From NCBI GenBank assembly GCA_001910725.1, contig MJGA01000003.1, positions 1,798,001-1,862,000 of the forward strand: a DNA stretch of 64,000 nucleotides. The letters are read 5' to 3'. Shown in pieces: positions 1 to 64,000 of this stretch. The notes under the pieces are model-generated. The model did not search any database and had not been told where the DNA came from. It saw only the letters and a list, made by a program, of their open reading frames with translations. How positions within the stretch are numbered: position 1 is the first letter of the stretch; every line of letters begins with the position of its first letter. The position numbers and the translations under genes are program-made. The DNA comes from Phanerodontia chrysosporium. Taxonomy: Eukaryota > Basidiomycota > Agaricomycetes > Polyporales > Phanerochaetaceae.

Positions 1-13
1 TGAAGGTACTTAC

Positions 14-465
14 CACTAGGCCCTTGACAACATCACCACCGCGGAAGCAGTCAGCAATCTTGACCTTGTCCTTTTCAGTAGCACGGACGTCCTGCACACG
101 AATCACACCCGTGAACTCCTCGCCAGGTGGAAGCGGCACTCCATCAACGACAGTGATGGAAAGGACTGCCTGCAGTGGCGAGAGACGCGTGACAGTCCCG
201 AGCACGACAGAATTTGGAGCTGGCGGGTTTGGCCGAGTCTTTGATATCGAGAGCACCTGGAGGGCCGAGCGATCCAGACGAGAGACTATTATTGAGGTCG
301 CCGCAGAGGAGCAAAGGGAAAGGGACCAACAGATCCTTCGTGATGAGGTGTGCCGACTACACTCGCTCGGACTTGTCCATCGCGCGAGTACGTTCCGCTG
401 CCCAGCTGAGGTGCTGGCCCTCGCGGAATCTGGATGGGCTGGCCTGGCAAGAGCGTGTTCGACAT
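14..465 (-). CDS. CSL4: Exosome complex component CSL4 (EXOSC1), 3' end outside window
   Basis: Cap subunit of the RNA exosome, acting in nuclear and cytoplasmic 3'-5' RNA decay. Exon 1 (465-331) encodes the N-terminal segment with LLPGQPI and GSGTYSRDG, the region that precedes the S1 domain in EXOSC1. Exon 2 (256-14) encodes the start of the S1-like domain, with VVLGTVTRLSPLQAVLSI and the signature RVQDVRATEKDKVKIADCFR, nearly the same as the human DVRATEKDKVEI motif. The intron is 74 nt (257-330) with a gttggt donor. A gtaagt donor at 13-8 shows that the gene continues past the left edge. Start chosen as MSNTLLPG; an in-frame ATG at 501 would add 12 residues. Identification is firm, the first exon border less so. 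Confidence 0.9.
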
Positions 466-671
466 GGCGTGCCGCACACTGAGAGCGGACTCGAGAGACA
501 AGAATTATGGATATAGATATTTTCTCTCCGGAGAATTATTATTGGGTTGTCGGAGAGAAGCGGATCGAGATTTACCGTGACGCGTATTGCGCCCAACCTG
601 AAATTGCTGTTGGGGCGTCGGTCGACGCTCAACTTCCCTCTTTTCCTCACCCAGGTCCTTTCGTCCCCGCC

Positions 672-2321
672 ATGGCCTCTGCTATCGCCCGCAGCGTGCT
701 CAAGAGGAGTACGTGCTCGCTGTCTCTGTCGTTGCACGCTTCTGACCAGTCTGAACCCGCAGGCTTCCACGTCTCCGCGTCGAGGCATGCGCTCTCGAAA
801 TTCAGCATGCCCGCCATGAGTCCGACGATGACTGAGGGCGGTATCGCCCAGTGGAAGAAGAAGGAGGGCGAGTCCTTCTCTGCGGGTGACGTTCTCCTTG
901 AGATCGTGCGTCTCACGTCATTCACACCTCCGTCACTTCGCTGACCGCGTGCCTCCGTCAGGAAACGGACAAGGCGACTATTGACGTCGAGGCCCAGGAC
1001 GATGGTATCCTCGCTAAAATCATTGCAAGTACAATCTATCCAATACCTGTAGTGCTTCCAATGACCTCTTGCACAGGCTCCGGACGGCACGAAGGGTGTC
1101 GCCGTCGGCTCGCCCATTGCTATCCTCGGCGAGGAGGGTGATGACCTCTCTGGAGCGGACAAGCTCGCGTCAGAGTCGTCCTCTGCTTCCGAGAGCAAGC
1201 CTGCTCCCTCCGAGAAGAAGGAGGACACCCCTCCGGTCACCAGCACTGAGCCGACCAGCCCCGCCAAGTTCTCAAAAGACGCTGAAGTCTCGGCACCCCG
1301 GGAGGAGATTCCTCAGGGCGACCGCATCTTCGCCTCACCCATTGCTAAGAAGATTGCGCTGGAGCGCGGTATCCCTCTCGCAAAGGTCAAGGGCTCTGGT
1401 CCCAATGGCCGCATCCTCCGCGAGGACGTCGAGAAGTACCAGGCACCTGCCGCAGCCTCTGCTGCTCCGGTTGCTGGTGCACCTCAGCCAGCGGCCGCCT
1501 CGCCAGACTACGTGGACATCCCCGTGTCGAACATGCGCCGCGTAATCGGCTCCCGCCTCACGCAGTCGAAGCAGGAGGTGCCGCACTACTACCTCACTGC
1601 CGACATCAACATGGACAAGGTCCTCAAGCTGCGCGAGGTCTTCAACAAGACTCTCGGCGAGAAGGACAAGTCTGCGAAGCTCAGCGTGAACGACTTCATC
1701 GTCAAGGCCACCGCGTGCGCACTGGCAGACGTTCCCGAGGCCAACTCGGCGTGGTTGGGCGAGGTCATCCGGCAGTAAGTCGACTTTAACGCAGCCTGGT
1801 TTACGTCATTCACACTCGGGGCCTAGATACAAGAAGGCCGACATCTCTGTCGCCGTTGCAACCCCGACTGGTCTCATTACACCCATTGTGAAGGACGCTG
1901 GTGCTCGGGGCCTCTCCGACATCTCGGCAACGACGAAGGCGCTCGCGAAGAAGGCCCGCGACGGCAAGCTGCAACCACAGGAGTACCAGGTACGTTCACA
2001 AAACGCGTCTTATTCCGCGTCGAGGGGCTGACCGTGACGCCGCGTCGATAGGGCGGTACCTTCACTATCTCGAACCTCGGCATGTTCGGCATTTCGCACT
2101 TCACGGCGATCATCAACCAGCCCCAGTCGTGCATCCTCGCGGTCGGCGCGACATCGCCAACGCTCGTCCCCGCGCCCGAGGAGGAGAAGGGCTTCAAGGT
2201 GGTGAACACCATGAAGGTCACCCTCAGCTGCGACCACCGCGTCGTCGACGGTGCCATCGGCGCACGGTGGTTGGCTGCCTTCAAGGGCTACCTCGAAAAC
2301 CCCTTGACTTTCATGCTCTGA
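672..2321 (+). CDS. LAT1: Dihydrolipoyllysine acetyltransferase, E2 of mitochondrial pyruvate dehydrogenase
   Basis: Transfers acetyl groups from lipoamide to CoA in the pyruvate dehydrogenase complex of the mitochondrial matrix. Five exons (672-905, 962-1024, 1077-1774, 1827-1989, 2052-2321) give 475 aa, close to yeast LAT1. Order: Arg-rich targeting peptide; lipoyl domain ([15 protein letters not shown], lipoylated Lys in [10 protein letters not shown]); acidic Pro/Ser hinge; E1/E3-binding domain ([28 protein letters not shown]); catalytic domain ending with the active-site motif [14 protein letters not shown]. The second intron (1025-1076) has a GC donor (gcaagt...cag); only this border keeps KIIAPDGTKG in frame. 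It is divergent from CSL4, with starts 207 bp apart. Confidence 0.95.
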
Positions 2322-2530
2322 TTTTCCTGGATTCTTCCCTGTCGCGCTCTGCTATAGACGTTCTTCCACCGCTCTTGTTTTTGTAGTCACCACCATAATT
2401 CACCTGCATCACCTGGTTGGATTATGAACCAAAGAAGTGCGTGCGCATGATATATACCTCAGGTACATACACAGCTGGATTACATGAACATGACTATCTA
2501 CTATGGATTAATTGGCGTCTACGGGGGCTA

Positions 2531-3600
2531 TCAGGTTCTGTTGCTCGCCATCATCTCAAGCTTGCCCTTCTCAAACTTTTCCCACTTTTCCTTGGTGTCA
2601 CCAGGGCAGATATGGAGGTCTCCGCGGCAGAGTCCAGCCATGGTCTCTTCCGTGAACTTGTCAAGAGGAAGCCAGAATTTACTTAGTTTGGGGTCGTGCC
2701 TTGATCTGCGAAAGAGGTCAGTTATCCCAGCAGTATTCATGTCTACGAGTACGTACGGTCATGCAGCTCAGATTCGGTAAGACTATGAAAGAAGCAGCCG
2801 TCAGTCACTAGGGATAATGAGGCTGAAAGACAGGACCGCTTACGGTGGCGCTATCTCGATCACTTTAACGTTAGTGCCCTTCAGTTGAAGCTGCAGGGAA
2901 AGTGACAAGGAATGCAACGCGGCCTTTGTCGCGGAATACGTGGGGACCCAGTGACCTGGGAGCATTCCAAGGCCAGAGGTGATGGGAACGATGAAGCTGG
3001 GACGGCCTTGCTCCTAGAAATGATGTTAGCGTAACGCGACATTGGGGGAACACTGTTCACTTACGCTGAGCTTTAGGAAGTGAGGAAGGAAAAACTTGAT
3101 GAGGGTCACAATAGACACGTAGTTTGTCGTGTATTCGGCCTCGAAGACTGGTGTGGTCTATGAGCCGCGTCCAAGGTCACCGGAATGAAATGACCCACGG
3201 TCAAGGTCGACTTTCTCGGGCTGTTTGAAGTCAAACATGTGCTGTACCCCGGAAGACAGGATAACCGCGTCCAGCTGCAAAGCAGATACGTAAGTGGACG
3301 GTTGTTCCTGGGCCAAGCAGGAACGCGGGTGCTCACATCAGGATAGGTCGCGACCAGCTCGTTGGCAAACTTGGCAAGCGCATCGCGGCCGCTCATGAGG
3401 TCGACGCGGGCAGTCTTGATACGCTCGCTCTTCTTTGCGAGTTCATCGAGCCGCTCCTGTCGCCTGCCTGCGACGATGACGGTGGGGCGGGAGGGGAGGT
3501 CGTGTATGGCGAGGGCGAGGGCGCGACCGATGCCTGCGGTGGCGCCGACGACGAGGATGCACTTGGCGTCTTGGATGTTGGCACGGGAGGGGAGAGTCAT
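2531..3600 (-). CDS. Short-chain dehydrogenase/reductase
   Basis: A classical SDR of about 265 aa in six exons (3600-3337, 3274-3199, 3147-3065, 3013-2844, 2782-2753, 2705-2531). The Rossmann motif VVGATAGIGRALAL lies near residue 17, and a basic VIVAGRR after strand 2 suggests NADP(H) preference. VILSSGVQ is the NNAG equivalent, followed by the catalytic Ser segment FIVPITSGLG and the YSATKAALHS catalytic Tyr/Lys pair. The C-terminus is the tail VIEIAPPLTESELHD with a short basic end. The substrate cannot be deduced. The fifth exon is only 30 nt and its donor is ambiguous (gtacgt or gtactc); gtactc was chosen because it alone keeps the last exon open. Confidence 0.85.
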
Positions 3601-3898
3601 GGCTGGGGTTCGAGAGGAGGAGAGCGGGGGGCTCGCTGGAGGGACATTATTTTATACGCACGCGGGAAGCTCTTTATTGATTTGCCTGCTGTCATGTCGC
3701 TGTCACGGCTGCGGCCGTGTCAGCAGCCAGTAGAATAGTATTTTCGAGAGCGTGCGGCGCGCGAGGATCGGTCACCCCGCCGCGCAACACAATCCGTGAC
3801 GTCCTCGCTGTGGCCACCCGCTGTTTCCATATGAGGTCATCATCCCGATCGTCCACCCAAGCGCGCTCCCCGCAATCGCGCCTGTTACCTCTGACCAC

Positions 3899-4974
3899 AT
3901 GTCCCTGCACGACGACAACGACGACCAACGCACAGAGGTGTCCGTGCCTCCACAGACCGACGGTTCCAGCGGCGACTCACGCGCGGAAGGGACAGATGAG
4001 ACGGTCAAGGCGAGTACAGCCGCATGCTTCGTGTTGCGCGCACATGCTGACAACCCTGCAGAAAGCTCTGGACACGGCTGCTGAGCTAAAGCAAGAAGGG
4101 AACGAGTACTTCAAATCTCAAGACTGGAATGCGGCACTAGCTACTTACCGGAGTGCGCTGGGCAGACTGCCTAAGCGGCCTGCTCAACCGGACCCCGCCA
4201 CAAAGGGCAAGGGCAAGGAGAGAGAGGTTGATGATGAGGAGGATGTACCCACCGATGCAGAACCTGCTGAGCCTGCGCAACCCGCCGATGCCGCTCCACT
4301 ACCAACTTTTTCGACGGAGCTGCAGGAAGCATGCGGCAAGGCTAGGGCGGTCCTGAATGCTAACATCGCCGCGTGCTACGTCAAATTGGTGAGCGACATT
4401 ACATCCACATAGCTGGTTCATCTGATGGCCAAAGACTGTATGGGCAGGGTGAACACAAGGAAGCTGTCGCCGCATGTACACAAGGTAAGTCGCTCATCAA
4501 GTTTTCGAAGCAGGAACGCTCATGTTGCGCAGCGCTACTCGACGATCCAAATTACATCAAAGCTCTCCAGCGAAGAGCGTCTTCTAACGAAGAACTCAAC
4601 ACTTGGTCCTCACTCACGAGTGCTCAAGAAGGTACGACGCTGCGAGTACGTCCTCGCAACAGCTCACTAATGCGAACATCCTAGACTACACCAAGCTGCT
4701 AGACTTGTTGCCGTCGGGTTCTCCGCAACTATCTGAGACCAGGCGGAAACTGCAGGCTCTGAAGCCTCGCGTGGAGGCTGCTCAGAAACGGGAAACAGAC
4801 GAGATGATAGGCAAGCTGAAGGAGCTCGGGAATAGCATACTAGGTATTCGACATACCTCTTTAACCATCGTAGCATGACTGACGCGCTTTGCAGGGAACT
4901 TTGGGCTCTCCACCGATAATTTCAAGTTTGAGCCAAACGGCCAAGGTGGTTATTCCATGAACTTTGTGCGGTAG
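3899..4974 (+). CDS. TPR protein of the TTC1 family
   Basis: A tetratricopeptide co-chaperone-like protein of 270 aa. Six exons: 3899-4009, 4062-4388, 4448-4484, 4533-4631, 4685-4843, 4895-4974. The N-terminus is acidic (MSLHDDNDDQR), as in TTC1. TPR 1 (AAELKQEGNEYFKSQDW) is followed by a low-complexity charged insert and then TPRs 2-3 (ARAVLNANIAACYVKL, ALLDDPNYIKALQRRAS). The C-terminal segment ELGNSIL...FGLSTDNF...GGYSMNFV matches the conserved tail of TTC1 and is the reason for this assignment. The first intron (4010-4061) has a GC donor (gcgagt). The gene is convergent with IMP1, with stop codons 53 bp apart. Confidence 0.85.
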
Positions 4975-5027
4975 ATATAAAGAGCACAGTCAGATGTTGA
5001 ATTGAATGGGTCCACTTTTGCACCGCA

Positions 5028-5763
5028 TCACGGCGCCGAAGTAGCTTGGGATGGCTCTTCGCCTTGGTCAACAAAGTTGTTGCGGAAGAAACCAGCCGCT
5101 GTCGGAGGCCAGACCTAGGAGTGCACAGTGACCAAATGATAACCCCTGCAAAGAGAGCACGTACCTTAGCCACCAGCTTGCCTCTGATCAGACCCATGGA
5201 TACAGGTCCGTATTGCCTAGAGTCCCTAGACATCTCGGCATTGTCGCCGATGAACCAGACATGGCCTTTGGGTATGACTACATGTTCCGTTGAAGGAGCG
5301 AGGCGGCCGGTAGGGTCGACACAGATGATGTCGCCGGGAAGGCCAATGAGTCGTTTGCAGACCACGCGAGTAGGATCTAGCGGAGAGATGTAGGTGACGA
5401 GGTCCCCCCGCTTGAGGCTTTTTGGAGAAACCATCCTATTCTCAAGCACGACCTCGCCTGTTGCACTCATTGTGGGCAGCATAGAGGGACCAGATACCTA
5501 TGAGCCGCTGTCAGTGAGGTTCATGCGCAAGGGACTTTGAAATACTTACAACGTGAATGAAGCCGACATGCTCCGCAAAGAGGTGAACGGCACAGACTGC
5601 ATTTACCACCTGGGACAGCACATGAGAGATATATGTGCGAAGTCAATGGTCTGGGACGCACTGCTAGCCCTCTAAGCCCCCATTTCTTGCCCAGACGTCC
5701 GAAGTCGGCCTGGTTAAGGGAAGAGATTGACTGGGCTAGTGCCGCCAGTCGTGACGTGAACAT
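5028..5763 (-). CDS. IMP1: Mitochondrial inner membrane peptidase subunit 1
   Basis: An S26 serine protease that removes intermembrane-space sorting signals in the inner mitochondrial membrane. Four exons (5763-5662, 5609-5550, 5497-5165, 5114-5028) encode 193 aa, as expected for IMP1 (yeast 190). The hydrophobic N-terminal stretch VVNAVCAVHLFAEHVGFIHV is the membrane anchor. VSGPSMLPTMSATGE holds the catalytic Ser; RVVCKRLIGLPGD holds the catalytic Lys; GHVWFIGDN...DSRQYGPV is box E. The tail VWPP...FVDQGEE is short. The GPSMLPT context and overall similarity to IMMP1L favour subunit 1 over IMP2. Confidence 0.92.
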
Positions 5764-6015
5764 CCCATGCGGTTTGGGATAGTTGGTCTGTAGACTAGTG
5801 TCAGAACGCTCTGCTCTATGAGAATCAGAGCCTTTCGGAGGCGACGTACATGAGACGAAGGCTCGCCGCTCAGTGGTCGAGCGTCGAACCTCGAGAGCGC
5901 CCTGAGCCGAGCCCGCCGTGCTGTCGGTCTGATCCTGATGGCCCGATCGCCAAAGAGAGCGCATCGCACGAGACGCCGGAGGAGAGACATCATCTTCACC
6001 TCTCGCACCCAAATA

Positions 6016-7527
6016 ATGTCCTCCTTCAAGCGCAAGGCCGCGACAAAGCAACCCGAGCTCCCAGCGGGCACGAAGCCGCTCGCGGGCGCGCCCAGCGTGC
6101 TCGTCACCTCGACCGGCATCCCCTCGCTCGACGACATCCTCGGCGGCGGCCTGCCGCTCGCCTGCACCCAGCTCGTGCTCGCGCCCGACGCGCACTCGGC
6201 ATACGGCGAGCTCGTCCAGAAGTACTTCGTCGCGCAGGGCCTCGCCGCGGGACAGGACGTCTGCGTCGTGCACGAGCGCCCACGCGCGTTCGTCGAGGCG
6301 TGCATGTGGACGCCTGGTGCGCCTGCCTCTGTGCGCCGCGCCTGCGCCTGAGGCGGCCGAAGACGACGAGCAGCCCGCGCCCGCGGACGAGAAGATCAAG
6401 ATCGCATGGAGGTACGAGCAGATGAAGCCGTTTCAGACCACCGTGCCAGCTTCTAATCAGTATGTCGGGTTCTGCGCGCTGTAGGTGGCTGAAGCGATGA
6501 CCGTCCCTTCCCCTGCTGCAGGTCTGGCGACAACTTCTGCCAGGTGTTCGACCTCACCTCGAGGATACCTCCTGCTGTCATTGATAGCGCGGTGTCTGGC
6601 CATCAGCTTCAATTCATGGAGGTCACGTACTCCGCAGAAAAGCCTCTGCGGCGCGTCTTGAAGCAAATAGTCGAGCTACTCGGGCCAGAGGATACAGAAA
6701 GCATTTCTAGAAAAGCTCTCAGGATATGTGTACCCGCTCTTGGCTCTCCTGCATGGGGTGATGTTGAGCCACAGGTGTGTATCAGACCCCTAGGCTGTTG
6801 CAGGCTTCGCTGACAGCTCTCGCAGGACATCTGCCACTTCCTGTACAGTCTGCGAGCAGCAATCCACAAACGAAGACACGCCTGCGTCTCCATCTCTCTC
6901 CCGTCATACCTCTGCGATGAGGCTTTTGGTGGATCTGGTTGGGTGCAGAAGCTCGGCTGGCTTTCAGACGCTTGCATTTCATTGTCCGCCTTCACCGGTA
7001 CGCAGCCATGGTTTATTTCTCTCCTTCACCCTGCTAATAAAATCTGCAGCCAACCCTTCACTGACCGCCATATTTCCCTCATACCATGGCTTTGTCCATA
7101 TCCATACTCTGCCCTCGCCGCTCGCTCTTGTCCCACCAAGCGACAAGTTCTCGACCTTGCGGGGCCTCAGCTCGTCTGGAGAAAACAACCTCGCTTTCAA
7201 GAATATGCGGAAGCGTCTCGTTTTGAGACCTTACATCTTGACCTGGAAGGCGGTGTCAGTGAGCGGCGGACGACGCCAGCTACGAATTCCATCGAGACAA
7301 TCATACCACCGAAGCACGAGCACACGCACACGCATCCTACACCAGCAAGAACAGGTATGGCGACGGTAGAAGTACAGTTGGAACAAACAGAGCAGACAGT
7401 GGTACAGGAGCGTCCATCCGAGGTTACAGTAGAGAGCACTACGACGACTACGACGACAGTGAAGAAGGCGAAACCGAAGAAGAGGGTGGCGTTTCAGTCT
7501 GACAGACCGGACTTGTATGACTTTTAG
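6016..7527 (+). CDS. ELP4: Elongator complex protein 4, with one apparent frame break
   Basis: RecA-like subunit of the Elp456 ring needed for U34 modification of tRNAs by Elongator. Exons 6016-6316, 6363-6459, 6522-6774, 6826-6997 and 7050-7527 give 433 aa if one base is missing. Motifs: VLVTSTGIPSLDDILGGGLPL (P-loop-equivalent region), VQKYFVAQGLAAGQDV, KIKIAWRYEQMKPFQ, and the conserved C-terminal ETLHLDLEGGVSERRTTP. The T run at 7221-7224 puts MRKRLV and FETLHL in different frames; one more T would restore the conserved path. The first intron would be only 46 nt (6317-6362), the alternative being a second frame break there. The tail is Thr/Lys-rich. Confidence 0.88.
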
Positions 7528-7548
7528 GATCATCATGCAAACCTCAGC

Positions 7549-9141
7549 TCAAGCTGCATAACTTTCCGTCAGCGTGCGGTGCTCCCTAGTCATCCGGTAC
7601 GTACCTGCGTTTGCTGCAGCCTGCAGCGCTCCTTGCAGCACAATCGAGAGGTTCCTGATCTCCTGCGTGAGCGCCTGTACGTGCGCAATGGGGTCGTTCT
7701 GGACGCGCCCCTGCGGCGGGGCAGGCACAGGCCGATCTTCGAGAATGTCGTCCAGCGCGGGCAGCTGCCCGAGCTCGTTGCCTGTGCAATCCTCGAGGCG
7801 CACGCCCTCGGACGCGCAGTGCGACGCCCAACGCTCCCAGCGATCCCAGCAACTGTCTGCGGGGCCGTCCGCCTCCTCGAGGTCGCGCAGGAGCGTGCGA
7901 TTGAGGAGCCGGATGTGCGTGAGCTTCGGGAAGTTGCGACGCGTGAGCGCAGCGAAGTTGAGGTCGTTCGACCGCCGGATGTAGCGCACGACCATCGGGT
8001 CGACGCGCGCGTACGCGCTCGCGTAGCCGACGCCGAACGCGTGCAGCAGCTGGTGCAACCCGATGTGTGTGAGGTGCGCGTGCGGCGCGCTTACGAGCTT
8101 GCTGGCCTCGCCGGGAGCGTCTTCGTCGAGCGGCAAGCGCCAGTCGCCGTTGAACGCGAAGGTCATGAGCTGCGGACAGCTGTCGAGCATGGATGCGACG
8201 TCGAGATGCAGCATGCAGTTGATGTCGAGGTAGGTCAGGCCGGACCCGTGTTCGCGCAGAAACTCGAGCAGGTCGGGCAGGTCGTTGCGGTTGGCGCCGA
8301 AATCGAAGGTGAACGACGCGAGTTGCGGGAACTCCCACTCGATGGCTTGTTCGATGAAGTCGCACGAGTCACCCGCCAGAGAGAGCTCTCTGAGTCGAGG
8401 GAAACTGATGCTGAGGTTTCCTGCAGAGCCAAGGCGGGTGTCTTCAGATGTTCTCTCGCCCAGTTCAAGGTGTAGAGCCTCGAGCTTGGGTAGCGAGTCC
8501 AAGACCCAGATGAGCTTGCCCAGCCCGCTGTGCGGGACGTGTATATGCAGAGTCCGTAGAGTCCGAGGGCAGTATGTGCAAAGAGCGTCGGCGATAGCTA
8601 CGAACGTCGTATCGACAGGCCAGTCAATAACGAATGCCTCCAGTTTGCGACAATGCTGTATGACAGATATGAGACTAAGTTCGAGATCCTCTCTGAATGA
8701 CCTGGGCGAGTGAAGAAGCGGGTAATATGCAAACGCCGCACGAGGCGGCCGAGGTGCCTGTCCGTGTCGAGGACACCGCATACACGAAGGATGTTCGACG
8801 GCATTTCGAAGTACATGCAGCTGTAGAGGAACTCGCCGCCGATTTTCCTCCAGTACCTGCATGTAGAGACTATGGCCTGCATATATGCGCATGTTTAATG
8901 GTTCTGAAGGTCCACGTAGGCACGTACGTACCTTCATGCGCCTGGCACGGCGATGCTGCAGTGCAGCTAGGTCTTCTAGGGGCGTACGCAGAGCCCACTT
9001 CGAGACTCCGCTCGTGGTTAGCTTGTACCAGGACGATGCTTTCCATGTCTGGGTGTGCGTTGTATGCTCGAAAATAACACCGTCGTCGGCGACAAGCTGA
9101 AATATGGTCAGCCAGAGTTCGGTTGGGAGTTCTGAGCACAT
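7549..9141 (-). CDS. F-box / leucine-rich-type protein with one frame break
   Basis: A probable SCF ubiquitin-ligase substrate adaptor. Exon 1 (9141-8932) begins with an F-box-like MCSELPTELWLTIFQLVAD; exon 2 (8876-7549) has STCRYWRKIGGEFLY and then irregular LRR-like strands (LRTLHIHVPHSG, KLEALHLELGE, LRELSLAGDS, LTYLDINC) ending in a coiled tail. About 512 aa if a one-base deletion at the GGG of 8704-8706 (CCC on the coding strand) is assumed: upstream LVRRLHITRFFTRP and downstream SFREDLELSLISVIQHC are in different frames. Such F-box families are large in Agaricomycetes, and the target is unknown. Convergent with ELP4, with stops 21 bp apart. Confidence 0.75.
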   Translation of the reverse strand: MCSELPTELWLTIFQLVADDGVIFEHTTHTQTWKASSWYKLTTSGVSKWALRTPLEDLAALQHRRARRMKVRTCLRGPSEPLNMRIYAGHSLYMQVLEENRRRVPLQLHVLRNAVEHPSCMRCPRHGQAPRPPRAAFAYYPLLHSPRSFREDLELSLISVIQHCRKLEAFVIDWPVDTTFVAIADALCTYCPRTLRTLHIHVPHSGLGKLIWVLDSLPKLEALHLELGERTSEDTRLGSAGNLSISFPRLRELSLAGDSCDFIEQAIEWEFPQLASFTFDFGANRNDLPDLLEFLREHGSGLTYLDINCMLHLDVASMLDSCPQLMTFAFNGDWRLPLDEDAPGEASKLVSAPHAHLTHIGLHQLLHAFGVGYASAYARVDPMVVRYIRRSNDLNFAALTRRNFPKLTHIRLLNRTLLRDLEEADGPADSCWDRWERWASHCASEGVRLEDCTGNELGQLPALDDILEDRPVPAPPQGRVQNDPIAHVQALTQEIRNLSIVLQGALQAAANAGTYRMTREHRTLTESYAA

Positions 9142-9426
9142 GATGAGCTGGGATGATAGTCGACTCGAGCTCGAGATAGGCGAGCTGTATGCATGAGCTG
9201 TACTCGCAGGTCAAGAGAACAACTCAAACTGTGACCATTCATCCCTTTCCGAACGTCATCGAGGCGCGCGAAGATCCCATCGGGATCACGACTTTCCTGG
9301 GAAAGCACTTGCGAGAAACGCCGGTACTCGCAGGTCATATCCACGTTCAAGTGAAGCACACAATACACAGCCAAGGCTTGCAGTCCCTTTAAGGAGGTGG
9401 ATCCGTATACCCCTCATGTTCGAAGC

Positions 9427-11160
9427 TCAGTGATCCCCAGCCTTCCCCTCGGGACGACGCGTCTTGAAGATGCCCCGCCTCTCTACGGCGGCAAGGATGT
9501 CGAGAACATTTTGACGAGCCTGTTCAGCACCTTCAGGTGAAGTCCACGCATGTTCCCTTCCTACTCAAATACAATGAGTAATCGTATACAAAGCTCGACT
9601 TTTGTTACCCACACACCTATCAACGCCCAGTTACGCGTGCTGGGTATGCGAAGTGTCTCGCTCTCTACCTTCCAGCCGCAATGCAGACTGAGGGATGCGA
9701 GCCAGATCCTGTAATGCGAATATGCACTCGCATTGCTGCCATCGCCGCCGAGATGCAGCGACTCGGCAAACTTATCGGGATCCATTCCTGTGGGATAAGG
9801 TACGTTCTTCGACCGTTCATAGCGCGAGTCGAAGGTCCAGGAGCAGCACGGTATAGAGAGATAACCAGAGGCATCGCAGAGCGTAGCGATGACGGGCACC
9901 CATGGAGTGAGCTCGTCTGCGTGATTTCCGATGAGAAATGCACCCGGGACGAGATTCGGATGGCGGAAGTCTGCTTGCGAGAAGGCAGTGGGGTCTAGCG
10001 CTTCTACGCACAGGTTCTTGCGTGTGGCCGCTGGGTAATGATCCCATGAAGTTCTTGCGCGAACGTCGATGCCGCATCCTTCGTAGCCTTCCGACGTGAG
10101 GATATGCGTAAGCAAGCCATTGCCGCATCTGCAAGACGATGAATGAAAGGCTTCCGGGGGTTGATGGCATACCTACCCTAGGTCCACAAAGCCTGCAGGA
10201 GGACGCGGCCATGACCTCCAAGGCTCGTAGTCCAGCGGGACGTTCGTTTTATCTGAAGGACCTTTCTCGTACATACGCCTCCACAAAAGGATCAGGAAGG
10301 TGGCAATGCCTATATCCTTTACCCATGTTAGGACTGGCCTTGGATATGACGCATTCAAGCCCACCTCAAAGACATGCTTCAACGGGTCTGTAACCTCGTG
10401 CCACTCATTGACCAGGTGTTTGTGGCGCTCCCGCATGATGAGATAGAGATCTTGGTACTCGTTTCTGGGCACAATACGGTCGTGGACCACACGTTTCTTG
10501 TACTGCGTCATCGTACCCCAGCCGTATCGATGGAGTGTCTCCAGGAGCGCGAGGCAAGTCCGATACAACCGCGAATTCAGATCGAGGGGGGTGTCGGGGA
10601 GGGGGACGGCCTCGATCCGTATCATGGGCTCCTCCGACGAGATGTACCTGAAGGCGAGATGCGAGACACGGGGATGGTAGTAGGGCAGAGACCCATCACC
10701 ATCGACAATAGGCGTTAGTACCAAAAGCGAAGGCGTGAGATCCATGCCGCTATGGTCGTCGGACAGGCCGTAGAGCGTGCAGTACTGCTCCAAGCCTTCG
10801 TCGCGGCCGGGGCGCCGAGGCAGCAGTTTACGATGAATACATCTTATCGGGTGGTAGTCCTGGAAAGACGGTACTTCAGCAGGAAAGTCTGTATCACTCT
10901 CGGAAACGATCTCCGCCCGCAGAATGAGGGTTGAGTTGTATTCCGGGTGGTATAGCAGTTGCGAGATGGCCGGCTCAAACTATGGACGAAGGTGAGCATG
11001 CACAGACTACCAGAATTCAATCACATACGATGTCGACGGGGAAATCCGCTGAGCAGCCAATTACAGGCACCCATGCATGAGTTGCGCTCTGCAGCGCCGA
11101 ATCACTCGCAGCGGAGTCGTAGAGGGGCAGAGGCCGGAAAGCTGAGCGTTCGATGCCCAT
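9427..11160 (-). CDS. TRM44: tRNA (uracil-O(2)-)-methyltransferase TRM44
   Basis: An AdoMet-dependent enzyme making 2'-O-methyluridine at position 44 of tRNA-Ser. Four exons (11160-11029, 10979-10177, 10128-9617, 9560-9427) encode 526 aa. The N-terminal half has YHPEYNSTLILRAEIVSE and a conserved HKHLVNEWHE...VFEDIGIATFL-type region (DUF1613). The SAM motif FVDLGCGNGLLTHIL spans the exon 2/3 border. Later motifs include GIDVRARTSWDHYP, LIGNHADELTPWVPV and YLSIPCCSWTFD. The start is the ATG of MGIERSAF; an upstream open segment (about 11360-11270) could splice in to lengthen the N-terminus, but no start codon was seen for it. Confidence 0.9.
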
Positions 11161-11514
11161 GTACGGATCTGCTTGAGGAATTATATCATGTCATACAGGC
11201 TCAGCACACTCTTCGAGTATACCCTACGTTAAAACGCACCTACTAGTTGCACGAACACTACCGCAAAGAAGAATCTGCTCCTCGGCGTCTAGACCGCTGT
11301 AATTTTGATCACGGTCACGGAAATGGAATGTGTTCAAGAACGAGTCATTGCAACCTCGGGTACTTTACATTGCGGGCTCGTTGTGGATAATAGCGTCGAA
11401 GCGTACACGAATACAAATACAAGGGAGCTGATAACATGGGAACATATCGGCGAAGATACAACTACAAAGTCCTAGCACTGGAATGAGCCCACGAAAGTAT
11501 TCAGCTTATTCGCC
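11161..11514. other. Intergenic spacer, TRM44 to PIL1
   Basis: Contains the TRM44 promoter and the PIL1 3' flank. On the minus strand an open segment around 11360-11270 translates to a plausible peptide ending EEQILLC and could be an alternative first TRM44 exon, but it lacks a start codon. Nothing else recognised. Confidence 0.4.
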
Positions 11515-13309
11515 TCAGAATTCTTGGTAAGGAGGGAGATCGGCATCATCCTCGCCAGGAGGCTTCTGACCGGCATGGGGGTCATCTCCACGAAGGAGTC
11601 TCTCACGTTCCTCCCGTTCGAGTCGCTTCTTCTCGTCCTCAGCGCTCTCAAAACCTGCCGATCCAGACGGTGGTCCGCTGGTGGCTTCGCCACGCAGCAG
11701 TCTCTCCCGCTCTTCCCTCTCAAGCCGCTTCTTCTCTTCCTCTGCGGATGGGAAACGTGGAGGCGGAAGAGAAGCAATGGGGCTGGTAGCGGGCGGAGAC
11801 GCTCTCTTGTTCAACAGAGATCCGCTCGACGGGCCAGGTCCCTCTGGGCCTGCGACTTTGGGAACACCTGTCTCAGCGACCGTTGGTGTTACCGAAGGCA
11901 CCTTGGTGGACGGGTCGGAAGGGTCAGGGGCTACAACAGGAGAAGTGGTCGCTGCCGGAATGGGGATAGGAGCCGGAGCTTGGTTAAGGTTTGCAGGGTT
12001 CAATGGAGGCGACACCGTGCCTGGATGCGGCGCGGACGCTGGGGAACGGGCTGGACTGGGAGGTCCCTGAACAGCTGAACTCAATGGAGATGTCGCGAGT
12101 CCAGAGGAGTAGGTGAGAGTGGGAGAAGGAGGGAGTGCGGTATGACTGGAGGGTGCAGGTGGAGGAGCAGTAGCGGTAGTTGGCGGGGGCGACACAGCCT
12201 GGATATTGGAAGACGCTGTATCTTCTGAGCCAATGCGAGATAGTTCTTGAGCATGGGTTACGCCAAAGGAGCGTGTGTGCTTCAGATCCGCGGAGGTAGG
12301 ATTTGCAACGATGAGGGCGATGTTTCCCGGAGTGTAACCGTCCAACGCGTTCTGTAACGATGCTCGTACCGAGGCAGTCGCGTTCGTCCCTTGGTATGGT
12401 TTTGCAGGGGAAGGTGGGATTGAGGGTAGCGCAGGAAGAACAGCCAGCGCTGCTTGTGCGACCATCGACAGCTTCTCGGCGTACTAGATGTCTGAGTGAG
12501 TAAACATTTCATCGCATCGAGTTCATAGATTCGTACCTCTCTGATCGCCTCCCATTTCTCCCTCTCTGTGTCCTGTACGGCCTTGCGCTTCAGGATCTCG
12601 ATATCACGTTCCATGACTGCATCTTCCTCCTCGTTCTTCTGGAGTTGCACCCTGAGCTCGGCGAGCCTCTGCTGCTGATCCTTGCGCTGGTCGTGCTCCA
12701 TCCTGGCGATTTGATTCTGCATCCCGATCCGGATATTGCGGCGAGGGGCAAGTGCATTCTCAGCATCGCGCAGGTGCTTGAACGTGACGCGCGAGGCGTC
12801 CACCCTGTTGGCCAGTTGTCCAGCAAGCGAGCCATGCACGTAGCTGAGCCAGGCGAGACGATCAGTCACTAACGAGGCCAGCGTGAGTAAGATACGCCAA
12901 GTGCACACAGAAGTCACACGCACCGTCTTTGAGGTCATCTGCTTCTGTCTGGCCCCATAGATACAGTTCCTTGCTGTAAGCATGAGTGTCCCGCGACACG
13001 TTATCGTAGTCGATCGCCACGCCCTTGGCGGTGGTGATTATCTTCTGCACTGGGGTTGTCGAGCTCCTGAAAACGACGTTAAGATGGATAAGGAGACAGC
13101 TGCTCAGGTCGAACTTACGAGTATTGCTGTTGTAGCGTGCGCAACTGATGGTGGATACCTTCCAGGCCATGCGACTTCATGAATCCGCTGAATCCACCTG
13201 AGCCAGACTGGCCAGCTTGGGAGGACTCTCCTGTCTCGGTTCGACCGAGGCCGGTCGAACTGACTGCAGATTGTGCTTTGTCTTTGAGTGATGAGAAAAA
13301 ACCAGACAT
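11515..13309 (-). CDS. PIL1: Eisosome core protein PIL1/LSP1 (BAR domain) with long tail
   Basis: A BAR-domain scaffold of eisosomes, the furrow-like plasma-membrane domains of fungi. Exons 13309-13119, 13066-12924, 12868-12537 and 12483-11515 encode 544 aa (yeast Pil1 has 339). The N-terminus MSGFFSSLKDKAQSAVSS and SHGLEGIHHQLRTLQQQYS are diagnostic; the BAR core runs through EELYLWGQ-type, VTDRLAWLSYVHGSLA and a Lys/Glu/Arg coiled coil to about residue 225. The remaining ~300 residues are Pro/Ser/Thr-rich and end with two copies of an EKKRLEREERERLLRG module and ADLPPYQEF. A TATA box lies 54 bp upstream of the start. Confidence 0.93.
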
Positions 13310-13362
13310 ATTGTCGGGGTATGAGGAAGGTGCGGAAAGTAGGGTTCGGTTGTGAGGAAGGG

Positions 13363-13370
13363 CTTATATA
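13363..13370 (-). promoter_or_regulatory. TATA box of PIL1
   Basis: The minus strand reads TATATAAG 54-61 bp before the PIL1 ATG at 13309, a usual distance for a fungal TATA element with a short leader. Inferred from position and sequence only. Confidence 0.5.
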
Positions 13371-13605
13371 TGCAGCAGCGCACTGCGGAGGCGCGACGAT
13401 TGGCACTACGTCATTGCGATCATCAAGGTCATTACCAGGAGTAAGCTACTACTTACTTACAGTCATAACAATACGACTAACAACAGTACTCCATACAGAG
13501 TAGATCGGCCCTCGAAAGTTTGGAATGCAATGTAAGAAAACACCGGAATACAAGCATGGTGGATAGAGCTATGAGGAAAGGGTGCATCGCTGACGCATAC
13601 CCGTT

Positions 13606-14705
13606 TCATACTACAATCTTCTTTGCCTGCTTGCCCTTCTTCTCCGAATCCTTGTGCGACAAGAACTCGACCTCAGTCGCGAGAGGACCAGCCAACTTCT
13701 GTCCTTCGCTGTAGCCCAGAACACTTGTCTTGAAGTGTCGGCCGATAGCCTCGATCCGCTCGCGGAGCTTCTCGTCCTCTGGACTGCCTGTACCAGCAGG
13801 CGCAGCACGCGTCCAGATAGACAGACGGTAGAACTGGGGACGCGTCGAGACGATAACACCTGTCACCAACGACTGTGGTGGCTGATCAGAGTCTCCGTCC
13901 AAAAGCGGATCGCACGTCTCGCCGATCGCTGCCAGCATCTATAGCGGTGATATGAGCAGCACGTTCAGGCCATGCGGACAGGTAGCTTACCGTGTAGAGC
14001 CACATCTTGTCGATGTTTCCCCGGTTCTTGTCCTTGGGCAGCTGGATACTCCACTTGCCACCGTTTTTGTTCGCCTCGTCCTCCCATGCGGGAATGATTC
14101 CCTCCTACATGGGCAAGGTCGGCTGTAAGTAAAGAACCGCGTCCGGAAGTGTGAAACAAACCTTGAATAAATAGTAATTCGCCTTCTGCGGCAGTTGCGA
14201 GGGCGGTACAATGTTGTTGTACAACCTGTAACCACGTGAGTATTGAAACACGACAATCGAGAACAGCCCAGACATACCCCCAGAACTCCTCTACGCTATC
14301 GAAGCTGATGACCCGTTTGATATCTTCCATCCATCCCTGCGCTGCGAGCCCTCCGGGGGTTTGCGGCAGCGGTGTTTGAGGGAAGGAGGACATCGGGTCT
14401 GAGGGAGATTACGGCCCTTGGTCGCGGGGGAATCGAACCAGAGCGTCCAGGGAGAGTAGAGCGGGTGCTGGATGTGCAGCAAAAACGTGAGTCAGCTTCA
14501 GAGTCGAAAGCGAGCGACGTTGCACAAGACGCACCTTGACGTTGAAGTTCTTCGGGTCGTTAAAAACAGTGCGGATGTTCTCCGCCTGCTGCTGCATATC
14601 CACCTCCTGCACCTCGCCGTCCTCGGGCGTTGCGGCGCCATTAGCGGCGTTCTTCACCTCCTCCTCGGCGAGAGCGGCATTCAGAGCAGCCTTGGAAGCC
14701 TGCAT
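13606..14705 (-). CDS. Translation initiation factor eIF4E, with one apparent frame break
   Basis: The mRNA cap-binding protein. Exons 14705-14535, 14467-14278, 14225-14162, 14104-13991 and 13938-13606 give 290 aa if one base is added. Key features: HPLYSPWTLWFDSP, with the first cap-stacking Trp region; WMEDIKRVISFDSVEEFWGLYNN; IIPAWEDEANKNGGKW, holding the second cap-binding Trp-Glu pair; and a conserved C-terminal half through SIWTRAAP. The long Ala/Glu N-terminus and the NLPQTP...FPQTPLPQTPGG insert are usual in Agaricomycetes. The GGG at 14395-14397 (CCC in coding sense) leaves QT and MSSFPQT out of frame; a fourth base restores the repeated QTP pattern. An alternative 41-nt intron would cut the insert out but looks less likely. 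Confidence 0.9.
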
Positions 14706-15664
14706 GGCGGCCCTGGAAGAGTCGAAGCAGATGCCATGGTTGTCGTGTTGGTCGAGGATGTATGTACGTCGACAGCGGTATGCAACGGAGCAAGGGACTT
14801 GCTGTGTCTGTTTCGCTATCGATCAAATTGGCAAGGAAAGTCGCGCGAGTCTCGAGTGGAGGCAGAAGTTGCAATTAGGGCTGCGGCTGTACCCGTTGGA
14901 GAGCAGAGAGGGGCGATTGGTATAATAGATGTGCAGAGTGCTGATTGCGAGTCGTGGGTATGAGGAGAAAGTCTCTCACAAGTGTCTTTGGAGGGGTCTG
15001 TCGTCGTCCGTACAGAATATATTCCGTCCTGGAATTTTCTCAACCGAGCAGGTGGGGCTTGCCGAAGCGGCAACTTCCCCTGATAACCACGTGCTTGATG
15101 ACGTGAGACGCATGTTCCCCTTGTTCGTCCTTCGACTCACACTAGCAACAAGCATATGCTGCAGGAAAGGACAATGCGAACGCACATACGGCGCCATATA
15201 CATTGTCTCAGAATTTTTTTCGCATTTTCCGACATGAGATCTGACCATGCGCGGTGACCGGCAGCGGACCTTTGTCGGTAAGCTACTCGTAGACAGATGT
15301 GGTAGATGAATTGCTCGGCAGGCCATTCAAAGTCTATGAGCCCTATGTTAGCCCGTATCAGTGACGAGATGGTAGATGTGTCGATGAATGCTTGCTGCAA
15401 ACGCTTCGGCAGCCTTGGGCGCCTTGACTTCATTCTTGCTTTCCTTTCGCGGATGCCAAACGATCGATCGCAGACTGGATCTGCGCGGGCCATTACAGAG
15501 GCGCCCGTTTTCCTTCAGCACCTCACCGCAGCCTCGCGGATCGTCCGCACCGGAATACCACGCCTTTCGCTTTGAAATCACCCTCAGGCCTGAGCTAAAC
15601 ACATCATCTATTGCGGGGCGCTACACTACTCTGCGACGGAGACAACATCTAGGCTTCTGACACC
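14706..15664. other. Spacer between eIF4E and RIO2, possible small unresolved gene
   Basis: Holds the divergent promoters of eIF4E (minus) and RIO2 (plus). The minus strand at 15602-15240 has open segments (one starting MARADPVCDRSF, one MFSSGLRVISKRKA) and an intron-like end gggctaacat...catag near 15345, so a short two-exon gene may exist. The exons could not be joined into a protein I recognise, so no CDS is called. Confidence 0.3.
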
Positions 15665-17671
<2,007 letters not shown>

Positions 17672-19719
17672 GGACGGCGTTGGTGTGTGTGTTCCGTTGC
17701 TGTACCCGCGCGCCTTCCGTTTGGGTTTGCGCACGTAATACAGGATCTCATCTACATCCCGAAGATGGCTGAGTGGATCTCGCCATATGAATTGCAGCGA
17801 AATCGCCTCGCGGGTCCACGATGCGCACAGATCGCGTACTGTAGCCATTTCTATTCACGAAGTGGCGTCGTGCTACGGCTCGATCGCAGGCTTGGAGATG
17901 CGTCTACCGTTCGTGGCCGAGTCGCCCGTGCGGTGTCGCGGTGCTCGCGATCTCGTGCCGGTGGCGTTGGGCGAAGGCGTGCTAGCGTCGCCTCTCGGTC
18001 TGGCATGGGCCCCAGGCCATCCTGGTTCAGGACAAGTACGTACAGCGACCGCCGTGCTGACAGATTGCAGCGCGCTTCTGTGCGCTGGCATACATGTGCG
18101 TGGCAGGCGACCGCGCTCCCACGCATCACCGCTGACGTCGCCGACCGCGTTCGTCGAGGGCCGCCAAGGCCGTGCGACGGTGCTAAACCATGCAGGGTGC
18201 GGGGGCTGTGAGCAGCGCACCGCGGCAGACTCGGCGTGACACGGGCGGCAGGCGGCGGAGGACATGGACAGAGACGGGCCCGGCACGGCCAGGGTGCTGG
18301 CCAATCCAGCGGGGGTGCGGACCACGCACCGATTAATTGCGCGTGTCGAGGGAAGCCCGTCGCGCCCTCACCGTCGGGAGAACCCACGCCATTCAGTCGC
18401 CCTCGCGGGCTCGTGGTGCGACTTTGCCCCTGGGGAGCGAGGGCACCGACCCCTCCGAGATCGCCGACGCTTGCTTGTCCCCGCCTCAGCCGTCGGCAGA
18501 GGGATAGCACCCGCGCTCCGCCTGCTGGCCACGACGTGTCCTGGAAACCAGGGCGGCGCGACCTAGCATTGATTTCGAAAGTGAACAGGGCCAGTCGCGC
18601 GCGGCGAGGTGGCGTGCTCGCCCGGCGGCACGTGAAGAGGTACGACGGTGTCACGGCACTTGGACAATATTCCGGCACTACTGCCGAGGCACATCGCTTC
18701 CTGACTGGATGCGCCGCAGATTGGACCCCAAAGGTCCTGCTAGATCAGAAAACTCCCTGCTTCGGGAGACTGCCCCTCTGGCGTCGTGGCGCCTTCTGCG
18801 GATCCTCCTTCCAATAAGGCAGGTGTTCCCATTCCTGCCTGCACCTTATCCCCCGGGACCGCAAGCTCGCTCTGCTCTGTCCACGCCGTTGCCCTCTAGC
18901 CTGGCACGCGTCGCTGCTAGCAACGAGCACACACGCTTCGAGACACGAGGTGCAGGCTGGTCTTCCCGTTCCTGAGCTACGAGCTGCGACCTGCTTGAGC
19001 AGCTGGCAGAACGGGCACAGCCGCCCACTGGCAGTCTTGCTCGGCTGTCGGGTGCGATTTGCAAGACAGCAGCGAGCATTCCACCCGCAGCCAAATTCCG
19101 GCGCTGGGCACAGATCGTTTTTCTGCACCTGCGATCGAGGGTCCCCCACTCGATCGTTCGTGAGCGGCAGCCAAGGCGCGAATGGCGGTTGAGCACATGC
19201 ACCGGTCTCGTTCATGCGGCGCATGTACGAACCGACTCGGCGGCACTCGATGCCAACGCAAAATGCTGTCACCATGTCCAAACGTACATACATACATGAT
19301 CACACGGCTCTCGTCGGCACACTGTTGAGCATGCGCTCAACCATGCAGGCAATACAGTCAGCTAATCTCTTTACGGATACGAGTACACTTCACTACATAC
19401 AACAGTGTCGCAGGGCACCGCCGAGCAACGCGGCACGAATGAACGGGCATCTGGGGTTGGGTGTCCGGAAAGAGAGACTTTTGAGGGTCACAGAGCACCG
19501 ACAGAGAGGTCACGAGTGGGCTTAGCTTATTTTTCACTGTCCATGCCACACGATCTCTTGATGGCTGAACGCACAGACACCTGCAGCCTCCCGGAGCATG
19601 GAGTTATTATCCGCGGTAGAAAATACAGAAAGCAGAAACGTATAGTTAAAGTCTAGCCGATGGCGTGAGTCTCCTGCACGATCACGCAATGTGGCTGAAG
19701 CACGCACCCATGTAGCCCT
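17672..19719. other. Two-kilobase GC-rich region without a convincing gene
   Basis: Between the RIO2 stop and the SPF30 stop. Several long open frames occur on both strands, but they are Arg/Ala/Pro-rich, lack family motifs and overlap each other, as expected from GC-rich noncoding DNA. No tRNA, repeat array or transposase signature was seen. Long UTRs or a noncoding RNA are possible and cannot be judged here. Confidence 0.4.
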
Positions 19720-20519
19720 TCAAGCGTCGGGATCTAGCTTCGGGTCGAACTTGTGTTTGCCTGGCATCTTGACCTCCGTCATGCCTTTGCCACTGCCCGT
19801 GACGCCGACTGCAAAGCGACGAGTCAGCCACCGGCACACAAGACGCCACACGGGCCCGGAGACGCACCTCTGCCGAGCGGGTTCTCCGGGGTCTTGAAGA
19901 TGCTCGTGCCCGCCACACCGGCGATGTGTATGCCCTTCTTCTCGCTCTTCTTCGCAAACTTTTGCCACGTCTGCTGTTTCTCGCTCTGCTCCTTGGCCTT
20001 CTGCGCCTTGGCCTCGAGCTTCTTCTCGTTCTTCTTCTTCTTGCGCTCGCGCTCCTCCTCCTCCGCCTTCGTCAGCTTCCGCTTCGCGCCCGCCGCCGGC
20101 GCGGGCGCGACGTACCCCGGCGGGAGCGGCTTGATCTGCGCCGCGTTCACGAGCTCCGTCGTGTTGTAGCCCTTGAACACGACGCTGTACTGCCGGTTCT
20201 CCGTCGACCCGCCCACCGAGGCCACCCGCGCCGGGTACCACTGCCCGTCGCCCGAGTACTTTGCGAGGCAGTCGTCCCCCGCGACGAACGCCTTCCCCTG
20301 CGCCGCTGCTGCCGCCGCCGCCTGCGTCTTGCGTGAGCCCTCTGCCTTGGACGACGATGCGGCGGCCTCGTGCTGTGCTATCGCGGCCTTCGTGAGCTCG
20401 ATGAGTTCCTGCAGCTCGGACTTGAGCGACGCAAGCTCGGTGTTCGACGGATCGGCTTGCAGGGCCAGCTCGACCTGATCGAGCTGCACTTGATAGGTCT
20501 CCAGATCTGCCTTGTCCAT
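19720..20519 (-). CDS. SPF30/SMNDC1-type splicing factor with Tudor domain
   Basis: A spliceosome assembly factor related to SMN. Exons 20519-19868 and 19808-19720 encode 246 aa. Order: N-terminal helix MDKADLETYQVQLDQVELAL; Ala-rich linker; Tudor domain (FVAGDDCLAKYSGDGQWYPA, YSVVFKGYNTTELV); a Lys/Glu coiled segment; and the conserved tail IFKTPENPLGRVGVTGSGKG followed by MTEVKMPGKHKFDP. The tail and the Tudor domain together match SMNDC1. An in-frame ATG at 20624 would add 35 hydrophobic residues not found in the family, so the inner ATG was chosen. Confidence 0.9.
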
Positions 20520-20836
20520 GATGTATGCGTTCGGTGCGGAGGTGAGGCGAAGAACTAGCAGAGCAGAGACGAGAGAGATGCTGTAAAGCAAGGCACGAGG
20601 CGCCAGGATGCGGACATAACCCAAGTACTTACCGTGAGAACTTGTTCCTGCTTCGGATCAACATAGACCCTCGTGGTGGCGTTGCCTCGCTCTCGACTTT
20701 GCTCCACACACGACCGCCACATCTGCTCAAGTCGTTGCGTACATAACGGGATAAGACTGCTATTACACAAAGTATAACAATACTGCGAGTCCGCTTGCCA
20801 AATCAGGTGTCGCACAACCTCTCGATCCACCGCGCT
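20520..20836. other. Spacer between SPF30 and the minus-strand paralogue
   Basis: This 317 bp stretch holds the SPF30 leader and the 3' flank of the next minus-strand gene. A gtaagt donor motif near 20632 (minus strand) suggests a 5'-UTR intron. No other feature seen. Confidence 0.35.
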
Positions 20837-21835
20837 TTACGAGATGACTGACGACGAGTCGGTTGCAAAGAGGTTCGGGTACACGTAGGACGCCGTTGCG
20901 ACGGAGTGGCGTCGAACCTGCATGGCTGCACTGTCCCCGCCCTCATCTTCCGGGCCTTCGTCCTTCAGTAGGCCATCCCGATACAGCGTCTGGGTCTGAC
21001 CGATGTATTGGTCAGCGTGAGAGCAAGAGAGAGAACGCGGTACGTACAGCCCGTTCGAGCTCCATGAGCTTCGTTTTCATGTCGCACGCGTCCTTGTGCA
21101 GGCCGGCTACCATACTCTGCGCTCGGTCGTCAGATCGAGAACAGGCCCTCTAGACGGAAAACCCACCTTGGCCGTCTTCGAGTTGAGCCCGCGATACGGC
21201 TCGAGCGACTCCATCGGGACGGGATACAGCCCGAGGCTGAGCAGCTGATTGTGCAGCTGGTCAATGTGGTACTCGAGGCTGGCCGTGTAGATGGCGCGCC
21301 GATTCGGGGCTCCGAGCGTGGCGATCTCCTCGGGCGTGAAGACGCTCTTCTCGAGCGCGTGGTTCCACATCTTGCGACGCTTCACGGACGGCGCCTCCGC
21401 CTTCTTGGCATATATGCGCGCGTACGGGTGGGCGAGTGGCGCGCGGGAGCTCGACGCGGAGCTCCAGGAGGAGTCGAGCGAGGACGAATGCGTGAGGCGT
21501 CGCGGGGCGTGCGCACCCGTCGCAGCACTGCTCGGCGAGGAGCTGGGCCCGGCGGCGGGCTGCTGGGGTGCGCTGCCGAAGCGGTAGACGGGGTCTGGGA
21601 GGAGATGGGTGTGCTGGTATGGCGCGTGCATGTTTCCCGGTGCTGCTCGTGTGAGGGGTACGGTGAAGTGGGTGACGACGCCCGGTGCGTATGGCGAGTC
21701 GGACGAACTCGGCGGGACCTCGTCCGTGACGGTGTCCGTCGGCGATGCAACGTCCGCGGTGTCCGATGGGGTGTCGGTTGAGCTCTGTGGTGATGGCGGT
21801 AGGAAGACGAGGGAGGAGTCGGTCGTGACTCGCAA
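20837..21835 (-). CDS. Uncharacterised protein, paralogue of the divergent gene at 22791
   Basis: I do not recognise this family. Exons 21835-21167, 21116-21048 and 20995-20837 encode about 298 aa. The first half is Ser/Pro/Thr-rich and probably disordered; the conserved core begins KRRKMWNHALEKSVFTPEEI and runs through SLEYHIDQLHNQLLSLG, LEPYRGLNSKTAK and a Lys/Glu helix (MVAGLHKDACDMKTKLMELE). The core aligns with the plus-strand gene starting at 22791 over about 90 residues and shares a 69-nt phase-0 exon. The reading frame stays open upstream of 21835 (…DGTAHVQRAKPRLASPELR), so a 5' exon is probably missing here. Confidence 0.65.
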
Positions 21836-22790
21836 CTCGGGCGACGCGAGGCGGGGTTTTGCGCGCTGGACATGAGCTGTGCCGTCGGGAGGGTGAGCAT
21901 GCCTGCGAGCTTGGCTGAGGGCGAGGACGCGGCTCGGACGTCATTTTGTAAGGTCGGGCGCCGTTTGGGACGACGGCATGACCGCTCGATTGGGTCCCGC
22001 GGGTCGAATGCTGGCGAGAACCTTGAAGCTAATCGCCCCACGCTGAGCAGAACGCGCGCCACGTGAAAGGCAAAGGCCGGCCTCTAGGCCACGCCCGTCT
22101 TTGACAAGAGGATCCACGTAATGACCAGCTCCCGTCAAGGTTGTCGGTTGCCATTCGCGGAGCACAGAGACACTGCGGCCAATGGGCGTGTTGCCGGCGT
22201 GCCGTGTTTTGGGCGCCGCGACGTCGCTCCGTCCGAAATAGACGAGGCACTTGCGCGTTTTGGGATGACGACGTTCGCAGGTTTGTCTGGAATTCCGCGT
22301 TGTAATCGGACAGGCCACAGGGAACCCTGTCCACCCAAAAAGTGGATATTGCCAACACCATCCGCTTTTGGGTGCCCCTCTCTGCTGCGAGTGCCGGGCA
22401 CACACCCGCGCCAGCGGCTACTAGCCTCGCTCAACGCTCGCCACCGCCCCGACGCTGCACGCCGCCACGAGCACCCGCAGGCCCTCTCTCGAACTGGGAC
22501 CGGTGTGACGAATGCAGATGGCCGCAGGAGGATGGCACGGGCAGAGGGCAGCCGGCATGGAAGGCCAATTACCTGTGGGCGCACGAGTGCGAAAACCGCG
22601 GGCCCGCACTCGCAACGGGCACACCGTCCAGATTTGGGAGGCGCATAGGACGTGCAGCATGGATCTGGGGCGCGATCGTCCACAGATCTGCACGTCCTCC
22701 ACCGGCGCCGCCCCTCCAATCACCCACAACCCAATATAAGCCCATTCCTCTCCTGCCGTCCTCGTCCTCTCCCTCCCTCGCACACTCAAC
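21836..22790. other. Shared divergent promoter region of the paralogue pair
   Basis: About 950 bp between two divergently transcribed paralogues. The proximal part (21836-21960) is probably coding for the minus-strand gene, since its frame is open. The rest has no recognised gene. A TATA-like tataag lies at 22735-22740. Confidence 0.4.
22735..22740 (+). promoter_or_regulatory. TATA-like element before the gene at 22791
   Basis: The sequence TATAAG sits 51 bp upstream of the ATG and is followed by a pyrimidine-rich leader (tcctctccctccctcg), a common fungal core-promoter layout. Inference from position only. Confidence 0.4.
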
Positions 22791-24270
22791 ATGCAGTCCC
22801 CTTTCGTTCAATATGCGCACCCCCACTATCAGGTACGCGTCGCGTTCACCCGCCTCGCATCTGCACGTCTCACCGTCGCTTTTAGTCGCCATTCGGGCAA
22901 TACGCCTCCCAGCAGGGCGAGACTTATGATGTATCGTATTTTCCACTCGCGACGTACCCATCCTTCGACGTGAATATCTTCGGCGCACCGCAGTCGCACT
23001 CGTTGCCAACGCTTGTCCTATCTTCGTATGGCAACGACAGCCAGGATTCGGAGCCTCTCGCGCCGCCGGAGGCACCGATGTACGACGGCCATCCGCCCCA
23101 CCACATGCAGCAAGCCTCAGAGCAGCATTGTGCGCCGCTCATACACGCTCCGATTCCCATTTCGGCGTACTCGACGCTGCTTCCTCACGTTCAATGCGCG
23201 CAGGAGCCATCCGTCTCTGCCAAGCCAGTGGAAGCTGGCAAGCGACAGGAAGATGTGGCGCGCTCGCACCCAGTGATCATCTCTCTCTCGCCCGCACCCG
23301 AACCATCTCAAACTTCCAACGAGACCGGAAACGATGGGCATCACCTACCGCAAGCATCCGTGGACGCCGTCAGTCCAGCACAGCTCTCATACCCTTCCTC
23401 CCCCGTTCAAGTACCGGAGCTAGCGCAGAGCTGGCTTCACCCGGCTGCCCCGCCTTTCTTAGACATACACACGCCCTTTGTCGAGGCTTCCGCATCCTCA
23501 ACGCCGTGCTCTTCCGCTGCGAGCCCCAGCCAGACCATAGCTAAGAGCAAGAACAGGCCCAAGATCCCGACCACTCTGCAGCCGGCTATGCCCGGAAAGC
23601 CGGAGAACATACGTAAGAGCTACTTTCGCTCAGTAGCAGACAATGTCGGGTTTCAACCGACCGATCCGTAAGTCGCATTGCCGTTGTGCACGGATCGCTC
23701 CTCATGCCTAGTTCTTAGCGATACAATCACGTCTCACGACAAAAAGAGGCACTATCTGGAATGCCTGGAGCAATATATTATGTGGCTCCACAACCAAATC
23801 GGTCTGTCAGGACACACGCCCCTACAGCTAGAACGTGTCGACTCCTACCAGGGTCTTGACATCAGGTCGATACGGGTAAGGGTGCAAGTGAACGTATTTA
23901 ACCCAGCAATTGACGATCCACGCATTTTAAGACACTGCTCGTGCACATGCAGACCCAAACAAGGAGACTGCATCTGCAGGTCACCGAAGAAGAACAAAAA
24001 GTTAGGTTTCACGCCTTTTTCTGGTATAGCTGTTAGCTAACAATGTTTTCTCTACAGTACTTTGATTTAGAGACACAGGCGTTGAGTCAGTCTTCGCCAG
24101 ATCCACAAGGCGTTCTCGTTGCCGACTCTGCCGCGTCTGCGTCGCCCCCGGAGCGCACACGCCGTCATTCCATAGCAAACGGAATGATACCCATGTGCGC
24201 CAGTTCGCACGTTCCTCCCCTGCCTTCCGCTATCGTCTCATCGCAGACTTTCGTCAGCGGGTCCGTCTGA
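22791..24270 (+). CDS. Uncharacterised protein, paralogue of the divergent gene at 20837
   Basis: Family not recognised. Five exons (22791-22832, 22886-23667, 23719-23875, 23932-24000, 24058-24270) encode 420 aa with every junction in frame. A 14-residue first exon (MQSPFVQYAHPHYQ) leads into a long Pro/Ser/His-rich region. The conserved core RKSYFRSVADNVGFQPTDP, then YLECLEQYIMWLHNQIG, SYQGLDIRSIR and the helix LLVHMQTQTRRLHLQVTEEE, parallels the minus-strand paralogue. The fourth exon is 69 nt in phase 0, as in that gene. The tail is Ser/Pro-rich. The HNQ motif and tryptophan-rich helix suggest a small helical binding domain; a regulatory role is only a guess. Confidence 0.7.
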
Positions 24271-26098
24271 GCACAGGGCGCGCATTCCGTAGCACTTCTT
24301 CGAACAGCTCGTACACTCCGTTTCCCAGCATCGGGGCTCTCTGGGTTATTTTATATCGAGTTCGCATATTGTTATCCATCATTAAATATTTGGTCCATCC
24401 TAATTATGTTAGACATTGTGTATTTGTACCGAAACGTTTGTAGTCTAAACACTATACACGGGATTCAAGTCTTAAAAACACGCCGCTACTGAGCTCTGCC
24501 GTCCGTACTGTAACGTTCAATGTTCCGCTTGCGTGCCTTCATGCATTGTCAAACCCCCATGGATCCGAATTGACGCCGTTCGCAGGTCGGCGGTCGAATG
24601 CAGGCGGTACAAGGCTTCCGCGGAGGCACCTGTGAATGACCGACAGCGGCGTCGGACAGGGCAGAGCTTAAATGGCAGACCTATATCACGGGTTATATTG
24701 TGGGCCAAACGATGCCCTGCGTGCGGCGCCACATGACTAGTAAAGCGCCGCCATGGAACAACAAATAGAAAGGCTTACGAGGAGTACATATCTGCCCGAG
24801 CCTGAGCTTGCAAGACAGACGTGGCGTCGCAGGAATGAGCGCACTGACGGACGCCATTGCAATGTGTAAGCTGCGGCGACCTTTCTGCAGCCCGAGAGCC
24901 CGACGACGCCCAGCCGGCTAGATAACGGCGCGCGCGGGCGGAGGAGAGCGCGTGCCCAGGCCCCGACAGGTTCGCGCATCGAGGTGGGTTCCGCCGCAGT
25001 GCGAGAACGGGGTGCAGTGTTTGGCAAGCTGGGAGGCCGAGCGGGCCCACATGTACGCGAGGCGCGATGGCCGTCTTCCGTTGCGCGTGCGGCTGGCGGT
25101 GACAGCGCTGACAAAAGACGCGGACGGCGTTGTGCAAGGGCCGCGCGACAGGCGATGTTTCGACCTGCAGTGTGTATATGTCCAGCAGTCCTCATGTGCA
25201 TCGCGGGCTTCTCGCCGACGCTGTATCGTTGGGGCGCGCCGGGCGGTAGCGCCTGAGAGAACAAGCGGACGTGCGGGCCCGCAGCTTGTCGTAAGATCAA
25301 AAAGATGCAGAACCGCGTTCGATGGGTGGAAATTGCGCACGAGCACAGCGCCGCCCGTGCAAAATAAGCGGAACAAGGACTGCGATGATGTCGGCAGGGC
25401 GATGAAGCAGGGAACGCCCAGGGAGGCTGCGCGGCAAGCTGCGCGGTTGCTACGACTGCGATTGAACAACAATCCTTTCCCGGCATAATTAGGCTTGCGT
25501 ACCAAAGTAGTCATAAGGCACCTGCCGTGCCTGTGCCTTCAAGGGTCCAGGAGTAGTCAGATGGCGCTAGCCAGAAATCCAGGCGCGGAACGCTAATCCT
25601 GGCGCACTGTTTCATCCTTCATCAAAGGAGGGCTTGGCATTTTGTGCGTGCAAAGGGCATGCTTGATATCCCTGTGCACTTGATCTGCGGGAGACGAGAA
25701 GCGGACGCATCGAATGGAGTGTCCACGACCTGCGTATGGAACGTGATAATATTACTTGCAATGACTGTGTGATGTAACACCAATAGGACGAACAGTACAT
25801 TGCGAACTCTCCCCTCCGAATCGACCAGCTAGACTCGGGACTATGATCACTCACAGAATTACCGAGAAAGAGCTGAGCAAGGCGCAGGACAGATTCGCAG
25901 ACGGGCGGCCAGAGCCCGAGGGCGTTGACAGGGCAGCCGCACCGCCGCTGTTGCGACGGGCGGGTGACCCAATGGCGAGGGTGGTTCGCACTGCGTGCAC
26001 CGGAGCCGTGGGGAGCATCAGGGCGGGCGGCAGGGCTGACGAGACAAGCAGTCAGTCCGGCAATCATGTACAAATCACGGTCGCGAGGCGTACCACCG
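24271..26098. other. Gene-poor region of 1.8 kb
   Basis: AT-rich just after 24271 (likely 3' UTR of the preceding gene), then GC-rich to about 25500. Open frames on both strands (for example 25486-24737 minus) are Arg/Ala/Cys-rich without motifs and overlap each other. Nothing supportable seen. Confidence 0.4.
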
Positions 26099-26986
26099 TT
26101 AGAGTTTCCTCAGCTGCTGCAGGATCTCATCATAATTTCGCTCGATCCACCGCCTGCCCTTCTTCTCGCAGACCCATAGCCGGCTGGCTCGCCGCTCGGG
26201 GCGGGCGGACCTGAGCTCGACGCGGATCTCGACGTCCTCCCGACGCTCCTCGAACGATGCAGTGCGCGAGGTCGGGCTGCTGAGTGCAGAGCCTGAGCCT
26301 TCTTCTGACACAGGATCGAGCGATATCCGTGAGAATGTGTCTTCGTCGACCTCTCTGAACCCAAGCGTGCTGAGCCGCCTCGCCACCGACTCCTCCATAT
26401 CCGTAGGCGAGTCGGGCTTGCTGAAGACGACAGGACTCATGGGCGAAAGCGAGACGGGGCTTTCGAGCGTGATCTCCGTCGTGGACATGCCAGGCGTGTT
26501 GATCAGCAATGATAGGGCAGGTCGTGGTGGACACAGATGCGTGGTGTCTATCCTGGGAGCGACTGGCTTGGGAAGCGGCCTGAGCCCTACCACCGGCGGT
26601 GGCAGGGTCACTGACGGTGAGCTACTGGCGGATGGCGTCCTGCTCGCCGCGGTCTCAATGCGCAGAGGGGGCGTCGGGAGAGGCCGCGGATGTGAACAGG
26701 ATCGCTCCGATGGCGTTGATGGGGTGGCTGGCGGCGATGGCACAGGAATCGGTGGTAACGGGCGCAGAGATCGTGCGCTGCTGAGAGATGATTGCGAAGA
26801 TGCCGCGGAACGGCTGCGCGAAAAGTCTGGCGTGTGCGTCGGGTGGTGTGCGTACTGTGGGTGGGTGACTAGCATCACGTCGCGCCACGAGGGGCACACC
26901 TGCGGCTGATGCTGGCGTTGGGAGTAGTTGCTTGGTCCGGCCTCTGCATTGTAGCGTTCGTACGCAGGCGAAGGGAGGACAGACAT
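26099..26986 (-). CDS. Ser/Pro-rich protein of unknown function
   Basis: A single exon of 295 codons. No family recognised. Most of it is disordered: poly-Ser/Pro stretches, LRPLPPIPVPSPP and RPLPTPPLRIE (possible SH3-type ligands). Two parts look constrained: the start around CPSWRDVMLVTHPQYAHHP and the basic C-terminus RLWVCEKKGRRWIERNYDEI followed by LQQLRKL. The inner ATG at 26986 was chosen over 27016 because a TATA box at 27024-27030 would place transcription start between the two. Codon use fits neighbouring genes. Confidence 0.6.
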   Translation of the reverse strand: MSVLPSPAYERYNAEAGPSNYSQRQHQPQVCPSWRDVMLVTHPQYAHHPTHTPDFSRSRSAASSQSSLSSARSLRPLPPIPVPSPPATPSTPSERSCSHPRPLPTPPLRIETAASRTPSASSSPSVTLPPPVVGLRPLPKPVAPRIDTTHLCPPRPALSLLINTPGMSTTEITLESPVSLSPMSPVVFSKPDSPTDMEESVARRLSTLGFREVDEDTFSRISLDPVSEEGSGSALSSPTSRTASFEERREDVEIRVELRSARPERRASRLWVCEKKGRRWIERNYDEILQQLRKL

Positions 26987-27582
26987 GACGGCGAGAAGAG
27001 AATGACGGTGGGACAAGGCAAGGTTATATACGCGCTACGCCGTGACTCCGCTTATTATCTGAAAGATCTCGCAGGACGCTAGCTGCCTTGAGGTGAAGAG
27101 GCAAACCGGGCTTACCGTTTCTGCAGACAAGATGTTGCACAGCCCCGCATGCTACCGTCGGGCGACCCTTAATTTTCTTCGTACCGCGCTTTCCGCAGGC
27201 CGAGTGCCGGCATTGTCGCCGTTATTTTCTTGCGCTGTAGGACGGGACCCACACATCCGTAATATACATACAGACGAGGCACGACGCTATCCCTTCACGC
27301 AAGCACGGGCTTGGACTCTCGAGACTTGACCTCAGCGCTCAGGAGTTGGCAACCGGGAGCACATCAAAATTGAGACTCGTGGCGAGCCTGATCAATACGG
27401 GCGATTCCCAATTAGGAACTCTTTCTAGTTGCGAGCACCGGCAACTCCACAACGCGTACTCACGCTCTCTCCCATCGTCATCTCATCGTCGTGAGTCTCC
27501 ATAAACACGAAATTCTGTCATTGGGACTAATTTGCATGTTGAGCAACGCAGATATCAACTTCGACGCGATCTTTGCATCCCT
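26987..27582. other. Divergent promoter region, Ser/Pro-rich gene and NAA40
   Basis: About 600 bp with the TATA box noted above and no open frame with recognisable content. An AT-rich patch at 27160-27270 is unassigned. Confidence 0.35.
27024..27030 (-). promoter_or_regulatory. TATA box of the Ser/Pro-rich gene
   Basis: The minus strand reads TATATAA 38-44 bp upstream of the ATG at 26986 and only 8 bp upstream of the ATG at 27016, which supports the inner start. Confidence 0.5.
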
Positions 27583-28587
27583 ATGTCTCCTTGGCGCAGC
27601 CAGTACCCCCTTGCCGTGAAGAAAGCTATCGGGGCAGGTCGCCTAGCAACTCTCTCTACTCGCGTCTGCAAATTCATACGGATTACTCTAGGCTTCATCT
27701 GCGAGGTTGGCTGTCGATCTCCCACCGTCAGTGACGCGTGATGGCAGAACGTGAGCCAGGCTTGCGCGATCGATGTCGCCGACGGCTGAAACCACAGGAT
27801 AGGTTCGCGGTCCGTTTGTCGGCAAGCTCTGAGCTCACTCGCGAGGATCAAGATGCAATATGGACAATACTAGATCGCAACATGAGTGCCATGTATGTAT
27901 CTCCTCTTCGCATGATTTCTGGTACTCACCGGTTCATCTCTCCAAGGTCTTCCCAGTCATCAATGGGCTGGGATGTACAGGAGAAGCAGAAAGAGCTGTT
28001 TCATCCTGAAGCACGGTTCATAATCTTGTCAGCTGCCTGTGCTGAGTCTGATTCTATTCAGCCAGAGGAGCAGGAACCTCGACACATCGTTGGCTTTTCG
28101 ATGTTTCGCTTTGACTACGAGGAAGGCGAAAAGCTCCTGTATTGGTGATTGTCGCCTAAGCTGCTACTCTGCAGCAGTTCTGATACATGTTCATCAATGA
28201 AGCTACGAAGTTCAGCTGGATGAAAACTCAAGGCGACTTGGCCTAGGGCACTTCTTGATGGAGGAACTGATACGCATTGGGAAGGCATGGAACATGGAGA
28301 AAGTGATGCTGACAGTACTGAAAGGTATGTACGCTCGTGTCCCGTCACGTCCTGATTGTGCCAACGTAACGCTTGTAGTAAACAGCGACGCAGCTAGATT
28401 TTACAGGAGAATCGGGTATGCGTTATTGTAACCATACCCCGACTCCCGGCAATCTGATGCTCTTGACTTCCCTCGTAGGTTCTCCCTAGACCCCTCTTCC
28501 CCGGATGGCGCTGGCGAAGACGACGATGAAGGCCCTGGGGACGCAGAGCTAGAATGTGACTACGAGATTTTGTCAGTTACACTATGA
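27583..28587 (+). CDS. NAA40: N-alpha-acetyltransferase 40 (Nat4/NatD), histone H4/H2A N-terminus
   Basis: A GNAT enzyme that acetylates the N-terminal Ser of histones H4 and H2A. Certain exons: 27803-27892, 27947-28144, 28203-28324, 28379-28415, 28479-28587; likely earlier exons 27692-27750 (ASSARLAVDLPPSVTRDGRT) and 27583-27637. Motifs: NMSAMSSQSSMGWD; FSMFRFDYEEGEKLLYCYEV; the acetyl-CoA loop LDENSRRLGLGHFLMEELI; MEKVMLTVLKVNSDAARFY; and the ending DYEILS. These follow human NAA40 closely. The first two exons join in frame only if the GGGG at 27631-27634 has one base too many. About 222 aa. Confidence 0.85.
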
Positions 28588-28796
28588 CATACCAACGGAT
28601 CCGATGACCTGTCTCATATACACTATCTTTAATCACTTGATCAATTCTGCTCAGCGGCAGGTACAAATAGACGAGCTGTTTTCACTTCTCGCGACTCAGG
28701 CTGGTGTGTGGCAACCGCGCGTAACCTTAACCCCAGAGGCATTACCGAGGCGTTTCGCTACTAACTCGGCGCTTACGATCCCAACCCAGAACACTC

Positions 28797-29226
28797 ATGT
28801 CCTCGACGTTCCTACTGCGAGCGGCGCCCAAGCGGGTCGCATCTCGCAGTCTCTCTGCGAGCGGAAGACGCTACGCCTCACACGGCCACGGGCCTCAGTA
28901 CAACGAGCCATCTGGGTACCTATTCGGCGAGAAGGTACGGTAGCAGTCCTCAAGTCATGCATCCCCGGACTGACACGGGTCCTCAAGCCGCCACCGCCAG
29001 GCCAGAAGCGTAAGAAGGAGGACTGGGAGAACCTCTGGTATGTCGGAATGTATGGCAGCTTCGCGCTGGCTGCTGTCCTGCTGTACTACAAGCCCGACAC
29101 CAGGTGAGTCGAACACTTACGTCTTGTTACCTCCCATATTAAACCCGGGACAGTGTGCAAGCCTGGGCTATCCAAGAGGCTAAGGCGCGGATGGAGGCAC
29201 GAGGCGAGAAGACAGAATACCCCTAA
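28797..29226 (+). CDS. NADH:ubiquinone oxidoreductase ESSS subunit (NDUFB11-like), complex I
   Basis: A small single-pass accessory subunit of respiratory complex I in the inner mitochondrial membrane. Exons 28797-28934, 28988-29103 and 29154-29226 encode 108 aa. The N-terminus MSSTFLLRAAPKRVASRS is a mitochondrial targeting peptide. After HGPQYNEPSGYLFGEK comes the family block PPPPGQKRKKEDWENLWYVG and the membrane helix MYGSFALAAVLLYY, then KPDTSVQAWAIQEAKARME. It starts 209 bp after the NAA40 stop on the same strand. Confidence 0.85.
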
Positions 29227-29470
29227 GCACCATTCATGTACTCATCCATCTTCGAACACACTGCTTCGAAATCATACGACTAAACCTTTCGCATTGGGCT
29301 CATATATTACTACGCAATCGACTGCGTACGCTACTATGACTTGACTGTCTATTTTCCCCCACGTCGGCTCCCTGAAGTGTCTCAAGCAAGTGAGGCAGTT
29401 GAAGGCCCCTCCATAAATCCCGAAATATGCCGAACACTACGGTATCCCAATCCTACCCACAGCTCTTGCT

Positions 29471-30226
29471 TTACGACTCCTCGCAATGCTTCTTGTACGC
29501 ATCCTCCGTCATGAGAGTCTCAAGCTGGTGGAGTCTGTATGAGCAACTGTGGGCTCGAAGGCCAATCGGACCCTTACCTCCGCTTCATCTGCGACCTTGA
29601 TCTTGCACAACCAACCTGAATATACCGTGTGAGGAACTACCGTTCTATGGAATTGCAGCAAGACCTACCATCGCCCTCCGGTGACTTGTTGAGCAGTCCG
29701 GGTTGCGAGTTGAGTTCCTCGTTAACGGCTTCGACGACGCCCGAAATCGGAGCATACTGAAGACGGGTTATTAGCGCGTCGAAAAAAGCGCGTGTCAAAC
29801 GAGACTTGCAATGTCAGATGCTGCTTTCACGCTTTCGACTGCACCGATTTGGTCTGCAATGCATAGCATGTCATGATTCCGTAGGGTGTATAACATGAAA
29901 CAACAGACATACCACCCTGCTTGACCTCAGTGCCGACGACGGGCAGTTCCACGAAGACGACATCTCCGAGACTAGACTGAGCGTAGTTTGTGATTGTCAC
30001 AATGCCAACCTTGCTGTCGGTGTCAAAGATGACGGCTTCGTGGTCGCTCGTGAACTTCTTGGCTAAACCGTTTGCTCGTAAGGTGCTTTACAGCGCGGGG
30101 GCCGCGTGCAAACTCACTGACGATGGTCCGAGCGAGGAACCTCGGGTTCATGGCCACGGGGGACGCACGCGAGGCACGAAGGGCGGCGAAACCAGGGCGA
30201 GAGGCAGCACGAAGGGCACCGAACAT
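29471..30226 (-). CDS. GCV3: Glycine cleavage system H protein, mitochondrial
   Basis: The lipoylated shuttle protein of the glycine decarboxylase complex. Six exons (30226-30118, 30062-29913, 29853-29810, 29756-29669, 29615-29578, 29524-29471) encode 160 aa. A targeting peptide [18 protein letters not shown] is followed by [33 protein letters not shown], the lipoyl-Lys segment [37 protein letters not shown] and [13 protein letters not shown]. The intron just after ASDI (29809-29757) has a GC donor (gcaagt). Convergent with the ESSS subunit gene. Confidence 0.95.
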
Positions 30227-30556
30227 GTTGGACGCGGTAGACGGACGGGGGAGACAGGAGAGAACTCAAAGTGAGCGCGTCTTCCGGCAAGCGCCCGGCG
30301 GGATTCCGCTACACCGTCGCCTCACGGTAGGGATAGTCGTCGTTCTCGTAAAGAAAAGCGTGGAGTCACACTGCTAGCTATAGATTGGTCCCTCCAGAAA
30401 GTGTCACATTGCGAAAAACGGGTTGCGAGTAGACATAAGCAAAGCGATAATACATGATGATAACGACAGCAGCAATGAATTGCACTTTTCCGGAGAGTGG
30501 GGGGTGTATGTAACTATTATACGGGGATATGTACTGGATCGACGCATCTAAACCGC

Positions 30557-32514
30557 TTACGCGTACTCCAGGATCTTGGTAATGATACCAGTTCCAACTG
30601 AGCGAATAGTCAACACGAGTTCTACAGGGATAGACTAGGCACTCACCAGTTTTACCACCCTCACGGAGAGTGAAGCTAATCATTCCGTCAGTATAGTCGT
30701 GGCTCCATATGATGCGGAGTGACTTACCGAGTTCCAACATCCGCAGCAACGTCGTGGATAAGGTCGCAAACCATCTCAACGTTATCGCCAGGCATGACCT
30801 TGCGGATTGCCATGAGTAAGGCTCTATACTTGAGGACGAGGCACGTACCATCTTGTCCGAGGCGTCGGCGGTGCCCTGAGGCCATGTGAGGGATGTCGTG
30901 ATGTTGGCGGTACGCAAGAAGATCTGCGGACTGTACTTCTCCATGAAGGGCGTGTAGCGGCCTCCCTCATCCTTGGTCAAAACCTGCCAGGATCATTCAG
31001 TCACAATTTATAGACGGTCGGATTGCAGGTACAGACGTAAATCTGAGCCTGGAACTTCTTGACGGCCTTGATAGAACCAGGGGCGCAGATGACCTGGCCA
31101 CGGCGGACCTGCTCCTTCTTGATACCACGGAGAAGGGCACCCATGTTATCACCGGCTTCACCGCGGTCGAGTTCCTTGTGGAACATCTCTGTATACGAGT
31201 CAATGTTCAACACGAGGCCTTGAGGTATCCCGTACAAGATACTCACCAATGCCAGTAAGGGTAGTCTTCAGCTTGGCGCCGAGACCAATGATCTCGACTT
31301 CGTCACCCTTGTGGCAGACACCACGCTCAGCACGACCAGTTGCGACAGTTCCACGACCAGAGATAGAGTAGACATCTAATTGCCATTGTTAATCGCTGCC
31401 CGTGAATGAAACGTACACACTTACCCTCAACAGGGAGGAGGAAAGGCTTGTCAAGGTCACCTGCTCAAGGAGTGAGTCACTACAGGACATCAATTATGCG
31501 AGGTTACGCACGAGGAGGGAGCTCGAGCCAAGTGTCGCACGCCTGAACGAGCTCAACGATCTTGTCCGCGCCGATCTCCGGGGTCTTGCCCTCGAGGGCA
31601 GCGAGGGCAGAGCCCATGATGATGGGAGTATTCTCGCCGTCGAAGTTGTAGGTAGAGAGAAGGTCGCGCATTTCCATGTCAACAAGCTCGAGCATTTCGG
31701 GGTCGGAAATCATGTCGATCTTGTTAATGAAGACAACAAGCCTCTTGATGCCGACCTGCCGGGCGAGCAGCAGATGCTCCCTAGTCTGAGGCATCTGACC
31801 ATCGGTAGCGGAGACGACAATGATAGCACCATCCATTTGAGCAGCACCGGTAATCATGTTCTTGATGTCTGTGGGACAGGGTGAGCCGCCGCGAAATGGG
31901 AGAAAAGACGAAGGCGCACTCACAATCGGCGTGTCCAGGACAGTCAATGTGACCGTAGTGCCTGTTGTCGGTCTCATACTCGACGTGAGCAGAGTTAATG
32001 GTGATACCACGAGCACGCTCTTCCGGCGCCTTGTCGATCTCGTTGTAGTCGGTGAACTTGGCACCGCCACGCTCGGCGAGGACCTTGGTGATCGCAGCGG
32101 TCAAGGTAGTCTTGCCGTGGTCGACGTGTCCTGTACGACAGTGAGAGTCCGGAAGACGACACCACTCCGGAAGCACTCACCGATGGTACCAATGTTCATG
32201 TGCGGCTTAGCGCGAGTGTACTTTTGTGCAGCAGCCTCAGCATACCCGCGGCGCGCGACTACGGGTAATATCAGCGACCTGCTAGCAGAGACCGCGCAAG
32301 CATACGCACCGGAACCGCCGAACTTCTGAAGGAGGGACGACTGTTGGGTGTAGGTAGGGTGTCTGACAGCGCTCCTGGCGCACACGAAGAGCGACTGGGG
32401 CGCTACGAGGCTTCATGTCAGTACTGCAACCAGTATTCGGCGACACGACATACCCCTCGTGCTGTAGAGGCGGCGGGCTGCTGCCCGGGAAGCTGCCAGC
32501 TGTGCTCTGAACAT
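30557..32514 (-). CDS. TUF1: Mitochondrial translation elongation factor Tu
   Basis: A GTPase delivering aminoacyl-tRNA to the mitochondrial ribosome. It has about eleven exons, all junctions in frame. An N-terminal targeting region ([20 protein letters not shown]) ends near [17 protein letters not shown]-binding motifs: [13 protein letters not shown] (P-loop), [17 protein letters not shown] (switch I), DCPGHADYIKNMI (switch II), NKID (in [10 protein letters not shown]). Domain 2 has [14 protein letters not shown] and domain 3 ends [21 protein letters not shown] minus the last residues. Unlike several neighbours it shows no frame break. Confidence 0.95.
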
Positions 32515-32692
32515 CCTGAACGTAGTCTGCGGCAAGGACGCGGGATGAGCGCGAGATTTTTTGGAACGGGACGAGGCGCTCGCCGCCGGTCGGAGTTGCA
32601 ACATCGGCGTCTACTGACGTTCCCCGGATGCGCTAAACGCCTGCTCCGGATTCGCTTTCGCTTCGCAGACCTTGTCGTTCTTCGTCCCCGCC

Positions 32693-33814
32693 ATGGCCAA
32701 CCCAGAACGACAAGAGCTGCTCAGAAATGCGGTCGCGTTTCTTAGAGACCCCAAGGCGCGCATCGCGATCCGTGTCCTCAACCTTTGGCTGACGTCTGCA
32801 AAGTTGTGCAGACCCAGTCATCACCCCTAGCACAGCGAGTCCAATTCCTCGAAGCAAAGGGCCTGACTAGCGCAGAGATTGAGGATGCTATGCGACAAGC
32901 TGCTGCTTCTCAACCCGCTGCCTATGGTCCGTCGCAATCGTATGCTGCGTACCCGCCTGCATATGGACCAGTTCCATACGCCGCGCAACCTCCACAACCC
33001 TGGGATTGGCGCGACTATTTCGTGAGTAACGCGTTTCTGTCCGCACCGACTATACTAATAACATGGTAGATTACTGCGGTAGTATCTGGCACAGTCGTCT
33101 ATGGTGCAGTCGCGCTGTTCAAGGTATTCCTCCTTGGTATTAACACGCCTCCGGACTTAATCACATGTCACCGCAGAAATATGTCAAACCGCATCTGAGC
33201 CCGCCTTCGGCAACGGCGTATGAGGCAGATCGGGACGCATTGACAGCGCAATTCGACGCTGCAGAGGCCATGCTGAAGGAAATACAGGCGGACACGAATG
33301 CCGTTCGACTTGCAGTGGAAGCGCAGAAGGAGAAGGTGGAGAGGACCACCCAGGAAGTGGAGAACGTTGTCCATGAAATGCGCAAGAACGAGACTGAAAT
33401 TCGAAGTGAACTCAAGGAGATGCAAGATGAGGTCCAAACGATTAAAGATATGCTTCCGAAGGCGAGTGCTGCGTAGCGTCTTTAGCTCGCGCCAGACTCA
33501 ACGTGACTGTCATACCTTGCTAGATGATCGACAAGAGCAAGGAAACGCATACGCAGTCTCTCGCCGAGCTTCAGCAGGAACTGAAGTCTCTCAAGACACT
33601 GTTGCTCACCCGCGGACCGAGTAACGCGAGCGGTGCGGCGACACCTGTGATTCCTTCGAAACCATCTATCCCTGCCTGGCAATTAGCAGGTTCAAATCAT
33701 TTGAACAGTAGTTCTAGCTCGTCTCTACCGGCCTCTCCAAGCGCAGCCACTCCCCCAGTTCCTTTCGCTCCCGGAAGTAAAGGGAAAGAAGTTGACAATC
33801 TACCTCCTTCATAG
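32693..33814 (+). CDS. PEX14: Peroxisomal membrane docking protein PEX14
   Basis: Peroxisomal importomer component binding the PEX5 receptor. Exons 32693-32755, 32812-33021, 33070-33123, 33177-33461 and 33524-33814 encode 300 aa. The N-terminal PEX5-binding helices are RQELLRNAVAFLRDPK and SPLAQRVQFLEAKGL...EIEDAMRQA. After a Tyr/Pro/Ala linker (PWDWRDYF) a hydrophobic segment ITAVVSGTVVYGAVALFK precedes a long coiled coil and a Ser/Pro tail. Two introns have GC donors: the first (32756-32811, gcgcgc, unusually weak) and the fourth (33462-33523, gcgagt). Reading through the latter would end the protein prematurely after DMLPKASAA. Divergent from TUF1, 178 bp between starts. Confidence 0.9.
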
Positions 33815-34114
33815 CTCCACGTTTGGCTCCGCTATGGATGTACTTTTCTGTCCCTGTTAGGTTTACTTCTGGATGGAATTTACGATTAGTGCTGCATGGG
33901 TTGCTGGCTTAACTCCATATGCCAGTAGTAGTGTTTGAGAGCGCCGGTGAAAGCGCGGCATCATGATCATAGCGCTGTTCGCGACCTCTCTCAAACCGCC
34001 AGCAACGGGTCTACGACCTACTTCATAGTGTGGGGGTCAGGTACTGCATGAGTGTGGTATGCCCCGTCACCTCACATTACTGAACCATTGTCGCACTTAC
34101 ACTAGCAAGACGTG

Positions 34115-37100
34115 ATGTTCAGTCAATTACGCCATGCGGTCGAAAGTACGCTAGCGCAGCATTCTCCGAAACCATCTCAGGACGGAACAAGTACCGACGA
34201 AGGTGCAGCTCGTGGTTCCCTGGATGCAGCGAGCATAAGACAGTCTCTGTCTTCGCCAACGCAATTGGCAGACACAGCTCTCAGCACGCTCCGGAAGACA
34301 TTGGTTACACAGCGGCCCGCGAGTCCAGTACCCAAGGGCTCACCGCCGGAAGGCCAAACACGACAACGGACCACGCTGGAGGACAGGCTGCGGGCAAAGT
34401 TTGCGATAGGAGACGCATCTAATGGCACGTCCCAAGCCCCTTCCGCGAGATCTACTCCTTCTAGCACGCCCACCCCGGTCGCCGACCATCCTCTTTCCCC
34501 TGCGCCGCCTGAACCGCTGCCTTCCGCAACGGTGGAAGGCACCAGGCCGAAGTCTCCCACATCTGTTCCTCTTCCGGACTCTCCTGCGGCTTCGCCTACG
34601 ATTGTCTGCCCAGTCCCCGTAAGCCATGAAGTCGCACATCGGCTCGCTAGTGAGCATGAGGCCGTGCCGGACCTTCGTCTCGATTCTCCCAATTTGAAGG
34701 CCGATTCATCCGCTGTCGTGGCTACTTCATCTGGAGATACTCTCAGCTCCTCGCAGCCTGTTCCCGAAGATTCAGACGCGCATCCGTCACACCAGACCGT
34801 AGAAGCCATCATCGCTTCCACCGTATCGACTGCAGACGAAACTTCGCAAGACTCTTTCTCTTCCGATACGCAAGATGTCGCCTCACCTCCGCTATCTGCT
34901 GCTACGCCTGATGAAAATGCGACTGAGGACGATGTAGGATCTACGGAGGATATGCCGCCAGTAAAGGAGGGGCACGTTTCGGAATCAAAGCCTGCGCTCG
35001 ATGACCAGCCGGAAACCTTTTTGTCTGCCTCCGACGCGCCCAACACCGTCGCGCTTGAAGAGGACACTGCTCGTGTGCTCGGGACTGCAACGGATATTGC
35101 GACTCTGTCTCAAGAGGATGCCCGTCCTACGCTTGTCTCAGCAAACGAGACGGAATCCGCCTCACTTACATTGGGAGAGGACTCAAGAACAAAGGTGATG
35201 GAAGAACAGCCATCGACTGGTCCACAGGAAAAGGTGGTGGAAGTGCTTCCAATAGTAGACATAGAGGGTCTGCAAGCTCGCCTGAAGTTGGTTGAACAAC
35301 GGTTTGCCGGTTCGCGAATCATGTGTCAGCATATTGTGGTTATACTCATTGTGTAACCAGATGTCTCCACTTCATTCAAGAGATTGCAGGCCGAGAAGGT
35401 TGCTGCGGATCGCATCTTGCGCGAACTGACGCCAGTCGAGAGTATTGCAGAAGCGGAAGGGTTGCGCGACTTCCTGCAGAATCTGAACTTGAAGACTGAG
35501 GTCAGTAGCCATCACCGCGTAGGACTCAGGCCCCAGCGGTGCTCAATCTTCTCCGTAGATGGCGCAAGACGAGATCAAGCGGCTGACTGGAAAGTTAACT
35601 AGTACGACGTCACACTAAACCCCGCATTTCTCAGAAGGGACTAACTGTCTTCTATAGGGCAAGAGGAGCGCATAGAAGAGATGCGAGACATCCATCGACT
35701 CGAATCGAAATCACAGTCCGACCAAATCCGAAAGCTGCGTGGAGAGCTCGACGAGGCCGAAGGCCTGCTCAAGGCGAGCCAGAATTCTGCGGCGCATTTC
35801 GAAGAGCAAGTTACCAAGCAAAAAACTGAGCTCGAACGCCTCCACGCTGAGATTGAGAAGACGAAAGCTTCGGTGAAGGACGAAGAGGAGAAACGCGTAA
35901 AGGCAGTCAGCCTCTTGAAGACCGTTCGCCAGAAGCTTGTTAAAGCAGAGAAGGAGCGCGATGACGCCACGAAGGAAGCGCAGAGTCTGAAAGACAAGGA
36001 TAAGGAGGACAGGGAAAAGGAGAGAGTCGAGAGACAGAAGTTGCAGGACGAGATCAAGAAGGTTAACGAGGAACGAGAGACCGCGATCCAGGGCCTCAAG
36101 GCCCAGTTCGATAAGGAGATCGCCGGGCTCAAGGACAAGCAGGAGAAGGAAGTCTCCGCTTTGCGCGGCCAGTACGAATTGGAGATTATTACGCTCAAAG
36201 TACGTCCGATGTACGCTCGGGTTTACATACTTCGCACTGACCGCACCGCAGTCTCTGCACTCGAAAGAGATCGAGACAAGCAACTCCCGTATCGCCGACC
36301 TCGAGGCCTCTGTGCGAATCTTGACGACTGAGAAGGACGACATCTTCGACCAACTCCAGATGCGCCAAGCTGAGCTTGAGTCATCGCAATCACATCTCGA
36401 GTCCCTTCAAAGCCAAACTGTGGAGCTGCAATATCAGCTTCGCGAGGCCACAGACCGGATCGCCCTGCTCACAGATGAGCTCGCCGAAGCTCGCAAAGAA
36501 CATGTCACCGAGGCCAAGAGTGGACCACCTTCTGAAGAAGTCACCCGTCTGCTCTCTGCAACAGAGGCGAAGTACGAGACTCGGATCGCGGATTTACGCA
36601 GACAACTCGCTGCCGTCGAGCGCGAACGCGATGAAGGAGAGGCCATGTTCAGTAAACGCCTGCTGGAGAAGGAGAAAGAGGCGGAGGCGCTGCAGGCCCT
36701 GATTAACCTGTCTGCCAAAGGCCGGGAGCAAGAAGGAGAGAACATCAGTGCACTACAGAGGGAAATCGACAGCCTGCGAGAGGCCTCGAAGATGCGTGAG
36801 CAGTTAATAGCTGAGCTACAGGCGGAAGCGCACCGCATTCCTGAATTAGAAGTAAGTGATAACTGCACGCCGGTGACCTTCGGTGTCTGACATGTGTATG
36901 CAGGCTATTGCTCAGACGCAGCTCGCAGACGTGAAGGCAAAGTTTGCCTCGCTTCAACAACAACTCGAAGAAAGCAAGGCTAGGGAAGCGCAGTTGCGAG
37001 CGCATAACAAAGTACGTTCTGACTTTCGATGCACAGAGCTATATGCTGACCCTCTATAAGACACTCCGGGAAGAGCTCCGTAAAGTCCAGTCGTCCGCTG

Positions 37101-37453
37101 CTCTGCTGGAGAAGCAGCGGAATCCTGGTGTAGGCTATTGGGCAGCAAGGTCCGACGGGACTGTGGATGCACGATCGCCAACGTCGTCCGTTTCAGACCT
37201 TCCCGGGAAAGTCCGCCAAGACCAAGCTCTCCTTCGACAGGGAAGTCCGACGAGGAAGTCAATTATGAGTACTTGCGCAACGTGATCCTCCAATTTTTGG
37301 AGCATAAGGAGATGAGAGTAAGTCGTCAACTGTTTCACAATTAGGTACCTCGTTGACGAACATTCGTAGCCACACCTCGTCCGTATTCTCTCCACAATCC
37401 TTCGGTTCACTCCTCAAGAGACCCGGCGTCTTATAGCGAAGGTTAGCTCGTAG
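34115..37453 (+). CDS. GRIP-domain golgin, coiled-coil Golgi tether
   Basis: Predicted trans-Golgi tether recruited by Arl1-type GTPases. Exons 34115-35309, 35361-35500, 35559-35601, 35658-36199, 36252-36851, 36904-37011, 37061-37317 and 37370-37453 give about 989 aa. Residues 1-390 are Ser/Pro/Thr-rich and acidic; about 395-900 is nearly continuous coiled coil (ERERDEGEAMF, EEKRVKAVSLLKTVRQ). The C-terminus NYEYLRNVILQFLEHKEMR with LVRILSTILRFTPQETRRLI is the GRIP domain with its conserved Tyr. In exon 7 the frame changes near 37202-37210 (CCCGGGAAA): either one base is missing or a 47-nt intron (gtccga...tttcag) removes 37151-37197. Confidence 0.88.
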
Positions 37454-38087
37454 GCTCGATTGAGCGCAAGCACCATATAACTGCAATATTTGCGGACGAT
37501 AATATTGTATGTGTATCTATGGATTATACCCGCGTATTTGGATTGCAGACCCTCTGGAACGCTTGAGTATGGAGCGCCACAATTGTGGCGAAGAGATGAC
37601 CAATGTCAGCGGGTCACGAAGCACACACATGGGTGGCCATCACTAATTAACTACTACTTACGCCGACGACGTGAGCATTGCAGCCCTCGTCCGGAAGACT
37701 AGCAAGCAAGGCATGGCATCTGAAGCGAGAGCGCATGTCGATACGAGAGTCACAGGGTTACCTCAGTCGTGCTGCGACCTGTCCAATGCGTACCCCGGCA
37801 TGATAATGAAGCATTCGGGCCGGAAAGCATTCACAGAGTGAATGTGCATCACTCGAAACTTGCAAGCAGTGGTTGGGTCTTGCGTGTAACGAAGGCGTTC
37901 ACAAGAGGATAAACATCCAAACTCGTATCTTATCGGTAACAAGAAGCTTACAACATCAGCAGCATGCATGCTTGGTATATACATATGTCAATGAGCTGAC
38001 AAGAGGAAGATGAGCAAAATTGAGAGAGCAACGCGATAGTGGGAAGTAGGAGAGGATTAGGGTATCTCGAATAGATCCCTTCACACT
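37454..38087. other. Spacer between convergent golgin and NPC2-like genes
   Basis: About 630 bp with 3' flanks of two convergent genes. AT-rich in places, no open frame of note, no repeat seen. Confidence 0.4.
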
Positions 38088-38797
38088 TCACCAGAGGCCC
38101 CTGCGCTTCCTGAAATCGATCTTGATATTGAGACAGGTCATTGGCTCGTCGTCGACGGTGTACCCCTCAATATGGACGTTGAAAGGCGCTATGATGGAGT
38201 GTTTAGCTAGGAATGAATGCCCTATACGGACTGTCTTACCCGCAGGGATCTCCTTAGGAAGGGTGACGGTGTGTTCCACGATATGCTCCCCTTTTCCACG
38301 GGGCAAGAGATATTTGCGTGGGCATTGCGGCTATATCGCGAGTTAGGCTTGCGCAAGCGATATAAGGATAAGTACGTACGCTTCCTCGCACAGGTCGAAC
38401 TCCTTTTCAAGGAGCTTGATGACACCGACCTTCACGACTACATCTGCGTATGCGCCATCCTATAGAAGACTACTCGGTATACCATACGCGCGGAGCGACA
38501 GACATGACTCACTTCAACGACCTCATGTGCCTCACCGATAACCTTGACGGTCAGATCCTCTCCGGGCTTGGGAGGATCCGGGCTAATTTCGATAGACTTG
38601 ATTTCAACCGGGTCAGACGGGTCACCTATTCTGAGGTGAGCGAGCCAGTGTGGCAGGTATTTGGATAACCACGCACCGCACGGTGCCCAGCTCCACCTAT
38701 CGCTGAGGGAGGCTTGAAGAGCCTCCTGCGTGGGGCTGGCTGCGGCGAAGCCGGCGGAGACGAGAGCAAAGAGGGCGAGGAGAGTAAGGCGTGCCAT
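38088..38797 (-). CDS. NPC2-like ML-domain lipid transfer protein (PG/PI-TP family), with one frame break
   Basis: A secreted or vacuolar sterol/phospholipid-binding protein. Exons 38797-38513, 38459-38380, 38330-38240 and 38188-38088 give 185 aa if one base is added. A signal peptide MARLTLLALFALVSAGFAAA starts it. The ML domain runs VEIKSIEISPDPPKPGEDL, a DLCEEARNAHANISCPVEKG stretch with paired Cys, HTVTLPKEIPA, FNVHIEGYTVDDEPMTCL and IKIDFRKRRG. The exon 3 phase works only if the CCCC at 38288-38291 (GGGG in coding sense) is one base longer, which also restores the family motif PVEKGEH. Yeast NPC2 is the probable orthologue. Confidence 0.88.
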
Positions 38798-39159
38798 GAA
38801 AGTCGTGAACCGTAGATTCGTGAGGTGAGGAACGTCGACGTCGATGAGGGCGGGGGAAGCAGGCGAGCCGAGCGGAGCCAACTGGGGAGCCAACCGACGT
38901 CACGTGGTCCCCGCATCTGGGGTTTCCGCCGGCGCTTTGCCAAGGGGCGCTTCTGCGGCTGTGCGCGACGACTGCGGGCTGCTGCTTCCTCTCCTTGAAG
39001 TCTTTCTTCCATCTCCTGCTCCCCTGTCACGAATGTGCGTGTGCCTCGACCAGTCGTGCACCCTGATCCACGCTTATGCTTCTACAGATCTCACTCACCT
39101 TGCCCAGTCTGCGACCGGGCCTCACTACACGAGCAGGTTCTCAATTGTAATACGACGCC
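38798..39159. other. Divergent promoter region
   Basis: About 360 bp between the NPC2-like gene (minus) and the membrane protein gene (plus). No TATA box or other site could be called. Confidence 0.3.
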
Positions 39160-40331
39160 ATGAAGCCTCGCGACTACTGCTGCTGCGCCATACCGACGGT
39201 CTACGCTGGCATTTATGCCACATTGATTGAACAGTTTACCTTGGGCGTAGTTGCCGGTACATTGTCGATTGCTACTCCCCAAAGTGAGTGTAGATTCATC
39301 GTACCTCTTGACTGGCACTGACAGGCATCTAGTCGTGGGAGCGGCTACATTCTCCGCCGCGAAGTGGATTTTTGCCATCATCTGCTATGTCGGCGCTGCC
39401 ATTCAGATCCTTGGGTTTATTTCCGTGTACAAGGTACGCTGTATCCGTTCCCGTAACCTCGTTGCAGTGACCCATCGGTGACTGCAGGAGCGCCCCATCA
39501 TGTACAGGCGGTACACAACGCTACACCTTCTGATCACGCTGGCGGCATTTTCCGTGGCCGCTGTTTGGATAGCTCTTTCTGCTGCACGCCACAAGACTGC
39601 CAAGGCCAACTGTGAAACCCGTTTCTTCACCAATACCACAGAGCCGTCTGAAGCGGATACCCTCTGCGACATATTTCCATGGGTGGATATTGGCCTCATG
39701 GGCGGCCTCTGGGTGCTACTCGCTGTAGCTCAGGTGTGTATACCGTCGTTTATTATTATGTCGCCCACGATACTAATACCAAGGGTCAGCTGTACTTCTA
39801 TATCGTTGTCTCGTCCTACGGGACGGGCCAACGACTCGACCACGAGAAATATGACTCAATGTATGATCCCACATACCCTCTGACATCGGACATACCACTA
39901 AACACGCGAGGTGACCCTTGGGACTCGCGTCCATCCGATGATATACCCTCGACATCTCGATACCAACATGGCAGGGGGGACAGCTTTGCCAGTGTGGACC
40001 ACATCAACTCCGACAAGCCGTACGATCCGTATGGCGGCCCTTCATACCCGTCAGATGCATTCGCCCAGGAGCCGGTGGCGCACACCAGCCAGGACCCCTA
40101 CAGCTCATACAATGTCGGGAGGAGCATGTCTCAATCAGAGCAGCCTCATCCTGGTGCGTGAAGCCTTTTACTGGGCTCGGGTCTCGCGAAGGACTGTCCT
40201 AGTGACTTTCCTAGTGGGTCCGTAGCTACGTTAACTATCATCACGAGACTGATTGTTTCGCAGCTGAGCACTCGTTCAGGCGGAAGTCATCTCGCTTGCA
40301 GAAACCGATGTCAGAGGATTTCAGGGTTTGA
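39160..40331 (+). CDS. Four-helix membrane protein with cytoplasmic Tyr/Pro/Ser-rich tail
   Basis: Five exons (39160-39283, 39333-39433, 39488-39733, 39784-40153, 40264-40331) encode 302 aa. No named family; the layout resembles basidiomycete tetraspan/MARVEL-like proteins. Four hydrophobic segments: VYAGIYATLIEQFTLGVVAG; WIFAIICYVGAAIQILGFIS; LHLLITLAAFSVAAVWIALS; and the segment from IGLMGGLWVLLAVAQ into LYFYIVVSSY. The N-terminus MKPRDYCCC has a possible palmitoylation cluster. A Cys-containing loop with an NTTE glycosylation site lies between helices 3 and 4. The last 120 residues are hydrophilic, rich in DPYG and SYP. Function unknown. Confidence 0.75.
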
Positions 40332-40831
40332 TAATCTTCGCTCTCATGGACAACTCTATATGCCGCCTGCTTCGATAGCTGTTCCAAGGACTCAAACGGA
40401 CATTGTCGCCCGCATTTCGTGTACAATCTCATTCAATACACACTCCAGCCTGCGTGTATCATTTCTGATTTCAAGGCAGGCACACGAACTTCTAGCAAAA
40501 AAACAACCCAATGATCTATGAGATTAGCCTCTAGCTATGTATATAGCTACAACAGCGTAGCAGTAATGCAGAAGGAAATCCTGTGTGCAACGACCAAAGC
40601 GAGCAAACAAGGCTGGATGAAAGCGGGGACCCAGTGCCTGCCAGTCGCGAGTGAATCGCTGCATGCAGGATTGCTGGCAAGAACCGCCCAGGCGGTCAGG
40701 CAACAGGGCCAATATACAATGAACGATAAACAAAGAGTCCGATATAATGATGCATATCCGGTGGATATAGGTATGATGTGAGTGACTTGACTGATCTAGC
40801 CAGCGTCCCGTCTTTCAGATCGTTGAAGTCC
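40332..40831. other. Spacer between convergent genes
   Basis: Five hundred base pairs, AT-rich near 40490-40600, likely 3' UTRs. No gene or repeat seen. Confidence 0.35.
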
Positions 40832-41986
40832 TCAGAGGTCGAAGACCCATGTCATCCCGGGGAGACGACCCATGGATTGGTCCGCAAGCTGAGAGAAGGC
40901 TGACGGAGAGAAGTCGAGCGAGAACATGTCGCAAGCTTCGCAGCGATCGGTGATGGTGATCTGCACAGATTTTCCACCCCTTGATGACTGTGTTAGGATC
41001 ACATCGGAAAGTCCAGCGGACAAAGCAACTCACAGCTGGCGGTGGCCTTCATGTTGCAGATGGGGTTGTTGTTCGGGTTGGTGCCATCGTAACCACTGCA
41101 GCATAGCCGTTAGTCTCAGGCAGAGCACGAAGAAAGCTAGCACTTACGGGAAGGTATCAAAGAGCAAGTGGGAAACAGCGACAATATAATCAGTGTCGAC
41201 GTTGTTGATACCGCAAGCACCGAGGCCAGTCTGGTACCAAGTCGCTGCAGGATGGGATGAGTAGATGTTCATGAAGGCAAGAGGGCAAAGTCACATACCG
41301 TCACCGCTGTGCGTGGAAGTCAACAAGCCACCGTCACCGCCGTCACCGCCAGAAGAAGGTGAGGGGGCGGGGGGAGACGGCGTGGGAGTGGGCGTAGGCG
41401 TAGGCGAAGGGCTCGGGATGAGCGGAGGAAGGGACGCAGAGATGACGATAATTGGCTCGGCGGATGACGAGGGCGGCGGCGGCGGAGCCTCGGACGAAGA
41501 TGGCGCCACAAAGACTGAGGACGAGGAAGGGGCGGGTGTCTCAGATGGCGACGGCGTAGGAGTAGGCGTTGGCGTAGGAGTGGGCGTGGGAGTGGGAGTG
41601 CGTGGCGTCTCAGAAGTCGACGAGACGGCCTCAGAGCTCGGGGACGACGCAGCAGCGACGTTGGCAGGAGCCGACGAGGGCAAAAGATCGACCGAGCTTG
41701 AGATGACCGCGCTTGAAGACGAGACTGCGCTAGACACAACCACGCTCGACGTGGAAACCGTGGTGCTGCTGAGCAGGCTGGAAGTCGGGTTGCCGGCCTT
41801 GCAGCGCCTCGCCTGGCGCTTTCGCGGTACGACCGAGGGCACAGCAACAACGGGGGTCTCCGGCGAGGCGTCCCTTGCAGCCACCGCGTGGCGGCGGTGG
41901 TGCACATTGCGTGCAATGTGCTGCGTTGAGATGGCAGAGGCCGACATGGCCATCGCGAGGAGGACGAACGCCTTCGGAACGTACAT
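40832..41986 (-). CDS. Secreted RlpA-like double-psi beta-barrel protein with Pro-Thr linker
   Basis: Exons 41986-41299, 41244-41148, 41095-41034 and 40987-40832 encode about 333 aa. The signal peptide is MYVPKAFVLLAMAMSASA. Residues 30-225 are a Ser/Thr/Pro mucin-like stalk with a (Pro-Thr)9-type run, a likely O-glycosylated linker. The C-terminal domain has TWYQTGLGACGI, DYIVAVSHLLFDTFPG, NPICNMKATAS, VQITITDRCEACDMFSLDFS and ends MTWVFDL, the barwin/expansin-like fold. The final exon has CCCC at 40977-40980 (GGGG in coding sense) and reads in frame only with one base fewer (FIKGGKSVQ). Such proteins act at the fungal wall; no enzyme activity is implied. Confidence 0.82.
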
Positions 41987-42386
41987 TGTTGGTGTGGTGT
42001 GGTGGATTTGTTCGAGGAGGTGGCGGGAGGGTGCCGAGGGGCGACGAAGGAACGTCTGAAAGGACAGAGCCTTTAACTGAGGGAATGAGTGACAATGAAA
42101 GAACGAGGGGCCTGGCAAGCGAAGGGAACGAGGAGAAAGTGCTGACGACGACCACCCAGACAACGTTGCGCAAATTCGCTTGCAAGCGGGTCGCGACTCT
42201 TATACCGCGCGTGCTTCCCGGCGCCCCTGAAAAATCACTCTCGGCTTCAGCAATCCAGGAACATCCCGCTTTGGGCTAATCCTTGTGCACAATCTGGTAA
42301 CCCAGCACGCTTTTGGTGCACTTTCAGGCCTAAATCGTGCTGCGGATGCCGTTTGCACGCTGCCCGCCATAACAACCGTCCGGCCT
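41987..42386. other. Spacer upstream of the RlpA-like gene
   Basis: About 400 bp. A minus-strand TATAAG near 42198-42203 lies ~215 bp before the RlpA-like ATG and may be its core promoter with a long leader. The distal part is the 3' flank of eIF3h. Confidence 0.35.
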
Positions 42387-43812
42387 TCATTTGCCACACA
42401 CCATCTTTCGCACAAAAATAGTACATCCACTATAGCCGTAAGCATACATACACCAAGCTCTACACGTTCGCCGTGCCCTCGCGGCGTACATTTTCACGAG
42501 CCCTGTGCTCGACGTCTCCTCCAACGTCTTCGAGTATGCATCAATACGACCGAGGAGCAGCATGCTCTCCAACCGACTCGGCTCCGGGGGATCTTGAACA
42601 GCCGGCTCACATCCTCCTCGGGGAGCGGTGCGAGGCCCTGGGCCACACGGGCAGCGTTGTCCTCCTTGCGCTTGGCGATGTATGCATCGGCCTTGGCCTT
42701 CTCCCGCGCAATCTGGCGCTGGTTGTAGGCGATGTTACCTTCCTCGGTCTTGTATGCGTCCATAGCCTCGATGACCTGCTCCAGATTCTTGGTGACGTTG
42801 CTTGTGCCGAGGTTCAGTACGCTGAACGATGGGGGCAATGCAACGGAGGCCTGCGCCGAAGCGGGGTTGGCGTCCGCGGGGAAAGTAGACGACGGCGCGC
42901 TCAAGGTGTCGAGGAAAGCACTCAAGAGCGGATTCGTGCGGATTTTGATCGGTATCTCCTCGAGGATGGATGAGAATGTAAGGCGATGGCTGATCAGACT
43001 ATACACACGTCAGTCAGAGCTTCTATGAGCGTGGGTTGTAGACGGATAATTACCTGTCTGTGCTGAAGTTGTTGCGCTTGTATGCATCAAGGAAGGCTTT
43101 TGTTAGCCTGAACGCGCGGAACGCAGCATTCCCCCGAGCAGTACGTGAGATGTCTGATAGAGTCTTTCATGAGCGGAAGCGGCGTCATGATCTAGCTGAG
43201 CATACCGTGGACGAGCACAATACCCCTTGACGCAATTTGTCCTGCTGTATTGCTTGCGTCTCGACAAGGGTTTGGTTGTAAAAGGAGCCAAGAGACATGG
43301 CCTGGTAGAAACCGACGATACTGTCATCCGCCTGGACCTCCTTGAGAGAACGTATCATGGAAGCCTGGTAGCGAGCTTCAGAGCGCATAAGCCAAGTACG
43401 ATGGCGGCATAGAAGTCCGTACTCACCAATGCCCTTGACCGACTTATCGTCATCGTCACTGATATGGTGTGGCAAAGCGAATGAGTTGGAAACCTCGAGG
43501 GTGCCGTCAAGGTCAAGACCGAGGAGGAGACCATGTGCGCTCGGGCCTTGAGACTCCCGGGCGTGTTTAATGATTTTGGAGACAACCTGTGCGCAGTGCC
43601 ATTTAATACCTCACATGAAGAACGGGCCTCAAGTGGCTACTGACCAGGCCGTCAAGCTGAACAGAGGTGATCGGGATGTCGGCCTCAAGGTCGATGACCT
43701 TGGCCATGGAGGCCGGGATGGCTTCATGAGTGGGGGCTGCAGGAGTGGGAGCAGAGGAGGGAGCTGGAAGCGAGGCAGCAATCGCTGCAGCCATAGACGG
43801 AGCCGCTGCCAT
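42387..43812 (-). CDS. Translation initiation factor eIF3 subunit h, with two frame breaks
   Basis: The MPN-domain subunit of eIF3. Exons 43812-43645, 43586-43427, 43375-43206, 43153-43054 and 42998-42387. After an Ala/Pro-rich start come VVSKIIKHARESQGPSAHGL, LLGLDLDGTLEVSNSFALP, ISRTARGNAAFRAFRLT and a long helix (YNQRQIAREKAKADAYIAKR), ending with SMLLLGRIDAYSKTLEET and TGLVKMYAA. One base is missing at CCCC 43223-43226 (needed for QGGIVLVHD and for the exon phase) and one at GGGGG 42586-42590 (needed for IPPEPSRLESMLLLG). A third missing base near 42491 could shorten the tail to the family's usual end. Confidence 0.88.
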
Positions 43813-43926
43813 CGTCAATGCAAGTGTGTCCGCGGTGAAGCACGCTGCAAAAAGGAGGAAATTGAGAACGGACGCGCTACAATTTCAAAGGGCGGGCATG
43901 GATGGCAAACCTTATTTGGTTAGAAT

Positions 43927-43983
43927 GTCCGGATGGCCGAGTCAGTACAGCGGCGGATGTTCGAATCCGACGCCGGCCAGCCG
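43927..43983 (+). other. tRNA-like fragment with A-box- and B-box-like motifs
   Basis: GTCCGGATGGCCGAGT resembles the 5' part of a tRNA-Ser/Leu (A box TGGCCGAGT), and GTTCGAATCC about 25 nt later matches a B box. The anticodon arm is absent, the acceptor ends do not pair and the T-stem is imperfect, so this is not a functional tRNA as read. It may be a tRNA-derived remnant or chance. Confidence 0.3.
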
Positions 43984-44050
43984 TTTTGTTTGAGTTTTTA
44001 CATATCCGCCAGGCGCCTGTCTCGGCAACGACCGAGGATGAGGTCAGGCT

Positions 44051-44056
44051 TTATAA
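44051..44056 (+). promoter_or_regulatory. TATA-like element before ZRC1
   Basis: TTATAA in a ctttataagt context 83 bp upstream of the transporter ATG. Position is suitable; no further support. Confidence 0.4.
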
Positions 44057-44138
44057 GTTGTCGCGTGGGGCTTCCGATCTCACAGACATTGAGCCCAAAC
44101 TCCAGCCACGCCCTCCACGCCTCGTTCATGCGCCAGCC

Positions 44139-45970
44139 ATGAAGCGGTCCACTAGAATCCTCATTTTACTCGTCATCGATGTTTTGTTCTTCTTCGTTGA
44201 GCTCATCGTCGGTCAGTCTTCACCTCGCTTTCCCCGCACTCCTTCAGATGTGCTCATGAACTCTTGTAGGCTATGCCGTCGGCTCGCTTGCCCTCGTCGC
44301 AGACAGTTTCCACATGCTGAAGTGAGCACGGCTATTTTTCCATGTCTTTGCGCCGCAAGGTGGCTCAACGCTGGTCCAGTGACGTCCTGAGCCTGATAGT
44401 CGCACTCTATGCGATCAAGGTATGTCGCCACCGACCTGCTGGCAGAGTAGTCCATGCTAATATCCGTTGCAGCTCACCAATCAGACACACATAGATGCAA
44501 GGTACTCGTACGGATGGCACCGAGCAGAGATTCTGGCCGCCCTGGTCAACGGCGTGTTCCTCCTTGCGCTTTGCTTCTCTATCTTCTTAGAGGCCATAGA
44601 ACGGTTCTTCTCCACCCCAGGTAAATTGTCCCTGCCGCCCGTAAACGCTTGCCTTACATGTCGTTCCAGAGATTTCGCAGCCTCGACTGGTGGTAATTGT
44701 GGGCTCGCTGGGATTGGCGTCGAACATGATAGGACTTTTCCTCTTCCATGGTGCGTCGATAACCTGCACATGACACGACGCCGTCCGACTAAATTCGGAC
44801 CACAGAGCATGGTCATGATCATAGTCATGGAAAGGGTACTCCGGTGTCTTCCATCTCTTCTACGCCCAGCATTCGCAGCCGTAGCGGAAGCGACGCTGAC
44901 CTTACGCCACGAGCGACCTCGCCGGATACGCACAAGCGTGCCAAGTCTCGCAACCGTTCCGATTCCTACTCATCGCTCTATGGTCACCCGGCAGCTACCA
45001 GGCAGTCCATGGTGCAAGCAGCCCAGGAAATCGCACAAGCGAGCTCTCCGACAATGCCAACCAGGAAGTTGTCGCAGAAGAGTCGCTCCAGGTCGAGAGC
45101 TGCGGTTCATGAACATGAAGACGGGGAAGAACACACACCGGTCAACAATGAGACCATCTTGCCCAAGGGATCCAGCGCGCCGTCTACCTCTGGTGCAGAT
45201 GAACGCACTCCGTTGCTCACGTCGAGCCCATCCTCAGAGTCTGTTCCGACTTCTCTGCATGGTGATCATTCGCACCCTGCCGTCTCGGGCCATGGGCATG
45301 GGTCGATGAACATGCGTGCTCTTCTGCTTCATGTGTTCGGTGACGCCCTCGGGAATGTGGGCGTCATTGCCACGGGTCTCGTTATCTGGCTCTCCAACTG
45401 GAGCTGGAAGTATTACTTCGACCCTATCATCAGCTTGGTCATCACCGTCATTATTTTCTCATCTGCCTTACCACTTGGTGCGTACCGCCATGGTCTCGCC
45501 GCACGTGGGAACTGACGATCGTTCACACAGTGCGGAGCACGTCTTTCATCTTACTCCAAGGGTCCCTCCGACTGTGTCACTTGACGAAGTTCGTGCCGCC
45601 ATTTTAGCGGTCGACGGCGTGCTTTCCCTCCACGAGCTTCATGTCTGGCAGCTGTCAGAAAACAAGATCGTCGCGTCGGTGCATGTGATGGCATCCCGCA
45701 ACCACGACTTCATGCCAGTGGCAGCGAAGATTAGAAAGGCATTGCATGAGCGCGGCATTCATTCGAGCACAATACAGCCTGAATACCATGCGCGCAACGC
45801 CCCTCCCGAGGAGCACCTGAAGGTACGATGGCGTCGTGTTTCGGCTGTTGCGGCGCCACGTCTGACTCACTCCGCTTCGCGCTCAGACTTCCGAAGAAAC
45901 AAACTGTCTCATCCTCTGCCCCCCGGACCAGACTTGTGTCGCCGAAAACGCTTGTTGCCGTACGTCATAG
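44139..45970 (+). CDS. ZRC1: Vacuolar zinc/cation diffusion facilitator (ZRC1/COT1 type), with one frame break
   Basis: Proton-coupled Zn2+ exporter into the vacuole. Eight exons (44139-44211, 44270-44321, 44380-44419, 44473-44620, 44670-44750, 44806-45477, 45531-45822, 45887-45970) give 480 aa with one base added. Helices: RILILLVIDVLFFFVELIVG; GSLALVADSFHMLNDVLSL, with the metal site HxxxD; ILAALVNGVFLLALCFSIFL; VVIVGSLGLASNMIGLFLFH; then a 170-residue loop with two His clusters (HGHDHSHG and HGDHSH...GHGHG); HVFGDALGNVGVIATGLVI, with the second HxxxD. A Cys-rich tail ends ENACCRTS. GGG at 45560-45562 needs a fourth G for LLQGVPPTVSLDEVR. Confidence 0.92.
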
Positions 45971-46163
45971 TCTTGCTCGCTGTGTCATACGCTTATGAGC
46001 TTCTTGCAGCGCCACCGCCGGCACCCGACGTGTAAAAAAGAGATCATTCTAGTAGTCTTTATAAGCGTTATTATGATTCCGGATACCAGACTAGTGTATA
46101 GTAACTCCGTTGTACCTCGCGAAGTAGTAGGTTTGGACGTATTGTACGACTGCTTGAGCTTAA

Positions 46164-49100
46164 TTACTCTGTCATAAAAGTCGGAAAGTTTGCCATGAAC
46201 GACGCCGAAGCTCCCAGACGCTGCAGGACCATCGCACTCGTCGGACTATTTGACCTTCTCTTGAGTTCCGCACTCAATCGTCTCGCCATCGTCAAGGCCG
46301 GTTGCCCAAGTACGAGCCTCTGCTCCTTGCAGACCGAAAGCAACGCCCATTCGATGAACAGCGCTGCCGTCAAGGAGCTCGAGATTACCGAGACAACGAG
46401 CTCGACGAGGATCGTCTGGTCGGCTCGATGGTCCGTCGCCGTGATGATCGTCGGGAGCACGATGTGCAGAAAAACAGGGAGGAGCGGGGGCGTATGTGGC
46501 GCACGCGGTGTGCTGAGGACGAATGTCGCCAGCCGGCGTGGAGCCTCAAGCTCGCCCATTGCAGACGCCACGACAAGCTCTGACCAGAGTACGGTGAGGA
46601 AGTTGATCGGGTTCGTGAACAGCAGGCAGCGCTCCACGTCCAGCGAAGGCGCTTTTCCTGACCGAGCGTCGCTGAGGGCTTCATGTATCGCACGAACAAC
46701 TGGGTCGACGGTAGGTTGCGGCGGAGGCGGATCCGACGGTGCGGATGGCTCTGCGTTGTCAAGTTAGTATGTGTTTCCAAGAGCAGCAGAAACCATGTAG
46801 TACCTTCACTTTGGAGACCTAACGCTTGCATCGCTAGCTTTCGCAGTGTCGTTGGATCGAAACCCTTGGTTGGAGATTGAGATGGCGAAACGACCCTCGG
46901 GGGAAAGGTGCGGAGGACCTCGTGGGCGGAAAGTTTCAGGACGGGTACAGGACATGATGGCGACTGCAGCAGTGTTTGCAGAATGTCGATAAGCGGAGCT
47001 ACGTTGAATCTGAGTAGTCTGCATTCAGTATGGAGCGGAGAGAATGTCAACGAGATTGGATACGTACATGACCCTCTGTCTTACAAGAGTTTACTCCGCT
47101 TCGCTCCGTGGATCAGTAGGCGAAGGAAAGAGGTGGGAGGGTTGATTATTAGGTTACAGAAGTAGTTCGTTGTAAGTTACATTGGTTGTCAATCCAAGGT
47201 TTTTTTCAGGAAGACGAACTAAGGCATGCGAACGATGACGAACGCGAGAGAGAGCTGTGTACAACTGGCCATGTGTGAACACTGGTGTCGTAAGATCGAC
47301 ACCAACGCGATCAAGCGTCAAGCCTTGACAACTGTGGAATGTTGTCGCATACGCTAGAGCAAGTGGATACTGTCGACGGAGAAGGGTGAAACCTGAGTGA
47401 AGCTCGTGCGTGAAAGTTATGCGCGGAATGAGGAACTGTTCGTGGCTCTCACCGTTTCCGTACTCCGTCGACTGCGATGTGTCGTGACGGAGAATTCGAA
47501 CAGTGATGACGCGGTTGCCAAGAGCGGTGACGACTACGCGAACGTTTTTAACCAGTCCCTGTTCAATAGAGAAGTTGCGAAGAAGGCGGTAGACCGCGTT
47601 GATTTTGATGACGAGAGTATGTGGAGGGAGACCAGGTGGTGTGCGCCGCGCAGCGTAGTCAAGAAGACTGTGAGCGTCGGCGGGAGGGACAATGTTGGCA
47701 TCATCGGCTTCTTTGAGAGAGTCCGCTGCAAGGTATGTGCGACTGTCACCGAGAACGGCCTGCTGGATTTCTTCGTTGTAAGCATCGACCTGCCGATTGG
47801 TGGGAGCGAGAATGGCTCTTTTCGCACAGGAAACGGGGTCTCGGAGACGCGGTGGTGGGAACACGAAGTCGATGAGTTGCTGAGCAGAGGAGGCTTTGTT
47901 CATGAGGTGCAAACTTACTTGAGGTCCAGCAGTGCCATCTCCGATGTTGTCAATGAAGGTTGCGAATTCGGGATCCTGAGCGTTGCGCACGGGAAGAGTG
48001 AGCGGGTAGATGGTGAAGAGATGCCACAGCGGAGAGCTTTTGATCGAAGCTCGCAGGACGTCTGCTTTCCGACCAGCTCGGACGACGGGAGCAGTCTGAC
48101 GAAAATCGCCCAAGAGAACAACGGTCTTGCCGCCAAAAGGGACGTTAGGGCGATTGCAAACGTCACGGAGTGTTGCTTCAACGCAGGCGAGGACAGCTTT
48201 GTTCGTCATGGGGGCTTCATCCCAGATGATAAGCCTCGCGTGCCGTATAAGCTCGCCTCGAGAGGAACGTGCAGTAATCGGCGACCTCAGAAATTCGTTG
48301 TTGTTGTTGACGGGGACCTGGAAAAGAAGTAGTATAAGGAATACTGGACAGTATGGATGGGTGGATGAGAAGTTTTCACCTTGAATGTGGAATGTGTGGT
48401 TCGACCACCGGAATAGAGTTGCGCAGCATACGCAGAAGTAGCTGTTGCAAGAACGACGTGTTCACGTGCACGCAGAAAATCGCACATAGCGTTCACCAGG
48501 AATGTTTTCCCTGTACCTGCCTTGCCGTCTACAAATGCAAGGAAGGGGGTGTCGTTTAGTGCAGCAGAGATGACAGCGTCGAAGATTGTTTGTTGGTCAG
48601 CGTTGAGAACAGATATTGAATTTTGTGCGCGAGATGTGATGTGCGGGAGAGCAGGGTACCACCGTTCCAGTTCATGCTCGACCTCAGCCGCATAAGTCAG
48701 TGGTTCCGGTAGACCGTAGTCGGAGAGTGTTTTGCCATGTTCTTCAAGAAGAAGAGAGAGTTGCTGGAGAGCTTGATTGACACCGAGAGCCTCATGAGCA
48801 TTGTGGGCGATGATGTAGTCTTGGGCGAGGAAGTGAACAATGCCCTGCCATAGTGTCACAGGAGTAGAGATGCAGTCGTTGATGAGGAGATGTGCGAAGA
48901 GCACGCGGAGTTGATGCGGGGTGCTCAGCATGTCGATAGCTTCTTGCATTGCGAGGTCTCCTTCGTTCGCATGTGCAAACAGGCCAAGTGCAGACGCAGC
49001 AAGTTGAAAGGTGGAATGCTGAATGTTGTCGATGGTAAGGAGGTCGTTAAAGCTGCGCACTGCACGGTGTAGCAGCAGCGTGCGGATATAGAACCGTTCA

Positions 49101-52100
49101 CCTTCGGATGGGCGAACTGGGCGGACACGGGCAATGTGGTCTGTAGAAGCGGAGCGAAGGACGACATGCATGCGAATAGCGTGCCGTGTAGCAGGAGGAT
49201 GTTGCTCCTCAAAGTAGTTCGCTCGGTGTGCGTAGCTTGCATTGTATGAGACGAGACGAAAGAGGGTGAAGTACTCGCAGTAGGTAAGCTCATCAAACGC
49301 GAGAAGATGTCCTTGCGTTGTGGTGAAGGTGCCATGCGGACGCGCGAAATACCGCTCAAGGAGAGAGAGAGAGTCCTCATTTGAGTCGTTGGAGCGCGTG
49401 TACTGGCGGTGCAAGGTGGTGTTGGGGATGTGAACAGGAAGTGCAGTCACGGCTGGATACTTTCTTGTAATGTGGAAGCCGAGAATGCGCCAAGCAGCTT
49501 CACCAGCAGAGAGGTAACGTGCGTTCCAGTACTCTTCGATTTCGTCAACTGCTTGTCCGGGCGCACGCACGGTGTAGCGGGCACGGTCAGGACCTAGTTA
49601 AGTGGAGTGGCAGAGAATGAGTGGTGCACTGAGAACAACTGCGAAAGAAGTACCTTTGTGAATGTACTTGAAAATGTACTGAAATAAATGCGAAGAGTTA
49701 GCCACTTCGAAATTGATGTGACAGTGGAGGGCACGAAGGAGAGGAAGACAGTGAGGGACGACCATGCCATCCTCTTCGTGTCGTCGGCGATAGAGAACAC
49801 GGCCGCCGTGATCAACTGTCGTCTCCGAGCGAACGGGATGGGGATAGTGAAAGCGGCACGTTCGTACTCCATCTGTCTCACGCTGACAGTACCGAGCAAG
49901 TACTCGTGAATCAGCGGGAGGATGTTTGTGCATCATGTGCTGCTCAACGAGCAGACGGTCGGTAGGGTCTGTCGGAAGCTCTGCAGAGACGACGGCGTCG
50001 ATTGCGCTTGGGGATACGCAATCTGAGCTATACTTCACGAGAATATGAGCATGAGGTAAGCCGCGCTTCTGGAATTCGATGGAGTGGATGAAATAGACGA
50101 TGTGACCAGCGTTGGGGAACATAGAACTCAGCAGTTGTTCAAGTCGCCTCAGCTTTTGTTTGAAGACGCGGACGACGATGAGAGGGACGTGGGTGTGTGT
50201 CTGACCGGGGCGCAATTGTGAGACAATTTCAGGCCAGGTCGGGTTGCAAGTCATCGTAATGAAGAACGTCGGGGGGCCGTATTGTGCAGCGAGGGCAAGA
50301 GAGTCTGCAATCTGTTCTGATGCCCATCGGTTTGAACCTAGGAAGGATGAAGGAAGGTAGATGTTTTCCGTAGGTTCTACGGATGCGACACCCATCAGTT
50401 CCGCATCTTCTCGCATAACGTTGTGTTGATTCTCCCGAATGTAGTTAAGACGGCAGTCAAGGTCGCGAGTGAACATGTCGACGAGATATTCATTCGTGAG
50501 ACGGCCAAAGATCTCGAAACGCTCGTCATGAAGAAGAAGAACACGATAATACCACATCTGAGTAGCACTGCGATCAGGTAGAGGATTGTCGTAAGCATGA
50601 CGGGGACACAGCTGAGACGTGCTCCCAACAACGCCCCAGCCAAGCGTGCCGAATGGAAAGAAGAGAGGATAAGCGAGAGGTTCCCAAAGACGGCTGATTG
50701 TTGGAATCGCATGTGAGCCCTCATCAGTACGACGGATGATAAGACGACGAGCGCGGACTTCAACCATCGCAGTGTTCTCGTAAGACATGAAAGCTGCGAT
50801 TTCAGGAGACGTCCCGGTGTCCTCGATAATGATTTGGGCGTCAGGACAAAGTGCAGGAGGGATTTGGCTGAGCACACGAAGATAGAGTACGAACGGGTTG
50901 ACACGGATGAGAGCTTGCTGTATTGCTCTGATCCAAGCGGGAGGTATCTGGTTGGCGAGGGTCTCATGGGGTGCTAAGCTGTTCATGAACCCGTCGTATA
51001 GTATCCAGCGCACGGAGGAATTCGCATGGCTCGGACGTACTCGATGGTAGACCTTGCCTTGGATGGCGATGAAGCCGCTGTCCCCGCCGTAATCAGGAAA
51101 GTCTGCAGTAGTCTCCATCGAGGCAAAAGAGAATACGAGGTTGAGGTTTCGCGAGAGCTCTGAAGCTCGAGGATGATGAATGAATTCATTGAACTCGGCA
51201 GGAAGTGGTGGAAGCGTCGGCGCGGCATTGAGATGGGAACCACGAGGTCCACAGCAGAATCCTGGTTTCTCGCCAGTAAGAAGAGGAAGGTGGCAGTGAG
51301 GGCAAGAATGCTCTCTGCTTCGGCGAGCCCCCCAACTGAGGATAACGGGACGGAGAGAGCTGATGACCCATGTGTCGTTCACGGCGGGGGGATGAGGGTT
51401 TTCGAGAGGCCGCGGCTGTTCAAGGCTACGATGTTCTTCCTATGAACAGTTTTGCATGGTAATGTAAGGTGTAGGCAACAGATAACATGGTGAGAACGCA
51501 CCTCGTGCGCTGCGGACATGACGGCGGAATGAGTGCGACGTACAGTCGAGCATAAGGCCAAGAGAAGAAGCTGTCGAGAGGCACGTGTCGCTGACATAGC
51601 CAGGAGATGAGGACATGGTGAACTCGCTCAAGATTAACTGACTGACAGTATACAATGAGGAGAAGTAGACTACGAGACGAGAAGAGAGATGATGGAGCAG
51701 AAAGAGTATGCAGCGAAGGAGTGCGTAGATGCCTAAGCAGCGCCCGTGTTCAATTTGCGCGTCCCCCCATCACATGTTGTTCAACAGCGTCCGAAAGACT
51801 GACGACGTGATGTGTTGGACATGCTTTCCAGCAGTTGCATGGACTCCAATGAAGAGTGGCAGAGACGAGTGGAGGTGCGCTACGACGGTGTGTGAGCAAG
51901 GCAAAACTGTAGTGTGATAGGAGAGCAGACACCGCACTGAATCGTTCCAGTATGTGAAGTGATAGTGGGGTACACCTCTCCGTTGGTGTTCACAGGACAG
52001 CGTAAGGAAGTGTGTGCGTTCAACGTCACCAAGAGCATCCCACACAGAGCCAGTGATGCTTTCAACAGCGGGGAAATCGCGAGCATGCGATGGAGCACAT

Positions 52101-55100
52101 GTGTTGTTCGCACAGACGCCTGTAAAGGAGAACGAAAGGTGAAGGAGATAGAGAGAAACAGAGACGGGTGCTCACAACCACACATCAGTGACAGAACGGA
52201 TCGGAAGCGTCGTAAGACACGTCGTGCATAGGGAATCATCACGGCGAACTCTGCGGAGGGCGAACGATTGAGACTGCGAACTGCAGCTACAAATGTGAAC
52301 GGAGACTGTTACTGCAATTGATTCACGGAACCAAATTTACGAAGTGAGTACATGAGCGGAGGCTAGTAGTACACGAGCGGAGGCTAGTAGTACATCTCAA
52401 CGAGCAGAATAGGGAACAGACGGAGACGAAGCAATCAGGTGCGCGCCTTGCGTTTGCCAGCCGCTTTCGAACCGCTCTCAATAGGGCCTCGTTCGTTGTC
52501 TGCTTGCGAAGAGCCATCGTCGTCGTTTGATGCGGAAAGCAACAGTGTCGACGGTGACGGTGCGGAGATCGGTTCGCCTCCGTCAATGGAAAGATCCTGC
52601 CGAAGGAGGCGCGTGTTGCTACCAGGGGTCGGTGAAGTGTCAGCAGGGGCATGGATTGTGGAGAGTTTGCGATCTGGAGACCTATCAGGTGAGCAGTGTC
52701 ATGTGCGGAAGGAAGTTAGCTTTGCATCGGAGGGACACGAACGTGGGGCGTACGTAGGGAGGGCAAACGCGGTATATTTACGCTTCTTGGGCGGAACGGG
52801 AGTACCGTCGGGCAAGGGACGAGGACCTGCAAGCTCACCAGCCGGATTGCTGGAACTTGGCATAGCATTCAACGTGATGTTGTCGAGGTTAATCAACATG
52901 CTACCGTCTTCACGAAGTGCACAGCAGGTGCCAAAGACGGAGATGATGCTTTGCACTGCAGGGAGGCGAAAGTGAGTCCATCGCGAGGACGCGCAGTCGA
53001 GTTTCGCGCTGTGAATCGTAAGTAAGGAGGTTGGGAAGGTAAGGCAAGAGACAGACTCAATGTTAAATGTCTTCCTTTCGTCGCGGATCCACTCGCCGAC
53101 CTCGAGTGAAATGCGTTTGTCGTGGTCAAGCGAAGACGGCGGGTGAACAGCCCGGACGACGCCCAATGCTGTCACAAAGGCAGGAATGACGGGCAGATGC
53201 TCATCATAATCGGGCGCGGACGCATCACCAGGGTACGGGAAGCAATGGAGAGCTTCGAGCAATGCTGCACCACTGGAAGTTGGTGGAAGATATGCTCGAG
53301 CGACGACGAAAGCAACAGTATCGTCGGCGACAGGAACGTCATGTCTAGGGCTGTAGACACGAAGCTGCGCCTGCATGGCTGAATCGGCTGTGCTGGTGAG
53401 AATAGCCGTGTGGTAGTGATTATACCACGTTGCGCCGGACTGGACGCGACGACCACCGGCGAGTGCGAAATTTCCGAACACGATACAGGACTGAGGAGTT
53501 GTGTTTGAAGTAGTCATAGAGAAGTGCGGGAAGGGAGGACGCCTGGAAGTGCGTTGGGGGGTGAAATAGCACACTGCGAAAGACAGGAGAAAGCAAAAGC
53601 AGCTCAGGGGGTGAAGACGGCGACGGCGATGCGTTAGACCGAAAGGAGTGTAGGGTGGCAGCTGATGTGGCACACGTGTACTCGGATGACACGCGCGGAA
53701 AATCACGAGGTTGAGAGAGGAGGACGGACAGAAACGTATAAGAACAGCGGAGGGAAGAAGGAGAGAGGTCGGGGAAGCAAGTGAAAGATAAGAAAGTGCA
53801 GGCTTACTTTCGAGCCATATGGTTAAATGTCTGAGTGATATCCCGTAACAAACCCTTGACTACTCCTGCTGTTGTCCAGTTGAGCAATGGACCCTGGAAA
53901 TACGAAACCCCGTTGCTCAACGCCTCTTTGTCAAGCTTATTCGCCATGCATTGAGTGATTGCTTTGAGAAGTAATGTGGTGGCAGTCCGTAACAAGCTAT
54001 GTGGTCGCGTGCTGCGCAGGATGCCATCTTCGATACCTTCGCTGCCGGTGTCGAACAACGTCTTATACCAGCTATTGAAGGCAATCAAGTCCTCGTTGCT
54101 GAATTCCTCAACGCGACGCGTTTGGGACGCAGAATTGAGGATATCTGTTGATAGTGTCCTATCACCTATCGTGAATTTAAGATTCCAGAGCTGGGTATCT
54201 ATCAGCTACGTGAACAAGAAGCCAGGTTGAGGTATTCACCTTGAACCTAGTGAAAGCAGTCTGCGCGAATAAGACAACGTTTCCGTAATGGCTTACAGCC
54301 GCTTGTGGGTCGCCTAGCGAGAGGCACAAATAACTTCACGTTAGACTCGTGGTGAATGACTAGTAACGAATTCTTACCGACTGTTTCACAGTCATAATCT
54401 TCTATAATCGCAAGAGCGCGAGACAGCAGATCTTGCATGTTGGCATGGAGCGATAGTATCTCCAGAGAACGTTCGTGAGAGTAAAGGATCTTGCACATGT
54501 GACCGAGCGATTCTATGTCGTTTGCCGAGGAGTACGACTTGAAACGCTGCGTTTCTTGTGGGTCAGACCTGAGCAACGAGTGAGACAACGAAGGCACGAG
54601 GCACCTTCTTCACTATGTTAGCAAATGTCGCGTGACTGCATGGATCCTTCCATATTTTCCGAAGGATGGGGAGTGCGTCGTCGACGTTCATGTCTGTGCT
54701 GAAGCGAGACTCTAGATAGGACTAAAATAGCTGAACATTAGCATTCAAGCTGCAGAATCCCTACCAAGTCGCACCTCTAGGTCAGAGCTGTGCTCCTGGG
54801 CTTCGGTTTGCATGCGCGGGTGAAAGTCGTTCTGCAGATTGGGATTGATACTCGACACCACGGTTTGGTCGAGTAGACCGACGGCCAACAGCTGATGCAG
54901 CAATTCAGACATGAAAGGCTGCGACCTATCGACGCTGAGACGCTGAGCCTATGGTGTCGAGGAAGAACCTACGTGCTGTTATTGCTACCGCTATTATTCT
55001 GATCTGTGGGAGGGAGATGATAAACGCTATCACACTGTGCCAAGAGGTCCGCTCGCTGGAACAGAGAGGTGACTGCTATCTGCATAGCTGATCGCTGGCC

Positions 55101-56402
55101 AATACTGTCAACATGGACAGGACGAAAATTCACGTCGAGCACATACCCAATCGGTCTCAGGGGTTCCATCCAGATCCACAGATTTCTCAAACATGGCCAA
55201 CAAATGGGGCAGCTATTCCACCGATGAGGACGTAGCAGGGAAGTAACAGGACGCTAGCACGCACCCGACCTACTATGAATGCGCGCCATAACGCTGCGGA
55301 TCTGCTACTGCTAGGGTTTGAAGCAGCTTGGGCGAGACAAGCCACCGCGGATTGCATCAGTTGCGTGTAAAACGTAGTTGCCTTCCACGACGTCCAGCGG
55401 ACGAGAGCTACCAGCAGGACCACAGCCCGACGGCCATCCCCAGAGCCAAAGGGACTGGCTCGATTGATGAGCTATGTACAAACCGAGTGAGATCTAGTTT
55501 GATCTCGGGTTCAATTACTTACCATGTTGTGCAATAGCAAGCCGCACGTTATGATGTCTTTCCCGCTGGAAGTGCCGCTCAGAGTGTCGCCTTTGCCGAA
55601 CGTCAACTGGAGAGTATGCATCATCTGAGTCTCGCGCGTTGCGTCGTCGCCGATTGCACTCGTGAGCGCGTAGGTGAACTGGTCTAAGACGTGTCGTGTG
55701 TCTGGCGAGAGACGAAAGCCAGCATGCGACATTACGGACATGTCTTGTAGAAACATAACTCCCAATGGTGTGGGTATCTGCGAGACGTCACTGATTGTCG
55801 ACAGTAGAAGAATCAGTAGCTCTGATGCAGAATTTGTCAATTGGTGAAGATGTGTTTGAGGGAGCGTATGTGCCGTCTTGAGCAATGCCGTAGCGTCTAG
55901 GACCGTGTTGAATACCACTGGAAGCGACTGGGTAAATGGTACGATAGAACCAATAGGAGGCATGCCAGAGGAGTAGTGACAATCCAATGCCAACCTGCAG
56001 AGCATGTCTAGCGTTGACACGGTCTGGAGCTCTGCAGACCTCGCGGCAGAGAGGAATGTCGAGATGAAGGTTGCTAGCGATAGGATTCCGTCTGTAATTG
56101 CATGACGCAAGTATGCAATAAGGTCCGGGTCGCCGCGGTAATCCCTGAAGAGAGCGAGGACGGAGTCTTCAACAGTGGGCATGTAGGAATGCTGAGGCAA
56201 TATTACGCTTACTGCTCAGTGCGGACTCTATATCCTCATGGGACGCCTGAGTGAGATTCTTGGAGACGAACAGTTTGCACAGGCTAAGCCACTGCAAGCA
56301 GTATCCTTGAGTATGTGACTGTGGGCGCAGAAGCTATGCAATTACTTTCGTGGCTGAGAGACCACTCTGGAAGGAGTTCCTGGTCAACTCGCTGAGAGAC
56401 AT
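46164..56402 (-). CDS. MED5: Mediator complex subunit 5 split by a Helitron-bearing intron
   Basis: Tail-module subunit of RNA polymerase II Mediator. The start is [19 protein letters not shown], then [13 protein letters not shown]. Recognised exons continue through [93 protein letters not shown] and [19 protein letters not shown] to [19 protein letters not shown]. The donor at 53807 (CGAAA|gtaagc) and acceptor at 47010 (actcag|ATTCAAC) join in frame to give [17 protein letters not shown], so the 3' exons at 47009-46164 belong to the same gene. The 6,798-nt intron holds the Helitron. Two junctions (near 56170 and 54960) were not resolved. Confidence 0.85.
47154..51616 (-). CDS. Helitron RepHel: HUH replication initiator fused to Pif1-type helicase
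   Basis: Exons 51616-51502, 51435-49654, 49593-48380 and 48317-47154 give an uninterrupted 1,424 aa. Zinc-finger-like start [19 protein letters not shown]. Rep domain: [17 protein letters not shown] motif [14 protein letters not shown], two-Tyr motif [12 protein letters not shown]. Linker with the [15 protein letters not shown] region. Helicase: Walker [17 protein letters not shown], motif Ia/[15 protein letters not shown], motif [17 protein letters not shown], and the C-terminal motifs [16 protein letters not shown] and [11 protein letters not shown]. All catalytic residues named for the family are present and no frame break was found, so the element may be active. The exon 1/2 acceptor (ggaag) is the least certain border. 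Confidence 0.93.
51729..52231 (+). CDS. Cys-rich small protein encoded antisense within the Helitron
   Basis: Not recognised. Exons 51729-51891 and 51951-52231 (intron gtgagc...ttccag with a ctgaat branch motif) encode 147 aa. The N-terminus [20 protein letters not shown] followed by CWTC suggests a CxxC...CxxC zinc site, with further Cys later (RCATT, EVC, STC, DACK, DGC) and a basic end [13 protein letters not shown] resembling a nuclear localisation signal. It is divergent from RepHel, with 112 bp between the start codons. A competing minus-strand open frame covers the same DNA ([14 protein letters not shown]...[16 protein letters not shown]), so the strand is a judgement based on zinc-finger-like spacing. 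Confidence 0.5.
52350..52391. repeat. Two tandem 21-bp repeats in the Helitron
   Basis: The units at 52350-52370 and 52371-52391 (acaYgagcggaggctagtagt) differ at one base. They lie between the 3' ends of the plus-strand Cys-rich gene and the minus-strand accessory gene, and may be a short minisatellite. Confidence 0.85.
52435..53517 (-). CDS. Helitron accessory protein, possibly OB-fold
   Basis: Start [20 protein letters not shown]. Two exons joined by an intron near 52760-52695 (donor gtacgc or gtgtcc, both in phase). The first exon is mostly beta-strand-like ([51 protein letters not shown]), with a pattern compatible with an OB-fold single-strand DNA-binding domain; [19 protein letters not shown] is a second strand-rich part. 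The tail is disordered with Lys/Arg at the end (GKRKART). RPA-like genes are known passengers in some Helitrons; that identity is inference and the sequence does not carry a textbook RPA motif. Confidence 0.6.
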
Positions 56403-56631
56403 GACTACGAAACATTCTGTAAATTATATGGGGCCTAGCAGGCACGAACGAGTGCTACTCACGTTCCAAGGCTGCAGCGGGGTCGGGGCGTGTGCGAGGC
56501 TCGTTGAACGGACGCGCGGACGCGAAAGCGATCAATGATCGTGGGAATTGATCGTGTCCTGGCACGGCGGTCCAGTTACAGCTCATGCAGCCTGCCGCTC
56601 AACTCTACATCCGTCGGCTACTCGTACTATC

Positions 56632-57410
56632 ATGACAGCATACCCTCACTTGCGCGGACCCCTAAGGTATCTTCTCGTCCTCGACTTCGAGGCGACTTGC
56701 GGAGATGCCGTGAAGCAGATGGAGATAATCGAGTTCCCCACGTTGCTGTACGATCTCCAAGAAGGCATGTCCAGACTCGTCTTTATTGTACCCAAGACAC
56801 GCCTCTGACAATACGCAGGAAAGGTGAAGGCGACGTTTCACGAGTATGTAAAACCCGAGATACACAGTCGCTTGACCCCATTCTGCACAGAATTGACTGG
56901 GATAACACAGGTACGTTTCTGGCCCCCGCCCGATTCCACACAGAACTCATCGTATTATGCTAATTGTAGGAAACTGTGGATGCCGCGGATACGTTCCCCA
57001 CGGTGTGGAAGCGGTTCCAAGACTTCCTTGAGTCTCATGGCCTCTTGGACCCCAAGACAATGGACTCGCACATATTTGTGACCTGCGGCGACTGGGACTT
57101 GAAGACAATGTTGCCGAATCAGTTGCGACTTGTTAATGCTGACCACGGGATGGACGAGAGCGGACGGCTTATCGCTCCCTACAACCGTTGGATCAACATT
57201 AAGACACCCTTCAAAAAGCGTTTCAACATGACACGCTATAATGTCGGTATGCCCGGCATGCTGAAGAAGCTGCAGTTGGAACTCGAAGGCCGGCACCATA
57301 GCGGTATTGACGACTGCAAGAACATTCTGCGTATTGCAGAAAAGATGCTCGCCTCCGGATGGGACCCTAACACGACTCAACCGTCAGTATCACCCGGATT
57401 GTTTCGATAG
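56632..57410 (+). CDS. ERI1/3'hExo-type 3'-5' exoribonuclease (DEDDh)
   Basis: A RNase T-like exonuclease acting on histone mRNA or small RNA ends in the ERI1 family. Exons 56632-56764, 56819-56910 and 56970-57410 encode 221 aa. Motif I LVLDFEATC (Asp, Glu), motif II in HIFVTCGDWDLKTML, and the DEDDh end GRHHSGIDDCKNILRIAEKM with catalytic His and Asp. The first intron (56765-56818) has a GC donor (gcatgt); the retained GKVKATFHEYVKPEI is the usual strand. There is no SAP domain, so this is the short catalytic form. Divergent from MED5 with 229 bp between starts. Confidence 0.9.
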
Positions 57411-57853
57411 CCGTCAGTCATGCCAACCCACGTCCCCCTAATTGTTCACATGGAATGTCATACCCCAGTACGTCCCTCCCTGTCTCCGGAAGCCGTTGCG
57501 TTCCTACAGAGCATTCAGGAACCTCACACTCGAGACAATAGCAGAGCGTCTAGTGCCCTGACGCAGCAAAGAACCAAGTCGTGCGTTCGACGAGATGCCG
57601 ACCATAATGGGTTCGTTCTTGGATGCTACCCTGTTGTTCTCGGCCTACGTTGGCTACACGGTGCATCTATCACTCGGAACTAGCCTTGTGGGAGTCAGAA
57701 ACAATAAGCCTATACCATACTGTCTCCGCACTTGCGCGGTACATGATATCCATGTTGCGTCCGGCCTGCTGGGCAAGAGTTACTGGTTACAACACTGCTC
57801 AGTAAGTATATGAAACGATTGTGCGTGCATTGTTCGCGGCCCAGTCTTGCACA
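57411..57853. other. Spacer after the ERI1-like gene
   Basis: About 440 bp. Open frames on the plus strand (57420-57683 and 57595-57813) have no recognisable content; the second could be a leader exon of the following gene. Nothing else seen. Confidence 0.3.
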
Positions 57854-58335
57854 ATGTCGCCGACCTGTACCGTCCCATACGAACTCCTGTTTTGCGTTGT
57901 CAACGACACACCATATGCCGCCACATTCCAGACGCTGCGCGTCGACGATGGTCTGCGGGCGGGGCCGACCATGCTTCTACACAAAGGGGAGGCCATATCC
58001 CTCGTCCTCACCGCCGGTCTGCCCTACCGATATGCCGTTCGACAGCACGGGAAGGAAGCGAACCTGTCGTGAGTCCGGGCCAGGCGGTCGTCGGTGGCGT
58101 CTGACAAGAGCCGCCTGGCAGGGTGAAGCTGTGGGACGACAGCCAATGCAGCATTCGAGAAGCTTTTGCCCCTCTCGTATGCCCTCAAGAAAGCGAGCAC
58201 AATGGCCGCTGCATGTCCGATGGCGTTACTGTGTCGCTGGCTGTTTTTAAGAGACACCCGACCTTCCGACGACTGTATGTCACTTCCTCCAATTATCATA
58301 TGGCATCCATCGACATCATTCGATCCAGATTGTGA
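57854..58335 (+). CDS. Small unknown protein
   Basis: Exons 57854-58068 and 58122-58335 encode 142 aa, both borders in phase. Not recognised. A beta-rich content: VPYELLFCVVNDTPYAATFQ, DDGLRAGPTMLLHKGEAISL and VLTAGLPYRYAVRQHG. The second exon has CVCPQE-type and NGRCMSDGVTV segments. An upstream in-frame ATG at 57821 would add eleven residues. The gene end abuts the GH5 mannanase stop (95 bp away, convergent). A calycin- or cupin-like fold is a guess only. Confidence 0.55.
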
Positions 58336-58429
58336 ATAATCGAATGACATACAGATGCCAGACACGAACGAGAACTTACTTCGACCGCTCCGCTTGGATG
58401 CTGGCGGCCCGCCTATAAGAAGAGAGAAG

Positions 58430-60761
58430 TCAGATACGGCCACAGGTGATTGTAAGATATGCCCACGTGAAGACTTCCCAGACAGTTGTCTGGTTTGGAT
58501 AAATGGTGAAACCTGTTGGGCCTTGCGTGTATGAGATGAGTTCAATACGATATCGATGTCACTGACCATCATTTGGAGAAGCCTGAGGGCATGACTATTA
58601 GCGGTGTTTGTGCACGCAAACTGAATACTCACCCCATGGTTGATCGCGTCAGCGTACTTGATGATTCGGTTTCCGCCATCCTCGGTCAGGCCAAGAGCCC
58701 CGAACTGCCACGGCATGATGCTACACGAATAGGTAAGGTCTCTATTTAGGTAGCACACCCTTCGAGGAGACCATCTTACCCGCTGGCGAAGGATAGTGCG
58801 TCAGCTCGTAGTATCGCCGAAATCAAGAGAACTTACGCATGTTTAGTGTCCAAAGCGTGCTGCACCCAAGTTGGGTATATGCTCGTCTTGTTGTCTAACG
58901 AGAAACGTCATGTCAGTCCGCGAGTGAGTTCAGTTGTCGATGCCTATTACCAAGACCAGTGACTCCGAACTCCTCGAGGACGATGGGCTTATTGGCTTTT
59001 TTCCCAGCTAGACATCGGACTATTAGAAAGGTCTCATTGGGAGACACGCTGTAAGTTTTACCGTTGATGTGGTCGCTTATCCACTCCAAGCCCCAGCCCG
59101 AAATAGAGAAATTGCTTCCGGGGAAATCCTTCCAGAGACGAGACTTAAGACGAGTATTGCTAAAGCGTAACGACATAGAATTACTCACCAGCTCAGGATA
59201 CCTGCATGGAGTCATCGGTTAGGTTGCACAACGAGGTGAGCATTATGAGAGGAAGAACCATGTTTGTGGATACATGTGCTACAACGAGAACGTCAGATTG
59301 ACATCAACACATTTACCATCAATTCGGGCACTCACGTAGGTGGCGAAATCGATGTTCTGCAGGTTCAAGTTGCGGTCAAAGTCTTCGCCAGCTGTGAACG
59401 ACATGAGCACAAGAGCATTTGAATGTCGAGAAGACATTTCATACCTTGGCCGTTCCAGTTGTAATCGCTGACGAGCTGTCCTTCGAACCAGCTAGCGGAG
59501 TGTAAGTCTCGTCCCTCGTCCCTAGATGCAGCACGTACTATGTACGGGGTTTGGTCCAGAAGAAGTGCCCTTCACCCCCTGTTGTAATTAGGTGATGCGG
59601 GTCCCTGGAGCCCGCATATCAGCATCCCCACGTATTGAAGTCATAATATCAGCTTACAAGCTTCGAACAAAGTCGGACTGCTCTTTGTACCATTTGAGTA
59701 GGGTCTCTGCACCACTGGCTGGTGTGCAGGACGGCCCTGAAGGAAACGTATCGCTTGAGCATCGTGCTTCGTTCAGCAACTCCCAAGCGAAGATATTCGG
59801 CGAGTGCTTGTAGCGTTCGACGATGGTCCGCACATATGACTCTGGAAGGTGATTTTCAAGATCGGCACACGCACGTACAACGCTGAAACGCACGATAAGC
59901 TGCGACTATGTCGGGATTGGTGAAGAAAACGTCGTGCGTGGTACTTCCTGGCGCCATCCACTGAATGTAGAGGTCCGACCCCTGTCGTTGAAGTGTTCAA
60001 GACGTCCATTGCGTAGCATACTCGTGAATGCTTACCCCATATCCAACCCTAAGCCGTGTCAACTGGGGTCATGATAGGGTATGAATGGTGACGCCTACCA
60101 ATTATTCGAGAATGCTAGGATGACTTTGATACCATACTTTCCGGCACTTTCAATAATATTGTCGAGACGTTCTAGACCTTGGCTGCCTGTATTAAGCGAG
60201 AAAGAACTGCTATTCCAGACCTGAAAAGAAGTCATTAATTTATTCCGGAAGACGAATCAGGGTGCTTGCCTGGTAGTACGTGAGACCAGATTCCTTGGCA
60301 CCAGCAAGCTCGGACCCATTAATAGCATTGAATCCCTGCAGATCGTCAGGGTGGCTGTAACAATAAGTGTTCGGGGAAGCGTACCCAGGTCCTTAGAACC
60401 TTTACTCCTGCTTTCTTCATTGTCTGGAATGTGTGTCCAACGTCATTTTGAGTCAGCAGAAGAGGGAGCCACTGGTGTATGTGGTCCGTTGGTCAGCTTT
60501 TTCCAATATTAGATGGATGTGTCGTCGTACATATGAATTGGCTCCAACAAATGCCTACTCAAACGTCGTCAGTTACTCAATACAATGCAAGTAAGCGCGT
60601 ATACTCACGAAGGGCTTCCCGTCGAGTTCAAACTGAGTCCCTCGCGTAGTGACGAAGCCTCGGGGGACGCTGCGCTTCGTGGCGTGAGGTGTAGCACTGC
60701 CAGCAACGTTGAACGCAACAGCCAGGAGAACGAAGGCAAATAGCAGCGTTGAAACAGTCAT
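58430..60761 (-). CDS. Endo-beta-1,4-mannanase, glycoside hydrolase family 5
   Basis: A secreted hemicellulase hydrolysing mannan in plant cell walls. Signal peptide MTVSTLLFAFVLLAVAFNVA and a basic pro-segment; then FVTTRGTQFELDGKPFAFVG, GVKVLRTWGFNAINGSEL, KYGIKVILAFSNNW, acid/base IFAWELLNEARC, FDRNLNLQNIDFATYHMYP, the nucleophile KPIVLEEFGVTG and IMPWQFGALGLTEDGG. The tail has GFTIYPNQTTVWEVFTW. About thirteen small introns, many near 50 nt; the Glu pair of clan GH-A is intact. Subfamily GH5_7 fits basidiomycete mannanases. The last exon border (gtcagt...aacag) was needed to pass a stop. Confidence 0.9.
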
Positions 60762-61283
60762 CCCGTCGGACTACACTCCCCCAATCGTGCCAGAACCTCC
60801 TCATATACCGCTCACCCCGTCCATGGCTCTTTGGCCGCGTTGTCCGGAAGAACGTCGGGGACGGTCAGCTGGACGCATCTGCAATACGCCGAGGTGCAGC
60901 AGAGCGGTCCTGTGGTATTAAATACAACTTCCGCCAGTTTCGAATGCGTCACATTACCTTCATCGGTGTGGTGCTTGTGATGCGTCTCGTCCCGACCGGG
61001 TCGTGAAGTCGGGATGTCCCAGTCAGCTGATTGTGCAGCCTAGGTTAGGTCGGCGTTCGCATCCGAGAAAACGATGTTCAATTATGTCCCGCAGACTGAT
61101 AAAAATGCAACCAGTCTGCCGATGCATGGCGTATGCGATGGTGAGGGAGAACTTGAAGAGCTTCCGCATTTGGGTAACGGACGAGAGACACCTGGCGCTT
61201 GTTCACCACGTGGCGAAAGACGATCTTGCAAGAGCGGACTTTGCTCTCGCAGAGCGCCTTGCATCCGCTGGGCTTATTTTACC
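60762..61283. other. Divergent spacer between mannanase and IPI1
   Basis: 522 bp containing the promoters of both genes. Leader open frames in IPI1 orientation are short and not convincing. No regulatory motif could be assigned. Confidence 0.35.
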
Positions 61284-64000
61284 ATGCCCAAGAGCGCGAA
61301 GAGGAAGAAAGAGAAGGCTGCGGATTTCTCAGTATGTCAAGAAACACATATGTAGAAGGATACATTTGACCAACATCGCCAGAAAGCAAAACTCAAACTT
61401 GGCAAAGGAAAGCAGACACCAAGCAATGCCGTAGATACATCGTTCAAGGCTCGATGTAAGCGGTGGCAACTCCCTTGTAGACAGCAACACTGACACGTTT
61501 TGTAGCCATTGCACTACCTTCTCAGACCATTGTGCACGATGTCGAACGCGGCGTTCCGACTACCAAGCGCAAGCTGACTCTCGACGACCTCATTTCGCAC
61601 TTGAAGCACTACAGTGCCGGTGTGCGGAAAGGTGCGCGTTGTATGCCGTTTGCACTGTAATTGATACTGACGGCCAAACACAGATGCAATACTTGGTCTT
61701 CGAGAGCTGTTTGAAGATCATCAAGAAGTCATAGTGTCTTCGCTCTCCACCACGTTGAGCAACTGCGCGAGGCTCATTGGGGACGAGGTGAGTTGCTGCT
61801 ACTCTGGCAGCCGTACAGTCTCTGAACTGTTTTAGGATGCAAGTGTTCGTAAGGCGCTGCTTTCATTCCTTGGATGGCTACTGCCTAGGGTACCTCACGT
61901 AAGTCCCGTGCGCTCATCCAGTAGTACATTGCTGAGCAGGTATGCTCTAGGACGTTTTGGTCCCACATACTTCAATCCTTCTTCTCTTCACAACCTCTGC
62001 ACAAACACACATCTTCCCGGAGATTCGCCTGGATGCGACGAGGTTCTTGGACCTCTTTTTAGATATATTTCCGGAAGTCGTCGTGGAAGGTTGGGTGGAT
62101 GGTCATACCGGACATGGAAGGCGAGTCCTGGAAGGATACCTTGGTATTCTAAATGCGGGGACGGCGTATGGCGAAGGTGGAGGTATGTCTCCCTGGACAT
62201 ACATATGTGACGTTCAATCTCTTATGATGTGCAGATACTGGGCCAGTGCAGGCCACGTCCACAGCCAGCGTGATACTGTCACCGGCAGTGAGTTCGCCTC
62301 ATGAGCAATATTGGGTTCCTCGGAGCTGATCGTGAACTAGTCTAAACTGGCTGTTCTTAGCTCTCTCGCCAACTTCCTATCGAGGGCGATGTCGTCGAAG
62401 AGCCCGAGAGCTTTTTCGATGAACCAAGAGGAAGTATCCGCGCAACTCCGTCCTACGCCAACTTGGTACATGACAACTGCGTTCGCATCTCTCTCAGCCT
62501 TCGAAGCCTTCGACGCTTCCATTCAGCCTCGAGTGTTTCTGAAAGCCACTCCCCAGCAACAATGGCAAGAAGAAGCACACGACGGGTCTGCCGAAGGCTT
62601 CGTTGGTCGTTTCTTGCTTGCTGAGGGCAACGAAGAGAGTTGGTCCCTTGGGTTGCTCTCGCATCTTGAAGCGATCCCGGTAGGTGACCTCAATGAAGAT
62701 GCCGGCTCAAGCACTGGTCTCAAAGCGGAGTCAGCATATGTATCGGCAAGTCCCCTCCCTCCACAGGCGCGCTCATGCCATCTAATATTTAACTAGCATT
62801 TGGCGCGAACGCTGCATCCCACTTTGGTAGCAACGTTCCTCGATTGTGCACCCTCCGTCTTTTCGCCCGGTACGTCGCCATCGGAGACTGAGCTGCAGAC
62901 AGTGCTCGCAATCGCTCGACTCGCCCGGTGTCTCTATGGAGAGATGACGCTGGACAGCAATGATGTGCGTAATTTATCATCTGGTTCGTGACCCCTGCTG
63001 ACTGCGTTGTTGCAGAAAATGCGGTCGTCACCTTACGATGACCTGAGCTCCCTACTTGGCCATATGTCACCCTACTTTCCCTTCATGGTACACTTGTCGC
63101 CTGTAGCAAGACGGGAGCTCAAGGTGCGTTGGCTCCCGGGTTCACCTGCTGAACGACGGTCATGACGTCTTCTTTTCAGACTGAACAGGCCCTCCAAGAC
63201 CTCAATCTAATCTTTTGCGAGTTGACGTCGATGCTCATGCTCAAGACATGCAACGAAGCGCAGGGTGCTACAGGGGTGCGCCAGTCTTTGAAAGATTCTG
63301 CGCATACAAAGCAGTCGCCACGGGCACTGGAGAACCTCGCCCAACGGGTCAGCGAGTACACCGTGCAACTTCTTCGCGGCGAAGCGCCGGACCGGCCCAG
63401 TGGACACTCGCTCGGCCCCAAGACGATCACACCAGCGACGTATATGTCGCTCTTGCCGACTATCTGGGCATTGATAAATAGCCCCGGGGGAGACTTCGCC
63501 GAACATGTCGCTCAAGCTTGCCTCGCCCATGCAATCAAAGCGTCGTCGACGTCTGCCGTGAAACGGCATACTATCGACTTTATAGGAAGGCTACTGCTGG
63601 TCAGTGGCTACGATTGTTTGCGAGAAGCTAGACTCACTTGTCCTCCAGTTGGACACCGCTTCAGAGTATCGTGGATTCTTTCACCCGATGCGTCACTCTG
63701 CTCTGGTGCAGCAAATGAAGGATTGGCTGCTGCATCTCCCCAAAGTGCTTTGGGAAGTGGGTTCTTCCAATGCACCAGCCACAGAGGTACGACACAATGC
63801 ATTCGAGGGAAGGCCATATTCACAATTGTGGTCTTCAGACGATTCTGCGGATTATCCTTCGTTTGCACCAGCGCCGAGCGCCGCTTGCAGACTCCGGGGT
63901 TTGTTATTGCACGTCGGATCTCAGCGCAAGAAGTTGCTGACTATCTACATGCAGGTCCTGTCCCAAATCCGGGCGCGTCTGGTCCCCTACTTCAAAATAT
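61284..64000 (+). CDS. IPI1: Pre-rRNA-processing protein IPI1 (TEX10-like), 3' end outside window
   Basis: Component of the Rix1 complex for 60S pre-ribosome maturation (ITS2 processing). It starts MPKSAKRKKEKAADFS and has about twelve exons. Conserved: DLISHLKHYSAGVRKDAILG, LRELFEDHQEVIVSSLSTTL, SNCARLIGDEDASVRKALLS, LPRVPHDVLVPHTSILLLFT and LDLFLDIFPEVVVEGW, the HEAT-like core. The second half is alpha-helical (LQDLNLIFCELTSMLML, RALENLAQRVSEYTVQLL). The exon from 62361 changes frame near the CCCC at 62551-62554. An intron beginning gcaagt (62746) or gtatcg (62740) leads to HLARTLHPTLVATFLDC. The exon from 63649 runs off the window. Confidence 0.85.

Follow-up and report, generated by a model that had tools for sequence, protein, structure and literature searches.

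The question raised by this locus is how an intact Helitron came to stand between two parts of the gene for Mediator subunit 5 (MED5), i.e., whether it was inserted inside an intron, as the initial annotation had proposed, or in coding sequence, where it would have supplied part of a new intron. The origin of new spliceosomal introns is a long-standing question, and the known transposon-made introns mostly form short, multi-copy families. In the window, i.e., the whole stretch of 64,000 nucleotides that was analysed, the following reading is preferred, with a probability of about 0.7: (i) a CTTG-ended autonomous Helitron would have inserted in sense between A and T within a MED5 coding exon; (ii) its own 5' tip would provide a splice donor; (iii) this donor would be spliced to the old MED5 acceptor. 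The features concerned are collected in Table 1.

Table 1. Features of the MED5 locus and of the inserted Helitron (a slash marks the exon-intron border).
Feature	Position	Strand	Remarks
MED5, upstream part	53839..56402	-	residues 1-679 and one further base, in 11 predicted exons
MED5, downstream part	46164..47009	-	two exons (47009-46804, 46750-46164); stop at 46164
Orphaned exon end	47068..47083	-	16 nt (RQRV plus two bases); downstream of the Helitron
Original MED5 intron	47010..47067	-	58 nt; own donor CAT/GTACGT displaced; acceptor CTACTCAG probably reused
Complete Helitron	47084..53838	-	6,755 bp; 5'-TCACTC...CTCTTG-3'; ends set by comparison with other genomic copies
Helitron 5' tip	53808..53838	-	31 nt; terminal sequence common to copies at C13, C60, C80 and C85
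Helitron-borne donor	53806..53807	-	CGAAA/GTAAGC; 6 of 9 matches to CAG/GTAAGT
Predicted chimeric intron	47010..53807	-	6,798 nt; Helitron minus tip, orphaned exon end and old intron
RepHel gene	47154..51519	-	1,393 aa from four predicted exons; no internal stop; motifs of Rep and PIF1 helicase present
Helitron ORF1	52435..53517	-	two predicted exons (53517-52754, 52681-52435); 336 aa

The exon model of MED5 was completed by placing two exon borders by comparison with P. carnosa and P. sordida. The predicted protein has 948 residues in the empty-site form and 953 in the Helitron form. The upstream exon matches the Pfam Med5 profile with E 6.7e-6, its 24.7 bits falling short of the cut-off of 26, and the assembled protein is homologous to Mediator subunit 5 over its full length: 88 homologues were found, the best one in P. 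carnosa (77% over 100% of the protein), and PDB entry 7jmn_E is matched with E 6.9e-7. The query of this homologue search was a MED5 version that differs from the final model by five residues out and five in, the length being the same.

The element looks autonomous, judging from its predicted genes. Its RepHel protein contains both Helitron_like_N (E 6.3e-39) and a PIF1-type helicase (E 2e-28; Pfam). Protein P0090 differs from the predicted RepHel in 2 of 1,393 residues. For ORF1 no Pfam family was found above cut-off, a result whose basis includes a 324-aa splice version. The description of the element as an autonomous Helitron in sense to MED5, whose two flanking parts are both read from the minus strand, is thus borne out by the two domains and the open 1,393-aa frame.

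The 5' end of the element, 31 nt upstream of the donor, is common to dispersed copies, each in other surroundings, and the 3' end is likewise common to copies, as a conserved block followed by CTCTTG or CACTTG. A precedes T[C/T]ACTC in all 11 other 5' ends listed, 7 of which have distinct flanks and 4 of which form one contig-end family; T is next to the 3' end in 7/7 other matches, two of them with one common flank, the search pattern having made no demand for T. In the window, the host A at 53839 and the host T at 47083 flank the element, which thus lies between A and T without target-site duplication. It begins with TC, as Helitrons do (TCACTC at 53838), and some other copies begin with TT. 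The 3' end is CTTG in the window and in the copies, i.e., it departs from strict CTRR but fits CT[A/T]G, a form described for Pleurotus Helitrons, CTTG itself being published for HELPO2 (PMC4289320). The 3' hairpin expected of a Helitron has no energy support in the conserved block: three folded examples lie between -0.1 and -0.8 kcal/mol, values equalled or bettered by 198, 188 and 152 of 200 shuffles. No telomere repeats were seen near the contig-end copies in the 6 loci inspected.

The homologues give the state of MED5 before the insertion. Between two anchors, 87 of the 88 homologues have 24-28 residues (25 in 82 of these) and one partial sequence has 13; the empty-site form has 26 and the Helitron form 31. 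When only the region around the junction, which is the same in both MED5 exon models, was scored, 79 of the 88 homologues preferred the empty-site protein, 5 tied and 4 preferred the Helitron version, a count that favours the empty-site version also through its shorter length. The P. carnosa counterpart of the orphaned exon end is KQRAV. None of the 88 homologues is near 100% identical to either MED5 form. The initial annotation had also suggested looking for an empty site on the other haplotype; neither a second MED5 copy nor an empty haplotype is present in the assembly for the two stretches searched, i.e., 46164-47170, which matches itself alone, and the MED5 part of 53000-54200, the latter stretch matching itself, six relatives of Helitron ORF1 and two short copies.

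The element was therefore assigned to an exon and not to an intron, because the comparison of copies sets its ends and the homologue lengths fit the empty site. A Helitron lying inside a pre-existing intron, with donor 53807 and an exon ending in HMARK, would explain as well that the donor GT at 53807 and the acceptor AG at 47010 join in frame, a junction that the initial annotation had rightly recognized. However, 53803-53839 recurs as terminal sequence in other Helitron copies (a common stretch of 37 bp), the homologues have no such extra residues, and the expected MED5 residues followed by a normal intron are encoded just downstream of the Helitron. HMARK is thus Helitron sequence and not ancestral MED5 exon sequence, and insertion in an intron was rejected as extremely improbable. 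The 37 bp could also stem from a MED5 exon end that a Helitron captured and then spread, since host fragments are captured by Helitrons (PMC4778049); but the block stands exactly at the element end, after A, in independent copies, TCACTC and CGAAAGTAAGCC recur at the end of a diverged Helitron family, and the homologues found leave no room for these residues. Capture was rejected on these grounds, its chances being negligible.

The anatomy of the exon insertion is considered almost certain. The element, presumably moved by rolling-circle transposition as its family suggests, landed 16 nt upstream of the 58-nt MED5 intron. The donor at 53807 is thus part of the Helitron, and that of the host (47067) has come to stand past the Helitron 3' end. 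The exons at both ends had been called intact: this holds for the downstream one, while the upstream exon was cut and its last 16 nt were left on the far side of the element. The tip is open in the frame in which it landed; together with the host A it would be translated as MED5 coding sequence, reaching two bases into the K codon. If the Helitron donor is spliced to the old acceptor, a single intron of 6.8 kb would be taken out, made up of the Helitron without its tip, the orphaned exon end and the former intron. The product would be a MED5 of 953 residues, with 10 residues, Helitron-encoded ones included, in place of RQRVI. Either route, by the old donor or by that of the Helitron, leaves a phase 2 exon. 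An alternative acceptor just outside the Helitron was discarded, as it would put MED5 out of frame (read by eye).

Judged by sequence, the Helitron donor matches in quality its 12 native MED5 counterparts, which have 5-7 of 9 matches to CAG/GTAAGT. The Helitron tip appears to supply both new residues and a splice donor, and MED5 may therefore still work; we infer use of this splice and a MED5 that remains functional. According to a P. carnosa MED5 model, for which 35 of the 88 homologues were used, the changed residues lie at the end of one helix and in the loop leading to the next. Downstream of the insertion MED5 is still an open reading frame. Its identity to P. carnosa is 81.3% before the insertion site and 74.0% after it, the corresponding values for P. 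sordida vs. P. carnosa being 79.8% and 66.1%. A slight relaxation of the downstream part may have occurred, because its identity to Cytidiella melzeri (52.0%) is a little below that of the upstream part (55.9%), whereas P. carnosa is level (57.4% for both).

The length of the predicted intron leaves room for another outcome. As the initial annotation had noted, it is about 100 times longer than its neighbours: the other 12 MED5 introns, as predicted and with the reconstructed old one included, measure 46-64 nt. A 6.8-kb intron is far outside this range and may be spliced badly where the others have about 50 nt. Unspliced RNA would reach a stop directly after HMARK, the ORF at 53804-54205 being open to that point and followed by TAA at 53806-53804, and MED5 would be truncated at 690 residues, as computed from the predicted exons. 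The early suggestion that splicing might be altered was right as a possibility. The long intron may then not be usefully spliced, giving truncated MED5 or Helitron-MED5 chimeras, either as a loss that is tolerated or in an allele whose insertion is recent. In yeast, MED5 is individually non-essential (PMC3750046), and an intact element beside an undamaged downstream MED5 would suit a very recent insertion as well. Against this outcome, an in-frame, phase-matched donor and an open downstream part would be needless in a dead allele, although a recent allele would show no decay yet. It is a serious contender, at somewhat less than an even chance; that useful amounts of the 953-residue MED5 are made is held to be slightly the better bet.

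The donor block is found in other Helitrons. In a second, diverged family, as well as in short copies, it lies some 30 nt inside the 5' end. In two aligned members of the second family (C44 and C83:77808) the first bases of the tip are absent, and CGAAAGTAAGCC is kept in C44 and absent in C83. Because the two families are related, a simple chance calculation on the 12-mer common to both measures conservation and not coincidence. The CGAAAGTAAG block may be kept only for recognition of the left end by RepHel, or as the donor of a Helitron leader intron, its use in MED5 being luck. Left-end cleavage belongs to Helitron transposition (PMC4778049), short copies without RepHel retain the block, and CTTTCGCAG, found in the window upstream of ORF1, could serve as acceptor; on the other hand, the base lost in the C80 copy spares GTAAGT, one case that proves little. 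This explanation of the block is rated slightly more probable than not, and it is compatible with the exon-insertion reading of MED5 itself.

The genome contains 10 sites with the 5' motif. Of the copies whose upstream flanks were inspected (7 of these sites, window included, and the C80 copy), that in the window is the only one to lie clearly within coding sequence. A sense reading frame lies upstream in 4 of the 7 other flanks: Yju2 at C60, ending 28 nt before the element (stop codon counted); a sugar transporter at C124, whose Pfam-matching piece ends 451 nt before it and where another sense frame ends 68 nt before; galactose-1-phosphate uridylyltransferase at C80 (466 nt before); and an unnamed 172-aa frame at C13 without Pfam match (108 nt before). 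The upstream flanks at C85a, C73a and C73c show no clear gene.

Four known systems come closest to the MED5 case. HELPO2 of Pleurotus ostreatus (Castanera 2014, PMC4289320) likewise has a T[C/G] 5' end, a CTTG 3' end, an AT target and a RepHel of about 1,400 aa, and RepHel introns are reported there in two HELPO1 subfamilies; but the available text of that report describes neither a 5' splice donor nor an exon insertion, and the MED5 Helitron has both. In introners, which are short multi-copy families, a transposon brings one splice site, the host supplies the other and a few residues are changed, as would hold for MED5. The MED5 donor is in frame with the host gene, its use being a prediction, but here one 6.8-kb autonomous element stands in one gene, and the upstream flanks examined do not show the many similar copies as introns in coding genes that are typical of introners. 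The main text of the introner paper does not mention Helitrons. In HelibatN3 (PMC4778049) a Helitron donor joins downstream host exons, as is predicted for MED5, but promoter and donor were captured from the host gene NUBPL and act as an exon trap from the element's own promoter, whereas the MED5 donor is within terminal sequence and would lengthen an exon of the host. In maize RabGDI-alpha-hel (PMC6981192) a Helitron insertion alters splicing and exchanges part of the host protein, which would hold for MED5 too; it sits in intron 10 and supplies a whole exon, whereas the MED5 Helitron lies in an exon, to which it contributes a new end with a donor.

Transposons bringing one splice site are thus already known; a conserved donor in a Helitron tip looks new. 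It is only tentatively proposed that a spliceosomal donor some 30 nt from the 5' end is a regular feature of the Helitrons of this basidiomycete group, such that a sense insertion in a transcribed exon would be a half-made intron needing only a host acceptor; MED5 would then be an early case, with a large autonomous transposon as the body of the new intron and its tip as protein. In MED5, the 5' splice site seems to be provided by an intact rolling-circle transposon, which has it at a conserved position in its terminal sequence. If this is true, sense Helitron insertions in exons of related fungi would be tolerated more often than antisense ones.

The Helitron of the window lies in an exon of MED5, an anatomy that is close to certain. 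The initial annotation had placed the insertion inside an intron; the joining of the two flanks and the comparison with homologues indicate that an exon was struck instead, 16 nt upstream of a 58-nt intron. The empty site obtained from the joined flanks reads ...CGG GAT A|TA AGA CAG AGG GTC AT, then GTACGT...CTACTCAG, then A TTC AAC GTA, i.e., a normal exon end, the 58-nt intron and the next exon. The donor of this old intron has 7/9 consensus matches, level with the best native MED5 donors, and the predicted MED5 introns other than the long one measure 46-64 nt (n=12, reconstructed old intron included).

Residues HMARK, before the donor at 53807, had been taken for the end of a MED5 exon. The donor-side sequence recurs, on the contrary, as the 5' end of repeat copies elsewhere in the genome: two places have matches (95% and 90%) that cover window 53803-53839 or a little beyond, and are copies of a repeat of about 0.4 kb in differing surroundings. 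More copies are found on contigs C80 and C85, and a related repeat family on several further contigs, some copies being at contig ends. In the first group the 5' ends are T[C/T]ACTCATACATTTAACCAGATG[G/A]CTCGAA(A)GTAAGT, and the 3' ends consist of a conserved block and, after it, CTCTTG; the window has TCACTCAGACATTTAACCATATGGCTCGAAAGTAAGCC on one side and, on the other, a block of the same type plus CTCTTG. The element ends in the window match the copy ends, thus the limits of the Helitron are fixed (see table). An A precedes the element in 11/11 other 5' ends listed (7 distinct flanks; 4 from one contig-end family), and T follows in 7/7 matches to a 3'-end pattern not requiring T (two share one flank). 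The 3' hairpin expected of a Helitron received no support from folding energy in the three examples folded. The core of the 3' block is GCGAAGC or GCGCAGC, at window 47090-47112 and in the copies; d(GCGNAGC) is an unusually stable DNA mini-hairpin, to which nearest-neighbour folding would give no reward. The same 5'-TC and 3'-CTTG ends and the same AT target are described for HELPO2 of Pleurotus (PMC4289320).

Coordinates of the Helitron, its host gene and its ORF1 (window positions)
Feature	Position	Strand	Remarks
Helitron	47084-53838	minus	host A at 53839, host T at 47083; comparison of the ends with genomic copies
MED5	56402 to 46164	minus	Helitron between its two halves
Helitron ORF1	52435-53517		336 aa predicted, basic C-terminal part; conservation in two families

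The closest relative of the MED5 protein in the homologue search is that of Phanerochaete carnosa (77%, full-length), followed by P. sordida (72%), so that the source organism is probably related to Phanerochaete. P. carnosa reads ALLREI-KQRAV-AVSPHIEILQTLLQ at the empty-site stretch. Among the 88 homologues found, the empty-site version of MED5 scored higher in 79, tied in 5 and scored lower in 4 than the Helitron version, which is longer and thus penalized in score. The number of residues between two anchors is 25 in 82 homologues, 24, 26 and 28 in one each, 27 in two, and 13 in one partial homologue; it is 26 for the empty site and 31 for the Helitron version. Since anchor lengths and scores fit the empty site, the Helitron-tip residues are, on this comparison, an addition in place of RQRVI.

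The donor at 53807 and the acceptor at 47010 proposed initially do give an in-frame junction, with an intron of 6,798 nt, and the sense orientation is retained, RepHel (the transposition protein) running in the direction of MED5. The 31-nt Helitron tip is open in 2/3 frames, including that in which it landed. The exon would read into this tip up to the donor CGAAA|GTAAGC, which would be joined to the old MED5 acceptor with removal of the long intron, leading to a predicted product of 953 residues vs. 948 for the empty site. The exon ends in phase 2 by both routes, thus the old acceptor still fits. The Helitron donor has 6/9 matches to the general consensus (5-7 for the 12 native MED5 donors), and 28/570 GT dinucleotides on the same strand of the locus score at least 6. 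The altered residues map to the final turn of helix 672-689 and to the loop that leads to helix 694-705 in the predicted P. carnosa model (mean pLDDT 85.5; alignment of 35/88 homologues), a site that may, on this model, tolerate five extra residues. If no splicing took place, translation would end at the codon after HMARK, i.e., after 690 residues counted on the predicted exons. Such a broken allele could persist, since MED5 is reported as individually non-essential in yeast (PMC3750046). As judged from protein alignments, the part downstream of the insertion shows little sign of decay: identity after and before the site is 74.0% and 81.3% with P. carnosa, 64.1% and 78.6% with P. sordida, and 66.1% and 79.8% between these two species. 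With Cytidiella melzeri it is 52.0%/55.9% for the window MED5, 57.4%/57.4% for P. carnosa and 48.6%/53.9% for P. sordida. Actual use of the predicted splice is judged slightly more likely than not.

The RepHel frame, predicted to comprise four exons, stays open for 1,393 residues and contains Rep and helicase motifs. A database protein of equal length, P0090 (from source 'lgn', with 3 member sequences and a longest contig of 4,768 nt), differs by 2 residues. Two of the three RepHel introns are 62 nt each and would shift the frame; P0090, if called without introns, thus comes from spliced RNA. The same origin is suggested by 2/9 'lgn' MED5 proteins, whose contigs (3,007 and 3,183 nt) could not accommodate a comparable intron-bearing MED5 gene. 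The next relative of RepHel among the matches listed is from P. sordida (67% over 79% of length). For ORF1 no Pfam match exceeded the cut-off, and a search with an earlier 324-aa splice gave a single relative, P0089 (47%). ORF1 is also conserved in a second Helitron family of this genome. By eye, a TATA-like run (GTATAAG or TATATAAG) can be read at 53736-53742 and at the same place in copies on C13, C60, C80 and C124, in both families; it lies roughly 100 nt in from the 5' end, on the strand opposite the Helitron genes. It is perhaps an outward promoter, which would run antisense to the beginning of MED5.

The second family has 70-74% DNA identity over RepHel stretches, and its 5' end was traced from the coding part, independently of the motif. 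Among five copies aligned, three with different flanks begin A|TCACTCTTTTATTAAGCACCTCGCACGAAAGTAAGCC, that on C44 has lost the first bases and kept CGAAAGTAAGCC, and that on C83 is without tip. TCACTC and CGAAAGTAAGCC are common to the window element and the second family, the 19-20 nt between them being only loosely alike. The pattern ATYACTC-N10-30-CGAAAGTAAG was found at 10 separate sites in the 39-Mb genome (11 rows, two of which overlap) and its reversed form at none; since the pattern was built from known copies, these counts attest that it is rare outside Helitrons but are no independent sign of conservation. The donor lies 30-31 nt from the element end (42 nt in the contig-end family) and its reading phase varies among copies, thus it is not as coding sequence that the block is conserved. 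The block may be (i) a site for the RepHel protein, (ii) the 5' splice site of a leader intron belonging to the Helitron itself, or (iii) a feature that softens sense insertions. The sites of the 5' motif include C58:1515688, C83:57414 and C113:1252431.

At least 17 places match Helitron_like_N in the assembly (18 candidates scored), 15 of the 17 without internal stops and 6 within open frames >2,000 aa, thus several Helitron families are probably present. A short Helitron-like family occurs at C66:1-1890 (L039), C85:48469 and 139560, C63:420020, C51:1275, C47:4866, C41:6390, C24:950964 and C106:43553, some copies being near contig ends; no telomere repeats were found in 6 loci examined. Repeated T[T/C]ACTCAT motifs are stacked ahead of this family's 5' end, as though a 5' end had been inserted next to another. 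At C60:9396 a short Helitron copy starts, in sense, 25 nt past the stop codon of a gene of Yju2 type, a splicing-factor family.

In introners, as described (PMC9860276), the transposon supplies the 5' splice site, the host supplies the 3' site and codons can be added, as proposed here for MED5. Helitrons altering splicing are described in maize (PMC6981192) and in bats (PMC4778049); the bat donor was captured, whereas that of the window belongs to the terminal sequence. Neither a splice donor in a Helitron terminal sequence nor an exon insertion rescued by one was found reported in a search of the open-licence literature. In view of these precedents and of this search, the mechanism belongs to a known type, and its arrangement here, a donor in the Helitron tip and an insertion in an exon, looks like a new variant. 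The donor may be a standing feature of these Helitrons, which is testable.
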